This document shows positions 1 through 64,000 of a stretch of 64,000 nt of DNA, one piece after another. Numbering within the stretch: position 1 is the first letter of the stretch; every line of letters begins with the position of its first letter. The stretch is from Haliotis asinina. Its lineage: Eukaryota; Mollusca; Gastropoda; Lepetellida; Haliotidae. Position numbers and translations under genes: made by a program. The stretch covers positions 3,465,501 through 3,529,500 of the forward strand of contig NC_090288.1 of NCBI RefSeq assembly GCF_037392515.1, read 5' to 3'. Below the pieces are notes generated by a model. That model was not told the DNA's origin and ran no database searches. It saw nothing but the letters and a program-made list of their open reading frames with translations.

Positions 1-79
1 AATTCTATCAATGATATTCATGTTGTACTGTCCAGAGCTGACAGTTCTCATATGTATATTGTACCAATGAATAACTTGA

Positions 80-140
80 TTTAGTCACAATATGGCTGAA
101 ATATTGTCAGTGTGACCACAGATCTCCCTCACTCACTCCG
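80..140 (+). repeat. 3' tail of abalone-type interspersed repeat R1
   Basis: The segment reads 'ttagtcacaatatggctg', then 'gtgtgacc', and ends in the ctcactcactc tail. The same tail closes the fuller R1 copies near 4150-4225 and 21185-21245. Only the 3' end is present. Confidence 0.6.
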
Positions 141-2329
141 TCCATTCAACGACGGAATTATGCACACTTTCACATCTGGAACACACTTTCCAATTTGAGA
201 CACCAAAAGCATGTCTGATTTAATTCATACTCCTCGCAAGTGTCCCAGTTTTATCAATGCTGTTCTGAGTACAAACAGGCGCGAGTCTCTCCACTGCAGT
301 CTTCAAGACAGTAAAGCATAGTTTTCATAAGTATCATTTCAAAACACCCCACGTATGGTAATTAAGAAAGGTTTAAGGATTTTAGACTTGCTGAAACTAA
401 TCTTGCATCAGTCCTCGTATAATATCATACAGCATACAGATCTATTCTTATAAAATGAGTATACATCCGTTTAACTTCGAAAGTAAACTGGCTTGTGAGA
501 AATGAAATGATTTGGAAATATATTAATCTATCCGATTTGGCAAATCAATTTTGAGTTTGGACTTTTATTCACACCGCCACAATAGACACGTAAAACCAAT
601 CAGGAGGCATTGATTGTCTCTCCACTTAATTGTTAGAAGTCCTGTTTGTTGCACGTCATATACAATGTTCATTCGTGTATCATCATCATTCTGGACACGT
701 ATGTTATTTAGCTAACATCAAATATTACTCACTGTTGATCCCCGGGGCCAAGTTTACTGTATTCTGCTTGTTATTATTATAGGATATATATGAAGCGCAC
801 CTATCCGTGGAACTAGCGCTTGCTCAAGGCGCTGGTATTTGTTTCCCTTTATCAATGCATGACAGTCTCAACGTCACATGGTATTATCAATCTCAACGCC
901 CTAGGGACTATACAACTAATGTTGTAACTAGGCGCACCGATTTTATTGTAGCTCTCTCATCCTAATGAGGTACCCAATTCACAGCTGGGTGGAGTGGGAC
1001 ATATAGTTACAGTACCTTGTCCACGTTTACTGCAAGTATACTTCCTTGCTCAAGGAAGAACAACCTTGCACGTCCTCAGAAACCTAGGTGAACGACCATC
1101 ACTGTCGTGTGGCGTTCTCAATGGCAGGCAGTTGAAGATGCAGATCAATCCTAAAATGTGGGTGACGTTTTCATGTCTTATGGTGTATAATAGGTCAATA
1201 TCTACGGTAATGAATAAATCTTTTCTCGATCCAATTTGATATGAATGTTACGTCCCTCGAGACAATCGAAAACTACTCGCGGAAATTTGACATATAACTG
1301 AAGCACGTGTAATGCCTCATATCTATGTAACGACCCATAACTTCTCCCGAAATACTGCAAAACGAGAGTAGTCATCCTTGAAAATGACGATGCAGTAGTT
1401 GGTTCGTGTCATGGACTTTCACTTCATAATTAGAGGCGGTTTTTGCTGGTGAATAACGCGGATATTACCCTTATTTGTGATGGATCCGACCTGTGCTATT
1501 TAACAAAAAACAAGATGATGTCACTTTTCAATAGTGATTCATAACGATCATGGTTTCGTACATTGTAGTCTGCTCTTACTTTATTATTTGAAATGATTCC
1601 ATCTGCGCCAATGGCTCATATGCCCAAAGATTCATTATGACCGTTTCTGCTTCTCAAATCTGACACTGAAAATCCATAATATTTTATAAGCGCTTCAAAC
1701 ATTGACGTCACCTGGCAAGCACATAACAATAACTATCACCTCCACTGCGACATAACAGTGTCCCGCTCCCGCTCCAAGCGAACAAATCCTACACTCTCGC
1801 AAGCCTTCATTAGAAGCCAATATAAAGAAAACGGTGTTCACAGAGCACAGATAAAAAGAGCATATATTATTTGATACACTTGTACAATCACAATCTCCTA
1901 TCAAGTAACTCTGAAAAAGGCATATCTGACATTGAGGGAAAATATAGGAAGAAATATAACATCGTTTATATAAAACAATGAACTAAGTGCATCCATTCCA
2001 GCAAATATTTGTCCTCGTCAACAGATGCAGTTTCATCTCAGTGAATGCAGTAATATCACGGAGGGAGGAGCAAGCATTAGACTTCACAAATCGTACACAT
2101 GTTAGGCTTGGAACACGGGTCTTCGGCGAGATTTAAGATGACTTATTTCTCGCATGACATGGTCTTTGCTTTCCTCCATCATTTCCACATGGCCCTTGGC
2201 AAAGTTGACGCATCTGATAAGGTTTCAACTAGAATATAAAACTCAGATCATATGTCACGTAAATCTGTTGCACAAATGTCCTTGCTAACAAAATCTTATT
2301 AACACCCGACACAATGACCACACACACAC
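141..2329. other. No gene recognised
   Basis: Open frames here are short, lack family motifs and lack convincing splice context. A short palindromic stretch at about 793-835 ('gaagcgcacc...ggcgct') resembles a common molluscan dispersed repeat but is too short to name. Nothing else stands out. Confidence 0.5.
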
Positions 2330-2513
2330 ACACTAGTGAAATCCTCTCTGAAGTTTCCAACATTCGAAGCACTGTCACGTGTCATTACCGAGGCGTTCAT
2401 GTCTGCATTCTTCTGACCACAACAGCGACGGTGTCAACTCCATTACTCATTGTTCATGTCGAATGTCAATGGTCAAGAGGAGAGAGGAACAGTGTACAAC
2501 AGTCTTACCTCAG
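2330..2513 (+). pseudogene. Relic of the lectin gene's PAN-like exon 1 (copy 1)
   Basis: The 3' half of lectin exon 1 (15531-15837) can be followed here: 'ctgaagtttccaacattc' against 'ctcacgtttccagcattc', 'accgaggcgt', 'gaccacaacagcgacggtgtca' against 'gaccacaacatcgacggtgtca', and the end 'agaggaacagtgtacaacagtct' followed by a GTACGT donor at 2514. The signal-peptide half is missing and the frame is not maintained, so the cysteine pattern cannot be translated. It is the most diverged of three copies of this exon in the first 16 kb, all on the same strand, which points to old tandem duplication. Confidence 0.7.
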
Positions 2514-3919
2514 GTACGTAATCCCATAACCAATTTTGTGGAAGCCTCGGAGTTAGTTGGATTTCTGACTAAACCCCTTGACAACTGATAGTTCTAGAAT
2601 TGATACTTCACTTTGAAAAACGTAATACCAAGAATAGCAAACATTTAACAGTAACAGTTATTTTTTACCTCTTCCTAAAGTTCATTGCGTAGTAATGCAC
2701 CTAAGACTTATACCCATTACCACCTCCAATGACATTTATGGAAAACAAACTATTAAGCATGTATAAATGTAGCATTTGAATGACGCCTTTTGGATACTGT
2801 TTATACATAAAATATACATAATAAGACTGAGTAAGCATTGTCAATGTGAATATATACAGGGGAAGCTTCCCGTCAGGATTTCCAAGTAAGTTGGCAAGAT
2901 ATCTTCCTTGAATTTCGCTCTCTCGTTTTCGTAACCAAGCTTCTTTAGTTCATTTTGATCTCGTAAAATGCCAAAAAACAAAATATCGCCGTGCTCCATA
3001 TATCCTCTATGCTCAGTCGGCGCTTGGCAATCTGTTGATATGACACCTTTAACCTTTAGGTAAGAGGGGAGTTTTGTCTGATAAACACTGTTTTTCACCT
3101 ACATCGGTTTGTTCCAATCATTTTCAGACTTATCGGTGTCATCTTGAAACTCCAAATGATCAACTGGTAATGTAAGACAAGGCGAGTCAGTGGTTGAAGA
3201 AGTAAAACGCGAAACCTACCATTATTATTCGCTTTGTGTTTAGCGTATTTGTCTTAAATAAATATTTAGTGCATACTTGCGGTGAAATCCCTTTTCTGAT
3301 GTGTTGCTTCAACATTGCTAAAGTTTTTCTTTACTGAGATACAGGTAGTTCCAAGAATTTCCATAGAGATTTCAACATAGGTAATTGGGACCGTTAGTCA
3401 GACTAAGCCGTAACCCAATGGCATTATACAACTAGATATTTTGTGGTGTTATTCCGGTGGCTTAACCGTTGTTTTGTTAGGTTTAAGTCTAAACGTCCAA
3501 ATCAGGGCCTCCCCATTCCTCCCTTGACGTGGTTAGCAATCCAAACACATCAATCCATTTTGATGTGATTCCAAAGAAACAAAACTACCTATGCTGCTTG
3601 CGTCAGCTACCAGAGAGTGCTAAACGTTTCCGATTGTCCACAAATGGATTTCTGCCACCTTTTCTGTCAATGTAACGATTTTACCTCGATTAATCTAATT
3701 ATCTTATTAACTGATTCTGTTCTCCCATAGACAAAACAGGAAGCAGCTTTGAGAAATCAATGCTTGAAGCATTCAGGTACAATATCTTCTGTCTGTGACC
3801 GATCATGACTCCCATGCCGTGTTAGAATTGATTGAGTGCGGGTCAACGTACAGAGTGGCATTTTGCTCACAATGTGATCTGGTTAAACCTTATGATAATT
3901 ATGTACAGTTATAATATTA
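2514..3919. other. No gene recognised
   Basis: A minus-strand frame at 2841-3098 is open for 85 codons and has an AG at a plausible acceptor position near 3034, but it shows no motif I can name and no partner exon. Otherwise AT-rich unique sequence. Confidence 0.4.
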
Positions 3920-4225
3920 GAAAAGCACCCTTGCATCAAGCAGATGTGCTGTAAATCCCCATGGTCCCAAATATGGTGATCTACCTTCAGTTGTTGGCGA
4001 TCTACAACCCATGTTATACTGTCGTGTCGAGATTTGAAAAAATACAGTTTTGGAGAATGATGCTAGTTTCAATGTCTTCGAAAATACTGTGACATTCTAA
4101 CTGGTTTTGCTATCCTTCGTTGACAGGATCTTTTCCTAATTTACGTGTATTTATAGTGAATGTACAACCTGTTTTAGTCACGATATGGCAGATGCGACTT
4201 TAAATTTTAACTCACTCACTCGCTT
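3920..4225 (+). repeat. Interspersed repeat R1, diverged near-complete copy
   Basis: It has the R1 landmarks in order: 'ccccatggtccc', 'atggtgatctaccttcagttgttgg', 'gatctacaaccca', a diverged middle, then 'tagtcacgatatgg' and the actcactcactc tail. Other copies lie at 20925-21245, 44205-44397 and 48425-48600. The family looks like a non-coding SINE-like retroposon. I do not know its formal name. Confidence 0.65.
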
Positions 4226-4403
4226 TTCATAGTATGAAAAACATGTGGGTCAGCTTAAACCTGGTGATACATTATATACGGTAATATTACCACATAAAAC
4301 GTAAACGTAAACCACAAAGAACGGGAAATCCAGATCATTTCTCAACTATTATAGACACCTATCACGGACTGCCACGTGGCTGTCCGCATATAACTGATTT
4401 CCC

Positions 4404-5025
4404 AAGTCCTCGAAGCACTGACAGTCCGGACAGGCAGAGCCTATTGTGGACATTTGATACCCTTGTACTGTCTTCAAACAAGAAACGCGAAAGCCATTTT
4501 AGAAGAATTTCTAGTGTTTAGTTTTGTTAAGTCCTCGAAGCACTGACAGTCCGGACAGGCAGAGCCTATTGTGGAAATTTGGTCCTCTAGTACAGTCTTC
4601 AAACAAGAAACGCGAAAGCCATTTTAGAAGAATTTCTAGTGTTTAGTTTTGTTAAGTCCTCGAAGCACTGACAGTCCGGACAGGCAGAGCCTATTGTGGA
4701 AATTTGGTCCTCTAGTACAGTCTTCAAACAAAAAAAAGCGAAAGCCATTTTAGAAGAATTTCTAGTGTTTAGTTTTGTTAAGTCCTCGAAGCACTGACAG
4801 TCCGGACAGGCAGAGCCTATTGTGGAAATTTGGTCCTCTAGTACAGTCTTCAAACAAGAAACGCGAAAGCCATTTTAGAAGAATTTCTAGTGTTTAGTTT
4901 TGTTAAGTCCTCGAAGCACTGACAGTCCGGAGAGGCAGAGCCTATTGTGGACAGTTGATACTCTAGTACTGTCTTTAAACAAGAAACGCGAAAGCCATTT
5001 TAGAAGAATTTCTAGTGTTAGTTTA
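4404..5025. repeat. Tandem repeat, five copies of a ~125-bp unit
   Basis: Each unit starts 'aagtcctcgaagcactgaca' and ends 'tttctagtgtttagttttg'. Unit starts fall at 4404, 4529, 4654, 4780 and 4905, giving periods of 125-126 bp. The middle three copies are nearly identical and the outer two differ mainly near 'attgtggacatttgatac'. The open frame on the minus strand (4599-4853) is a by-product of a repeat length divisible by three and is not a gene. Confidence 0.9.
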
Positions 5026-5109
5026 GGAACAATTAGTTAATGTAGTTTGAATGGTGAAAATACTCTCTTTTATATACAAGGAGTTCGCCAACACAACAAA
5101 AGTTTTTAT

Positions 5110-5475
5110 TGTTGTGATCTGTTTGCTCGAGTCCACAAGATGGCATCAAAGTCAGTACTTTCTATGGCCACCATTTTCAGCAATGACTATGGTAGTGTCT
5201 TGGCATAGGCAGTATAGGATCACCAAGTCTCACTTGCGGAATTATTCCCTACTATTCCTCCATTTCGATGGCCAGTTCTGGAAGTGTCTGTCTGTGGCGT
5301 CTGTTGACGTTGACGTCGATTGAGCTCGTCCCATGGGTGTTCTGTCGGCTGAACCGGACCGGACCGCTGTTGTCATGCCGGAACAACTTCCTCAGTTGGC
5401 AAATAATCGGAAGCACATGACGTGCAAGGATTTCGTTGATGTCCCGATTTGCTCTCAAATTTCCTCTTTCCAATT
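5110..5475 (-). mobile_element. Decayed Tc1-like transposase C-terminal fragment
   Basis: Read on the minus strand, this resembles the end of a Tc1-type DDE transposase. There is a leader like 'HVLPIICQLR', the catalytic-loop remnant 'FRHDN' (second aspartate), then after an internal deletion 'LPELAIEMEE', 'GIIPQ' and 'PMPRHY', which correspond to the family's LPELQ..EEW..IPQ...LI.SMPRR tail. Stops interrupt the frame and the catalytic glutamate region is missing. No inverted repeats are visible. A single motif would be weak, but the order of four motifs supports the call. Confidence 0.55.
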
Positions 5476-5699
5476 CTGGACTCTACAAAACCACCGCAAG
5501 CAACTGCTTGGAAGTTGGAAGTCTCTCAAAACTGGGGCCACAGCTGGCTTTCACGGTCAAATTCCCACTTCACTGCGGTTTGTGGAATTTTTTCTCAAAC
5601 CATGGATGCGTTGAGCAGGCTTCACGTGCATTTTGCATGTATTCCTTTACATTTCATTATTGATGGATCTAGCAATACATTTATACCACACTTCTGTTA

Positions 5700-6270
5700 T
5701 CAATACTGTGAATCCGGTGATATTGACATGATCTTTGAGTTCGAAAATTACGACGCCCTTCATCTTTAGAGTGACAAGTTTGAAAACGGAGAATCCATTC
5801 TTTTACTTTTTGTAAGGGTGACTGACCATCAAATATTAATGCTGTACGTATTTATCACATACATATTAATTTAGAACGCACTTCTAGAGCGCGCTGGAAT
5901 ATTACTCGCAATACAATCAACAGTAACCATACTTATGTTGGAGCCGTCCTTTCCAATTCATTCAGGATTTCTGATGGACAGCTCCAAGCCATAAATCACG
6001 CCGGAAAATCGTCCCCTTCTGTCTTTTTTCATCTCTCAATCGTTTATACACAGTACATGGAAGTCCGCGATATGATTAAGACGGAGCCTTTCCACAACAG
6101 AATTTTACTGTGCACTTTTACCTATGTCTTTGCGTTGACGTGCAACAGGCTACGAAAATCAACAACTCTCCCAATGGCTGAATTCGGTTGACCCGAATAA
6201 ACGAAGAAGAATTTCTGTTTACTCTTCACTGACTAATCGGTAATTTGTATCACAATGTAAATGTTGCATC
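5700..6270 (+). repeat. Old duplicate of the lectin gene's 5' flank
   Basis: It aligns collinearly but patchily with 14815-15310, just upstream of the intact lectin gene. Shared blocks are 'gatattgacatgatct.tgagtt', 'cc.ttcc.attc.ttcag' and 'tccacaacaga.tttta.tgtgcac'. No exon follows it directly. It is a remnant of an earlier tandem duplication of the lectin locus. Confidence 0.5.
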
Positions 6271-7213
6271 TTCATAATGCGATAAATTTAAACAGATTTA
6301 CAACAGAGTGTCATCCAGTGTTAGTTCTGGACAGTGAACTTTGTCCATTGTTATATCATAATACTTGATAAACTCATCTACGTCTTTTTTTCTTGCGTTT
6401 TAAAAATGTGTTTCTCAAATCATTTTTGGAAAACAATTACATTTTTCTGTGAATACGTTTCTCCACAGACGACATGTATAACCGCAATGTGTACAGCAAC
6501 ATTTGCCATGTGTCTTTATTGACATGATACACTAATCGCTGCATGTCTAACTCCGTTTCTGTGGCTTGGCGTTACCTTTCATACGTACACGTATAGCGGC
6601 CGTGCTGGGATTCTAACCACCGACGTTTTGATCTGCGGTCGGAACCAAAGATGACTCGATTCTCGCATACCATAATGATTGCTTTATTCAAACATTTTTT
6701 ACAGGACCCATGAGTATTTAAGGAGCATCTGAGAACAATGTGTAACAGGCCAATGTGTCACTTGACACTACGGCTTGAAGAAATGTTCATTTTACCAAAA
6801 CGTTGTTAACCCTAAAGAAAGACCCAGCATCATTAATACATGAATTTCTGTATTTTCGCATACACGCACACGCAACCAGAAGTACTCACAAGTCACAATG
6901 TAATGATTTGTTCGTTTGTGTTAAACATATGTTATTCAGGAGAAATAGATTGGGTACAAGTTACTAGCATGCAACTTAGCACACCCTCTCCGCAGTATAT
7001 AAAAAATATTATTTACATTCATTCTACAAGATGGACGGACAAAAACAGAGGGAAGGTTTTTTTTGTAAAATATATAATTGACAGTGAAACAGGTAATGAC
7101 AAAAATTTTCAGAAATATTTCCACAAGAGCAACCCCGTCAAAGCAGGGATTTAGCGCATTAACATGCTTTTGGAAATATAAAAGAATTGCCCCCGTTTTA
7201 TTAGAATGTTATG

Positions 7214-7460
7214 TTACAAGCCAAGCCCCAACCAGTTTGAATTAAATTCCCTTTCAATCAGTAGACAATCATCAGATGATAAGCCAAGAGACCAATCATC
7301 AGCAAATAATTTTGTCGAGCAGTCTAGATCATCAGCAATATCATTGTCATAAACAAGAAATAAGAAAGGACCGAGGACTGACCAGGACACAAGCTTGGAA
7401 ATACCTTGGCATGGACAGGACTCCATTCTCAGCTGGCCAATATCATAATGATCCATAAAT
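7214..7460 (-). mobile_element. Non-LTR retrotransposon (LINE) reverse-transcriptase fragment
   Basis: The minus-strand frame contains 'SVLGPFLFLVYDNDI' followed by 'LFADDWSLGLSS'. These match the reverse-transcriptase palm motifs of LINEs: QGS.LGPLLF..YINDL and the FADD catalytic box with both aspartates. The finger region, the endonuclease and the 3' end are absent, so this is a small dead fragment. It does not overlap the other LINE remnant at 8930-11110, which lies on the opposite strand. Confidence 0.75.
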
Positions 7461-8040
7461 TCTGCATTTTTCTAATATCAACGATTAAACTTATACGCCA
7501 CACACGATCAAAAGATACCTAGAGGCATCACTAAACACTACACAATAGTGCTGTCATCTAAATCCACACAAATTTGGTCATCTATACTCTTCATAAAAAG
7601 TAGGGGAACCTGAACTTTGAAGTCTGGTAGAAAGAAAACCCATTAAGGAACGTTACAATGACATCCATATTGTGTATGCAGCATCATTTCACGTTATTAC
7701 CACGCGCAAATACAATGCATGGGAAGTACCTGCACAACGCGGAAGCCTCCTACATGTGCATGGGGTGTCATTATGAATCTTGATGTTTTCAGACAGGTCG
7801 ATAAATCACTTCGACCATTCTTTCTAATTTTCTTTCATCTGTGCATGGTCGGGGTTTTCAGGGTCAAGTCACACACTACTGGCTGAAAATTGTAAACCTG
7901 AAGTTTTCATGTCATATTCCAGTCACCTAACAGGGGGATAACTGAACGAACAGCTTTGCTTTGACTGAAATCCATGTGGTGATGCATTCACAAAACATCC
8001 ATTATTATTAGTTGTTTCAAAGGCATTTAGAAGTTGGAGG
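7461..8040. other. No gene recognised
   Basis: Unique AT-rich sequence between two retroelement fragments. No motif, repeat or splice-supported frame is seen. Confidence 0.4.
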
Positions 8041-8860
8041 AATCAAACAAAAAATGTTTTATGGTTCAACTTCTTTGTTATACAAGGTCACAACGATTCG
8101 AGACAGATCCTTGTCTCTTCTTCAGGTGAGGTGAGGATAAAACTAAAGGGTTGTAGTATATATACCTATAACAGTAGACCGATAACAATGGGTAAAAAGA
8201 TATACAGGTTTGTATTGATTGATGTACAGGCTTCAATTGATTGATGTACATCCTTCAACGTATGTACAGGCTTCAACTGATTGGTGTGCAGGCTTGTGTT
8301 GATTAGGTTAACGAGTTACAGGTAAAGATGTTTGGATAAAGATTAGTCACTGAGGATAAGGTGGTTCCATGAATTGGGTAAGTAAACATCTCCGTCCGTC
8401 TCTGTTGATTGAGGGCTTGTTCCGCTTGATTGCAATGGCTTCTAGGAGCTTCCGTTTTTTGAAGTCACTGGCGTTCCTAACTAATGTCCTGGTGTTGTCC
8501 CAAACAATCTTGTGATTAGGGTTGTGTATGATGTGTTCACATACAGCAGACTTCTGATCCAAATTTTGAACTGATGTTTTGTATTCTTTTAGCCTGACAG
8601 CCAGTGGTCGACCAGTTTCACCAATATATGTCTCTTTACAACTGCATTGGATCTGGTAGATGCATCCTGCTGGATTGTTGTATTTAGGTGTTGTCGGCCT
8701 GTGTCCATTAGCTGATAGTAACGTTTTCAAGTTGGTGTCGCCGGCAACAGAAAGGAATGGTTTAATTCTGTGCCCAAGAGACGGAACAATGCTGCCAGTA
8801 GAAAGGAATGGTCGATACTGTGCCCAAGAGGCGGAAGAATTGAACATGTCCTCTTGTTGA
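8041..8860 (-). mobile_element. Penelope-like element, 3' end with GIY-YIG endonuclease domain
   Basis: A 166-codon minus-strand frame (8347-8847) carries the GIY-YIG endonuclease signature of Penelope-like retroelements: 'GCIYQIQCSCKETYIGETGR', then 'RLKEYK', 'AVCEHI', 'HKIVWDNTRTL' and 'KRKLLEAIAI'. Catalytic tyrosines and the arginine/glutamate region are recognisable. Downstream on the minus strand, near 8047-8120, is the family's typical terminal block 'gaagaagagacaaggatctg', running into a text that ends 'gaagttgaaccataaaac'. The reverse transcriptase, expected upstream of the endonuclease, is not visible, so the copy is 5'-truncated. The N-terminal part contains a small repeated 'GHR/GSIV' segment that looks like local duplication. 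Confidence 0.8.
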
Positions 8861-8929
8861 GTAAATCCCCATTAAAGGGGATGGAAGGCACAGTTATAAG
8901 CAGGGTTAGATTCATTAGAAAAGAGTTAG

Positions 8930-11110
8930 GTAATATATAGTAAAGATAATTGTATAGGTGTAAGAGATGGTATTAGACACACGGATGCTGCTGCTAATAA
9001 ACTTATAAACATTGTCCAAGAAAGTGGAAAAGACACAAACATGTTTTTTGAGAAAACTGAAAAGTAAAACATACGTGAGTTATTACACGACCTTGAATGT
9101 AAAGACTTAAAGAAAAGAAAGTATTCAGCATGAGATAAATTCCGTGTGATTTGTACCACGAATGCACAACTAAGCACTTATTACAATCATTTAAGGATGG
9201 TAATTACGAAACATTCTGGTCTGGTGTTAAATCATTATTAGGGACACCGATTCCACAGGCGACATCTGCAGGAGTTTGCAATGGGTTGACTATTTTAAAA
9301 ATATTCTAAATATTAAAGATGTTAACGTAGACGAAGATTTTATAATCTTGCCAAACAGTATATGTTGCAAAGTGCATTTATATTGATTGATGGTGACTCC
9401 AATAATATTCCAAATAAAGAGATAACCATAAATTAAATAACAAATGCAATATCAGCTTTAAAACCTGGCAAAGCCTGTGGTCCTGACGGACTACCTCCTG
9501 ATATGTCGAAACACGGCATATCGAAACAATCTTATTCACATATACTTTTTATTTGTATTTTTAAAGCTGGAAACTTTCCTCCGGCTTGATCACGGTGTTA
9601 TCTTCCCACTTCACGAGAAGTTAATGATGTTAATAGGTATAGAGGTATTTCCTTGATGAACATATGCGGAAACATATTCACTTATATTTGAAATGAAAGA
9701 CTGACATTGTTTGTTAATGTGCATAATTATTAAAATCCAGAATGTCAACCTGGATTCCGTTCAGGCTATTCAACTATTGATAACGTTTTGCACCCTGCGG
9801 GCTTTAATTTAAAAAAATACTTGTCTATGTCTAAGGGTCGATTCTTGTGTTTATATTTTGACTTTGTAAAGCATTTGATTGTGTAAATAGAGATCAATTA
9901 TTGTATGTTCTTTCTATTATGTAAAATCTTTTTACCTGTAAAACTATCAAACTGTAGTACTTCAGAATATTTCAGTTCCTTGAGGATCTTACATCGTCGG
10001 ACTACAGAGGTATTTTTTGTTGGAGTAGATTTTTTATTAGAGCTCTTTTATTATTCTATGCTGATAAGTTGTGTTTATTTTCTAACGCTAGTATAGGTTT
10101 ACAAAGAAAAATTAATATTTTATGCACATTTTGCACAAAGTCGTTTTTTCTCAAGGGAGGTATGGTGAAGAAGACCGAAAAATGGGTGTTCAACCATGTC
10201 AAGTTGAAAACTACAAACTAATACACTTATATTGGTATGTTATTTGCCAGTAGACTACCTTGGTCAAAAGCAGTCCAGACTCTCGTTCATAAAGATAATA
10301 AAGCCCTTCTTCCAATTAAACAGCTCCGCCATAAGTTAAAAATCCCTTTCCCACTGTCCTATTTCAAATATACACAAATTAAGCCTGATCATACTGCTCA
10401 GTAATATGGGGTTTTCAAGAGTAACTGATTCTAGAAAGATTTCACGTAAAATACTGTAAATATGGTTTTGGTGCTGGCATTAACACAGCTGTCATATTTG
10501 AATGCGGTCGTCTTAATATTTGTATGAATTCTACAAGATGTGTTAAGTACTTATGTAAATTATTGATTATGGAATATACTAGATATCCAAAACAAACCTA
10601 TATTATGTTAAAACAATGAGAGAATAACCGTTGGGGTTACTGAAGTGAGGAAATAGATTTATATTTATGGTTTCAGCTATGCGTAGGAGTTTAAAAATAT
10701 TGTAAACTCTGACTTATTTGTTAAGCAGTTTTCTCAATGAGTGACAGATTGTTACATCCAGTGTATATTTTCTACGTTGATGAAGATTTTGATTTAGAGT
10801 TCTACCCATGTGTCAAGAGAGCGTTTAATGTAGAATCATATTTGTCAACATTATATAACGATGATTCAAGAAGTTTTTTTCACTTTTAAGATTAGGTGAA
10901 TTAAATATCTTGAAGAATGGATAGAGAAGAATTAATGTCCCAGGGGAATTAAGATTTTGTCAATGTTGTAAGAACATTTTAGAAGTTGAGGTTCCACACA
11001 ACACGATATTGACATAAGAACAAGATATATGTTGAATATTGACTGTAAAAGTAGACATAACTATTGTTTATATGTGTATGCAATATTAAGCAAGCGTTCA
11101 TGTGATGTAG
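8930..11110 (+). mobile_element. Decayed LINE retrotransposon: linker, reverse transcriptase and C-terminal region
   Basis: Fragments of one LINE open reading frame occur in order but in shifting frames with many stops. They are 'KKRKYSA.DKFRV' (about 9110-9155), the RT finger motif 'LKPGKACGPDGLPPDM' (about 9460-9505), 'VNRYRGISLMNICG' (about 9630-9670), 'PECQPGFRSGYSTIDNV' (about 9735-9790) and a palm motif A remnant near 'FDFVKH' (about 9855-9875). A long C-terminal region with 'FHVKYCKYGFGAGINTA' (about 10440-10490) and 'TRYPKQTYIMLKQ' (about 10580-10616) follows. The YADD box is not evident. The copy is old and inactive. No poly(A) tail or target duplication could be fixed. Confidence 0.75.
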
Positions 11111-11930
11111 CGCGTTATTATTGTAAATAAATTAATAATATATTGAATTTAAATTGAAGTTTATTTTTGTACTGCCATAATACTAGATAAATATGGCAGA
11201 CTTTCGGGAGACATTTACGAATTCATAATTAAAAGACATTTTTGAAATTCTGTTCGAGGATTTCTAAGATACTGATAACACGGTTTGCATCCGATTAGAT
11301 AAGCGACTTATAGACAGAGATGTGATGTTTTACTTCTAGTAGCACACGCTCCCCTAGCGGTGTCTTCTTTGTATGAAGGCACAGGAGCCGCTTCCTTTCG
11401 AGACGTTGGAGCAGAGGTTATTAGATAATCTACATCAGCTTACTGAATACTATATACTTTAAATGATCCGTTGGGACTGAAAATCAGCCTCCACATATGC
11501 GAAGTGTAGATTTACAAATGACACTTGTGTAATTAGATTGGGGAAATTTCTGTTACATTTCTGTTACGTTTGTAAGTTGTATATCTGAAAAGAACAGGTG
11601 GGTGGGGGGGGGGGGGGGGGGGGGGGAGATACTGAAGGAATGTTCACGTGTATTTCTGAACACGGTTGTTGTCTAACTGATTATGCCAAATCACCACCTG
11701 GACTATTTAAGTACTTCTCAAACTACGTTTAGGCTACCACAATATAGTTGGGATATTGCTCAGTGCAGTGTTAAACAGCACACGTATATGATGAACAAGA
11801 TTATCGGGCGAATAGACCTTTGCTTATGTTTCAGCCCCGTTAGCACGGACCCCGACAATCCGGATGTCTCGACTCCCGGAAGATTCCTTGAAGAAGCTTT
11901 GAATTTTCACTGGACACGCGTTGTGTACTG
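11111..11930. other. No gene; contains a poly-G tract
   Basis: Unique sequence apart from a run of about 23-28 G residues at 11603-11626. Such a run tends to form G-quadruplex or to be mis-sized in assemblies. Nothing else is recognised. Confidence 0.5.
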
Positions 11931-12122
11931 ATGAGTTTCGAATCAGTCAATATTCCCTTTGTTTTACACGTCTGACCCAGAGATAAACTATGTATTTACA
12001 CAGATGTATTTACGTAAGTACGAGTATGTGTCTACTTTTCAGCTAATGAGATAAAAAAAAGTCGGGCCAAACAACTGGTTATTTATTACACCTCTATGAC
12101 AAAAGAGCGACGTTCAGTACAC
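11931..12122 (+). repeat. Duplicate of the lectin promoter region (copy 2)
   Basis: It aligns with 15345-15530: 'caatcagtcaatat' against 'gaatcagtcaatat', then 'tttgtt.tacacgtct', 'aaacta..tattta.a.a' and 'gtacgag'. It precedes the broken exon 1 at 12123, so the duplicated unit included the regulatory flank as well as the exon. Confidence 0.55.
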
Positions 12123-12436
12123 GATTGAGTGTTTTGTGATCCCTCTCGTGCTGACTTATCTTGTAATCCTTGTGTCTCCTTTAATCGAGACCGACTTTGG
12201 AAACAAGTGGGAAAGTTTCACAAATGTTATAATAGCTATAATAACTGACATCCTACCTAAGTTTCAAACATTCAATGTCGTGTTGAATGTGTGTCGTTGT
12301 GTCGTATGACCAAAGCATGTGTGTCTGTATTCTACAGACAGCATCATCGACGGTGTCAGCTCCAGCGACGTGTTGTCCATGTCGCCCAAGGACGAACAAG
12401 AGGAGGCAGGAACGGTTTACTACAGTCTGAGTACAG
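12123..12436 (+). pseudogene. Broken copy of lectin exon 1 (copy 2)
   Basis: The whole first exon of the lectin gene is recognisable. The signal region follows 'ctcgtgctga', the mature start matches 'ctttggaaacaagtggga', and the cysteine block reads 'tgtgtgtcgttgtgtcgtatgacc'. The 3' end 'tactacagtctgagtacag' is identical to the intact gene and is followed by a GTATGATTTCC donor at 12437. The start codon is lost, there is a 6-bp insertion in 'ataataGCTATAata', a one-base deletion near 'cctaagtttc' and a one-base insertion near 'ctccagcga', so it cannot encode the PAN-like domain. No matching lectin-domain exons lie between it and 14 kb, although sequence like the gene's 3' flank appears at 13560-13880. 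Confidence 0.85.
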
Positions 12437-12534
12437 GTATGATTTCCGAAATATAATCAGTGTTATATTTCATTACTTTCTGGACACTTTCTGAAAGGCA
12501 TTGTGATTTGTCAAACGCATTCATGTATACGTAC

Positions 12535-13030
12535 AATGTCAGCCCCGTGAAGATCCGGCTTGGCACTGGTCTTCACCAACACATGAAGCAGTAGAGTTGA
12601 AAGGCTCTATTTTTATGCAACTCTAGCGACAAGTGGCTGTAGCTGGCCTAATAGATAAAGTGTTAAAAGACAGCTAAACATTACAATTGTAAGAGATGAG
12701 GCTGAGGACTCAGGAGATTCAACTCCCATAATTAGCCAACAGAGTTACATGCACTGCGGGCGTGTAAGACTACGCACAAAGGTGATAAATGGTACATTAT
12801 TAATCAAATTAAATAGAACTTGAAAACACATATACCAGAATGACTGATCACGAAAATATGATAACATTTGCATTTTCTTTGCTATGAGGTGAGGTGAGGT
12901 GAACGAAGTCAGCGAGCCTGGCCACCAGATGCTATTCGTCCCCCCTTACGTCAAGCATGCAAGCATGCGTTACTGAAGATCAATTCTAACCTTGATCTTC
13001 ACGGGTGCTACACTACTTGTTAAACGCTCC
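12535..13030. repeat. Two fragments of SINE family A
   Basis: At 12540-12590 the start of a minus-strand copy is seen ('ccccgtgaagatccgg'). At 12900-13010 the 3' half of a plus-strand copy is seen ('gtcagcgagcctggccacc', then 'aagcatgcgttactgaagatc', then 'atcttcacggg'). Both are old and truncated. Confidence 0.6.
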
Positions 13031-13559
13031 AGGAAGGTTTTGAAAGTTAAGGACAACCAGTTTAATATTAGATCGATATTTTTGAAACTGAAACTACTAA
13101 AGGGTTTTTGTTAAATGTTATCTAAAAATATCAATCTTCTACCTAGAATATGAGATTTTTAACATTATTCACTGAAAATGTCAACTTTTCAACTTTACAA
13201 ACACTCTGTAACAATTCTGTACCAATACTGTGGAGGTTTTGTTATGTACTGGGCAAAATAAGTTAGGGATATTTGTATTTTTATGACTGATATTTTATCA
13301 GTATGTCAATGAATAAATACATCATCATTAATAATTTCGAAATTTACAAATTTCCTGAACTATCGTTGTCTAGCATATTTTGACTGGACCATTCGCTCAA
13401 GGAGTAGGTCCTTTTTTTATGTATTGTACCATGCCAATTTCCATATACAGCACATGCCGTAACCACAAAAGATCATGTAACCAACTGTTTGACCTTGCCT
13501 AATCTACTGCTTTACCTTTCTGTTCAGTTGTGCCACCTTTCATTGGTATAATACCTGAT

Positions 13560-13880
13560 TGTGTAATCGATCAATCATAGAATCATACTAATCAAATACG
13601 CATAATGATTTCATATGGTCCTGAATTTGGTTATTTAGACACTGTTCATGAGTTGTCGGATTGGAAGTCATAATGAGAAAATACCGATACCATGTGGATC
13701 TATGAAAACATCTTTATGTGTTTAAATATAATGTCAAATTGGTGAAAGACACTCCCGAGTCTTCTTGTGGAGTTGCGGATGTGTGGAGACTGAGTAGGGC
13801 TGGGACTGAAATAGGGAAAGGGGATACTTGCTGAGGCAACAGACAACAGAGTAAATGAATAGTTTGTTCCTTGTGACAGT
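13560..13880 (+). repeat. Duplicate of the lectin gene's 3' flank (copy 2)
   Basis: It aligns patchily with 19475-19700 downstream of the intact gene: 'catactaatcaaa.acgcat', 'gagtcttcttgtgga', 'gatgtgtggagact.ag', 'gggactgaaat.ggga' and the 'gaggcaa.aga' block. With the promoter and exon 1 copy at 11931-12436, this outlines a second lectin locus whose middle exons are gone. Confidence 0.5.
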
Positions 13881-13924
13881 AGACTTTACAGTGTTATGTT
13901 AGGTTCGGCATATACCGCCAATAA

Positions 13925-14175
13925 TGTTTTTCGACCCGTGAAGGTCCGGGTACAATAGGCCTTCAGCAACCCATGCCTGTCATAAAAGGCGACTATGCTT
14001 GTCGTAAGAGGCGACTAACGGGACTTTGTTGACACATTTCATCGGTTCCCCATTACGCAGATCGATACTCATGCTGTTGATATCTGGATTATCTGATCCA
14101 GACTCGAATATGTACAGACCGCCATCATATATAGCTGGAATATTGCTGAATATTGCTACTCTCACTGACTCACTG
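13925..14175 (-). repeat. SINE family A, near-complete
   Basis: Minus-strand copy running from 'cgacccgtgaaggtccggg' and 'acccatgcctgtcataaaaggcgac' through 'gttgacacatttcatcgg' and 'gaccgccatcatatatagctgg' to the 'ctcactgactcac' tail. Family landmarks are described at 46838-47115. Confidence 0.8.
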
Positions 14176-14189
14176 TAATGTTTTTTTCC

Positions 14190-14335
14190 TTCAAAGTCGG
14201 TGGAGTAACCGCGTGGATAAAGCGTTTGCTCATGACTCCGAAGACCCAGGTTCTTCGTCCGATATCGGTAGACTGGGTGAAGAAAACTTCTTGGGTCCCC
14301 CGTCATGGCATTTCTTGAACACAAAAGCGATCTAA
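14190..14335 (+). repeat. SINE family B (tRNA-headed), diverged
   Basis: It contains 'gtggataaagcgtttgctca', 'ccgaagacccaggttc' and 'cttcttgggtcccccgtcatgg', the tRNA-like head and start of the body of SINE B. The A- and B-box-like words are partly degraded, so it is not a tRNA gene. Confidence 0.55.
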
Positions 14336-14814
14336 AACTCGCTCAATAGCACAAAAATGTCAAGGAATGCTATGTTCGATATCTCCAGTATCCACTGTGT
14401 TTAAATATTGCCCCCTTCTCTGTGTATTTAACTGATTGTGCCCCATTATGAACTGCAGTGTTAACCAAATGTTTAAATGTGATGCAATTACTTAAGATCT
14501 TTATTACATGAAACATTCCAGCTCGTCATGTATAACAATTAAATTCATAACATGATCATTACATACTAAAAAACCAAAATAGAAATATCTGATTCAATCA
14601 TCAACCAAAGAATTATTTGTTGCCAAGTTCATTGTTGACTGATCCTTTATCAATACCGCATATGTGTTTTGTTTGGAAAACATTGGTTTTAAGTCAATTT
14701 AAGAATTTGGTCAAATGAGTGTATTGAGCTCTCAGAGCGATTTGTGTTTTGCTCGTCTTAAATGAGATATCACCAGAGAAGGGGCCATTCGGCATCAACG
14801 ATCTCCCTTTGCCA

Positions 14815-15530
14815 ATGATATTGACATGATCTCTGAGTTAAGACAAATACCACGGTCTTTATGAGTGGCAAGGTTAGGATCCATCCATCTGACTATTTGG
14901 TGTTGCTGTGATCCATCAAATTACACGCATGAGCGTATTTATGAAAAAAAATAATTTGGAACCCACCTCTAAAACACAATTGACTATAACTTTCAATGAA
15001 GTCAAAAGTACAAATAGCTAGGCTGAAGCTGTCCCTTTCCTATTCGTTCAGAAGTAATGAATGGATTCAACAGCTTGACACCTCTCACGGACGACAATCG
15101 TTCCCACCACCGAATCTCCTCCGTCGGGCGTTTATGTGTATGTATTATATAAGAAGGAAGAATATTAATCTGATCTGATTAAGGTGGATGCTCTCCACAA
15201 CAGAGTTTTATTGTGCACGTGTGCCCAGTAATTAGCGCTAACTTGCGTTAACTTTAGTTCACATGCACACAGTGTGTAGTCATTATTTAAAGTCGCAATC
15301 TCTGTAAGTATGCACATTTACAAACTATCCCTTGTATACTGAACACTCGAGATACAATCAGTCAATATCACGTTTGTTCTACACGTCTAACAGCGTCGTA
15401 AACTATTTATATACGCTGGTACGAGACTGCGTTTGCTTGTAAGCCAATGAAATCGAAATATCCCGCCTGCATATAGGCGAACTGACTGTTAACTGGACCT
15501 CTGTCGCAGAGGAACCACTTTCATAACAAT
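14815..15530 (+). promoter_or_regulatory. 5' flank and probable promoter of the lectin gene
   Basis: The flank is partly conserved in two other positions (5700-6270 and 11931-12122), as expected for a duplicated promoter. Two TATA-like words precede the start codon: 'tatttatata' at about 15402-15411 and 'catatagg' at about 15470. The second would place transcription near 15498, 30-35 bp before the ATG. No initiator can be proved from sequence. The words just before the ATG ('cataacaat') are compatible with translation initiation. Confidence 0.4.
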
Positions 15531-19260
<3,730 letters not shown>

Positions 19261-19474
19261 TTTGATCAAAGAATAGATCCTTAACTTGTATTTATTGCAC
19301 TGTATTCTAAGTTTTCATATCAGTGTTTGTACGCAAGGCATGTCTCAACCACAATACATCGTCCAACATGATATTGTACCACTATCTTGAGCTGCACTAC
19401 TTTTTATTGGTGAAAGGTCTATTTGTTATAGACTGATACTTTCTGTATCAAATGAATTATTGATACGTATGAAG

Positions 19475-19700
19475 AAGCATACTAATCAAACACGCATTTT
19501 CCTATTTCATTGGTCTAATTGAAGATATTTAAATGTGGTCAAATAATTTTTTTTATTGTTAAGTCTTCTTTCTTCTTGAGTTGAAACGAGGATTTGTGGA
19601 GACTTAGGTGGCACTGAGAGTGAAATGGGGATTGAAGTTTCAGTAGGTATATAGATACACTACTTGGTGAGACAAAGGATAATACAGTCCATGGACAGGT
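19475..19700 (+). other. 3' flank of the lectin gene, duplicated elsewhere
   Basis: It aligns with 13560-13880. The segment directly after the stop codon (19261-19475) also matches 41223-41410. No clear AATAAA signal lies within 200 bp of the stop. Confidence 0.5.
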
Positions 19701-19776
19701 TTGTTAAACTGATGAAGATATACACCAAATTGTTATGTTTTGTGGTACTACATCCTATTTTTCGTTTAAAGATATC

Positions 19777-19932
19777 CGGAGCGATGAGGAGGCCATGTAG
19801 TTAAAGCGTTCGCTCCTCACGATGAAGACCAGGTTTCGATGCCCAAAATGGATACAATGTGTGAAGCCCACTTCTGGTTTCCACACCTTGATGTTTCTGG
19901 GCTATTCTTAAAATTTAATTCACTCACTCAAA
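19777..19932 (+). repeat. SINE family B, near-complete
   Basis: Head 'gccatgtagttaaagcgttcgctcc', then 'gaagaccaggtttcgatgcc', body 'acaatgtgtgaagcccac' and tail 'attcactcactcaaac'. The head derives from a tRNA (A box like TAGTTAAAG, B box like GGTTTCGAT). Confidence 0.75.
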
Positions 19933-20061
19933 CTTTAAACTGAATGAATTAATTGATATCTGTTATGTACCTATTGTGTTTATCACAACCAAGATTTGAT
20001 TCTGTGCTGATTTCGTAGTGATCTCAACTTATCATCACAGGCAAAAAACTAGTGAGTACAT

Positions 20062-20649
20062 TGTTACGAGAGTGTATTCTCCGTGATTTGAGTTGTTATT
20101 AAGTATTATTACTGTAGTTAACGTTGTAATTGGGTCACAATATTTAAGGTTTAAGTGTTAGTTATAATGGGTCACATTTCCTACAGAGTTATCTGCCCTT
20201 GGCTTTCTATTTGTTTACTTCCGGGAGACTATTCTAGAGCTTACCACGTTAGTGGCGATGGTCGCGTGTGCTCGAACTTTCAGGAAATGACTAAATGTAT
20301 ATATAAATGCTAGTTGCAGTGTGACACGGACACACACATTCACTGGAGTATATATCTTTCTGCATCCGTCAACGCCTGATCTACATAAAGCTCACTGTGT
20401 TACATTCTGCGTGACTGTTTCTCTCTCGCACTAAGACTTTGGTGAGTTAGCTATATATTTTGTGACCCGTTGCCTAGATTTTGTATTGTAATTGAAATCG
20501 ATATTGTGAAATTGACTTGTGACTTTGCATAACTTGCTTTCTTTGCTAATAATACAGTATTTGAATGTTTTAGACTTCTGTTTGTTCTGTTTTGCTGGTC
20601 CACAGGGGATTTCTTACACCTTTGTCACGGCAAATTCTTAACCGTAACA
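20062..20649. mobile_element. Solo LTR of an LTR retrotransposon (fossil)
   Basis: The 588-bp segment starts TGTTACG and ends CGTAACA, a perfect 7-bp terminal inverted repeat of the TG...CA type. It is flanked by a 4-bp target duplication (acat at 20058-20061 and 20650-20653). A TATA-like word lies near 20298. No internal coding region adjoins it, so it is a solo LTR left by recombination. Related LTR pieces are found at 58150-58430 and at the edge of the gag fossil near 62575-62650. The clean ends and intact target duplication suggest moderate age. Confidence 0.85.
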
Positions 20650-20924
20650 ACATCCTTTCTTACAGCCTTTGTGAATGTTGGTTTCATCAGTCTGTCGTCG
20701 TATACTGGTGTCGCCATTTTCGATTTTGCGTTGCCAAATTGTAATTCATGTGATTTAGCGTTCGGAAGACATTTTGTGAAAGACATTTCTTAATTTGCTG
20801 CTCATTTTTCTGTCAACTTTCCTGTGATATATTTCGTGTCCAAATAAATATCAAGGATTTCTTTTGAAAGTGTTTAACGTCTTGAGGTGAAATGAGAAAC
20901 CATACATGTATCTGTGTTCATCTT

Positions 20925-21245
20925 CCTATAGACATACAACCAGGGTCCATGCAGGTAGCAAAGGTACTGTAAGTCCCCATGGTCCCTGGTATGGTGATGT
21001 AACTTCAGTTGTTGACGATCTGTAGCCCATATTTATATTATATCGCCCTCTATAATTAAACTATTTTAGATATAGTTACTACTTTTAAATATCTATCTGT
21101 GATAATCTAGATATTTTACTGTCTTTCGTTGACAAGTGTTTCTAGTTTAATTTTTCATCTTTATAAATCTATACCTTGTTTTTAGTCACGATATAGCTAA
21201 AATATTGCCGATGTGACTTAAAATCTTAACTCTTTCACTCACTCT
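20925..21245 (+). repeat. Interspersed repeat R1, most complete copy
   Basis: It runs from 'tcctatagacatacaaccag' through 'gggtccatgcaggtagcaaa', 'tccccatggtccctgg', 'gacgatctgtagccc' and 'atcgccctctataattaaac' to 'ttagtcacgatatagc' and a ctttcactcactc tail. It serves as the reference for the other R1 pieces. The 44205-44397 copy is almost the same but is cut off at the edge of duplication unit B. Confidence 0.75.
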
Positions 21246-22004
21246 TCCTGTAGACAGCAGTTACAATTTCATAAAAATAGTTGTTAACAGTTTTTATAGT
21301 GTTTGGCAAGTAATTTTTGGAAAGGACTAGTGACGTATAAAATCCACTTACCCGGAGAACCCGTCAATAGTGAGTGTCGATCCCTGCTGTTTCAGAATAA
21401 CAAATATATGCAAGAAAATGTTCTGGTTTGTCCCTTTTCACATTGAAAGAAGCTATACAATGCACAATGGTTACTCACATACATGTATACTACGATTCAG
21501 TTTGAAGGTAATGTGATGATATAAAATGGATATATCTCTTCTTGCACAATATATCGCAATACGCATCGCAATACAAAAGAGTAAATCACAATATATCGCA
21601 ATACGAAATTAGGGGCAAAACACAGTCCTACCAGCGAATGTCTGAAATTCAGAACAATTACATATGTAAATACATATCCATATGATACACTTCACAGACA
21701 AATTACATTTGAAAAATAAATAAATAAATTATATATTATCATATGAAATCACCAACTGGACATAAAGGATAAGAAATTAAATCAAACCGTTAAAGTCATC
21801 GCAAAGGTCAGAATTTCCGACGTTTCGGTGTAGGTACTAAGACCGTTGTCAAGCAACTGATGGCTTGTTTCATAATGGTGGAAGAATCTATACCGAAACG
21901 TTGCACTTTTGCAATATAAAAGGTTGACTGTTCAGAGGACATGGTTTTCCTTCTAATATGTGTCTCAAAGATACACTAGTAGCATGGTGAATATGCGGAG
22001 GATA
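21246..22004. other. No gene; short repeats and an imperfect inverted repeat
   Basis: 'atatatcgcaatacg' recurs three times at about 21550-21605. At 21819-21850 and 21871-21904 two arms ('cgacgtttcggtgtagg' and the reverse of 'ctataccgaaacgttgc') form an imperfect fold-back of about 32 bp per arm. It resembles the ends of some small retroelements, but no coding part is present. Confidence 0.5.
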
Positions 22005-23202
22005 CGAGGGGATGTCAATAAGTTTTGAGCTTTGAGCATTTTTCATACCCAGGTGTCACAGCCTATGGTACGACCCCCCTCACGGCAGTGAAAATGAATA
22101 AAATGAGTATAGAGCAGTAATTAGGTTTTTGGTTCTTGAAGGAAACTCGGCGAAGAACATTGAAGAAAGGCTTGCAGCAGTTTATGGGAAGTCTTCCCCT
22201 TCATCTGCTACCATCAAACGATGGGTCAATGAATTTAAGCATGGTAGAGACATTCTTGAAGATGACCCCCGTCCAAGTCGCCCAACAACAATCACCAGTC
22301 AGGAAAACATTGTCAGAATGCATAGACTTGTGCTGGGAAATCGTCGAAACACACTCCACGAGTTAGAGGAGACCACAGGCATTTCACACGGATCCATGGA
22401 GACAATTCTTCATGAACATCTCGTCATGTCTAAGGTGTGCGCAAGATGGGTGCCAAGAATGCTTACAGATGAAATAAAGCAAACAAGGGTCACCATAAGC
22501 AACTCCATGCTAACCAGATACAACAAGAATCAAGAAGATTTTCACTTTAGGCTAGTAACCTGTGATCACTTTGCATCACTATGATCCTATGAGCAAACAA
22601 GAATTCATGGAATGGAAACATGTAACTTCTCCCAGGACCAAAAAGTTCAAAGCCTCCAGAACAGTGCAGAAGGTAATGGCGACAGTCTTCTGGGATAGCA
22701 AAAACGTCATCCACATAGATTACTTACCAAAAGGAAGAACAATGAATGGGGAATATTACGCTAACTTGTTGAGGCAAGTGCGACAGTCAATCAAGGAGAA
22801 GCGCCGGGGCAAGATCAGACGTGGTATTCTTCTACATCAAGACAACGCTCCGTACACACCTCTCGCGTTGCAGCCGCAGCTGTCCAGGAATGCGGGTACG
22901 AAATCTTGCCGCATCCATTCCTACTCTTCAGACCTGGCACCAAGTGATTACCATCTGTTCCCAAGTCTCAAGAAACACTTGCGTGGTCGTAGATTTCAGG
23001 ATGAGAATGAGCTTATTGCTGTTACTGAGGCTGGGTTTGAGGACCAAAATGGCGCCGTCTACAGAGATGGCATCAGCGACTGTCACAAAAGTTGGAACAA
23101 GTGCCTTGACTCACAAGGGGACTATGTTGAAAAATAAATGTGGTTCATACCAATATTTTGTGTTTTTCTATGCAAGGCTCAAAACGTATTGACATCCCCT
23201 CG
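22005..23202 (+). mobile_element. mariner DNA transposon, both ends present
   Basis: The 1198-bp element has 26-bp terminal inverted repeats (22005-22030, starting CGAGGGGATGTC, and 23177-23202) that differ at one base. TA precedes the left end; the right side now reads TG. The transposase (about 22085-23137) has a helix-turn-helix start ('VLEGNSAKNIEERLAAVYG', 'SSATIKRWVNEF'), the first catalytic Asp in 'LVTCD', the second in 'LLHQDNAP' and the third in 'SDLAPSD'. The spacing of 34 residues between the last two gives DD34D, the mariner class. It is damaged but young-looking: the start region is out of frame, a small deletion shifts the frame just after the first catalytic Asp (about 22566-22575), and a pair of compensating shifts scrambles the residues between the second and third Asp. 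Confidence 0.92.
22129..23137 (+). pseudogene. mariner transposase, two overlapping frames
   Basis: Frame 1 (22129-22584) encodes the DNA-binding half up to 'FRLVTCD'. Frame 2 (22562-23137) encodes 'LHHYDPMSKQEF' to the end 'SQGDYVEK'. Neither begins at an ATG: the annotated starts are TTG and GTG, and the expected first residues lie out of frame upstream near 22095-22128. The full family protein is about 340 residues, so nearly the whole gene is here with few lesions. It cannot be made as one protein. Confidence 0.85.
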
Positions 23203-25028
23203 TGAGTATACATGTTAATATGTTTTCCTTCAGGCTTGAGTCACCACATCGATTTCCTCACTGTATGCGACTATGGACTTTGTACACTCTTGATTTGTTT
23301 GACAGCCGAGAGTATGGAATGGTCACAGACGATCAGCCAGGCCATCCACTGTGTCCAATAACCACGCACACAATGCACAGATTCAATGCAATGCGTTCAT
23401 ATATGTTTCATATATAACTATAGTCTAGAATATCTAGAATATATTGTTTGATTTCTTTATCGAAATATTTAATTCCAGCAGAAAAATCATACGTATAATT
23501 AGACATTTTCATACACAAATATGCATGAGCATAAACAATAAAAAAATACAACAATGGCTGCCAGTGAACCAATTGTTCGATGTAGGAACATTGTCAGGTG
23601 ATGTCGCCACTCACTGGCACACTGCCAAAGCACTCGATCACTGACACTGTTGATTGAACGAGTCAGCGCCCACAAAGTAACACAAAGTAACACATACTAC
23701 CAACCTCAAGCGCTGGGATTCAAAGAGCAGTTACCTCATATCCCATTAGATCACATTTCAATATACATTTGGGGTACCCCCTCATTAGTGTAAACCAAGT
23801 CAAGCTGCGAAGAACACAAGTGAAGGTCCGCAAATCATTATACCTCACAAAGCCAAGAGGCATATCTTATATGGTTATGCATTACCATTGACTTATTGTT
23901 CGGACTGAACTGACAGCACTCGGATGATGCAATGATATATGAGCATAATGATTTGGGGAGCATTGTGTGCCAAAGGTCGATGTCAGTTCATTATCGTTTT
24001 AACATGGCCCCGTACTGCAGTTCTAATGTGCAGCGGTTTTGAGCGTATCAGCTGGCAGTTATATCATGCAACATACTCCATAACGCCATAGTTGAGGTCA
24101 TGGACTGACCTTCTAACTTAATACCGATTCGACCAAATTTGGGTGACAGTTTATGACATAGACATCTTCATATACACTACTTTCAATGTAGAATTCAGTG
24201 TAAGTAAGGTGAGGTGCTTCACCTTTCCCCACCAGAACTCGTACTTGCCTAACAAAGGGATTAGCACAACAGAACACAAGTCAGGCGCTTCACCTTTCCT
24301 CACAAGACCTCGTACTTGACTAACAAAGGGATCAGCACAACAGAACACAAGTCAGCACCAGTTAATACTGCCATTACGTGTAATGTATAAAACACTCTTT
24401 TCTTGTGATGTGTTCAGCTATACACTCCATCCGTTCAATAAAAGTTATGAACAAATATGAAAATGCATTACTTGTTTCACTACAGTGCCGTTCAATCATA
24501 TAGATTCAACACATTAGATAATAATTATCCACGGTTATCTGCTGAGGCAAATGTCTCTCAGTGTGCAAGAAAATCAGTGACACCAAGTGTTCGCGATCAT
24601 GTAATGATGTCTTGCTATACATGTAGCAGCCGAGAAGTATTATCACGCGATGTGCTGTAAAGTACCTGACGCCTAACGTAGCATGCTTACCCGTTGAGTT
24701 TTGCCTCTAAGTAATCACGTCTGAACTAGACATGTCCAGTGATGTGATAGAGCGATCACTGTGTTCGTTTAAACTAAAAATGCTCCGCCGTGAGTAACCA
24801 GCATAGAGGAGACATGGCAATTAGTAGATGTCCTGCATCAGTAAACAAATAACACTACGCAGATCAATCGTCTCCCAAGAAAATGTAATTGCAACTGATT
24901 GTTCCTTCTCAGTGGATGAATAATTGACACATAATTTCGAAGTTATTTTTCCTTTTCTACAAGAAGGTTTCTGTTGATAGTCAGGAAGGAGTATTTTTTA
25001 ACTGATCTCCTATGTTTAATTCAAATTG
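23203..25028. other. No gene; one tandem duplication
   Basis: Two copies of a 71-bp unit start at about 24213 and 24284 ('gcttcacctttcc.cac.aga', then 'acaaagggat.agcacaacag') and end near 24355. A minus-strand open frame across them is a by-product. Otherwise unique sequence. Confidence 0.55.
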
Positions 25029-25141
25029 GTCGATGCTTTTGCTGCTGAACTGAGTGAGTGAGTTACATTATAGTCACACCAGAATTATTTTAGCCACATC
25101 GTGCTTAAAACAATTCATTTAATGAGAGCAGATAAAGTTTA

Positions 25142-25456
25142 TTATGAATTCTGTCGACAAAGGACAGTAATAGATGCTGAACTGAAGTCCCTGAGATACA
25201 TCTTAAGCTCAGTAGCATATCTTGGATTGGTGAGTTCACCACAACAGAAATGCTTGGTGCAAGACATTGACACTGACTCCCAACGTTTTCCTCAGTTTAT
25301 AAGCATCGGAATCTCTTCACTTCCACACATTTGAAATTTCAGGTTATCTCTAGAACAAGTATATATGGATGACAACCTCTTCAATTCTCGAGCACGACGT
25401 TTCGATACAGGTTCTTGTATCATTTCCAAATTATCTAACCGGAATTTCTTGTTCAT
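25142..25456 (-). pseudogene. Copy A of an unrecognised 104-codon cysteine-containing frame, with a stop
   Basis: It corresponds base for base to the open frame at 44513-44827 in unit B but has TGA at 25292-25294 in place of CGA. Differences between the copies are about a dozen, and many change the residue, which suggests little constraint. See the unit B entry for its contents. Confidence 0.5.
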
Positions 25457-27370
25457 CAATCACTTGATTGTCTGGTTTGTTTTACAGACCTTCATCAAAT
25501 AGCAGGCACAAAAATCTTGAATTTTAAATCACAGTTGTTGAATGGCAAGTGCTACCGGTAGGGTTGGTTCATGCTTATAACACCCGGTGTCATCTCCGAT
25601 TTTTGGTGGTCAATGCATACATTTTCACAGATTTGTTGCCCTTTATACCAAACAGAATTTGTTTCACAGGATAGTCAGCACTGGGTTCCCTTTTGCGCTG
25701 AGTTGCCATGTTAATGAAAGTAGACCCTGTTGTACAGTCCATGCGTTCTGCGAATTATATACTTCGTCCATCCCATGAAAATACCATGGCAGTGGTCAGT
25801 AACATTGCCAACAATATACTAGTACTGAGGGAAAGAAATAAGGGAACACCACTGCATGGTAGTGTTCCTATATTTATTCTCAGATTTCTGCTGATGCAAA
25901 TAGGAAAATATTGAAGGAACGCTTTAAATTTCCCCTGTTCTTTTATTTCTTTCCATTTTCCTTGTGAAAACCCATGATCAATCAATAATGAAAATCAATA
26001 TTCTTTAAAGCAGAAGATTTGAAATTATTTACACTCGCATTGATTTATTTTCTTCGCATGTTTGTGTTTGAATTGAATGGTAAGCACAGAAATATATATG
26101 GGATACTTGCATGTTCTTTATTAAACCCAGTCCCAAATGAAAACAATCATAGAAAACAAACATTAACATCCAAAATATGATGTATGCTTCGATTTAGATT
26201 TCTTATTTACAATCGAGATGACATAATTCTTAGAGTCATTCTTTTCAGAATTGGCAGTTGAGAATAGAAACCTTCAGGGTTCACATAATTCAAACACTTT
26301 CTTTTCAGAATTGACTGATAAGAATGCAAACACAAGGTATATTTCCTTTTTCTTCTGGATACTCCGTCAACTGCTTTTCATATAAAAAAATGTTTAACAC
26401 CTCTCTGTCGTTGATGTCGGCTTGAGGCAAAATCATTACACGCAGTTTTCAGAATTGAATATCAACCATCCAAATATAAACAGGGTACCGGTATTTACCT
26501 TAATCCACAGAATACAGTCAAACATTGAAAACATTCAAGATATACGCTAGAATCCACTGCACGATGTGTACAAGAAACTCGAAGTTATTTACACTCGCGT
26601 TCACATGATCGTGCCTAACATTTTCATCAATGAGTGATGCACAAACAAGTGCTAGTGCTTCAGTAATAACGCATGTGCTAGTGCTTCAGTAATAACAATA
26701 TTGAAACAATTAATGATTGTAGCTATAGTAACGAATTGGAGTGCACACAAATATCACGGTGCTATGACCCTTCAATAATGACTCAAAATCACAATATATT
26801 TTAGTAACCAATGCTTCTTGAAAAATTGTATGTATCCATGGAAACATGCAACACACCCAAGTCTTCCTAACCCTCATGAAACAATTTAAAGATTTTATGA
26901 ATCTTTGCACAATCACGTATATGGACACATAACTGAGTGAGTGAGTGAGTGATTCTAGTTTCTCGTCGGTCTGATGTACCACGAGTTGCTCTTAAAATGT
27001 TGAATAAAACGTATTTCACGTGAGTAATTATTAAACTTGGGGTATGAAATCTGAGAGTACAACCGAGTGAGGAAATCGGAGTGTACCTTTGACCGTGGCG
27101 ATATTTTATCTTGACATGAAAAATATTTTTCGATCCGAAACGAAGGTAGTACGTGTATACCTTTGACTGTGGCCATATTTTATTTTAACATGAAAAATAT
27201 CTTTCGAACCGAAGCGAGGGAAGTACGTTGCCAACCTTAGCTCGCTTCGCTCACATGTAAGAAGACTGGTCATTTTCTCTATGCTGCGCAACCCATTTGG
27301 TTGTCAGTCAAGGTTTGAGGAGGAAATCATTCGACGATGACTCATTGGCCCTTAAAAGGTGTGTGTGTGT
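25457..27370. other. Unit A sequence without a recognised gene
   Basis: Duplicated non-coding sequence shared with 44828-46395 up to about 26960. A 74-bp tandem duplication lies at about 27080-27230 ('acctttgactgtggccat', 'catgaaaaatat', 'cgaaacgaaggtagtacg'). A CACTCA-type SINE tail lies at 26935-26955. No exon is seen. Confidence 0.5.
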
Positions 27371-27388
27371 GGGGGGGGGGGGGGGGGG
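27371..27388. repeat. Poly-G tract
   Basis: Eighteen G after a short TG run. It is absent from unit B, where 'aaaaggtgaggatgttcc' follows instead. Confidence 0.9.
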
Positions 27389-27793
27389 TTAAGAGGAGTG
27401 TATTTTTCATGAGATGGGTGTGGTGAAGACTCTGTAAATCAACTACAAGAATTACATATTGGATCACCTCCTGTCTTCAATTACTTCTGTTGAGAAGTCT
27501 AATGAACAAGGCATGAAAAGTTGATGGTGACGATGATTTACTGAAGTCATACCCATGCAACGAAAGCATTCATAATCATATGCGAAATCATCTTGAACGT
27601 TGTAGTGCCACTCTCCCTCTAGTGGCGTAGTCTGCAAAAGAAACGTATCGAATCATGTGATGTTCCAAATTTGACATAAATGTTAAACATGATTTTCATC
27701 TCTAGTGGTGATAATGGTGTATACTCAATAAAACAGACACATATTCCTTACCTCAGTTCATTCTTGGAGGTGGTGGATGCTCCTTGCGAACTC

Positions 27794-28545
27794 TTAGGAA
27801 CTCACACTTGTGTCTCCTACATGGAGAAATGTTCAGGTCAGTGACAATCTTGACACAATATATATTCAGATACAAACGTATTTATCTTTCATCTTGTCTC
27901 ATAATACATACTTCAGTATAGATTGCATTTGTATAATTGGCTCTAACCATTTTCATCTGCAAAAGAGAGCAACACCATGGCCGATCGTCTGTCCATTATC
28001 GTCTCAGCTTCTGATTGGTCAATTGTTCCATCCATGTTTGTATCAAGGCTTTCCACGTCACGTTTGCCTTCAAGGAAAAATAATAATGTTTGAAAGGATA
28101 CACAGTGATAGCAAATCATGCCAGCTGTATACATGGAACATGAACGGTGGGTTTGTTTGTGTTGTTTGTGTTGTTTGTTTCAAGCTGTCGGTTACATGTA
28201 TAGATGAATCTTTAGAATGGAAGATTAATTAATATTCATTATGATCAGGATGTAAGTCTTGATATGACATGAACCATCAAATGTCCATCCTTACATTTCC
28301 ATTACACCATGGCTCCATATGAAACTTTTCAAGCGACATTCTAAGATATACGTTAAAGCAAAATACCCAGCAACATTCCTTTTCACTATGCCAATTTCTA
28401 TGTGTCACTCACCCAACACCGCAATTCCAATTTTTGCTGCTGTGGCAGCTGCTCTAGCAACTCTTCGCCAGCGAACACGTCGCCAGGCAACAGATTCGGA
28501 CACCATCACTGCGGTCACAAGCAGGAGGACAAGGAACAAACGCAT
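27794..28545 (-). CDS. EF-hand protein Y, unit A copy: secreted, three coding exons, last one cut short
   Basis: Minus-strand exons 28545-28413 (start in the exon beginning at 28558), 28067-27948 and 27816-27794 join in phase 1 (donors GTGAGT and GTTAGA, acceptors GAAG and GTAG). Residues 1-20 are a signal peptide (MRLFLVLLLVTAVM...). The next stretch is strongly basic and Trp-rich (WRRVRWRRVAR). EF-hand loop 1 is DTNMDGTIDQSE, a canonical 12-residue Ca2+ loop. EF-hand loop 2 begins DENGDTSVS, with the intron after its Gly4. In this copy TAA (27796-27794) replaces the expected Leu-Glu, so the protein is 91 residues and loses the acidic end of loop 2; unit B reads on for 12 more residues. The 5'UTR exon and TATA box lie 8 kb upstream, across the satellite array. 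Role unknown; secretion and Ca2+ binding are inferred. Confidence 0.7.
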
Positions 28546-28558
28546 TGTGGGTTGTTTT
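28413..28558 (-). other. Y signal-peptide exon, source of the satellite (unit A)
   Basis: The acceptor 'tttatttcag' is followed by 13 bases of 5'UTR (AAAACAACCCACA) and the ATG at 28545-28543. The exon ends with G at 28413 before GTGAGTG. The words 'cag/AAAACA.CCCACA', the ATG and CGTTTGTTCCTTG recur in every unit of the array beginning 60 bp upstream. Confidence 0.85.
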
Positions 28559-28609
28559 CTGAAATAAACACGAATTATCCTCGTACGATTTCAGAATCAT
28601 GTAAACACC

Positions 28610-31600
28610 GAAGGCAATGATATTTCTATCATAAGGTCACCAAGCAAGGAACAAACGCATTGTGGGCTGTTTTCTGAAGTTTTGTTAGCCTGTTACAAAA
28701 CATTGTAAATGATATTTCTATCATAAGGTCACCAAGCAAGGAACAAACGCATTGTGGGCTGTTTTCTGAAGTTTTGTTAGCCTGTTACAAAACATTGTAA
28801 ATGATATTTCTATCATAAGGTCACCAAGCAAGGAACAAACGCATTGTGGGCTGTTTTCTGAAGTTATGTTAGCCTGTTACAAAACATTGTAAATGATATT
28901 TCTATCATAAGGTCACCAAGCAAGGAACAAACGCATTGTGGGCTGTTTTCTGAAGTTTTGTTAGCCTGTTACAAAACATTGTAAATGATATTTCTATCAT
29001 AAGGTCACCAAGCAAGGAACAAACGCATTGTGGGCTGTTTTCTGAAGTTTTGTTAGCCTGTTACAAAACATTGTAAATGATATTTCTATCATAAGGTCAC
29101 CAAGCAAGGAACAAACGCATTGTGGGCTGTTTTCTGAAGTTATGTTAGCCTGTTACAAAACATTGTAAATGATATTTCTATCATAAGGTCACCAAGCAAG
29201 GAACAAACGCATTGTGGGCTGTTTTCTGAAGTTTTGTTAGCCTGTTACAAAACATTGTAAATGATATTTCTATCATAAGGTCACCAAGCAAGGAACAAAC
29301 GCATTGTGGGCTGTTTTCTGAAGTTTTGTTAGCCTGTTACAAAACATTGCAAATGGTATTTCTATCATGATGTCACCAAGCAAGGAACAAACGCATTGTG
29401 GGCTGTTTTCTGAAGTTATGTTAGCCTGTTACAAGACATTGTAAATGATATTTCTATCATAAGGTCACCAAGCAAGGAACAAACGCATTGTGGGCTGTTT
29501 TCTGAAGTTATGTTAGCCTGTTACAAGACATTGTAAATGATATTTCTATCATGATGTCACCAAGCAAGGAACAAACGCATTGTGGGCTGTTTTCTGAAGT
29601 TATGTTAGCCTGTTACAAGACATTGTAAATGATATTTCTATCATGATGTCACCAAGCAAGGAACAAACGCATTGTGGGCTGTTTTCTGAAGTTATGTTAG
29701 CCTGTTACAAGACATTGTAAATGATATTTCTATCATAAGGTCACCAAGCAAGGAACAAACGCATTGTGGGCTGTTTTCTGAAGTTATGTTAGCCTGTTAC
29801 AAGACATTGTAAATGATATTTCTATCATGATGTCACCAAGCAAGGAACAAACGCATTGTGGGCTGTTTTCTGAAGTTATGTTAGCCTGTTACAAGACATT
29901 GTAAATGATATTTCTATCATGATGTCACCGAACAAGGAACAAACGCATTGTGGGCTGTTTTCTGAAGTTATGTTAGCCTGTTACAAGACATTGTAAATGA
30001 TATTTCTATCATGATGTCACCAAGCAAGGAACAAACGCATTGTGGGCTGTTTTCTGAAGTTATGTTAGCCTGTTACAAGACATTGTAAATGATATTTCTA
30101 TCATGATGTCACCAAGCAAGGAACAAACGCATTGTGGGCTGTTTTCTGAAGTTTTGTTAGCCTGTTACAAGACATTGTAAATGATATTTCTATCATAAGG
30201 TCACCAAGCAAGGAACAAACGCATTGTGGGCTGTTTTCTGAAGTTATGTTAGCCTGTTACAAGACATTGTAAATGATATTTCTATCATGATGTCACCGAA
30301 CAAGGAACAAACGCATTGTGGGCTGTTTTCTGAAGTTATGTTAGCCTGTTACAAGACATTGTAAATGATATTTCTATCATGATGTCACCGAACAAGGAAC
30401 AAACGCATTGTGGGCTGTTTTCTGAAGTTATGTTAGCCTGTTACAAGACATTGTAAATGATATTTCTATCATAAGGTCACCAAGCAAGGAACAAACGCAT
30501 TGTGGGCTGTTTTCTGAAGTTATGTTAGCCTGTTACAAAACATTGTAAATGATATTTCTATCATGATGTCACCGAACAAGGAACAAACGCATTGTGGGCT
30601 GTTTTCTGAAGTTATGTTAGCCTGTTACAAGACATTGTAAATGATATTTCTATCATAAGGTCACCAAGCAAGGAACAAACGCATTGTGGGCTGTTTTCTG
30701 AAGTTATGTTAGCCTGTTACAAAACATTGTAAATGATATTTCTATCATGATGTCACCAAGCAAGGAACAAACGCATTGTGGGCTGTTTTCTGAAGTTATG
30801 TTAGCCTGTTACAAGACATTGTAAATGATATTTCTATCATGATGTCACCGAACAAGGAACAAACGCATTGTGGGCTGTTTTCTGAAGTTATGTTAGCCTG
30901 TTACAAGACATTGTAAATGATATTTCTATCATGATGTCACCAAGCAAGGAACAAACGCATTGTGGGCTGTTTTCTGAAGTTATGTTAGCCTGTTACAAGA
31001 CATTGTAAATGATATTTCTATCATGATGTCACCAAGCAAGGAACAAACGCATTGTGGGCTGTTTTCTGAAGTTATGTTAGCCTGTTACAAGACATTGTAA
31101 ATGATATTTCTATCATAAGGTCACCAAGCAAGGAACAAACGCATTGTGGGCTGTTTTCTGAAGTTATGTTAGCCTGTTACAAGACATTGTAAATGATATT
31201 TCTATCATGATGTCACCGAACAAGGAACAAACGCATTGTGGGCTGTTTTCTGAAGTTATGTTAGCCTGTTACAAGACATTGTAAATGATATTTCTATCAT
31301 GATGTCACCAAGCAAGGAACAAACGCATTGTGGGCTGTTTTCTGAAGTTATGTTAGCCTGTTACAAGACATTGTAAATGATATTTCTATCATGATGTCAC
31401 CAAGCAAGGAACAAACGCATTGTGGGCTGTTTTCTGAAGTTATGTTAGCCTGTTACAAGACATTGTAAATGATATTTCTATCATGATGTCACCAAGCAAG
31501 GAACAAACGCATTGTGGGCTGTTTTCTGAAGTTATGTTAGCCTGTTACAAGACATTGTAAATGATATTTCTATCATGATGTCACCGAACAAGGAACAAAC

Positions 31601-34600
31601 GCATTGTGGGCTGTTTTCTGAAGTTATGTTAGCCTGTTACAAAACATTGTAAATGATATTTCTATCATGATGTCACCGAACAAGGAACAAACGCATTGTG
31701 GGCTGTTTTCTGAAGTTATGTTAGCCTGTTACAAGACATTGTAAATGATATTTCTATCATGATGTCACCGAACAAGGAACAAACGCATTGTGGGCTGTTT
31801 TCTGAAGTTATGTTAGCCTGTTACAAGACATTGTAAATGATATTTCTATCATGATGTCACCGAACAAGGAACAAACGCATTGTGGGCTGTTTTCTGAAGT
31901 TATGTTAGCCTGTTACAAGACATTGTAAATGATATTTCTATCATGATGTCACCAAGCAAGGAACAAACGCATTGTGGGCTGTTTTCTGAAGTTATGTTAG
32001 CCTGTTACAAAACATTGTAAATGATATTTCTATCATGATGTCACCGAACAAGGAACAAACGCATTGTGGGCTGTTTTCTGAAGTTATGTTAGCCTGTTAC
32101 AAAACATTGTAAATGATATTTCTATCATGATGTCACCGAACAAGGAACAAACGCATTGTGGGCTGTTTTCTGAAGTTATGTTAGCCTGGTACAAGACATT
32201 GTAAATGATATTTCTATCATGATGTCACCGAACAAGGAACAAACGCATTGTGGGCTGTTTTCTGAAGTTATGTTAGCCTGTTGCAAGACATTGTAAATGA
32301 TATTTCTATCATAAGGTCACCAAGCAAGGAACAAACGCATTGTGGGCTGTTTTCTGAAGTTATGTTAGCCTGGTACAAGACATTGTAAATGATATTTCTA
32401 TCATAAGGTCACCAAGCAAGGAACAAACGCATTGTGGGCTGTTTTCTGAAGTTATGTTAGCCTGTTACAAGACATTGTAAATGATATTTCTATCATGATG
32501 TCACCAAGCAAGGAACAAACGCATTGTGGGCTGTTTTCTGAAGTTATGTTAGCCTGTTACAAGACATTGTAAATGATATTTCTATCATGATGTCACCGAA
32601 CAAGGAACAAACGCATTGTGGGCTGTTTTCTGAAGTTATGTTAGCCTGTTACAAGACATTGTAAATGATATTTCTATCATGATGTCACCGAACAAGGAAC
32701 AAACGCATTGTGGGCTGTTTTCTGAAGTTATGTTAGCCTGTTACAAGACATTGTAAATGATATTTCTATCATGATGTCACCAAGCAAGGAACAAACGCAT
32801 TGTGGGCTGTTTTCTGAAGTTATGTTAGCCTGTTACAAAACATTGTAAATGATATTTCTATCATGATGTCACCAAGCAAGGAACAAACGCATTGTGGGCT
32901 GTTTTCTGAAGTTATGTTAGCCTGTTACAAGACATTGTAAATGATATTTCTATCATGATGTCACCGAACAAGGAACAAACGCATTGTGGGCTGTTTTCTG
33001 AAGTTATGTTAGCCTGTTACAAGACATTGTAAATGATATTTCTATCATGATGTCACCGAACAAGGAACAAACGCATTGTGGGCTGTTTTCTGAAGTTATG
33101 TTAGCCTGTTACAAGACATTGTAAATGATATTTCTATCATGATGTCACCAAGCAAGGAACAAACGCATTGTGGGCTGTTTTCTGAAGTTATGTTAGCCTG
33201 TTACAAGACATTGTAAATGATATTTCTATCATGATGTCACCAAGCAAGGAACAAACGCATTGTGGGCTGTTTTCTGAAGTTATGTTAGCCTGTTACAAGA
33301 CATTGTAAATGATATTTCTATCATAAGGTCACCAAGCAAGGAACAAACGCATTGTGGGCTGTTTTCTGAAGTTATGTTAGCCTGTTACAAGACATTGTAA
33401 ATGATATTTCTATCATGATGTCACCGAACAAGGAACAAACGCATTGTGGGTTGTTTTCTGAAGTTATGTTAGCCTGTTACAAGACATTGTAAATGATATT
33501 TCTATCATGATGTCACCAAGCAAGGAACAAACGCATTGTGGGCTGTTTTCTGAAGTTATGTTAGCCTGTTACAAGACATTGTAAATGATATTTCTATCAT
33601 GATGTCACCGAACAAGGAACAAACGCATTGTGGGCTGTTTTCTGAAGTTATGTTAGCCTGTTACAAGACATTGTAAATGATATTTCTATCATGATGTCAC
33701 CAAGCAAGGAACAAACGCATTGTGGGCTGTTTTCTGAAGTTATGTTAGCCTGTTACAAAACATTGTAAATGATATTTCTATCATGATGTCACCAAGCAAG
33801 GAACAAACGCATTGTGGGCTGTTTTCTGAAGTTATGTTAGCCTGTTACAAGACATTGTAAATGATATTTCTATCATGATGTCACCGAACAAGGAACAAAC
33901 GCATTGTGGGCTGTTTTCTGAAGTTATGTTAGCCTGTTACAAGACATTGTAAATGATATTTCTATCATGATGTCACCGAACAAGGAACAAACGCATTGTG
34001 GGCTGTTTTCTGAAGTTATGTTAGCCTGTTACAAGACATTGTAAATGATATTTCTATCATGATGTCACCAAGCAAGGAACAAACGCATTGTGGGCTGTTT
34101 TCTGAAGTTATGTTAGCCTGTTACAAGACATTGTAAATGATATTTCTATCATGATGTCACCAAGCAAGGAACAAACGCATTGTGGGCTGTTTTCTGAAGT
34201 TATGTTAGCCTGTTACAAGACATTGTAAATGATATTTCTATCATAAGGTCACCAAGCAAGGAACAAACGCATTGTGGGCTGTTTTCTGAAGTTATGTTAG
34301 CCTGTTACAAGACATTGTAAATGATATTTCTATCATGATGTCACCGAACAAGGAACAAACGCATTGTGGGTTGTTTTCTGAAGTTATGTTAGCCTGTTAC
34401 AAGACATTGTAAATGATATTTCTATCATGATGTCACCAAGCAAGGAACAAACGCATTGTGGGCTGTTTTCTGAAGTTATGTTAGCCTGTTACAAGACATT
34501 GTAAATGATATTTCTATCATGATGTCACCAAGCAAGGAACAAACGCATTGTGGGCTGTTTTCTGAAGTTATGTTAGCCTGTTACAAAACATTGTAAATGA

Positions 34601-35837
34601 TATTTCTATCATGATGTCACCAAGCAAGGAACAAACGCATTGTGGGCTGTTTTCTGAAGTTATGTTAGCCTGTTACAAGACATTGTAAATGATGTTTCTA
34701 TCATGATGTCACCAAGAAGGAACAAACGCATTGTGGGCTGTTTTCTGAAGTTATGTTAGCCTGTTACAAGACATTGTAAATGATATTTCTATCATGATGT
34801 CACCAAGCAAGGAACAAACGCATTGTGGGCTGTTTTCTGAAGTTATGTTAGCCTGTTACAAGACATTGTAAATGATATTTCTATCATGATGTCACCGAAC
34901 AAGGAACAAACGCATTGTGGGCTGTTTTCTGAAGTTATGTTAGCCTGTTACAAGACATTGTAAATGATATTTCTATCATGATGTCACCAAGCAAGGAACA
35001 AACGCATTGTGGGCTGTTTTCTGAAGTTATGTTAGCCTGTTACAAGACATTGTAAATGATATTTCTATCATAAGGTCACCAAGCAAGGAACAAACGCATT
35101 GTGGGCTGTTTTCTGAAGTTATGTTAGCCTGTTACAAAACATTGTAAATGATATTTCTATCATGATGTCACCAAGCAAGGAACAAACGCATTGTGGGCTG
35201 TTTTCTGAAGTTATGTTAGCCTGTTACAAAACATTGTAAATGATATTTCTATCATGATGTCACCAAGCAAGGAACAAACGCATTGTGGGCTGTTTTCTGA
35301 AGTTATGTTAGCCTGTTACAAGACATTGTAAATGATATTTCTATCATGATGTCACCAAGCAAGGAACAAACGCATTGTGGGCTGTTTTCTGAAGTTATGT
35401 TAGCCTGTTACAAGACATTGTAAATGATATTTCTATCATAAGGTCACCAAGCAAGGAACAAACGCATTGTGGGCTGTTTTCTGAAGTTATGTTAGCCTGT
35501 TACAAAACATTGTAAATGATATTTCTATCATGATGTCACCGAACAAGGAACAAACGCATTGTGGGCTGTTTTCTGAAGTTATGTTAGCCTGTTACAAAAC
35601 ATTGTAAATGATATTTCTATCATGATGTCACCAAGCAAGGAACAAACGCATTGTGGGCTGTTTTCTGAAGTTATGTTAGCCTGTTACAAGACATTGTAAA
35701 TGATATTTCTATCATGATGTCACCAAGCAAGGAACAAACGCATTGTGGGCTGTTTTCTGAAGTTATGTTAGCCTGTTACAAGACATTGTAAATGATATTT
35801 CTATCATGATGTCACCGAACAAGGAACAAACGCATTT
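28610..35837. repeat. Satellite array, ~78 units of 92 bp, derived from Y exon 1
   Basis: The word gcaaggaacaaacgcattgt first occurs at 28644. Its last counterpart is at 35819, and the distance of 7175 bp equals 78 units of 92 bp minus one base. The one-base deletion is seen at about 34715 ('accaagaagg'). Read on the minus strand, each unit contains an intron-like 'aacttcag', then AAAACAGCCCACA, then ATG CGT TTG TTC CTT, the acceptor, 5'UTR and first five codons of Y exon 1. Two main end variants (caccaagcaagg, caccgaacaagg) and a few others (aagg/gatg, aaaaca/aagaca) are mixed through it. Units near the gene are of the older 'ttttgttag' type. It lies inside the first intron of Y. Confidence 0.97.
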
Positions 35838-36060
35838 GCAGGGTATACTCTGAAGTAAACATTAATAACTCTTGGTCGATTTCAGAATTTTATGAACCCT
35901 GAAGTCAATAATATTTCTATTATAAAGTCACCGAAAAAAGAAACCAACGCATTGTGGAATGAATTATGTAATAAGCATAAATAATCCACGAAAGACTTGG
36001 GGATATCCTAACTACTGAAAATTAGTGAAAACTATGAACTATAAGCATAATACGATGTAC
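35838..36060. repeat. Two diverged ancestral units next to the array
   Basis: 'acgcatttgcagggtatact' (about 35829-35850) and 'aacgcattgtggaatgaatt' (about 35945-35965) begin two longer, diverged units of about 110-115 bp, with 'tcagaatttt' and 'aataatatttct.t.ataaagtcaccg' in common with Y exon 1's upstream sequence. The same two units occur in unit B at about 50085-50260. Confidence 0.8.
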
Positions 36061-36104
36061 TTTAAATTATATTTCCATTTATAACTTGAAGAACTTATCT
36101 TCAG

Positions 36105-36300
36105 TAACCCATGCTTGTCGTAAGAGATGACTAACGCGATCGGGTGGACAGACTTGCTGACACATGTCATCGCATCCCAGTTTCAAAGATCGATGATAAT
36201 GGTGTTGATCTTTTGACTGACTGATCTGGACTCTGTTATTGACCTACCGACACCACATAGCTGGAATATTGCCGTGAGCGGCGTAATGAATAGCTCAGCG
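36105..36300 (-). repeat. SINE family A, 5'-truncated
   Basis: 'agtaacccatgcttgtcgtaag', 'gacacatgtcatcgcatccc', 'ctgatctggactctgtta' and 'agctggaatattgccg' in minus order. Present in unit B at 50445-50575, so it predates the segmental duplication. Confidence 0.75.
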
Positions 36301-36450
36301 AACAAACAGCCGTTACGAATACAAATACACAACAGGAAATATGTAACCCTGGGCAGTTGAAATTGTGTGAAAAGCTTCTGCAAGTGGTAAGATAATCAGG
36401 ATAAATAGTAATAATACTATAATAGTATAATAAACTAATATATTACTCAC

Positions 36451-36506
36451 CAGAAGAAGACAAATCAAGACACAGTAGCTATGATGGGACAATCCTTGTA
36501 TTTATA
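36451..36506 (-). promoter_or_regulatory. TATA box and 5'UTR exon of Y, unit A
   Basis: On the minus strand TATAAATA spans 36506-36499. About 22-30 bases later comes a short stretch ending 'tttgtcttcttctg' at 36451, followed by a consensus donor GTGAGTAA. A transcript starting near 36477 would have a leader exon of about 27 nt spliced to the acceptor at 28559, with an intron of about 7.9 kb holding the satellite. The arrangement is conserved in unit B. Confidence 0.65.
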
Positions 36507-36839
36507 CTTTTCCCTGTGACACTTCAGTGAACCTAGTCTGTGTGGGCAAAGCGTCAGGTCCGTGAGTAAGAGAAGAGTGTAAATGTGCATGCATTGTCCG
36601 ATCACAAAATACATTAATTCACACGTGCGTAGAGTCTGTTCTGCGAGGGTTGTGTTTGAAGTACGTTTGCATCTGTTGCAAGAGCGCCTACAGGTCATCA
36701 CTTTTCACATTTCATGTTTTTTAGTTTTCATCAAAGCTTGACAGGTCGGGATAAACGGATGTGATCCATTACTGTACCGGAATATAAAACATACATCTTA
36801 CATGCCAGTGGCTAGTAGCTGTTGTTTTAGGAGAAGGTG

Positions 36840-37215
36840 GTGGTTCTGTAAAATGTGATGTGGGGATGTGGTGGGAGAGCTGTCCGGCTAGTAATCCGGC
36901 GTGTCTTAGGTGTCGAGATCGAGCCCACCTGTGACCGAGTGGAAAAGAAACTTTAGGCAACTCTATGTGCAGAAAACTCTGTCAGTGCTGTCACAACGCC
37001 TAGTGTACATAACCCCGCCTACATTTACCCACGAATCCGTTGGTAAATGAGCAGGTGACGGCCACACGAACACGTGCAAACACCTTGTTGTGGGAACAGC
37101 AGTAAAACGTGGTCAAAGTACTGTGACTATGTGTCCCAGTCCATCCAGATGTGAATGTGTGATACCCTTTAAGGATGGGATAGCCACATTAACTTGATGC
37201 GCTTAGCAGCTGCAA
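36840..37215 (+). repeat. tRNA-headed SINE-like repeat C
   Basis: 'gtggtgggagagctgtccggctagtaatccg' has a tRNA-like beginning and 'ggtgtcgagatcgagccc' a B-box-like word. A long body follows to 'gtgatacccttt' and 'gcgcttagcagctgcaag'. Present in unit B at 51125-51495. Confidence 0.5.
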
Positions 37216-38557
37216 GACTTATATTATCCCCAAGTAAGTGAGTAGAGAATGGCATACAATGAATTGAGCTGGATATTGGCGCTATATCACTATCAGTGTG
37301 TATGTATGGTGTAAGAGTTCCACAGATGTTTGTTCATCTCACTGTCAACATAATGGACAGATAATGCATGGTGGTTGTGCAAACGAAGGTAAAATTATGA
37401 TCAGCAGATCGATAAGACAAATGAACAATCTTACAAGACGGGTTTACGAGCAAGTGAGCGAGTTTCGTTGTTCACTGCACTGAGCAATATTCCAGAAAAC
37501 AGAATCCATGCAGTGATCAACAGCATGAGTATCTTTCTACTCAAGTGTAATACGGTGGGATGTCGTAACCATATACTGAAGACCAGTTCATACAGCGTAA
37601 TGACAATCAGTTGCCAAGACCTTCAGAGGTCTTCGAAAGTCTTAATGAGAAAAGCACAAATTAGGAGATAACGGTACTGTATTTCAGGAATTAAACATAG
37701 TAGACTTATTTCCATTCAAATTCAACTTGGTTGACACATGTCATCGAATCCCAGTTCCATAGATCGATATGTTAATCATTGGATTGCTTGGTCAATTCGG
37801 TTATTTATAAACAGTCCCTTTATAGCCGGAATATTCTTGAGTGAGGCGTTAAACAACGAACCAACCAGTCAGACGTTCTAATTAGTAGTGGCTACCACGA
37901 CACTAAAATTTGTTTCCTTGTGGTAAGCATTGTTCATAGTAGCTATCTCAAGGACTTGTCATGGCTTCAGAGGGACTCCAAAAAGTGTTAAACTATTTCC
38001 GTGTATCATTCACTGTTGCCAGACACACAGAAAGTGATAAACCTTTCATTTATCAATTTCACCTCTTTCAACCAAAGTAAGAAATGAAGTTACAGCCGTA
38101 TTTCGTCATGCTCCTTGAATTGGTTGATGCAGGTCATTGTATCCCAACTCACTAGATCAATACTGATATTGATCACTGGATTTCCTGGTCCAGATTGTCG
38201 TCATATAGAAAGTTGCTGAGCGATACCTGCGTAGACTGAAGTTCATGATGATGTCAATCACTGGATTGTCTGGTCCACACTAAACGATTTACAGACCCCT
38301 ACCGTAGAGCTGGAATAGTGCTAAGTGCGGCGTTAAACAACAGCCAAACTAAACCCTTTAGCAAGACAATTGCTTTAACTGTGTTAAACAAACAAACGGA
38401 TTCATAACGGCCTTTTGATTCTGCTGTACAAAAGTCTTCGTTGAAACTAGAGAGACTGTTTATACTAAATCTATGGTCGAGAGTTCAACCTGAATCAGGA
38501 CACGAACGAGTGACAGTTCGCAAGTTTATCCATCCAGGAGTTGTTGTCGATACAGCT
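37216..38557. repeat. Cluster of SINE A fragments
   Basis: Plus-strand fragment at about 37470-37620 ('cactgagcaatattccag', 'agtgatcaacagcatgag'). Minus-strand fragments at about 37725-37860 ('ttggttgacacatgtcatcg' to 'ggcgttaaacaac'), 38130-38225 and 38240-38345. All are shared with unit B (51560-52560) and so predate the duplication. No gene is seen. Confidence 0.65.
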
Positions 38558-40233
38558 TTACTCGTCTTCAGTCGCAGCAGCGGTATCTAAACAGCAAAGA
38601 GTGAGTTAGTTAGATTTCTTTTGACGCCGTTTTCAGTGAGTGGGTGAGTTTATTCTTTGAAAGAGTTATCTCCCCTTTTATCAAACTGCATTGGCATCAG
38701 TTGCGCTGCAGTGCTGCTAGAGTGGGGTGCCGCCTCACTTTCATTTCAATATTATCAGTCATATATTAGGGCGGCGGTATAACCTAGAAGCTGAAGCGCA
38801 TTAATAAGATAAAACTGTTTTCCAGTTGGTTCAAATATTCCAAGGCACCAAATATGAAAAGATGATACCTACCTGCCATCATACTTGAGAGGCTGCTATT
38901 GAAATCTTCGAAGGTCACCTTCGAATTTCCTGTGAATAACATCACATCGTCAGTACACTGTGGGGTAAAGAGAGGGTTCGCAGGTCACGCCGAACTCTTT
39001 GGTTCGATTCAAAATAGGGAAAAATGTGTAAGGACATTTTCTTGTGTCACGCGCAGTAATTATGCTGGAATATTACTAAAACGGCGTAAAAAGGTATTCA
39101 CTCATCAGGTATAATGAACGTAGACTTATATAATTTTGCACTTGTATGATGGGGCTATGTGAGTTAAGTGTTCGCTCGTCACGCCGAACACCTGGGTCCG
39201 ACTCCCCACCATGAGTACAATGTGTAAAGCACATTTCTTGAGTCCCCTGTGATTCTTTCGCTTGAATGTTGCTGAAAGCGACGTAAAACTACACTCTGTG
39301 TGGTTGTATCAAAACATGGGCACTTTTGTCAGACCATGTTTATGTTTGATCTTTTTCAGCTGTTGTATACTACCCAGAATAAAGTGTCTGTGGTGCATTT
39401 TAATTGTGCATTTTTGAAATATTATCAGTCGTTTACATGTGTTGTAGGCCACCCACCCACTCGCTCACTCGAACAGGGATTTGCTTTCAAGAATCCGTTT
39501 TTCAAGAACAATTGTGTCATAAAATGATATTTACGACCGTTTCTTAAGGTTCACTGAGAGCATTTTGAAATCTGAAAACTGTTAATTAATGTTCAGATAT
39601 TTGTAAGAGTATTCGTGTTTATTTGTTGGTGTTTCTCATCTCTTAACCAGCAAGACAGTGGGTGGGTGGAGGAAAACAACTTAGAATATAAAGAAATCAT
39701 TTTCACTAATTTTGTATGAACATTCTGACTTATGTAATAAAATTAGATTGGCTTCACAAACATATTGTTTTCATATTTAGATGATGAAAAACCATGTTTA
39801 CCAGGGTGTTATATGGCAGAGCACGGATTTGTATTATTACACCATGGCATAACTGTCCACAACGGTAGGAGAAATTGAGATAAGAAAACGTTTTCATTTT
39901 CACGTCGGAATGAAAATTCATGACGGAAAGGAGGTGGAATACGATACATACCCACTAATGTATGTAACTGATTAAATACAGACCACACGTGTTAAAGGAA
40001 AACAGGGGTTTAAAATATAAGAAAAAATGTTGGATTCGAAACCCAGCTCACTGGATTAAAATTACAAACACGCACACAATGTAAAATCCTCTTACCATTT
40101 TTCTTCGCACGAGAGAGTACTTCCTCGGCAAAGCGCGCGCCAATAACCTTTGCTGCCTCTGCCTGGTCGATGGCACCATCGTTATTTTCATCCAGGTCCC
40201 TGACGTAACGTCCATACCAACCAAATCCACCTC
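38558..40233 (-). CDS. EF-hand protein X, unit A copy (three 3' exons, first exon not found)
   Basis: Minus-strand exons 40233-40096, 38929-38873 and 38586-38558 join in phase 1 (acceptors TCTAG, CACAG, TTTAG; donors GTAAGA and GTAGGT), ending at TAA 38560-38558, and give about 74 residues. The first starts with a Gly/aromatic stretch (GGFGWYGRYV) and has a canonical EF-hand loop DENNDGAIDQAE. The next completes a degenerate second loop (KKNGNSKVTFED, with Lys at position 1 and Ser at 6). The tail is DTAAATEDE. The intron in loop 2 falls at the same Gly as in Y, so X and Y are paralogs. A start/signal exon must lie upstream, beyond the duplicated unit or at another gene's exon 1. Ca2+ binding is likely through loop 1 only. 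Role unknown. Confidence 0.75.
38940..39300 (+). repeat. Two tandem SINE B copies
   Basis: First copy about 38945-39115 ('gggttcgcaggtcacgccgaac', 'tatgctggaatattactaaa'). Second about 39145-39300 ('taagtgttcgctcgtcacgcc', 'cacctgggtccgactcccc', 'gcgacgtaaaac'). Both are in unit B at 53165-53345 and 53390-53545. Confidence 0.7.
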
Positions 40234-40384
40234 CTAGAAAGGAATGTAGCGGCATGTGGCCAGTTCACGTTCCTTTGTATTATTTTAATGTCAGTAGAAA
40301 CAGATATTGAAGTATAGTCGAACCAGTCTTAGCATTACAGAAACCACGGATTTGTATATTGATGTTTTTTGTTTGCTATGGTTG

Positions 40385-40740
40385 TGGTTTAGCGCCACAT
40401 CCTTGGATTCCAGCTTTATAGTGGCGATCTGTAAATAATCCGGTCTGGACGATGATCAACTGCATGAGGGTCGTTCTACGCTACGGGGATACTATGACAT
40501 GTGTCAACTGGGTCAGAGAGCCTGACCACCTGATCCCATTAGCCGCATCTAACAAGCATGAGTTACCGAAGACCTGGACCTACTTGCACAATGCGATCTT
40601 AGCGCTAAGACTGTCTTAAGCCTATGTTGGAGAATGGGAATTGCAATCAGTGTAGCGCTAAGATCGCATTGTGCAAGTGGACCCTGGATCTTCACAGATT
40701 CAGTCAGTGAATGAGTTTAGTTTTACGCCGCTCTCAGCAA
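40385..40740 (+). repeat. SINE A with a MITE nested in it
   Basis: SINE A words run from 'ttccagctttatagtgg' and 'atgatcaactgcatgag' to 'agagcctgaccacctgatcc' and 'catgagttaccgaagacc', are interrupted by the fold-back element at 40582-40678, and resume with 'ggatcttcaca'. A second SINE start follows at 40705. Confidence 0.7.
40582..40678. mobile_element. 97-bp MITE with 26-bp perfect inverted repeats
   Basis: Left end 'acttgcacaatgcgatctt', continuing agcgcta, is exactly reversed at the right end. The interior reads 'cttaagcctatgttggagaa'. GGACC on both sides looks like a target duplication. In unit B (55121-55206) the right arm is cut short. No coding capacity. Confidence 0.85.
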
Positions 40741-40994
40741 TATTCCAGCTATATGGCGATGTCACAGATTAAAAAAAACGGAACTTTCAAATATAACAGA
40801 ATAGGAGTGCCAAAAACCCACATTTCAATAATCATAATGCAGTAGTTTTTCTTCAAGATCGCACTGTATATCATAACTATGCTTTCATAAATTACGGAAT
40901 AGCCAGATCAGAAAACTAGCACTGTAGGCTAGCGGTCAGGTTGATTCAAAAGAATTTTCGAAATGTCTCTTTTCCTTGTAATATCATTTAATTT

Positions 40995-41140
40995 TTTGTG
41001 TTGTTTAAAGCCGCATTCGGCGATATTCCAGCTGTATGGCGGCGGTCTTTAAATACTCTGGTTTAGACAATCCAGTGATCAACATCATAAGCTTGAATCT
41101 AATCAACTGGAATACGATGACGTGTAGCCACTATGTCAGT
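40995..41140 (+). repeat. SINE A copy in which unit A's homology ends
   Basis: 'aaagccgcattcggcgatatt' to 'atcaactggaatacgatgac'. The identical position in unit B (55505-55630) marks the other limit. Beyond it the two loci share nothing. Confidence 0.8.
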
Positions 41141-41154
41141 GTGCCGGACAGGTA

Positions 41155-41410
41155 TCCACTTTCGTTGGCATGACAGGGTTTCTGGTCAAATAAAATACTA
41201 TGCTTGTGAGAAAGATATTTGATTTGATCAAAGAAATAATCCTTAACGTGTGTTGATTGTATTGTATTGTAAGTTGTCTTATCACTTTTTGCATACACCA
41301 CATGCCTCAACCATATCAGATCGTCCAACATGATATTTTACCTTTATCTTGAGCTGCATGACTTTTTATTGGGGATACTCTCTGCATCAAATGGATGATT
41401 GATACGTATC
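41155..41410 (+). pseudogene. Detached copy of the lectin gene's last exon and 3' flank
   Basis: From about 41157 the sequence matches lectin exon 3 from codon 217 onward: FRWHDRVSGQIKYYACEKDI, stop TGA at 41220-41222, with Gly for Asp226. It then follows the lectin 3' flank ('gatttgatcaaagaa', 'cgtccaacatgatattt', 'cttgagctgca') to about 41400. The first two thirds of the exon and its acceptor are missing, replaced by SINE sequence. It lies 22 kb from the intact gene, between the two EF-hand units. Like the intact gene it lacks the cysteine after WHD. Confidence 0.85.
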
Positions 41411-42874
41411 ATGCAGTTGATCACTGGATTGCTTTGACCAGTCTCGATTATCACCACCGCTATATAGTGCTACCAACAATTATTAGTTTGATTTGACTGA
41501 TTTGAAGATTGAACGCATATGCCTCTATCTACGAAAAATACACAAAAGACACAATTTTCTCAAGCGTCACAGCTTACTAACTTTGGACTCCCAAACACAC
41601 CAGTAAACCTATGGTCTTTGGTTTTGCTTATACACTTGCAAGTTCAGAACTAGTGACCCTGAACCACAACGTTAAACGCCCGTGTCACTTAGACTGCATC
41701 ACAATCCCACGGTGTCGCATGTGAAGATCGTGTCATAACACTCTGACTTTAGGCATCTATCGTGATCGGGTGGTAAGGATCGCTGACTTGGTTGACACAT
41801 GTCACCGTATCCATATTACGGAGATTCATACACAGGATTGTTATAGATTGTGTACTTTGCCTTTGTTTAATTAATATAAGTTGAACAATTACCTTCGTTC
41901 CGTTATTTAAAATCCAAGCTGGAATAGATACACCAAAATTATGGTAAGCCATCAACATGTAATTACTTCGACATCAGTAATGTTGCATCAGCGCACAATA
42001 AATAGCATTGATTGATCAGATTGTTTAACTTTATGTTACTGCCATTAGTACATGTTCTAAGTTGTTTTTTACTATCATCCCTTTTAGTCGTTATTGATCC
42101 GAAAGCGTGTATCTGCTAATGAACCGACTATATTGGAACAGAATTCATTCAACAAAAAACGAACAGTAATCCATAGTTTAACAATTGAAATGATGTTACA
42201 ATACCCTCGGCTAAACGTATTTGTCTACAGGCGTTAGTGTACATGAAATTAGATTGCGTTTGAACGCTTTTAATTGTCCACACATATCGAACTGCTACAA
42301 CCATTGTACTTATGTTAAACTAGCGAATAGGAACAGTTACGTATCGCCATAGGTTTATGATGTGTCTGTATACCGAAAAAGATCGGTTTCGTTAATTTCA
42401 GCACAATCAACATCGCAGGTGAGACATTTTCCAGTATACCCCTTAAATGGTGAGAAACATATATGTGTATATTCTGGTAATATGGGTGGTGGGGAAAATG
42501 AGGAAGTGTTCCCAAATGATTGGCAACAGGTCCACTTCTAAGTTGTCAATGATCAAAGTATCGACGTTTCGAGGAAATCATTACAGTTGAATAAAAACAT
42601 GAACAAATCAACAGTTTTTCATCACAGATGTCAAACGTAATGTTTCCGTCTTTTCATGCGATCATATAATGTTAGTCAAGTGACACCTCGACTTTCGTCG
42701 CTTCCATCTTCATGCTCGGACACGATGCTTTATGGGAAAAAATGTTCCTAAAGAATGTTTGTCACCGATCGCCGATACGTCCAGTAAGTTTCTTGATTAC
42801 GTATATATGACGAATTTTGGCTGAACACATTCAGAATAGCATTATAATTGTACTTTTTTCTAAACGTTATCATT
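41411..42874. other. Spacer between duplication units; no gene recognised
   Basis: A short minus-strand SINE A fragment lies at about 41405-41475 ('ttgatcactggattgc', 'cgctatatagtgct') and another at about 41755-41830 ('gatcgggtggtaagg', 'gttgacacatgtcacc'). The rest is unique AT-rich sequence. Confidence 0.5.
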
Positions 42875-43378
42875 TACGAGAACGCTACCACCTCCAATGG
42901 ACCCAGAGAGACTGGAATCGAATCGTCGTTAGCGATGAATCAAGGTTTACCTTCAAAGGTAAACAGAGTCTGGAGACGACGTCGTGAATGGTATGCCCAA
43001 TGTTGTGTACAGAAATTCGACAGATTCGGGGGCGGAAGTTGCATGGTGTGGGGTGATTTCTGTGGGAACAACCCTTCCCGACTTCTGGTCATCCGTGGAA
43101 ACCTTACAACTGCTGCTTACCGCGACCATATGCTCAACCCTGAACTCGTTCCTTTCATGGCGGCTAATGGTCCAAGTCCACAGTTGCAGCATGATAATAC
43201 TCGATCGCATACCTCGATGTTGACACGAAGTTTCTTTGAAAACGCTGAAATCAACGTCATGGACTGGCCATCGAGTTCCCCTGACCTTAATCCAATAGAG
43301 GACGTTTGGGATGCACTTCGGAGAAGGCTTCGTGGCACTGTCAGTGTATCGAGTACATCACACAGATCTAAGCAATGA
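42875..43378 (+). mobile_element. Tc1-like transposase, 5'-truncated fragment
   Basis: Encodes the catalytic part of a Tc1-type (DD34E) transposase. The first Asp is in 'VVSDESRF', the second in 'LQHDNTRSH' and the Glu in 'PDLNPIEDVWD', 34 residues after the second Asp. 'FGGGSCMVWG' and 'RLRGTVS' match family blocks. A frame change lies between 'FTFKG' and 'VWRRRREWY' (about 42955-42970), and the N-terminal DNA-binding half is missing. No inverted repeats are found at either end, so this is an immobile remnant. The frames open on the minus strand here are shadows. Confidence 0.85.
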
Positions 43379-43404
43379 AATAATAACAATTTAAAAACCT
43401 TACC

Positions 43405-43550
43405 ATCTCTTGTTCTTTTATAGTGCCCTGAAGAAAGAATTGAAGTTCTACAATCTATCTCTGATTATTGTTAATCTTTATATTGTTCTAGTCACGATAT
43501 CCATGGAATAGTGCCAAAATGACCTTAATTTTTAACTCACTCACTCACTC
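43405..43550 (+). repeat. R1 repeat, 3' portion
   Basis: 'tattgttctagtcacgatatcc', 'agtgccaaaatgacctt' and the aactcactcactcactc tail. Confidence 0.65.
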
Positions 43551-44204
43551 GTGGTGTATCTGGGCATTGTAAGAGTGTAAACTTATGTTTTTGTTAGAAG
43601 TAGACTTATTTCAATCGGCGCTGTATTATTTGAATAATATGACAAGATGCCTTTGGTATTTATCAACTGTGGGATTAGACATAAAGGTTGTACAAGGTGT
43701 AAGACATGTAAAAGCAACAATGTTTTACGAGTTGCTGTTTTCCTTGTTAAACGTAGACTTCTTTCTTATTACAAGACTGTGTTTCTCGTGTTTCAATTTT
43801 CTTATCATTCTGTTCAGCCTAAAGAAAGTGCACTTTACCTAATATGTACAGAGAGACTTTAGTGTACCTTGAGTGTCTTGTTAAATCATTTCATAGTATC
43901 AAACGTCATTCATGAAATAGGTAATGTAAACAATACTCTCATTCAAAGACCTAGGCACATAAACCATTAAAATGTGTACTTCAACATTATGTCACATAAC
44001 TGTGACTTCAACTGAATGTTCCTTGAGTAGTACCGGTGTGCACAATTGCTGGATATACTCTATAAAATATTTGAAAGTCAATATCCTTTGCTGTTTAAAG
44101 AAGATAAAGTATGTAAATAGTATTCGTCGGTTGATGGAGGACGTGGTGTAAGGTCGTTTCAGTTGAATTTGTCATATATTTGAAATGAGTAATCATACAT
44201 GGAT
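43551..44204. other. No gene recognised
   Basis: Two overlapping plus-strand frames (43585-43842 and 43647-43862) are open but show no motif, and their hydrophobic make-up follows from T-richness. Confidence 0.4.
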
Positions 44205-44397
44205 CTGTGTTCCTTTCGACATCCAGCCAGGGTCCACGCAGGTAGCAAAAGTACTGTAAGTCCCCATGGTCCCTGGTATGGTGATCTACCTTCAGTTGTT
44301 GACGATCTGTAGCCCGTTTTTATATTGTATCGCCCTCTATAGTTAAACTGTTTTAGATTTAGTTACTAGTTTTAAATATCTGTGATAATCTAGTTGT
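44205..44397 (+). repeat. R1 repeat truncated at the edge of unit B
   Basis: 'tttcgacatccagccagg' to 'tctgtgataatctag' closely follows 20930-21110 and stops where unit B begins, so the left limit of the duplication lies in an R1 copy. Confidence 0.75.
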
Positions 44398-44512
44398 TTG
44401 TCGATGGTTTTGCTGCTGAACTGAGTGAGTGAGTTAAATTATAGTCACACCAGAATTATTTTAGCCACATCGTGCTTAAAACAATTCATTTATTGAGAAT
44501 AGACAAAGTTTA

Positions 44513-44827
44513 TTAAGAGTTCTGTCGACAAAGGACAGTAATAGATGCTGAACTGAAGTCCCCGAGATACATCTTAAGCTCAGTAGCATATCTTGGATTG
44601 GTGAGTTCACCACAACAGAAATGCTTGGTGCAAGACATTGACACTGACTCCCAACGTTTTCCTCGGTTTATAAGCATCGGAATCTCTTCACTTCCACACA
44701 TTTGAAATTTCAGGTTATCTCTAGAACAAGTATATTTGGATGACAACCTTTTTAATTCTCGAGCACGACGTTTCGATACAGGTTCTTGTATTGTTTCCAA
44801 ATTATCTATCCCGAATTTCTTGTCCAT
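44513..44827 (-). CDS. Unrecognised 104-residue frame with six cysteines (unit B)
   Basis: Starts at an ATG preceded by an in-frame stop and encodes a basic protein with dibasic sites (KRR, LKR, GKR) and cysteines at 'YTCSRD', 'FQMCGS', 'SMSCTK', 'HFCCGE' and 'TVLCRQ'. The spacing does not fit insulin, inhibitor cystine knot or defensin patterns that I know. No signal peptide is visible, so if real it would be a downstream exon. The unit A copy has a stop, and the two copies differ about as much in residue-changing as in silent sites. It may be chance open sequence. Confidence 0.3.
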   Translation of the reverse strand: MDKKFGIDNLETIQEPVSKRRARELKRLSSKYTCSRDNLKFQMCGSEEIPMLINRGKRWESVSMSCTKHFCCGELTNPRYATELKMYLGDFSSASITVLCRQNS

Positions 44828-45607
44828 CAGTCACTTGATTTTCTGGTTTGTTTTACAAACCTTCATCGAATAGGAGGCAAAAATCTTGATTTTTAAATCA
44901 CAGTTGTTGAGTGGCGGGTGCTACCGGTAGGGTTTGTTAATGTTTAAAACACCCGGTGTCATCTCTGATCTTTAGCACATATTTGTTGCCCTATATACCA
45001 AACAGAATTTCTTTCACAGGATAGTCAGTAGTGGGTTTTCTTTTTCGCTAACTTGCCGGAGACAGTGTTAATGAAAGTAGACCCTGTTGTACAGTCCATG
45101 CGTTCTGCGAATTATACTTCGTTCATTCCATGAAAATACCATGGCAGCGGTCAGTAACATTGCCAAAAATATACTGAGGAAAAGAAATAAGGGAACGCCA
45201 CTTCAAGGCAGTGTTCCTATATTTATTCTCAGATTTCCTCCCACAGCTGGTGATGCAAACTGGAAATATGAAAGGAACGTTGTACATTTCCCTTGGTCCT
45301 TTATTTTTTTCCATTTTCCTCGTGAAAACACAATGTCAATAATTAAAGTGATTATTTACATTCGCATTGATCAGCACAGAAACACATATGGGATACATGT
45401 TTTGTTTTCCCTTTATGAAACCCAGTCCCGAATGAAAACAATCATAGAAAATAAACAATAACATTCAAAATATGACGTATGCATTTCAAAAGTTTGGTTC
45501 TTTACACTTGAGTTGACATAATTCTTAGAGTCATTCTTTTCAGAATTGACAGTTGAGAATAGAAACCTTCAAGGTACACATAATTCAAACACATTCTTTC
45601 CAGACTG
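44828..45607. other. Unit B sequence without a recognised gene
   Basis: Counterpart of 25457-26300. Plus-strand open frame 45087-45461 is not conserved as a frame in unit A. Confidence 0.45.
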
Positions 45608-45840
45608 AACCCATGCTTGCCATAAAAGGCGACTATGCTTGTCGTAAGAGGCGACTAACGGGATCGGGTGGTCAGGCTTGCTGACTTGGTTGACACATGT
45701 CATCGGTTCCCAATTGCGCAGATCGATGCTCATGTTGTTGATCTTCTGGATTGTCTGGTCCAGACTCGATTATTTACAGACCGCAGCCATATAGCTGTAA
45801 TATTGCTGAGTGCGGCGTAAAATAAACTCACTCACTCACT
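45608..45840 (-). repeat. SINE A insertion specific to unit B
   Basis: Full minus-strand copy ('acccatgcttgccataaaag' to 'gtgcggcgtaaaataaactc', tail 'actcactcact'). The flanks 'tttccagactg' and 'ttttcagactg' look like an 11-bp target duplication. Unit A reads straight through at about 26305, so the insertion came after the segmental duplication. Confidence 0.85.
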
Positions 45841-46377
45841 TTTCAGACTGTTAAGAATACAAACACACAAGGTATATGTTCTTCCGGATACTCCGTCAAC
45901 TGCTTTTCGTATAGACAAATGTTTAACACCTTTCAGTCGTTGATGTCGGCTTGAGGCAAAATCGTTACACGCGTGTTTCAGAAAAGAATATCAAACATCC
46001 AAATATAAACAGGATTTTTACATTGATCCACAGAATACAGTCAAACATGGAAAACGCTAGAATCCACTGCACGGTGTGTACAAGAAACTCAAAGTTATTT
46101 ACACTCGCGTTCACATGATCGTGCCTAACAGTTTCATCAATGAGTGATAAACATGCACAAACAAGTGCTAGTGCTTCAGTAATAACAATATTGGAGTGCA
46201 CACAAATATCACGGTGCTATGACCCTTCAATAATGACTCAAAATCACAATATATTTTAGTAACCAATGCTTCTTGAAAAATTGTATGTATCCATGGAAAC
46301 ATGCAACACACCCAAGTCTTCCTGACCTTCATGAAACCATTTAAAGATTTTATGAATCTTTGCACAATCACGTGAGT

Positions 46378-46600
46378 GAGTGATTCTAGTTTTCCGCCGC
46401 ACGCAGCAGTCTATCAGCTATATGGCGGTGGTCTGTAAATAATCGATTCTGGACCAGACAATCCAGTGAACAACAACATGAATCGATTATGATGGCATGT
46501 GTCAACCAATTCATCGACCTGACCACGTTAGTCGTTTCTTACAATAATGGAATACAGAAGGTCAGTTTCCCTCCGGATCTTCAATCAAATGTATAACCAA
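46378..46600 (+). repeat. SINE A, unit B
   Basis: 'gtgagtgagtgattctag', 'cagtctatcagctatatggcgg', 'ctggaccagacaatccag', 'tgtgtcaaccaattcatcg'. Present only in unit B. Homology with unit A ends here, at about 26960. Confidence 0.75.
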
Positions 46601-46837
46601 AAAAAGAATGAATCAGAAGAGAGGTAAGATTTAAGATAATACTTTATTATCCCGTGGGAAATTTAGGTTACATCGTAAACAAAACACTGAATCACAACGT
46701 ACTTTACAACAACGCTAAAATCATGCCATATCGATATGTTGTGATATTTGTATGCACTGACATTTGCCCCCAAACATAAACCTCACAATCAAACCAGAAT
46801 CATATTTTCATATTTAGACAACACACCCATTAAAATA

Positions 46838-47115
46838 GTGAGTGAGTGAGTGAATTTAGTTTTACGCCGCACTCAGCAATATTACAGCTATATGACGGCG
46901 GTCTGTAAATAATCGAGTCTGGACCAGACAATCCAGTGATCAACAACATGAGCATCGATCTGCGCAATTTTGAACCGATGACATGCGTCAACCAAGTCAG
47001 CGAGCCTGACCACCCGATCCCGTTAGTCGCTTCTTACGACAAGCTGAGTCGCCTTTTATGGCAAGCATGGGTTGCTGAAGGCCTATTCTACCCCGGGACC
47101 TTCACGGGTCCCCAT
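46838..47115 (+). repeat. SINE A, full-length reference copy
   Basis: Starts in a gtgagtgagtgag run. Landmarks in order: 'ttttacgccgcactcagc', 'atatgacggcggtctgtaaa', 'ggaccagacaatccagtg', 'cgatgacatgcgtcaacc', 'gacaagctgagtcgcc', 'gggttgctgaaggcctattc' and 'gggaccttcacgggtccc'. The open frame across it (46936-47118) is a shadow. Low divergence suggests recent insertion. Confidence 0.9.
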
Positions 47116-49184
47116 TAAAATACTCTAAGGAGTAAAAATCTTTAGGGTAAAATTCTCAGGTATATTTTTATAAGCATTTGAAAATTTGACCCCGTATTAA
47201 ACATTCAATAGGTTAATGCCTGAAGGACCTCCATCTGCTGAGAGTTGTCTCTAATGCAAATTGTGAGGGTGTTTTCTTATTCCACCTCTATGTGAAAGAT
47301 TAAAATCACCTTTTCTGCTTCTAACGTTTGAGCCGAATGATATATCTTCTTTATTTCCCTTAGCATTTGCTAAGACCACAAGATGACCTAGTGTTGACAA
47401 CAGTTAAAAACTCGGAAACAAACGAATTATACGCACGAATGTTGTTTATCACTAAATAAAATGCATGCATGTCTTTGTGTGCTGATGGGTGGGGTGTTTG
47501 TGCCAATGTCATTGTACCCAGAATAATATCGTCCAGCTTACCAGATGACAGCTGAACTTTCACAGTCAAAGCAAACGCCGTACAACCAATAGACATCCCC
47601 TATGTGAATAATATGTAATCTTTCTCTCTCTAATATACCTTCAGACTATGAAACACTTATCTGATAGTGATCCGCCTTTCATTGGAATAGTTAAAATGTA
47701 TAATGGTCCTGTCGCTGGTCAGTACGACACCGTCCTCGCTTGGTTATCCAGCCATGTTGGAATTTATTGGTTAAACAATGACTGACGCTGCTGCAAAAGC
47801 AGCACTCAACAAATCTGTGACACCATTTCTAATACCTTACGGTGTCTATAAATGTGTCATTAGAAATTTCATCGTAATCTGATGCTAAAGAAGTGGGATT
47901 CATGTTGGTATCAATAAATTAACCCAACCACCTGCTACAGCAACGTGGGTTGTCAGTCCAGGTTTGAGGAGGAAATTATTCGGCGATGACTCATTGGCCA
48001 TTAAAAGGTGAGGATGTTCCGTTTTGCGTCCCTTGTGATGAATGAATCACGTTCAAGGATGTCCTGCTTGACTGTGTGGATTTTTCGATCACAACGGATA
48101 AGCATTTCAAAGTAAAAAATAATAATAAGATCTCACAATTAATTCTTACATTAAGAGAGAAGGAATTGTGAAATACATTTTTGAAAAATGTTTCCTACAT
48201 AGATAAATGTTTTATCATTTTTGTTTAGATTTGAGACTGTTAGTGGCTGTATCAGAAAAGCCAGATTTGATGTTAAGTACTGTAAAATCATTGTCCTCCT
48301 GAGAGGGTACGTAAGTACCGAAACATTCAAAGTAAATTTAAAACAACACTACCTTTAATCGTTGAATATAAGTTATTATAATTTATCGCTAGATTGTCTG
48401 AACTTGCTAACAACTGAATGGATGGTGTAAATCAGGCTAGGGTCCATGCAGGAAGCACACGTCCCCATGGCCCCTAGAATAGCGATCTACCTTCAGCTGT
48501 TGGCAATCTATAGCACGCTTTTGTCTTGTCATTTATAGTTTAAATGTTTTATATTTAATTGCTGGTTATAAATTTATATCTTTGATGTACTGGTTCTTTT
48601 GTCCGCCTACTTCACGTGAAATTTGCTTTGCATGTTCTTTTGTTGACTTTTTGCCGAATATTTCTCTAAACGCTTCTAAACCAAAGGGACAAGCTGAAAC
48701 TGTTTAAAATCACATACATGTGAGGTTTTGAAAACAAATTGTATGTCTGTATTGTGTTTGCCGCAGCCTCGTACATGAGACCAGTATTATCAAAATCACT
48801 TATGAGTTCGGTGTTTATAGAGGAGTGTATTTTTCACGTCATGGGTGTGGTGAAGACTCCGTAAATCAACTACAAGAATTACATATTGGATCACCTCCTG
48901 TCTTCAATTACTACTGTTGAGAAGTCTAATGAACAAGGCATGAAAGGTTGATGGTAACGATGATTTACTGAAATCATATCCATGCAACGAAATCATTCAT
49001 AATCATTTGCGAAATCATCTTGAACGTTGTAGTGCCACTCTCCCTCTAGTGGCGTAGTTTGCAAAAAAAACGTATCGAATCATGTGATGTTCCAAATTTG
49101 ACATAAATGTTAAACATAACTTTCATCTCTAGTGGTTATGATGGTGTATACTCAATAAAACAGACACATTTTCCTCACCTCACT
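47116..49184. other. No gene; one R1 fragment
   Basis: R1 landmarks at about 48425-48600 ('gctagggtccatgcagg', 'gatctaccttcagctgttgg'). Sequence shared with unit A resumes at about 47940-48010 and 48818. Otherwise unique. Confidence 0.5.
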
Positions 49185-49867
49185 TCATTCTTGGAGGTGG
49201 TGGATGCTCCTTGCGAACTCTTCCAAACTCACACTTGTATCTCCTACATGGAGAAATGTTCAGGTCAGTAACAATCTTGACACAAATTATATTCAGATAC
49301 AAAGGTATTCATCTTTCATCTTGTCTCATAATACATACCTCAGTATAGATTGCATTTGTATAATTGGCTCTAACCATTTTCATCTGCAAAAGAGAGCAAC
49401 ACCATCAATTGTTCCATCCATGTTTCTATCTAGGCTTTCCACGTCACGTTTGCCTTCAAGGAAAAGTAATAATGTTTGAAAGGATACACAGTGATAGAAA
49501 ATCATTTTGGCTATATAAGGAACATGAACGGTGAGTTTGTTTGTGTTGTTTGTTTGTTTCTTTCTTTCAAGCTGTCGGTTACATGTTAGGAATGTAACGG
49601 CGGCCGTAGATGAAATCTTCAGAACTGACGATTAATTAATATTCATATTGATCAGGATATAAGTCTTGATATGAAATGAACCTTCAAATGTTCACAGAGT
49701 CACCATTACATTTCCATTACACCGTTGGACTCACCCAACACCGCAATTCCATTTTACGCTGCTGTGGCAGCTGCTCTGGCAACTCTTCGCCATCGAACAC
49801 GTCGCCAGGCAGCAGATTCGGACACCATCACTGTGGTCACAAGCAGGAGGACAAGGAACAAACGCAT
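49185..49867 (-). pseudogene. EF-hand protein Y, unit B copy, broken
   Basis: Minus-strand exons 49867-49735 (exon starts 49879), 49453-49375 and 49243-49185 keep the splice sites and phase of unit A. Exon 1 has an in-frame TAA after 'ARAAATAA' in place of Lys-Ile. Exon 2 lacks 41 bp, which removes most of EF loop 1 after DGTI and shifts the frame. Exon 3 is whole and gives the family's proper C-terminus: DTSVSLEEFARSIHHLQE and TGA at 49187-49185. With an intact exon 2 the family protein would be 103 residues. Replacements Ala/Thr and Val/Ala in the signal region also separate it from unit A. Confidence 0.85.
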
Positions 49868-50260
49868 TTGGGTTGTATTCTGAAATAAACACGAATTATC
49901 CTCGCATGATTTCAGAATCATGTAAACACCGAAGGCAATAATACTTCTTTAATAAAGTCACCAAGCAAGGAACAACGCATTGTGGGCTGTATTCCGAAGT
50001 AAACATGAATAATATATGTTAGCTTGTTACAAGACATTGTAAATGATATTTCTATCATAAAGTCACCCAACAAGGAACAAACGCATTTGCAGGGTATACT
50101 CTGAAGTAAACATTAATAACTCTTGGTCGATTTCAGAATTTTGTAAACACTGAAGTCAATAATATTTCTGTCATAAAGTCACCGAAAAAAAAGAAACCAG
50201 CGCATTGTGGAATGAATTCTGTAATAAGCATAAATGATCCACGAATGACTTAGGAATATC
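49868..50260. repeat. Four diverged ancestral units of the satellite
   Basis: The exon 1 unit (49856 on), 'aacgcattgtgggctgtatt' (about 49976), 'acgcatttgcagggtatact' (about 50082) and 'gcgcattgtggaatgaattc' (about 50202) are spaced about 105-120 bp. Only the second has the 'tgttagcttgttacaagacattgtaa' text that forms the 92-bp unit in A, so that unit is the amplified one. Confidence 0.85.
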
Positions 50261-50444
50261 CTAACCATTGAAATTTCGTGAAAACTATCAGCATAATACG
50301 ATGTACTTTAAAGCATATTTCCATTTATAACTTGAACCAAAATATCATGAGGAAATAACGTTTCCATAGCGTTAACGTCTTGATAATGCCCAGCCACACC
50401 ATTTATTCTACGTATACACCGGTGAACATCCGGGTTAGAACTTA

Positions 50445-50575
50445 CACATGTCATCGCATCCCAACTTCATAGATCGATGATAATGGTGTTGATCTTTTGA
50501 CTGACTGATCTGGACTCTGTTATTAAACGACCGACACCACATAGCTGGAATATTGCCGTGAGCGGCGTAATGAAT
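50445..50575 (-). repeat. SINE A fragment (counterpart of 36105-36300)
   Basis: 'acacatgtcatcgcatcc' to 'tagctggaatattgccg', minus orientation. It is shorter at its start than the unit A copy. Confidence 0.7.
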
Positions 50576-50697
50576 AGCTCAGCGAACAAACAGCCGTTAC
50601 GAATACCCTGTAAAGCTACATACACAATACAAAATATGCAAACCTGGGCAGTTGACATTGTGTAAAAAGTTCCTGCAAATGCTAAGACAATCAGGAA

Positions 50698-50718
50698 AAT
50701 ATATATATATATATATTA
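50698..50718. repeat. (TA)n microsatellite
   Basis: Short TA run just beyond the donor of the Y 5'UTR exon in unit B. Unit A has 'ataataatactataatag' here. Confidence 0.85.
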
Positions 50719-50723
50719 CTCAC

Positions 50724-50779
50724 CAGAAGAAGACAAATCAAGACACAGTAGCTATGATGGGAAATTCCTTGTATTTATA
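50724..50779 (-). promoter_or_regulatory. TATA box and 5'UTR exon of Y, unit B
   Basis: TATAAATA on the minus strand at 50779-50772, leader ending 'tttgtcttcttctg' at 50724, then donor GTGAGTAA. The intron to the acceptor at 49880 is about 840 bp, against about 7.9 kb in unit A. Confidence 0.65.
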
Positions 50780-51124
50780 CTTTTCCCTGTGACACTTCAG
50801 TGAACCTAGTCTGTGTGGGCAAAGTGTCAGGTCCGTGAGTAAGAGAAGAGTGTAAATGTGCATGCATTGTCCGAGCACAAAATACATTAATTCACACGTG
50901 CGTAGAGTCTGTTCTGCGAGGGTTGTGTTTGAAGTACGTTTGCATCTGTTGCAAGAGCGCCTACAGGTCATCACTTTGCACATTTCATGTTTTATAGTTT
51001 TCATCAAAACTTGACAGGACGGGATAAACGGATGCGATCCATTACTGTAACGGAATATAAAACATACATCTTACATGCCAGTGGCTAGTTGCTGGTGTTT
51101 GAGGAGAAGGTGGTGGTTCTGTAA

Positions 51125-51495
51125 AATGTGATGTGGGGATGTGGTGGGAGAGCTGTCAGGCTAGTAATCCGGCGTGTCTTAGGTGTCGGAATCGAGCCCA
51201 CCTGTGACCGAGTGGAAAAGAAACTTTAGGCAACTCTATGTGCAGAAAACTCTGTCAGTGCTGTCACAACGCCTAGTGTACATAACCCCGCCTACATTTA
51301 CCCACGACTCCGTTGGTAAATGAACAGGTGACGGCCACACGAACACGTTCAAACACCTTGTTGCGGGAACAGCAGTAAAACGTGGTCAAAGTACTGTGAC
51401 AATGTGTCCCAGTCCATCCAGATGTGAATGTGTGATACCCTTTAAGGACGGGATAGCCACATTAACTTGATGCACCTAGCAGCTGCAAGACTTAT
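51125..51495 (+). repeat. Repeat C (counterpart of 36840-37215)
   Basis: Same text with few changes ('gctgtcaggctagtaatccgg', 'ggtgtcggaatcgagccc'). Confidence 0.5.
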
Positions 51496-51559
51496 AATAT
51501 TATAAAAGGTATAATTTTGATCAGCAGATCGATAAGTATCGTGCGCCTAAGACAATCTT

Positions 51560-52560
51560 ACAAGACGGGTGTACGAGCAAGTGAGCGAGTTTCGTTGTTC
51601 ACTGCACTGAGCAATATTCCAGAAACAGAATCCAGTGATCAACAACATGAGTATCGTTCTACTCAAGTGGGATACGGTGGGATGTCTTAACCATATACTG
51701 AAGACCAATTCTAACGCGGATCTTGACGGGCATACGGCGTAATGACAATCAGTTGCCAAGACCTTCAGAGGTCCTAGAACGTCTTAATGAGAAAAGCACA
51801 AATTAGGAGATAACGGTACTGTATTTCAGGAATCGGGGTTGTATTCCGGTGATGTATAAACCACCGGAATACGTCACGAATTAAACATAGTAGACTTATT
51901 TCCATTCAAATTCAACTTGGTTGACACATGCCATCGTATCCCAGTTCCATAGATCGATATGTTAATCACTGGATTGCCTGGTCAATTCGGTTATTTATAA
52001 ACAGTCCCCATATAGCCGGAATATTCTTGAGTGAGGCGTTAAACAACGAACCAACCAGTCAGACGTTCTAATTAGTAGTGGCTACCACGACACTAAAATT
52101 TGTTTCCTTGTCGTAAGCATTGTTCATAGTAGCTATCTCAAGGACTTGTCATGGCTTCAGGGGGACTCCAAAAAGTGTTGAACTATTTCCTTTTATCATT
52201 CACTGTTGCCAGAAACAGGGAAAATGAAAAACCTTTCATTTATCAATTTCACCTCTTTCAACCAAAGTAAGAAATGAAGTTACAGCCGTATTTCGTCATG
52301 CTCCTTGAATTGGTTGATGCAGGTCATCGTATCCCAACCTACTAGATCGATACTCATGATATTGATCACTGGATTTCCTGGTCCAGATTGTCGTCATATA
52401 GATGGAAAGTTGCTGAGTGAAACCTGCGTAGACTGAAGTTCATGATGATGTCAGTCACTGGATTGTCTGGTCTACACTAAACGATTTACAGACCGCTACC
52501 GTAGAGCTGGAATAGTGCTGAGTGCGGCGTTGAACAACAGCCAAACTAAACCCTTTAGCA
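51560..52560. repeat. Cluster of SINE A fragments, unit B
   Basis: Counterparts of 37470-38345 in the same order. A 45-bp palindromic addition 'attccggtgatgtataaacc', then ggaat, lies at about 51840-51880 and is missing in unit A. Confidence 0.65.
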
Positions 52561-52754
52561 AGACAGTTGCTTTAACTGTGTTAAACAAACAAACGGATTC
52601 ATAACGGCCTTTTGATTCTGCTGTACAAAAGTCTTCGTTGAGACTAGAGAGACTGTTTATACTAAATCTACGATCGAGAGTTCAACCTGAATCAGGACAC
52701 GAACGAGTGACAGTTCGCAAGTTTATTCATCTAGGAGTTGTTGTCGATACAGCT

Positions 52755-54769
52755 TTACTCGTCTTCAGTTGCAGCAGCGGTATCTAAACAGCAAAGAGTG
52801 AGTTAGTTAGATTTCTTTTGACGCCGTTTTCAGTGAGTGAGTTTATTCTTTGAAAGAGTTATCTCCCCTTATATCAAACTGCATTAGCATCAGTTGCGCT
52901 GCAGTGCTGCTAGAGCGGGGTGCCGCCTCACTTTCATTTCAATATTATCAGTAATATGTTAGGGCGGCGGTATAACCTAGAGGCTGAAGCGCATTAATAA
53001 GATAAAACTGTTTTCCAGATTTTTCTTCGAACGTATAGTTTGGTTCAAATATTCCAAGGCACCGGATGATCGGTTCCAAAAATGAAAAGATGATACCTAC
53101 CTGCCATCATACTTGAGAGGCTGCTACTGAAATCTTCGAAGGTCACCTTCGAATTTCCTGTGAATAACATCACATCGTCAGTACACTGTGGGAAGACCCA
53201 GTGGGTAAAGGGAGGGTTCGCAGGTCACGCCGAACTCTTTGGTTCGATTCAAAATAGGGGAAAATGTGTAAGGACAATTTCTTGTGTCACGTGCAGTAAT
53301 TATGCTGGAATATTACTAAAAACGGCGAAAAAAAAGGTATTCTCATCAAGTATAATGAACGTAGACTTATATAGTTTTGCACTTGTGTGATGGGGCTATG
53401 TGAGTTAAATGTTCGCTCGTCAGGCCGAACACCTGGGTCCGACTCCCCACTATGAGTACAATGTGTAAAGCACATTTCTTGTGTCCCCCGTGATTATTTC
53501 GCTTGAATGTTGCTGAAAGCGACGTAAAACTACACTCTGTGTGGTTGTATCAAAACATGGGTACTTTTGTCAGACCATGTTTATGTTTGATCTTTTTCAG
53601 CTGTTGTATACTACCCAGAGTAAAGTGTCTATGGTGCATTTTAATTGTGCATTTTTGAAATATTATGAGTCGTTTACATGTGTTGTAGGCATTTGTGTGT
53701 TGACATATCGTAAACCAATAGAAAATATATCAACAAAAAACGCCAAATACAATCTTGATATGTCCCATCTAGCAGCCAAAATAATTTGTGTTGTGAAAAG
53801 GTCTCCACAGTTTTCTTTTGAAAACATTAAATCGAAATTATATTATGTTAGTTGACACCGAAGTCCCAGGTTCGATTCCCCACATACTTAATGTGTGAAG
53901 CCATTTCTGATGTCCTCCACATTGAATATTACTGGAATATTGCTAAAAGTGGCGTAAAACCTCACTCACTCACTCAACCCACCCACCCACTCGCTCACTT
54001 GAACAGGGATTTGCTTTCAAGAATCCGTTTTTCAAGAACAATTGTGTCATAAAATGATATTTTACGACCGTTTCTTAAGGTTCACTGAGAGCATTTTGAA
54101 ATCTGAAAACTGTTAATTAATGTTCAGATATTTGTAAGAGTATTCGTGTTTATTTGTTGGTGTTTCTCATCCCTAATCTTAACCAGCAAGACAGTGGGTG
54201 GGTGGAGGAAAACAACTTAAAATATAAAGAAATCATTTTCACTTATTTTGTATGAACATTCTGACTTATGTAATAAAATTAGATTGGCTTCACAAACATA
54301 TTGTTTTCATATTTAGATGATGAAAAACCATGTTTACCAGGGTGTTATATGGCAGAGCACGGATTTGTATTATTACACCATGGCATAACTGTCCACAGCG
54401 GTAGGAAAAATTGAGATGAGAAAACGTTTTCATTTTTACGTCGAAATGAAAATTCATGACGGAAAGGAGGTGGAATACGATACATACCCACTAATGTATG
54501 TAACTGATTTAATACAGACCACACGTGTTAAAGGAAAACATGGGTTTGAAATATAAGAAAAAATGTAGGATTCGAATCCCAGATCACTGGATTCCAATTG
54601 CAAACACGCACACAATGTAAATTCCTCTTACCATTTTTCTTCGCACGAGAGAGTACTTCCTCGGCAAAGCGCGCGCCAATAACCTTTGCTGCCTCTGCCT
54701 GGTCGATGGCACCATCGTTATTTTCATCCAGGTCCCTGACGTAACGTCCATACCAACCAAATCCACCTC
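52755..54769 (-). CDS. EF-hand protein X, unit B copy (three 3' exons)
   Basis: Minus-strand exons 54769-54632, 53157-53101 and 52783-52755 with the same splice sites and phase as unit A. The 138-bp EF-hand exon is identical to unit A base for base, while the flanking intron differs at several positions. The second exon has one replacement (Asn to Ser in the FEDFNSS region) and the last exon one silent change. No stop or frame lesion is seen. As in unit A, the first exon is not within the duplicated unit; it would lie above 54769, where a broken DIRS-like element now begins at about 55640. Confidence 0.75.
53165..53545 (+). repeat. Two tandem SINE B copies, unit B
   Basis: Counterparts of 38940-39300 with small differences ('gggaagacccagtgggtaaag' is fuller here). 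Confidence 0.7.
53690..53980 (+). repeat. ~290-bp insertion in unit B ending in SINE B
   Basis: Unit A passes from 'gttgtaggc' directly to 'cacccacccactcg'. Unit B has extra sequence ending in a SINE B 3' half ('ggttcgattccccaca', 'agtggcgtaaaacc', 'cactcactcactcaac'). Confidence 0.7.
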
Positions 54770-54924
54770 CTAGAAAGGAAAGTAACGACATGTGGCCAGT
54801 TCACGTTCCTTTGTATTATTTTAATGTCAGTAGAAACAGATATTGAAGTATAGTCGAACCAGTCTTAGCATTACAGAAACCACGGATTTGTGTATTGATG
54901 TTTTTTGTTTGCTATGGTTGTGGT

Positions 54925-55300
54925 TTACATCCACATCCTTGGATTCCAGCTTTATAGTGGCGACCTGTTAATAATCAGGTCTGGACGATGATCAACTGCA
55001 TGAGAGTCGTTCTACGCAACGGGGATACTATGACATGTGTCCGCTGGGTCAGAGAGCCTGACCACCCGATCCCATTAGCCGCATCTAACGACAAGCATGA
55101 GTTACCGTAGACTTGGGCCTACTTGTACAAAGCGATCTTAGCGCTAAGACTATCTTAAGCCTATGTTGGAGAATGGGAATTGCAATCAGTGTAGCGCTAA
55201 AATCGCAGATTCAGTCAGGGAATGAGTTTAGTTTTACGCCGCTCTCAGCAACATTCCAGCTATATGGCAGTGTCACAAATTAAAAAACGGAATTTTCAAA
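54925..55300 (+). repeat. SINE A with truncated MITE, unit B
   Basis: Counterpart of 40385-40740. The MITE at 55121-55206 keeps its left inverted repeat, but its right arm stops after 'tagcgctaaaatcgca'. Confidence 0.7.
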
Positions 55301-55639
55301 TCTAACAGAATAGAAGTGTCAAAAACCATAAACTTTCAATAATCATAATGCAGTTTTTCTTCAAGATCGCGCTGTATATCGTAACCATGCTTTCATAAAT
55401 TACGGAATAGCGAGATCAGAAAACTAGGACTGTAGGCTAGCGGTCAGGTTGATTCAAAAGAATTTTCGAAATGTCTCTTTTGTCTTGTAATATCATTTAA
55501 TTTTATGTGTTGTTTAAAGCCGCATTCAGCGATATCCCAGCTGTATGGCGGCAGTGTTTAAATACTCTGGTTTAGACAATCCAGTGATCAACATCATAAG
55601 CTTGTATCTAATCAACTGGAATACGATGACATGCAAAAC

Positions 55640-57700
55640 GAAACGAGCAGCAAAGAAAAATCCTTGGCCTCACTTGCCCATGCGCACGTACTCTCCATTC
55701 ATTCTCTCTCTTGTCGACAAACCTTCAAGCCCATTTAATATGCTTATAGGTGGGAGATTGGGTTCCTTTACCTCCAAGTGGGCCTTCCTCAATGACCCGT
55801 TCATACATGTTCTTTCCTCGTTGATTCATGGTTACGAGATGCCTCTATGCCTTGTCACGTCTCACTGGACTTACCCTCCGAACCAGCTTACCCGACAAGT
55901 GCGCGATGGAGTCCCGAAGCCCAAGCCTCACCTTTGAGGCTTACACACAAGCTCTGCAGGATCCAGTAGTGGTTTGCATGGATGTTTGTTTGATGCCTGA
56001 CGAACCGATTCATCATCTTTTCATTGATGCATCACTGACAGGCTGAGATGCCCATCGTCTCCATCATCAGGTCGTCGGGAATTGGATGTCCGCCGAGCAT
56101 GCTACACATCAACAAACTTGAATTCAAAGATGTCATTCTAGCCACCAACCATTGGGCAAAGGTACATAACCTATCTAGGCTCAGACACACTAGCAATCTG
56201 ATGGGAAGGCCTCAACGTCTACGCGTTTCTTTCTTCCAAGGGTAATCCAGAAAATGTCACCCACCAGGGAGATATTTTTGGTTTGGGCAGTGCCTTATGG
56301 GCCAGTGAGAAGTTGGCTCGAGAATCTACTAAGCCTGGTAGAGTCAAATGCAGTAGCTCTACACAACCAACACGACCATCTACTTCATCCTCATTCAGAC
56401 TGTTACCACGGATCCACGCAGAGGATACAGGTTTGGCGCATCTTCAGAAGTCCACACTCGCAGGATTATCTTCGCTATCACTGAGGCTGATCGCACATCC
56501 ACACAATCTCTTTATGATAACCTCTATGATAACAAGTGGAAGAGGTTTGAAGCTTACTGCTGGGCAAAGGTATTTTAGTCAGATCGTCGATGAGTTTCTT
56601 CAGCTCTTACGGCCTGCAAACAGAACCTCAAGGGGACTACATTAACCACGCACTTGGCTGCTATCGACTCAGTTTCGGCTACTACTAATGGTCAAAAGGT
56701 TACTACTTTGCTGAGCTCCAGTGTCTGTTTTGCTCGTACAGACTGATGGATCATTCTACCATGTTCCGTCTTTGTATCTTTCTGTTTTTCCTTCGATATA
56801 TCGTATCTAGTGACTAGAAAGCGCTGGTAGCTTTGGTTACTCCAGCTCGTAAATGCCAGATCCATGTGCTTGATGTCAATTGTGTGAAGTTTGAGCGAAA
56901 GAAGGATGGGAAGGTTTTCCTGTGCCTCTGTTAGGTCTTCATAGCGAAAAACTAGTCGCCAGGGCAGCCGGATCTAGTGTTTGCAATTCCCACGGTGTCC
57001 ACCATTCTTGGACCTCATGATTCTGAAGACATGTCGTTGTGCTTTGTTTACACACTTCGGATTTTCTTGATGCCTCTCAAGATTGTCGTAAGATCGGAAC
57101 CCCCTGTTCATTCCATTGTCAGCTGCCTCTAGGGTCGAAGTTTCTCGGACTCCAACGTTTTCATATAAAAAAGTCCTCCTTGAATTCCTTTTGTTTCGCT
57201 GCGTTCTGCTCCCAGTGTTGCTGGACACACCTTTTGACGAGTTGTAACAGAAAGCGAGAGTCATTTGATGTCATTAAGAACTGAATGTTAAAACAGTGAG
57301 TCGTTTTACTTTCATCTCTTAGTGATGGTGTCTGTGGTGACGATCTCGAAGCAGAAGCGGGCCAGGTGAAAGGGGATAGAAATTCATACTGTGTCCTTTT
57401 AATTGCGACTTGATGAGTTTTACTACCTAGAAGTGCCTTCCTTTTGCTGGAAAACCCACTTTGTTCAGGAGCACAGATCTCTGTGGGAGGCATTGTGCTC
57501 TGTAGACCATGGGCTTCTGGGCCATCGTGAGCTTACGAATTTCGTAACCTTGGCCTTGTGTAACTCTACCGTTGACTTCAGGTTACCCAACGTTCGAAAT
57601 GTCCTGATCTGGGTAATCTACGGCCCACCGTCCGAACGTGTGATAAATACCAGACGTGAGATAGGTTAATAGTTTTGGCTTTTCTCTTAAATTATATTTT
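55640..57700 (+). mobile_element. DIRS-like (tyrosine-recombinase) retroelement, broken fossil
   Basis: The segment begins exactly where unit B ends. In order on the plus strand it shows reverse-transcriptase-side sequence, an RNase H-like block with an 'IDASLTG' motif (about 56020-56045) and 'HINKLEF' (about 56107-56127), and a tyrosine-recombinase N-terminal-like block around 56530-56640. More distant coding traces continue to about 57670. It is broken in many places and cannot be active. No terminal repeats could be assigned. Family placement rests on RNase H wording typical of DIRS rather than Gypsy. Old. Confidence 0.6.
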
Positions 57701-57948
57701 GACTACAAATTGTGTGGAAAGAGTTCCCCCATATCCTTTCTTACGCAGATTAGCAAAGTTTCCACTAAGTGGTTCAGTCCTATATATTGTACTTAATTGG
57801 AGGGTTATTTTTGTGAGTCCTCTAGTAATTGTTGTGTTAGGTTTTGGTAATAATTCTAGTTTATATCAATTTACAAATATCATTTGGGATGGGGAGCATG
57901 AGGAACTCTTACCAAGAATATATATTTATATATATTGGACAAAATGTG

Positions 57949-58112
57949 TTAGGGATATGGTATGGTATGGATGTGGCTGGACATCCTCGTTGGCAGCACT
58001 TCCACTGTATCGATGTCTGACATCTTGTCTTTACCATGAACCATACCAGCAAATACCAAATGCCATCCACCTTTCGAATTCGTAACAAACTGAACACTGA
58101 CTTGAACATCAG
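57949..58112 (-). pseudogene. Decayed FLYWCH-type zinc-finger exon
   Basis: The minus-strand frame starting at 58152 reads 'VQFVTNSKGGWHLVFAGMVH'. A neighbouring frame supplies 'IQWKCCQRGCPATSIPYHI'. Together these match the FLYWCH pattern: F..S.KGG..L...G, then WxC.....C.A and a final His. One frame change separates the halves (about 58020-58035). FLYWCH fingers in molluscs are often joined to MULE-type transposases, none of which is visible here. Confidence 0.5.
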
Positions 58113-58149
58113 CCATGGCTACTATGGATAATTTAACCGGTATAATCCC

Positions 58150-58430
58150 CATGTATCTTTTTTAATGAGAGTGTATTTTCTGTAAATTGTATTACTGATT
58201 AAGTAATAATTATTATTGGAGCACATTGTTTAGACTTTTGAGTGTTTGTTCTCATGGGTCACATTTTGTGTCGTTAGTTGCCTTTTACAACGCACACATT
58301 GTTACGAGAGTTTATTTTCTGTACACTGTATTATTAATTAAGTAATAATTACCATTGGGTCACAGCGTTTAGTGTTTTGAATGATAATCATTATATGTCC
58401 CATTCCATATCATAAATATTCAGTACTTTT
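58150..58430 (+). mobile_element. Two LTR fragments of the solo-LTR family (fossil)
   Basis: 'gagagtgtattttctgta' at about 58167 and TGTTACGAGAG at 58300 begin two partial copies of the 5' part of the LTR at 20062 ('taataatta.cattgggtcac' is shared). Both are incomplete. Confidence 0.65.
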
Positions 58431-59149
58431 CGGTTTTTGGCAGAGGTGTTAAACGAAGTGCTCTAGACTTGCCACCTTTGATAATCATTTACGTATGCGC
58501 CCTCCACAGATGCGCGGACACAGATTTTTCAAATCTTTTCATTTTTTTAGTCAAGATGCTAATAAGTCAAGTTGCTTACGACTTTAGATTTACAACGCTT
58601 TCATCAGCCAAATTCCAGCAGTATCACGGCGGGGACCTACTGTATAACCAGTAACTCGGGTCTTCGGTGTAACGTTATAACGTCTATATTGAAAAGATGA
58701 CTTTATTTCAAACCGTGCATTGGCTGTTTTCACTTATTAAAAGTTAATTTAAGTTCATTAAGTTTAATTGTTTTTAAAACATATTTCAAGCTATCAAGTT
58801 CTTAATATACTAGTATAATTGGAGATAACTTTTACAAGATGCTGATATTCAAAGTTGAATTACAAAATAACTTAAAATGTTAAAGAGATATCAAGAAAAT
58901 ATTTTGTGATGAGCCTTTTCTAAAATGTTTCTTAAGGCAATTATTGCCATAATATTTAAACAGTCATTTTAGAAGAAAATTAAAGATATCGGCATGTAAT
59001 TTCTACATATGCACAAACACATATAGCAAATCATGAATTCGTTCAAGATATCTTTCATTCAAATAGATATACCTTTAATTAATTTCCATAAATCTTCAAT
59101 TCTGATCGTTTCTGATTTCTAGAATCATGGTAAAGATATCATCAATACT
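58431..59149. other. No gene; very AT-rich
   Basis: Unique sequence with many short T- and A-runs. No frame or motif is supported. Confidence 0.5.
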
Positions 59150-59330
59150 TTGTGGACTATTAGCCTAGTGGTTAAAGCGTGCGCTTGTCACGCCGAAATC
59201 CGGGTTTGATTCCCATCATGGGTATAATGTATCAAGCACATTTCTGGTGTCTGACTTTGCAGGAATATGCCTATGCAATATGTTAGGGATTGCGCACAAT
59301 GAGCCCGTTACAAAATACCTTTGAGTGAAA
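59150..59330 (+). repeat. SINE B with well-kept tRNA-like head
   Basis: 'attagcctagtggttaaagc' has an A box (TAGCCTAGTGG) and 'ccgggtttgattccc' a B box (GGTTTGATTCC), spaced as in a Pol III promoter. The body 'tataatgtatcaagcacatt' follows. The region between does not fold as a complete tRNA, so it is a SINE and not a tRNA gene. Confidence 0.75.
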
Positions 59331-59724
59331 AAGCGTCTTACCTGTTCGTGATGCAGTGATGCAAATGGATAATGTACATGTGGGATGAGGGTATATATAC
59401 ACCACCTGTTGATGACAAAGCAAAAGAGCTATCACACCTTCTTATTTAAAATTCCATTTCAGTTCGATTTGTATAGAGTAGGCGGTGACAACATGAAACA
59501 GTAATATCGGGTGATCCAGTCAGTATGACACCTCGCCTTATTATATTCACGTGTAACAGGTTAATATCATTATATGCCCACGGTCTGTATATCCTGTTCA
59601 AAGTTCAGGAAGACAGATTAATTGCGGTGTTATGCAAAAATCCTGTTTGCGACCAATTTGTTTAAGTGGTATATGAATTCAAAACAAACACTAGGACACC
59701 TAAATGTAGTCTCTAGTCATTTTA

Positions 59725-59727
59725 GTG

Positions 59728-59759
<32 letters not shown>

Positions 59760-60208
59760 TGTGTGTGTGAGTGTAGGAGTGGGGTGAGGCGGGTTATGTG
59801 CTGGCGGATACTTTCAGCTGAAAACCTCGCTCGAATATAGGATCTCGTTACATCGTGTTCACAGTATCATCAGGCGTCACAGGTGTCATTTTACCCCTTT
59901 CGCCTTCTTTATCAAAAGCGTGTTACAGTACGTCTAGGAAATCGGTGATAGATGTGTGTTGCTTTTTTCATTCACACAACCCAGTTACTGATATCACAAG
60001 CAATACTGTTGTCCTGCTAAATAGTGGTTTGGGTTTTACGCCGCTTTTAGCAGTTTTCCAGCAAATATCAGGGTGGGGGACACCACAAATGGGCATCAAG
60101 CAACGTGTCCATGTGGGGAATCGAACCCGAGTCGTCTGCGTGAAGAGCGAACGCTTTATCCACTATCGCCCCACCTGGTAAATAGCCTACGGGGCCATAA
60201 ACATGTAC
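59725..60208. repeat. Second copy of the mobile ~500-bp repeat of lectin intron 1
   Basis: Begins in a (GTGC)n tract (59727-59760), then 'gagtgtaggagtggggtgag', and matches 16340-16775 nearly throughout, including the minus-strand SINE-B-like end. The match stops at 'ataaacatgta'. Frames open across it are shadows. Confidence 0.8.
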
Positions 60209-60440
60209 TCGCAGTTGGCAAGCCAAGTTATCTCGTCTAGCATTATCACCATCGTTTCATCTTATCGCTTTCTTGTCTTGTGTATTCCTATTTCGTCTCG
60301 TATTATCGAAATTTTGATTGCCGATGTCTGCATACAAACTCTACCCAATTATATGACTCTCTCGTTTCGTGTTATTGCGTATCGTCCATTATTATCGCCT
60401 GCTCGTCGAGTGTTATCGCTGTGTCGTATTGGCAGTGAGA
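60209..60440. repeat. Decayed minisatellite of about 22-25 bp
   Basis: Words of the form 'ttatcgcc.tctcgtc..gt' recur irregularly ('cttatcgctttcttgtcttg', 'tttcgtctcgtattatcg', 'tattatcgcctgctcgtcg', 'gttatcgctgtgtcg'). Confidence 0.45.
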
Positions 60441-60550
60441 TAACCTAGCTGAAGACCCGGGTTCTATCCCCACATGGGAACAACCTGTGAAGCCCATTTC
60501 TGATGTCCCCAATCGTGATGTTGGTGGAATATTGCTAAAAGCTAAATACA
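60425..60550 (+). repeat. SINE B, diverged
   Basis: 'ctgaagacccgggttctatc', 'cctgtgaagcccatttctga' and 'ggaatattgctaaaagc'. Confidence 0.65.
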
Positions 60551-61890
60551 TTCTCGGCCCTGCCCATCACTTTGGGGGCGCATCTGTGAGCTTCACGCCA
60601 GTCGTGGTGCCACATCACACCTACAGGTCTACGGAGCTGTGAAACGTTTTAGCATCAGCTTACATCAGTCATACGATCTTGTAAGATTATTGATTGGAAA
60701 CGTTCCCGTTTGTGGACGAGTTGTTTTGTGACAGTAAGCACAATGGTGTCAAAACTTCAAAATGGATTATTTTAATACCAAAGGTTTATAAATATTTATT
60801 TTGAATTTTTGAATATTACAATTACGAGGAGTTTCGAAGTTGGAGCAGTTGGAGGGGGAGAAAAAAATGGGGTGGAGAGTTGTTAACCCCTCTATGACGG
60901 GAATATTCCACAGAAAACCTCACTGTCCCAAGGAAATTCTATAGCATGTTCTGGTCCTCCCGGAAGGTAGACGTAAGGGCTGATAAGCCATACATATTCC
61001 TATAGACAGTTGTTACCCACATTGGGGCGGTGGGGTAGCTAGGTGGTTAAGCGTTCGCCCATCACACAGAAGACCCAGTTTCGATTTCCTGAATATTGCT
61101 GGAACCGACAGCGTCATCAGAATTTCTAACAACGCTGACGCCGTCGGTTCCAAATGTATTACCGGGCTTCAAATATTCATTAACACTCGGAATTTGGCCA
61201 ACACATAATGTTTATCTCCTAACTGACGCTAAAATATCAATCATGAAAAGACCAATATCCCTAACTTATTTTGTCCAATATATATTACCTGTTCTTAAAT
61301 ATGCATTGACATTGGTTTGTGGTACGTGGCAAAATGGAACATCCCATCCTTTTCTAACGATGTGTATTATTTTGCTATGGTTCATGAAAATCGGAAGATA
61401 TTGATGTTGCTTCAGATTTTTCTTCCTCTTTCAGAATTTAAGTAGGAGTGAATAAATATGAGTTTACGCCGCTTCTAGCACTATTCCACCAATATCAGGG
61501 CAGTGGGATACCAGAAATAGTCTTAAAACAGTGTACCACGGTGGGATGAGCGAACGCTGCAACCACTACCCCGACTGTCCCGAACCTCGCAGAAAGAATG
61601 TATCTAATGTAACGTACCAGAACAACATGAAATAGTTATAGCCGATTAAATAATAAACTTATTAAACTTTATATCAAATGAGATTTCCTAAGTATCTCTT
61701 TAAAACAACCCCCGTTCATGTACAGGCAGCAGTACGTACAGCAGATGGGTGGATAACTCATAAACAATGAAGCGTATGTCCCTTTAGTGAGCATTTCTAA
61801 ATTTCTGACGATAAGCCTCAGGCGCTAACTCATAAGCTTTCAAGTGTACTCTTGACATCATTATAGTCTGAGCTTTGTTGTATTGACAAG
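60551..61890. other. No gene; SINE B pieces
   Basis: A plus-strand SINE B head lies at about 61025-61115 ('ggtggggtagctaggtggtt') and a minus-strand SINE B fragment at about 61455-61590 ('tttacgccgcttctagc', 'atgagcgaacgctgc'). The rest is unique. The frame at 61096-61404 has no motif. Confidence 0.5.
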
Positions 61891-62650
61891 GCTGAATAAG
61901 CATCCTCAGCTTTACCCTTCAAAACAGTTTGCAATAGCATAGTCCATGACTCCCTAAGCCACTTGAGATTTTCAGCAACCTTATCAAAATGTAGAAAATA
62001 TTGTCGGCTTCTTTCTCATTAAAAGGTGGTACAAGCCTAGCATGCCTTGCAGTGTCAAAAGAGGAAGAATCTGAGGGTAGAGATGGGTTTTCAAACTTTT
62101 TCAGTGCAATTTCTATGTCAACTTGAAATTTGTTCAATTCTAATTCCTCTCTGTCTCTTTCCATTTCCTTCTCCATCTCAAACATCACTTCGATCCTTTT
62201 CAATTTTTCCTGTTTCTTTATTTCCAACTGATCTGAACCTCCTTCATCTTGGACCATTTCGTTAACATCATGTTCAAAAACTCCCTCATCAATATAGTGA
62301 TTCAACACAATTTCCAAAATTTGAAATTTCCTCATTGCAGGTTTGGTATCAAATTTGAGATGTGAAGACATTTGCAACAAATCTGATTTGCGCAGTTGAC
62401 TGATTGTCTCGAGTCAGGGGACAATACAAATTTCTGAAGTTCAAACACCATTTTGCTGGTTCCACATTTAACATGTTGCAAAATTGCAAGAATTTGGAAT
62501 AAATTTTACAAATGGTCTCAAATGTCAAATGAATTCTATGCCGGATGAGCCCCCAATTTTTGTTAGGGTTAAAAATTTGCAGTGACAAAAGGTGTAAGAA
62601 GTCCCCTCAGAACCAGCAAAATACAACACCAAGAAGTCTCATATCAAAGA
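61890..62650 (-). mobile_element. LTR retrotransposon fossil: LTR edge, leader and gag N-terminal part
   Basis: On the minus strand, 62650-62575 matches the 3' end of the solo LTR at 20062-20649. It is followed at once by a primer-binding-site-like stretch of the tRNA-Pro type and then by a gag-like coding stretch (about 62380-61919). That stretch has a coiled, Glu/Lys-rich middle ('EVMFEMEKEMERDREELEL') and a block like 'ARLVPPFNEKEAD', typical of metazoan Gypsy-type gag proteins with a SCAN-like fold. The rest of the element is absent. Broken and inactive, of the same family as the solo LTR. Age moderate to old. Confidence 0.7.
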
Positions 62651-62689
62651 CTTGCAGCTGACCTATTGACGGATTGCCGACGGATGCCG

Positions 62690-62925
62690 ATTTAATGCGC
62701 CTTTAAATTCAACTCGTTCAATATACGTTTACCGTTGCACTCTGCAATATTTTACCTAAATGACAACGGTTTGTAAACAATCCAGTCTGGTCCAAATAGT
62801 CTAGTGACTGGCGTCATGAGCATCGATCTGATTCAATTGGATACGATAACTTGCATCAACCAAATCAGCGACCCTGGCCACCCGATGCAGTTCGTCGCCT
62901 CTTTTCTCCCTCAGATCCTCAGGTA
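62690..62925 (+). repeat. SINE A, diverged
   Basis: 'gtttaccgttgcactctgc', 'tcatgagcatcgatctg', 'tgcatcaaccaaatcagcg' and 'ctggccacccgatgc'. Confidence 0.7.
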
Positions 62926-62934
62926 TGTTTTGTT

Positions 62935-63155
62935 TTAGCTTGCTTTTATGCCAATGTTCAGCATTATTCCAGCTATTGGCAACGGTCTGTAAATAATCGA
63001 GTCTGGACCAGACAATCCAGTGTTCAACAACAAAAGCATCGATCTACACAAATGGGATATGATGGCATGTGTCAGCCAACACAGCAAGTCTGACCACCTG
63101 ATCCCATGTGTCCCTCATACCACAAGCATGGGCTACTGAAGGCCTATTTTAACAG
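62935..63155 (+). repeat. SINE A, second tandem copy
   Basis: 'cagcattattccagctattgg', 'tctggaccagacaatccag', 'tgtgtcagccaacacagc' and 'gctactgaaggcctatttt'. Confidence 0.75.
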
Positions 63156-63900
63156 AAAGATAGCTTCTGGTTGAAGGTGTTGCGGGTGGAAGTTGAAAGA
63201 AGTTCCTGATGGAAGTTGAAGGGCGCTTGGTAGGTGAAGGAATTGGTACTAACTTTTCCAAAGAATTTTCAGATCAAATTCATAAGAAATATATAGATAT
63301 TCTAAGACTCGTTATTAACATGATTGTATTCACCTAAATCAGTAGTATGTATCCACATATAGCTTGATACTGAATAAAAGGAGGTTGAAATCTATTGTGT
63401 ATGGTATCTATGTTGTTTGATAATTCAGTGTAATGCATATATTTAAAACACCGCACATTTTAGAGAAATTGTAGTCAAATATTTTGTGTTGTTGTTTCAT
63501 AAATGAATACCATAAAATCATATATGGTTGGCATCTCTGCTTATCAGACTCATAAATTTAAATTAAAAATCAGAAATGTTTATCTTCCCATTTTATTTAT
63601 AAGAAAATATACAGTGTATCCCTCATGTATAAGAACAAAGATGTGTAACAATAAATCCTCACTCATTACTATGGCTAACAAAATGTAACTAACCACAGTA
63701 TCAACAAAACATAAACCATACGAAACACAAGATCAGACAACATACCCCAGGTGAGGCATATGGAGGTCTCTAACCATGAATTTCACTTGAGTGAGTGGGT
63801 AGAATCACTTACTGTACAATTAAACTCTAATCCTGATTTAGTTTATTGCTGACACATTGAGGAAAACTCCATTTTCATGATGCTGATAGATGAAAGATCT
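63156..63900. other. No gene recognised
   Basis: AT-rich unique sequence. A small direct repeat 'gaagttgaa.g.agttcctga' and 'gaagttgaagggcg' lies at about 63190-63230. Confidence 0.4.
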
Positions 63901-63901
63901 A

Positions 63902-64000
63902 CATACACTGAGCAGCAAAAGAAACACAAGTCTGGGGTTTTTTTTCATGTTTTTGAATAGATCACATAAACACGAAAACATACTTTTATGTGATTTCATT
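63902..64000. mobile_element. Possible end of a Tc1-like element or MITE, cut by the window
   Basis: 'actgagcagcaaaagaaaca', continuing caag, resembles the terminal repeat of a Tc1-type family common in molluscs and fish. The other end would lie outside the window, so this cannot be confirmed. Confidence 0.3.

Follow-up and report, generated by a model that had tools for sequence, protein, structure and literature searches.

The predicted first intron of the gene Y1 contains a tandem array of 78 full 92-bp units, each of which repeats, in the orientation of the gene, the edge of Y1 exon 1: a splice acceptor, a 13-nt piece of the 5′UTR, and the ATG with the first five codons. We regard it as probable (about 0.78) that this array is a case of exon stuttering outside the vertebrates, in which an ancestral tandem was followed by the amplification of one copy in Y1, with neutral growth and with decoy signals that stay silent. 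The window, i.e. the whole stretch of DNA analysed, comprises 64 kb and sits on contig C9 (3465501-3529500) of a 1.143-Gb genome in 159 contigs.

The host gene and its array

The following features of Y1 were used for the analysis:

27943..28067, minus strand: Y1 exon 2, with the rest of the GKR site, an EF-hand-like acidic C-terminal part and the stop codon TAG
28413..28558, minus strand: Y1 exon 1 (length 146), with the end of the 5′UTR, the signal peptide and a cationic peptide; ATG at 28545
28616..35836, minus strand: 92-bp tandem array with 78 full units, from TRF and unit analysis
36451..36470, minus strand: end of a predicted non-coding leader exon of putative extent, with the donor CTG/GTGAGT after 36451, downstream of a TATAAATA box

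A GTGAGT donor directly follows exon 1 after 28413. The GKR in the precursor is taken by us to be a signal for amidation and dibasic cleavage, and for this reason the Y1 product is likely to be a small antimicrobial peptide precursor in the manner of the mytimycins. The Y1 translations contain no cysteine. Against the Pfam EF-hand_5 profile exon 2 scored 16.1 bits, which is below the cut-off of 25.9.

The TATA box together with the GTGAGT donor at 36451 suggests a non-coding leader exon. Over 93 bp, this stretch and its counterpart in the paralog Y2 show 97.8% conservation, and a similar TATA-GTGAGT layout was found ahead of the first coding exon of a relative, L042. As the leader exon rests on the conserved TATA box and donor, "intron 1" of Y1 is a predicted intron as well. 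The original prediction had placed the array between leader exon and exon 1: its location upstream of exon 1 in cis holds, while the leader exon keeps the rank of a prediction.

TRF run on the window returned a period of 92 with 78.5 copies and 97% matches at 28616-35836, within a few bases of the limits previously given (28610 and 35837). Cutting the array at AAGGAACAA gave 79 starts from 28646 to 35821, which reproduces the previously counted span of 7175 bp. Of the 78 full intervals between them 77 measure 92 bp and the remaining one 91 bp; the 79th start (35821) belongs to an older diverged copy outside the array proper. The units fall into 14 sequence types with 11 variable columns, and the GC content of the array is 36.7%. 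The acceptor context and the start context are present in all 78 full units (78/78), as had been claimed for every unit.

The edge that array and exon have in common comprises positions 28531-28563, i.e. 28 exon bases (13 of 5′UTR and 15 coding) and 5 intron bases, and differs from the array consensus by 1 mismatch in 33 positions. In the rest of the window a substitution-only search allowing up to 3 mismatches found no further copy of this edge; the copies in Y2 are too diverged for this search. The remainder of the 92-bp unit is intron sequence, which can also be aligned to the upstream flank of exon 1 itself. A chance resemblance between unit and exon was ruled out by the alignment and by the hit-criterion test described next.

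Exon stuttering has been defined by a blastn-short match of an exon in the adjacent intron of at least 20 nt with a bit score above 42.1 (PMC12954441). When Y1 exon 1 was compared with intron 1 we obtained 78 hits with a maximum of 60.0 bits, spanning exon positions 1-30, and no hit in one shuffled intron. In Y2 there was a single hit of 40.1 bits, which lies below the threshold of 42.1. The copies are confined to one intron: neither exon 1 nor exon 2, both of which are open in Y1, matches intron 2 on the same strand.

A whole-genome DNA search with the array unit gave matches only at this site and in the paralogous Y2 intron 21 kb away, where the counts are lower bounds. The expectation that the unit would not match an unrelated dispersed satellite thus stood up to the search. 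An origin from a dispersed repeat is unsupported, since genome searches with two queries, the array unit and a piece made of copy c and part of d (see below), matched only the two Y introns, again with counts as lower bounds. The many loci or chromosomal blocks of a genomic satellite were likewise not seen in the genome search, within the same lower bounds. We take a single-locus array of 92-bp units to be, in the usual terms, an intronic minisatellite, such that the earlier label "satellite" has to be replaced. A second tandem array occurs elsewhere in the window at 4404-5024 (125 bp x 5.0 copies, or 251 x 2.5, with 95% matches). At 22102-23137 there are open frames in two frames, which by eye look to us like a mariner-type transposase.

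Relatives of Y1 and the age of the exon

The search with exon 1 gave 9 further matches on the same contig besides Y1 and Y2. Matches to the EF-hand exon were found on this and other contigs, 44 in total at E up to 1. Among the related EF-hand peptide genes there are clusters, partly in tandem and with arginine-rich peptides (L011-L019 and L021-L035, at C9:1.05-1.20 Mb and 2.80 Mb). On C4 and C17 a 39-bp tandem repeat of 18.4 copies lies close to matches of the EF-hand exon (L038 658-1379 and L039 1742-2463). Equal length and score at opposite orientation suggest that these two repeats are two copies of one locus.

The coding start ATGCGTYTGTTCCT is present in all nine family genes at C9:1.05-1.15 Mb, and L042 has the peptide start MRLF in common with them. 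Copies of the exon edge upstream were seen in 0 of the 9 genes over 1.5 kb (in two of them over 5.1 and 5.3 kb), stretches that the introns of these relatives may exceed, their nine leader exons not having been located. In L042 there was no stuttering across its 484-bp intron, and the exon-stuttering criterion gave no hits in the examined stretches of the nine relatives and L042. Because the relatives possess the coding start without an upstream exon-edge copy in the stretches examined, the exon appears to be older than the array. The reverse order, in which a repeat came first and then supplied the gene with its acceptor and start codon, would fit the difference upstream of the ATG, where the 5′UTR has 13 nt in Y and 1 nt in the relatives, with acceptors assigned from the sequence. 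Since ATGCGTYTGTTCCT is common to nine relatives that show no such repeat in the stretches examined and L042 shares MRLF, this order was already disfavoured and we consider it extremely improbable.

A four-copy tandem preserved in the paralog

The window carries a duplicated block that contains Y1-X1 and Y2-X2. X1 and X2 are further EF-hand-like exons on the minus strand at 40094-40210 and 54630-54746; tblastn found no first exons of the X genes. Y2 is broken by a stop in exon 1 and by a 41-nt loss in exon 2, as counted from the sequences. Its predicted intron 1 has a length of 844 bp vs 7892 bp in Y1. Comparison of the two introns revealed the following units:

49735..49879, minus strand: exon 1 of the paralog Y2, with an in-frame TAA
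49853..50264, minus strand: Y2 units a, b, c and d, an unexpanded tandem with a single b of 105 bp
28531..28645, minus strand: Y1 unit a, exon-1 edge plus upstream intron, outermost unit of the ancestral tandem; far 30 bp array-like; 93% identical to Y2 a
35821..35933, minus strand: Y1 unit c of the ancestral tandem, acceptor and ATG kept; 96% identical to Y2 c
35934..36013, minus strand: Y1 unit d, most diverged ancestral copy; 92% identical to Y2 d

The order a-b-c-d is identical in Y1 and Y2, and every piece is nearest to its counterpart; the array unit is 88% identical to Y2 b. While the counterparts of Y1 and Y2 are 92-96% identical, the divergence among a, b and c amounts to 19-29%. Judged from this sequence comparison, the four-copy boundary tandem predates the Y1/Y2 duplication. 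Both flanks of the array run on into sequence that is colinear with Y2, and the array lacks 14 bp that are present in Y2 b. In Y1 it was an internal, already diverged b copy lacking these 14 bp that was amplified to 78 copies.

The tandem paralog preserves the four-copy stage and so allows the events to be put in order. Before Y1 and Y2 separated, a piece of about 105-115 bp spanning the junction of intron 1 with exon 1 was tandemly copied, which left the exon edge and three boundary copies, as the comparison shows. After duplication of the Y-X block an internal copy of Y1, having lost 14 bp including a pyrimidine-rich stretch, gave rise to the 78 copies, as the alignment shows. The original prediction had derived the unit from Y exon 1. 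This stands for the acceptor, the 5′UTR and the first five codons, which lie in cis upstream of the exon, but the unit did not come straight from the exon of today, as the a-b-c-d tandem is older.

Growth of the array

The mean pairwise difference between the units is 2.6% (2926 pairs from the 77 units of 92 bp). Mismatches in the Y1/Y2 flanks amount to 57/874, 79/2053, 65/1643 and 18/241 aligned bases. As the units differ less than these flanks, the expansion looks younger than the gene duplication, with homogenisation also lowering the differences between units.

Within the array a block of 10 units is tandemly duplicated, with an exact match of 1009 bp at an offset of 920 bp. When the order of the units was shuffled, 0 of 2000 shuffles reached a 10-unit repeat, the maximum being 7. 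From such multi-unit duplications we infer that the array grew by unequal exchange or a similar local duplication process. The array length is taken from one assembly, and an exact repeat of 1009 bp is a site where assemblers can duplicate or collapse sequence. That a shorter array was inflated or mis-joined in this way is nevertheless very unlikely: 159 contigs for 1.14 Gb suggest long reads, the 14 unit types follow each other without simple periodicity, and the flanks are colinear with Y2 on both sides.

In addition to its array-like far 30 bp, Y1 unit a carries an array-like 5′UTR base where Y2 differs, which suggests an exchange between array and exon edge, at few sites. Unusual folding as a driver of the expansion is unsupported, as the unit had z = -0.67 and 51 of 200 shuffled sequences folded with equal or greater stability.

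Splice signals of the copies

Splice sites were scored with vertebrate-like matrices, i.e. values that were not trained on molluscs, and with an acceptor score that does not weigh the AG itself. On this scale the real acceptor of Y1 exon 1 reached 0.5, the 91st percentile of 3005 AGs on the same strand with the array excluded. The array acceptor scored -5.1, the 55th percentile of the same set, and thus resembles an average AG. Candidate donors after the ATG of the unit reached -0.9 to 0.2, whereas the donors of exon 1 and the leader scored 5.2 and 7.2, respectively. Copy c has an acceptor that scores as the real one, at full strength in both Y1 and Y2, while Y2 b has GG at the position of the AG. 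It was therefore not necessary for every copy to be disabled in the same way. The presence of copy c, with full acceptor and ATG, suggests that the gene can tolerate one live decoy, perhaps because this copy lacks a donor.

The 14-bp deletion took out a pyrimidine-rich stretch. On its own it lowers the Y2 b context from 2.2 to -5.5 in a score that ignores the GG ending of b. Such a deletion has 105 placements, of which 89 were scorable, and 4 of these reached -5.1 or lower. The loss of the pyrimidine tract could be luck, since 4 of 89 scored placements do likewise and the test was chosen post hoc. That the amplified copy is a disabled one supports a filter by splicing but, with one event and a test chosen afterwards, fails to establish it.

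Judged by these scores, the decoy acceptors and start codons in the array are probably silent. They would stay so because they possess neither a pyrimidine tract nor a good downstream donor, and splicing would go to the sole copy that still continues into a complete exon followed by GTGAGT as donor.

One may alternatively ask whether the array is functional, with its copy number tuning the expression of the peptide gene, either as regulatory sites or as 33-nt micro-exons that add upstream starts. All 78 units keep both contexts, but homogenisation preserves identical motifs without selection. If a CGAAC-type unit were included by splicing, the reading frame would be lengthened without a shift of phase, with MRLFLVRKQPT preceding the normal start, and inclusion of a CAAGC-type unit would yield MRLFLA followed by a stop; the weak unit donors and the average acceptor argue against such splicing, and 33 nt is very short for exon definition. 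Y1 is open with the array and Y2 broken without it. Variable columns are slightly rarer in the exon edge (1 of 33) than in the rest of the unit (10 of 59), a difference that is not significant (Fisher p = 0.09) and provides a weak hint of constraint. The folding of the unit is unremarkable. We therefore consider a functional array unlikely and neutral growth in intron length the most likely state of this sequence, with amplification by unequal exchange or a similar local process as the probable route.

Comparison with known systems

In mussel mytimycin an EF-hand part follows a dibasic site (PMC8004829). The host gene resembles it in the peptide, the dibasic site, an acidic C-terminal part that in Y1 is EF-hand-like with a Pfam score below the cut-off, and the non-coding first exon, which is predicted in Y1 (PMC8004829). 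Mytimycins are cysteine-rich, whereas the Y1 precursor is without cysteine (PMC8004829).

Large introns are also found in Y-linked genes of Drosophila, where the repeats are genomic satellites and the introns reach up to megabases. In Y1, as in these gigantic satellite-containing introns, a gene that appears to be functional has an intron lengthened by repeats (PMC6508621, PMC11207136). Unlike the Drosophila satellites, the unit in Y1 is local and comes from the gene itself.

The closest counterpart is found in birds. The original prediction had regarded such an array as not known to be described, but the kind of event is already described, as "sequence stuttering" or "exon stuttering" in chicken in 2026, where 236 introns of 115 genes carry copies of the adjacent exon edge (PMC12954441). 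There, exon parts of 20-187 bp (median 36) are present in 1-44 copies, length variation between individuals is marked, and 190 of the 236 introns reside on dot chromosomes, from which a link to GC content was suggested (PMC12954441). The authors of that study report that the phenomenon was not found in other vertebrates except in gerbil genes, with data not shown (PMC12954441). Among open-licence papers we found no other use of either term and saw no exon-derived array from abalone or other molluscs.

It can be proposed, tentatively at best, that animal genomes in general are subject to exon stuttering, beyond the GC-rich dot chromosomes of birds, and that a boundary copy is free to expand only after its acceptor has been disabled; we hold this wider reading to be rather doubtful. 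If it is true, splicing itself would filter which boundary copies become arrays. In any case Y1 makes a question testable, namely how a gene can tolerate that its acceptor and start codon are repeated dozens of times ahead of the genuine pair.

Y1 shares with avian exon stuttering that an exon edge with its splice site is copied into the neighbouring intron in local tandem clusters, that the exon is intact, that a paralog is without the expansion, and that the exon part is short, about 30 here (PMC12954441). The avian cases lie mostly on GC-rich dot chromosomes and consist of imperfect repeats, whereas Y1 has 78 near-identical units that include a start codon, at a GC content of 37% (PMC12954441). 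The array lacks the association with GC-rich DNA, which in birds is a correlate rather than a requirement of exon stuttering (PMC12954441). The bird phenomenon is thereby extended to an AT-rich, presumably molluscan genome. Compared with what is given in that source, the new aspects of Y1 are a non-vertebrate host (presumably a mollusc), AT-rich DNA, a copy number above the maximum of 44, the inclusion of the start codon, and a paralog that is preserved at an earlier state.
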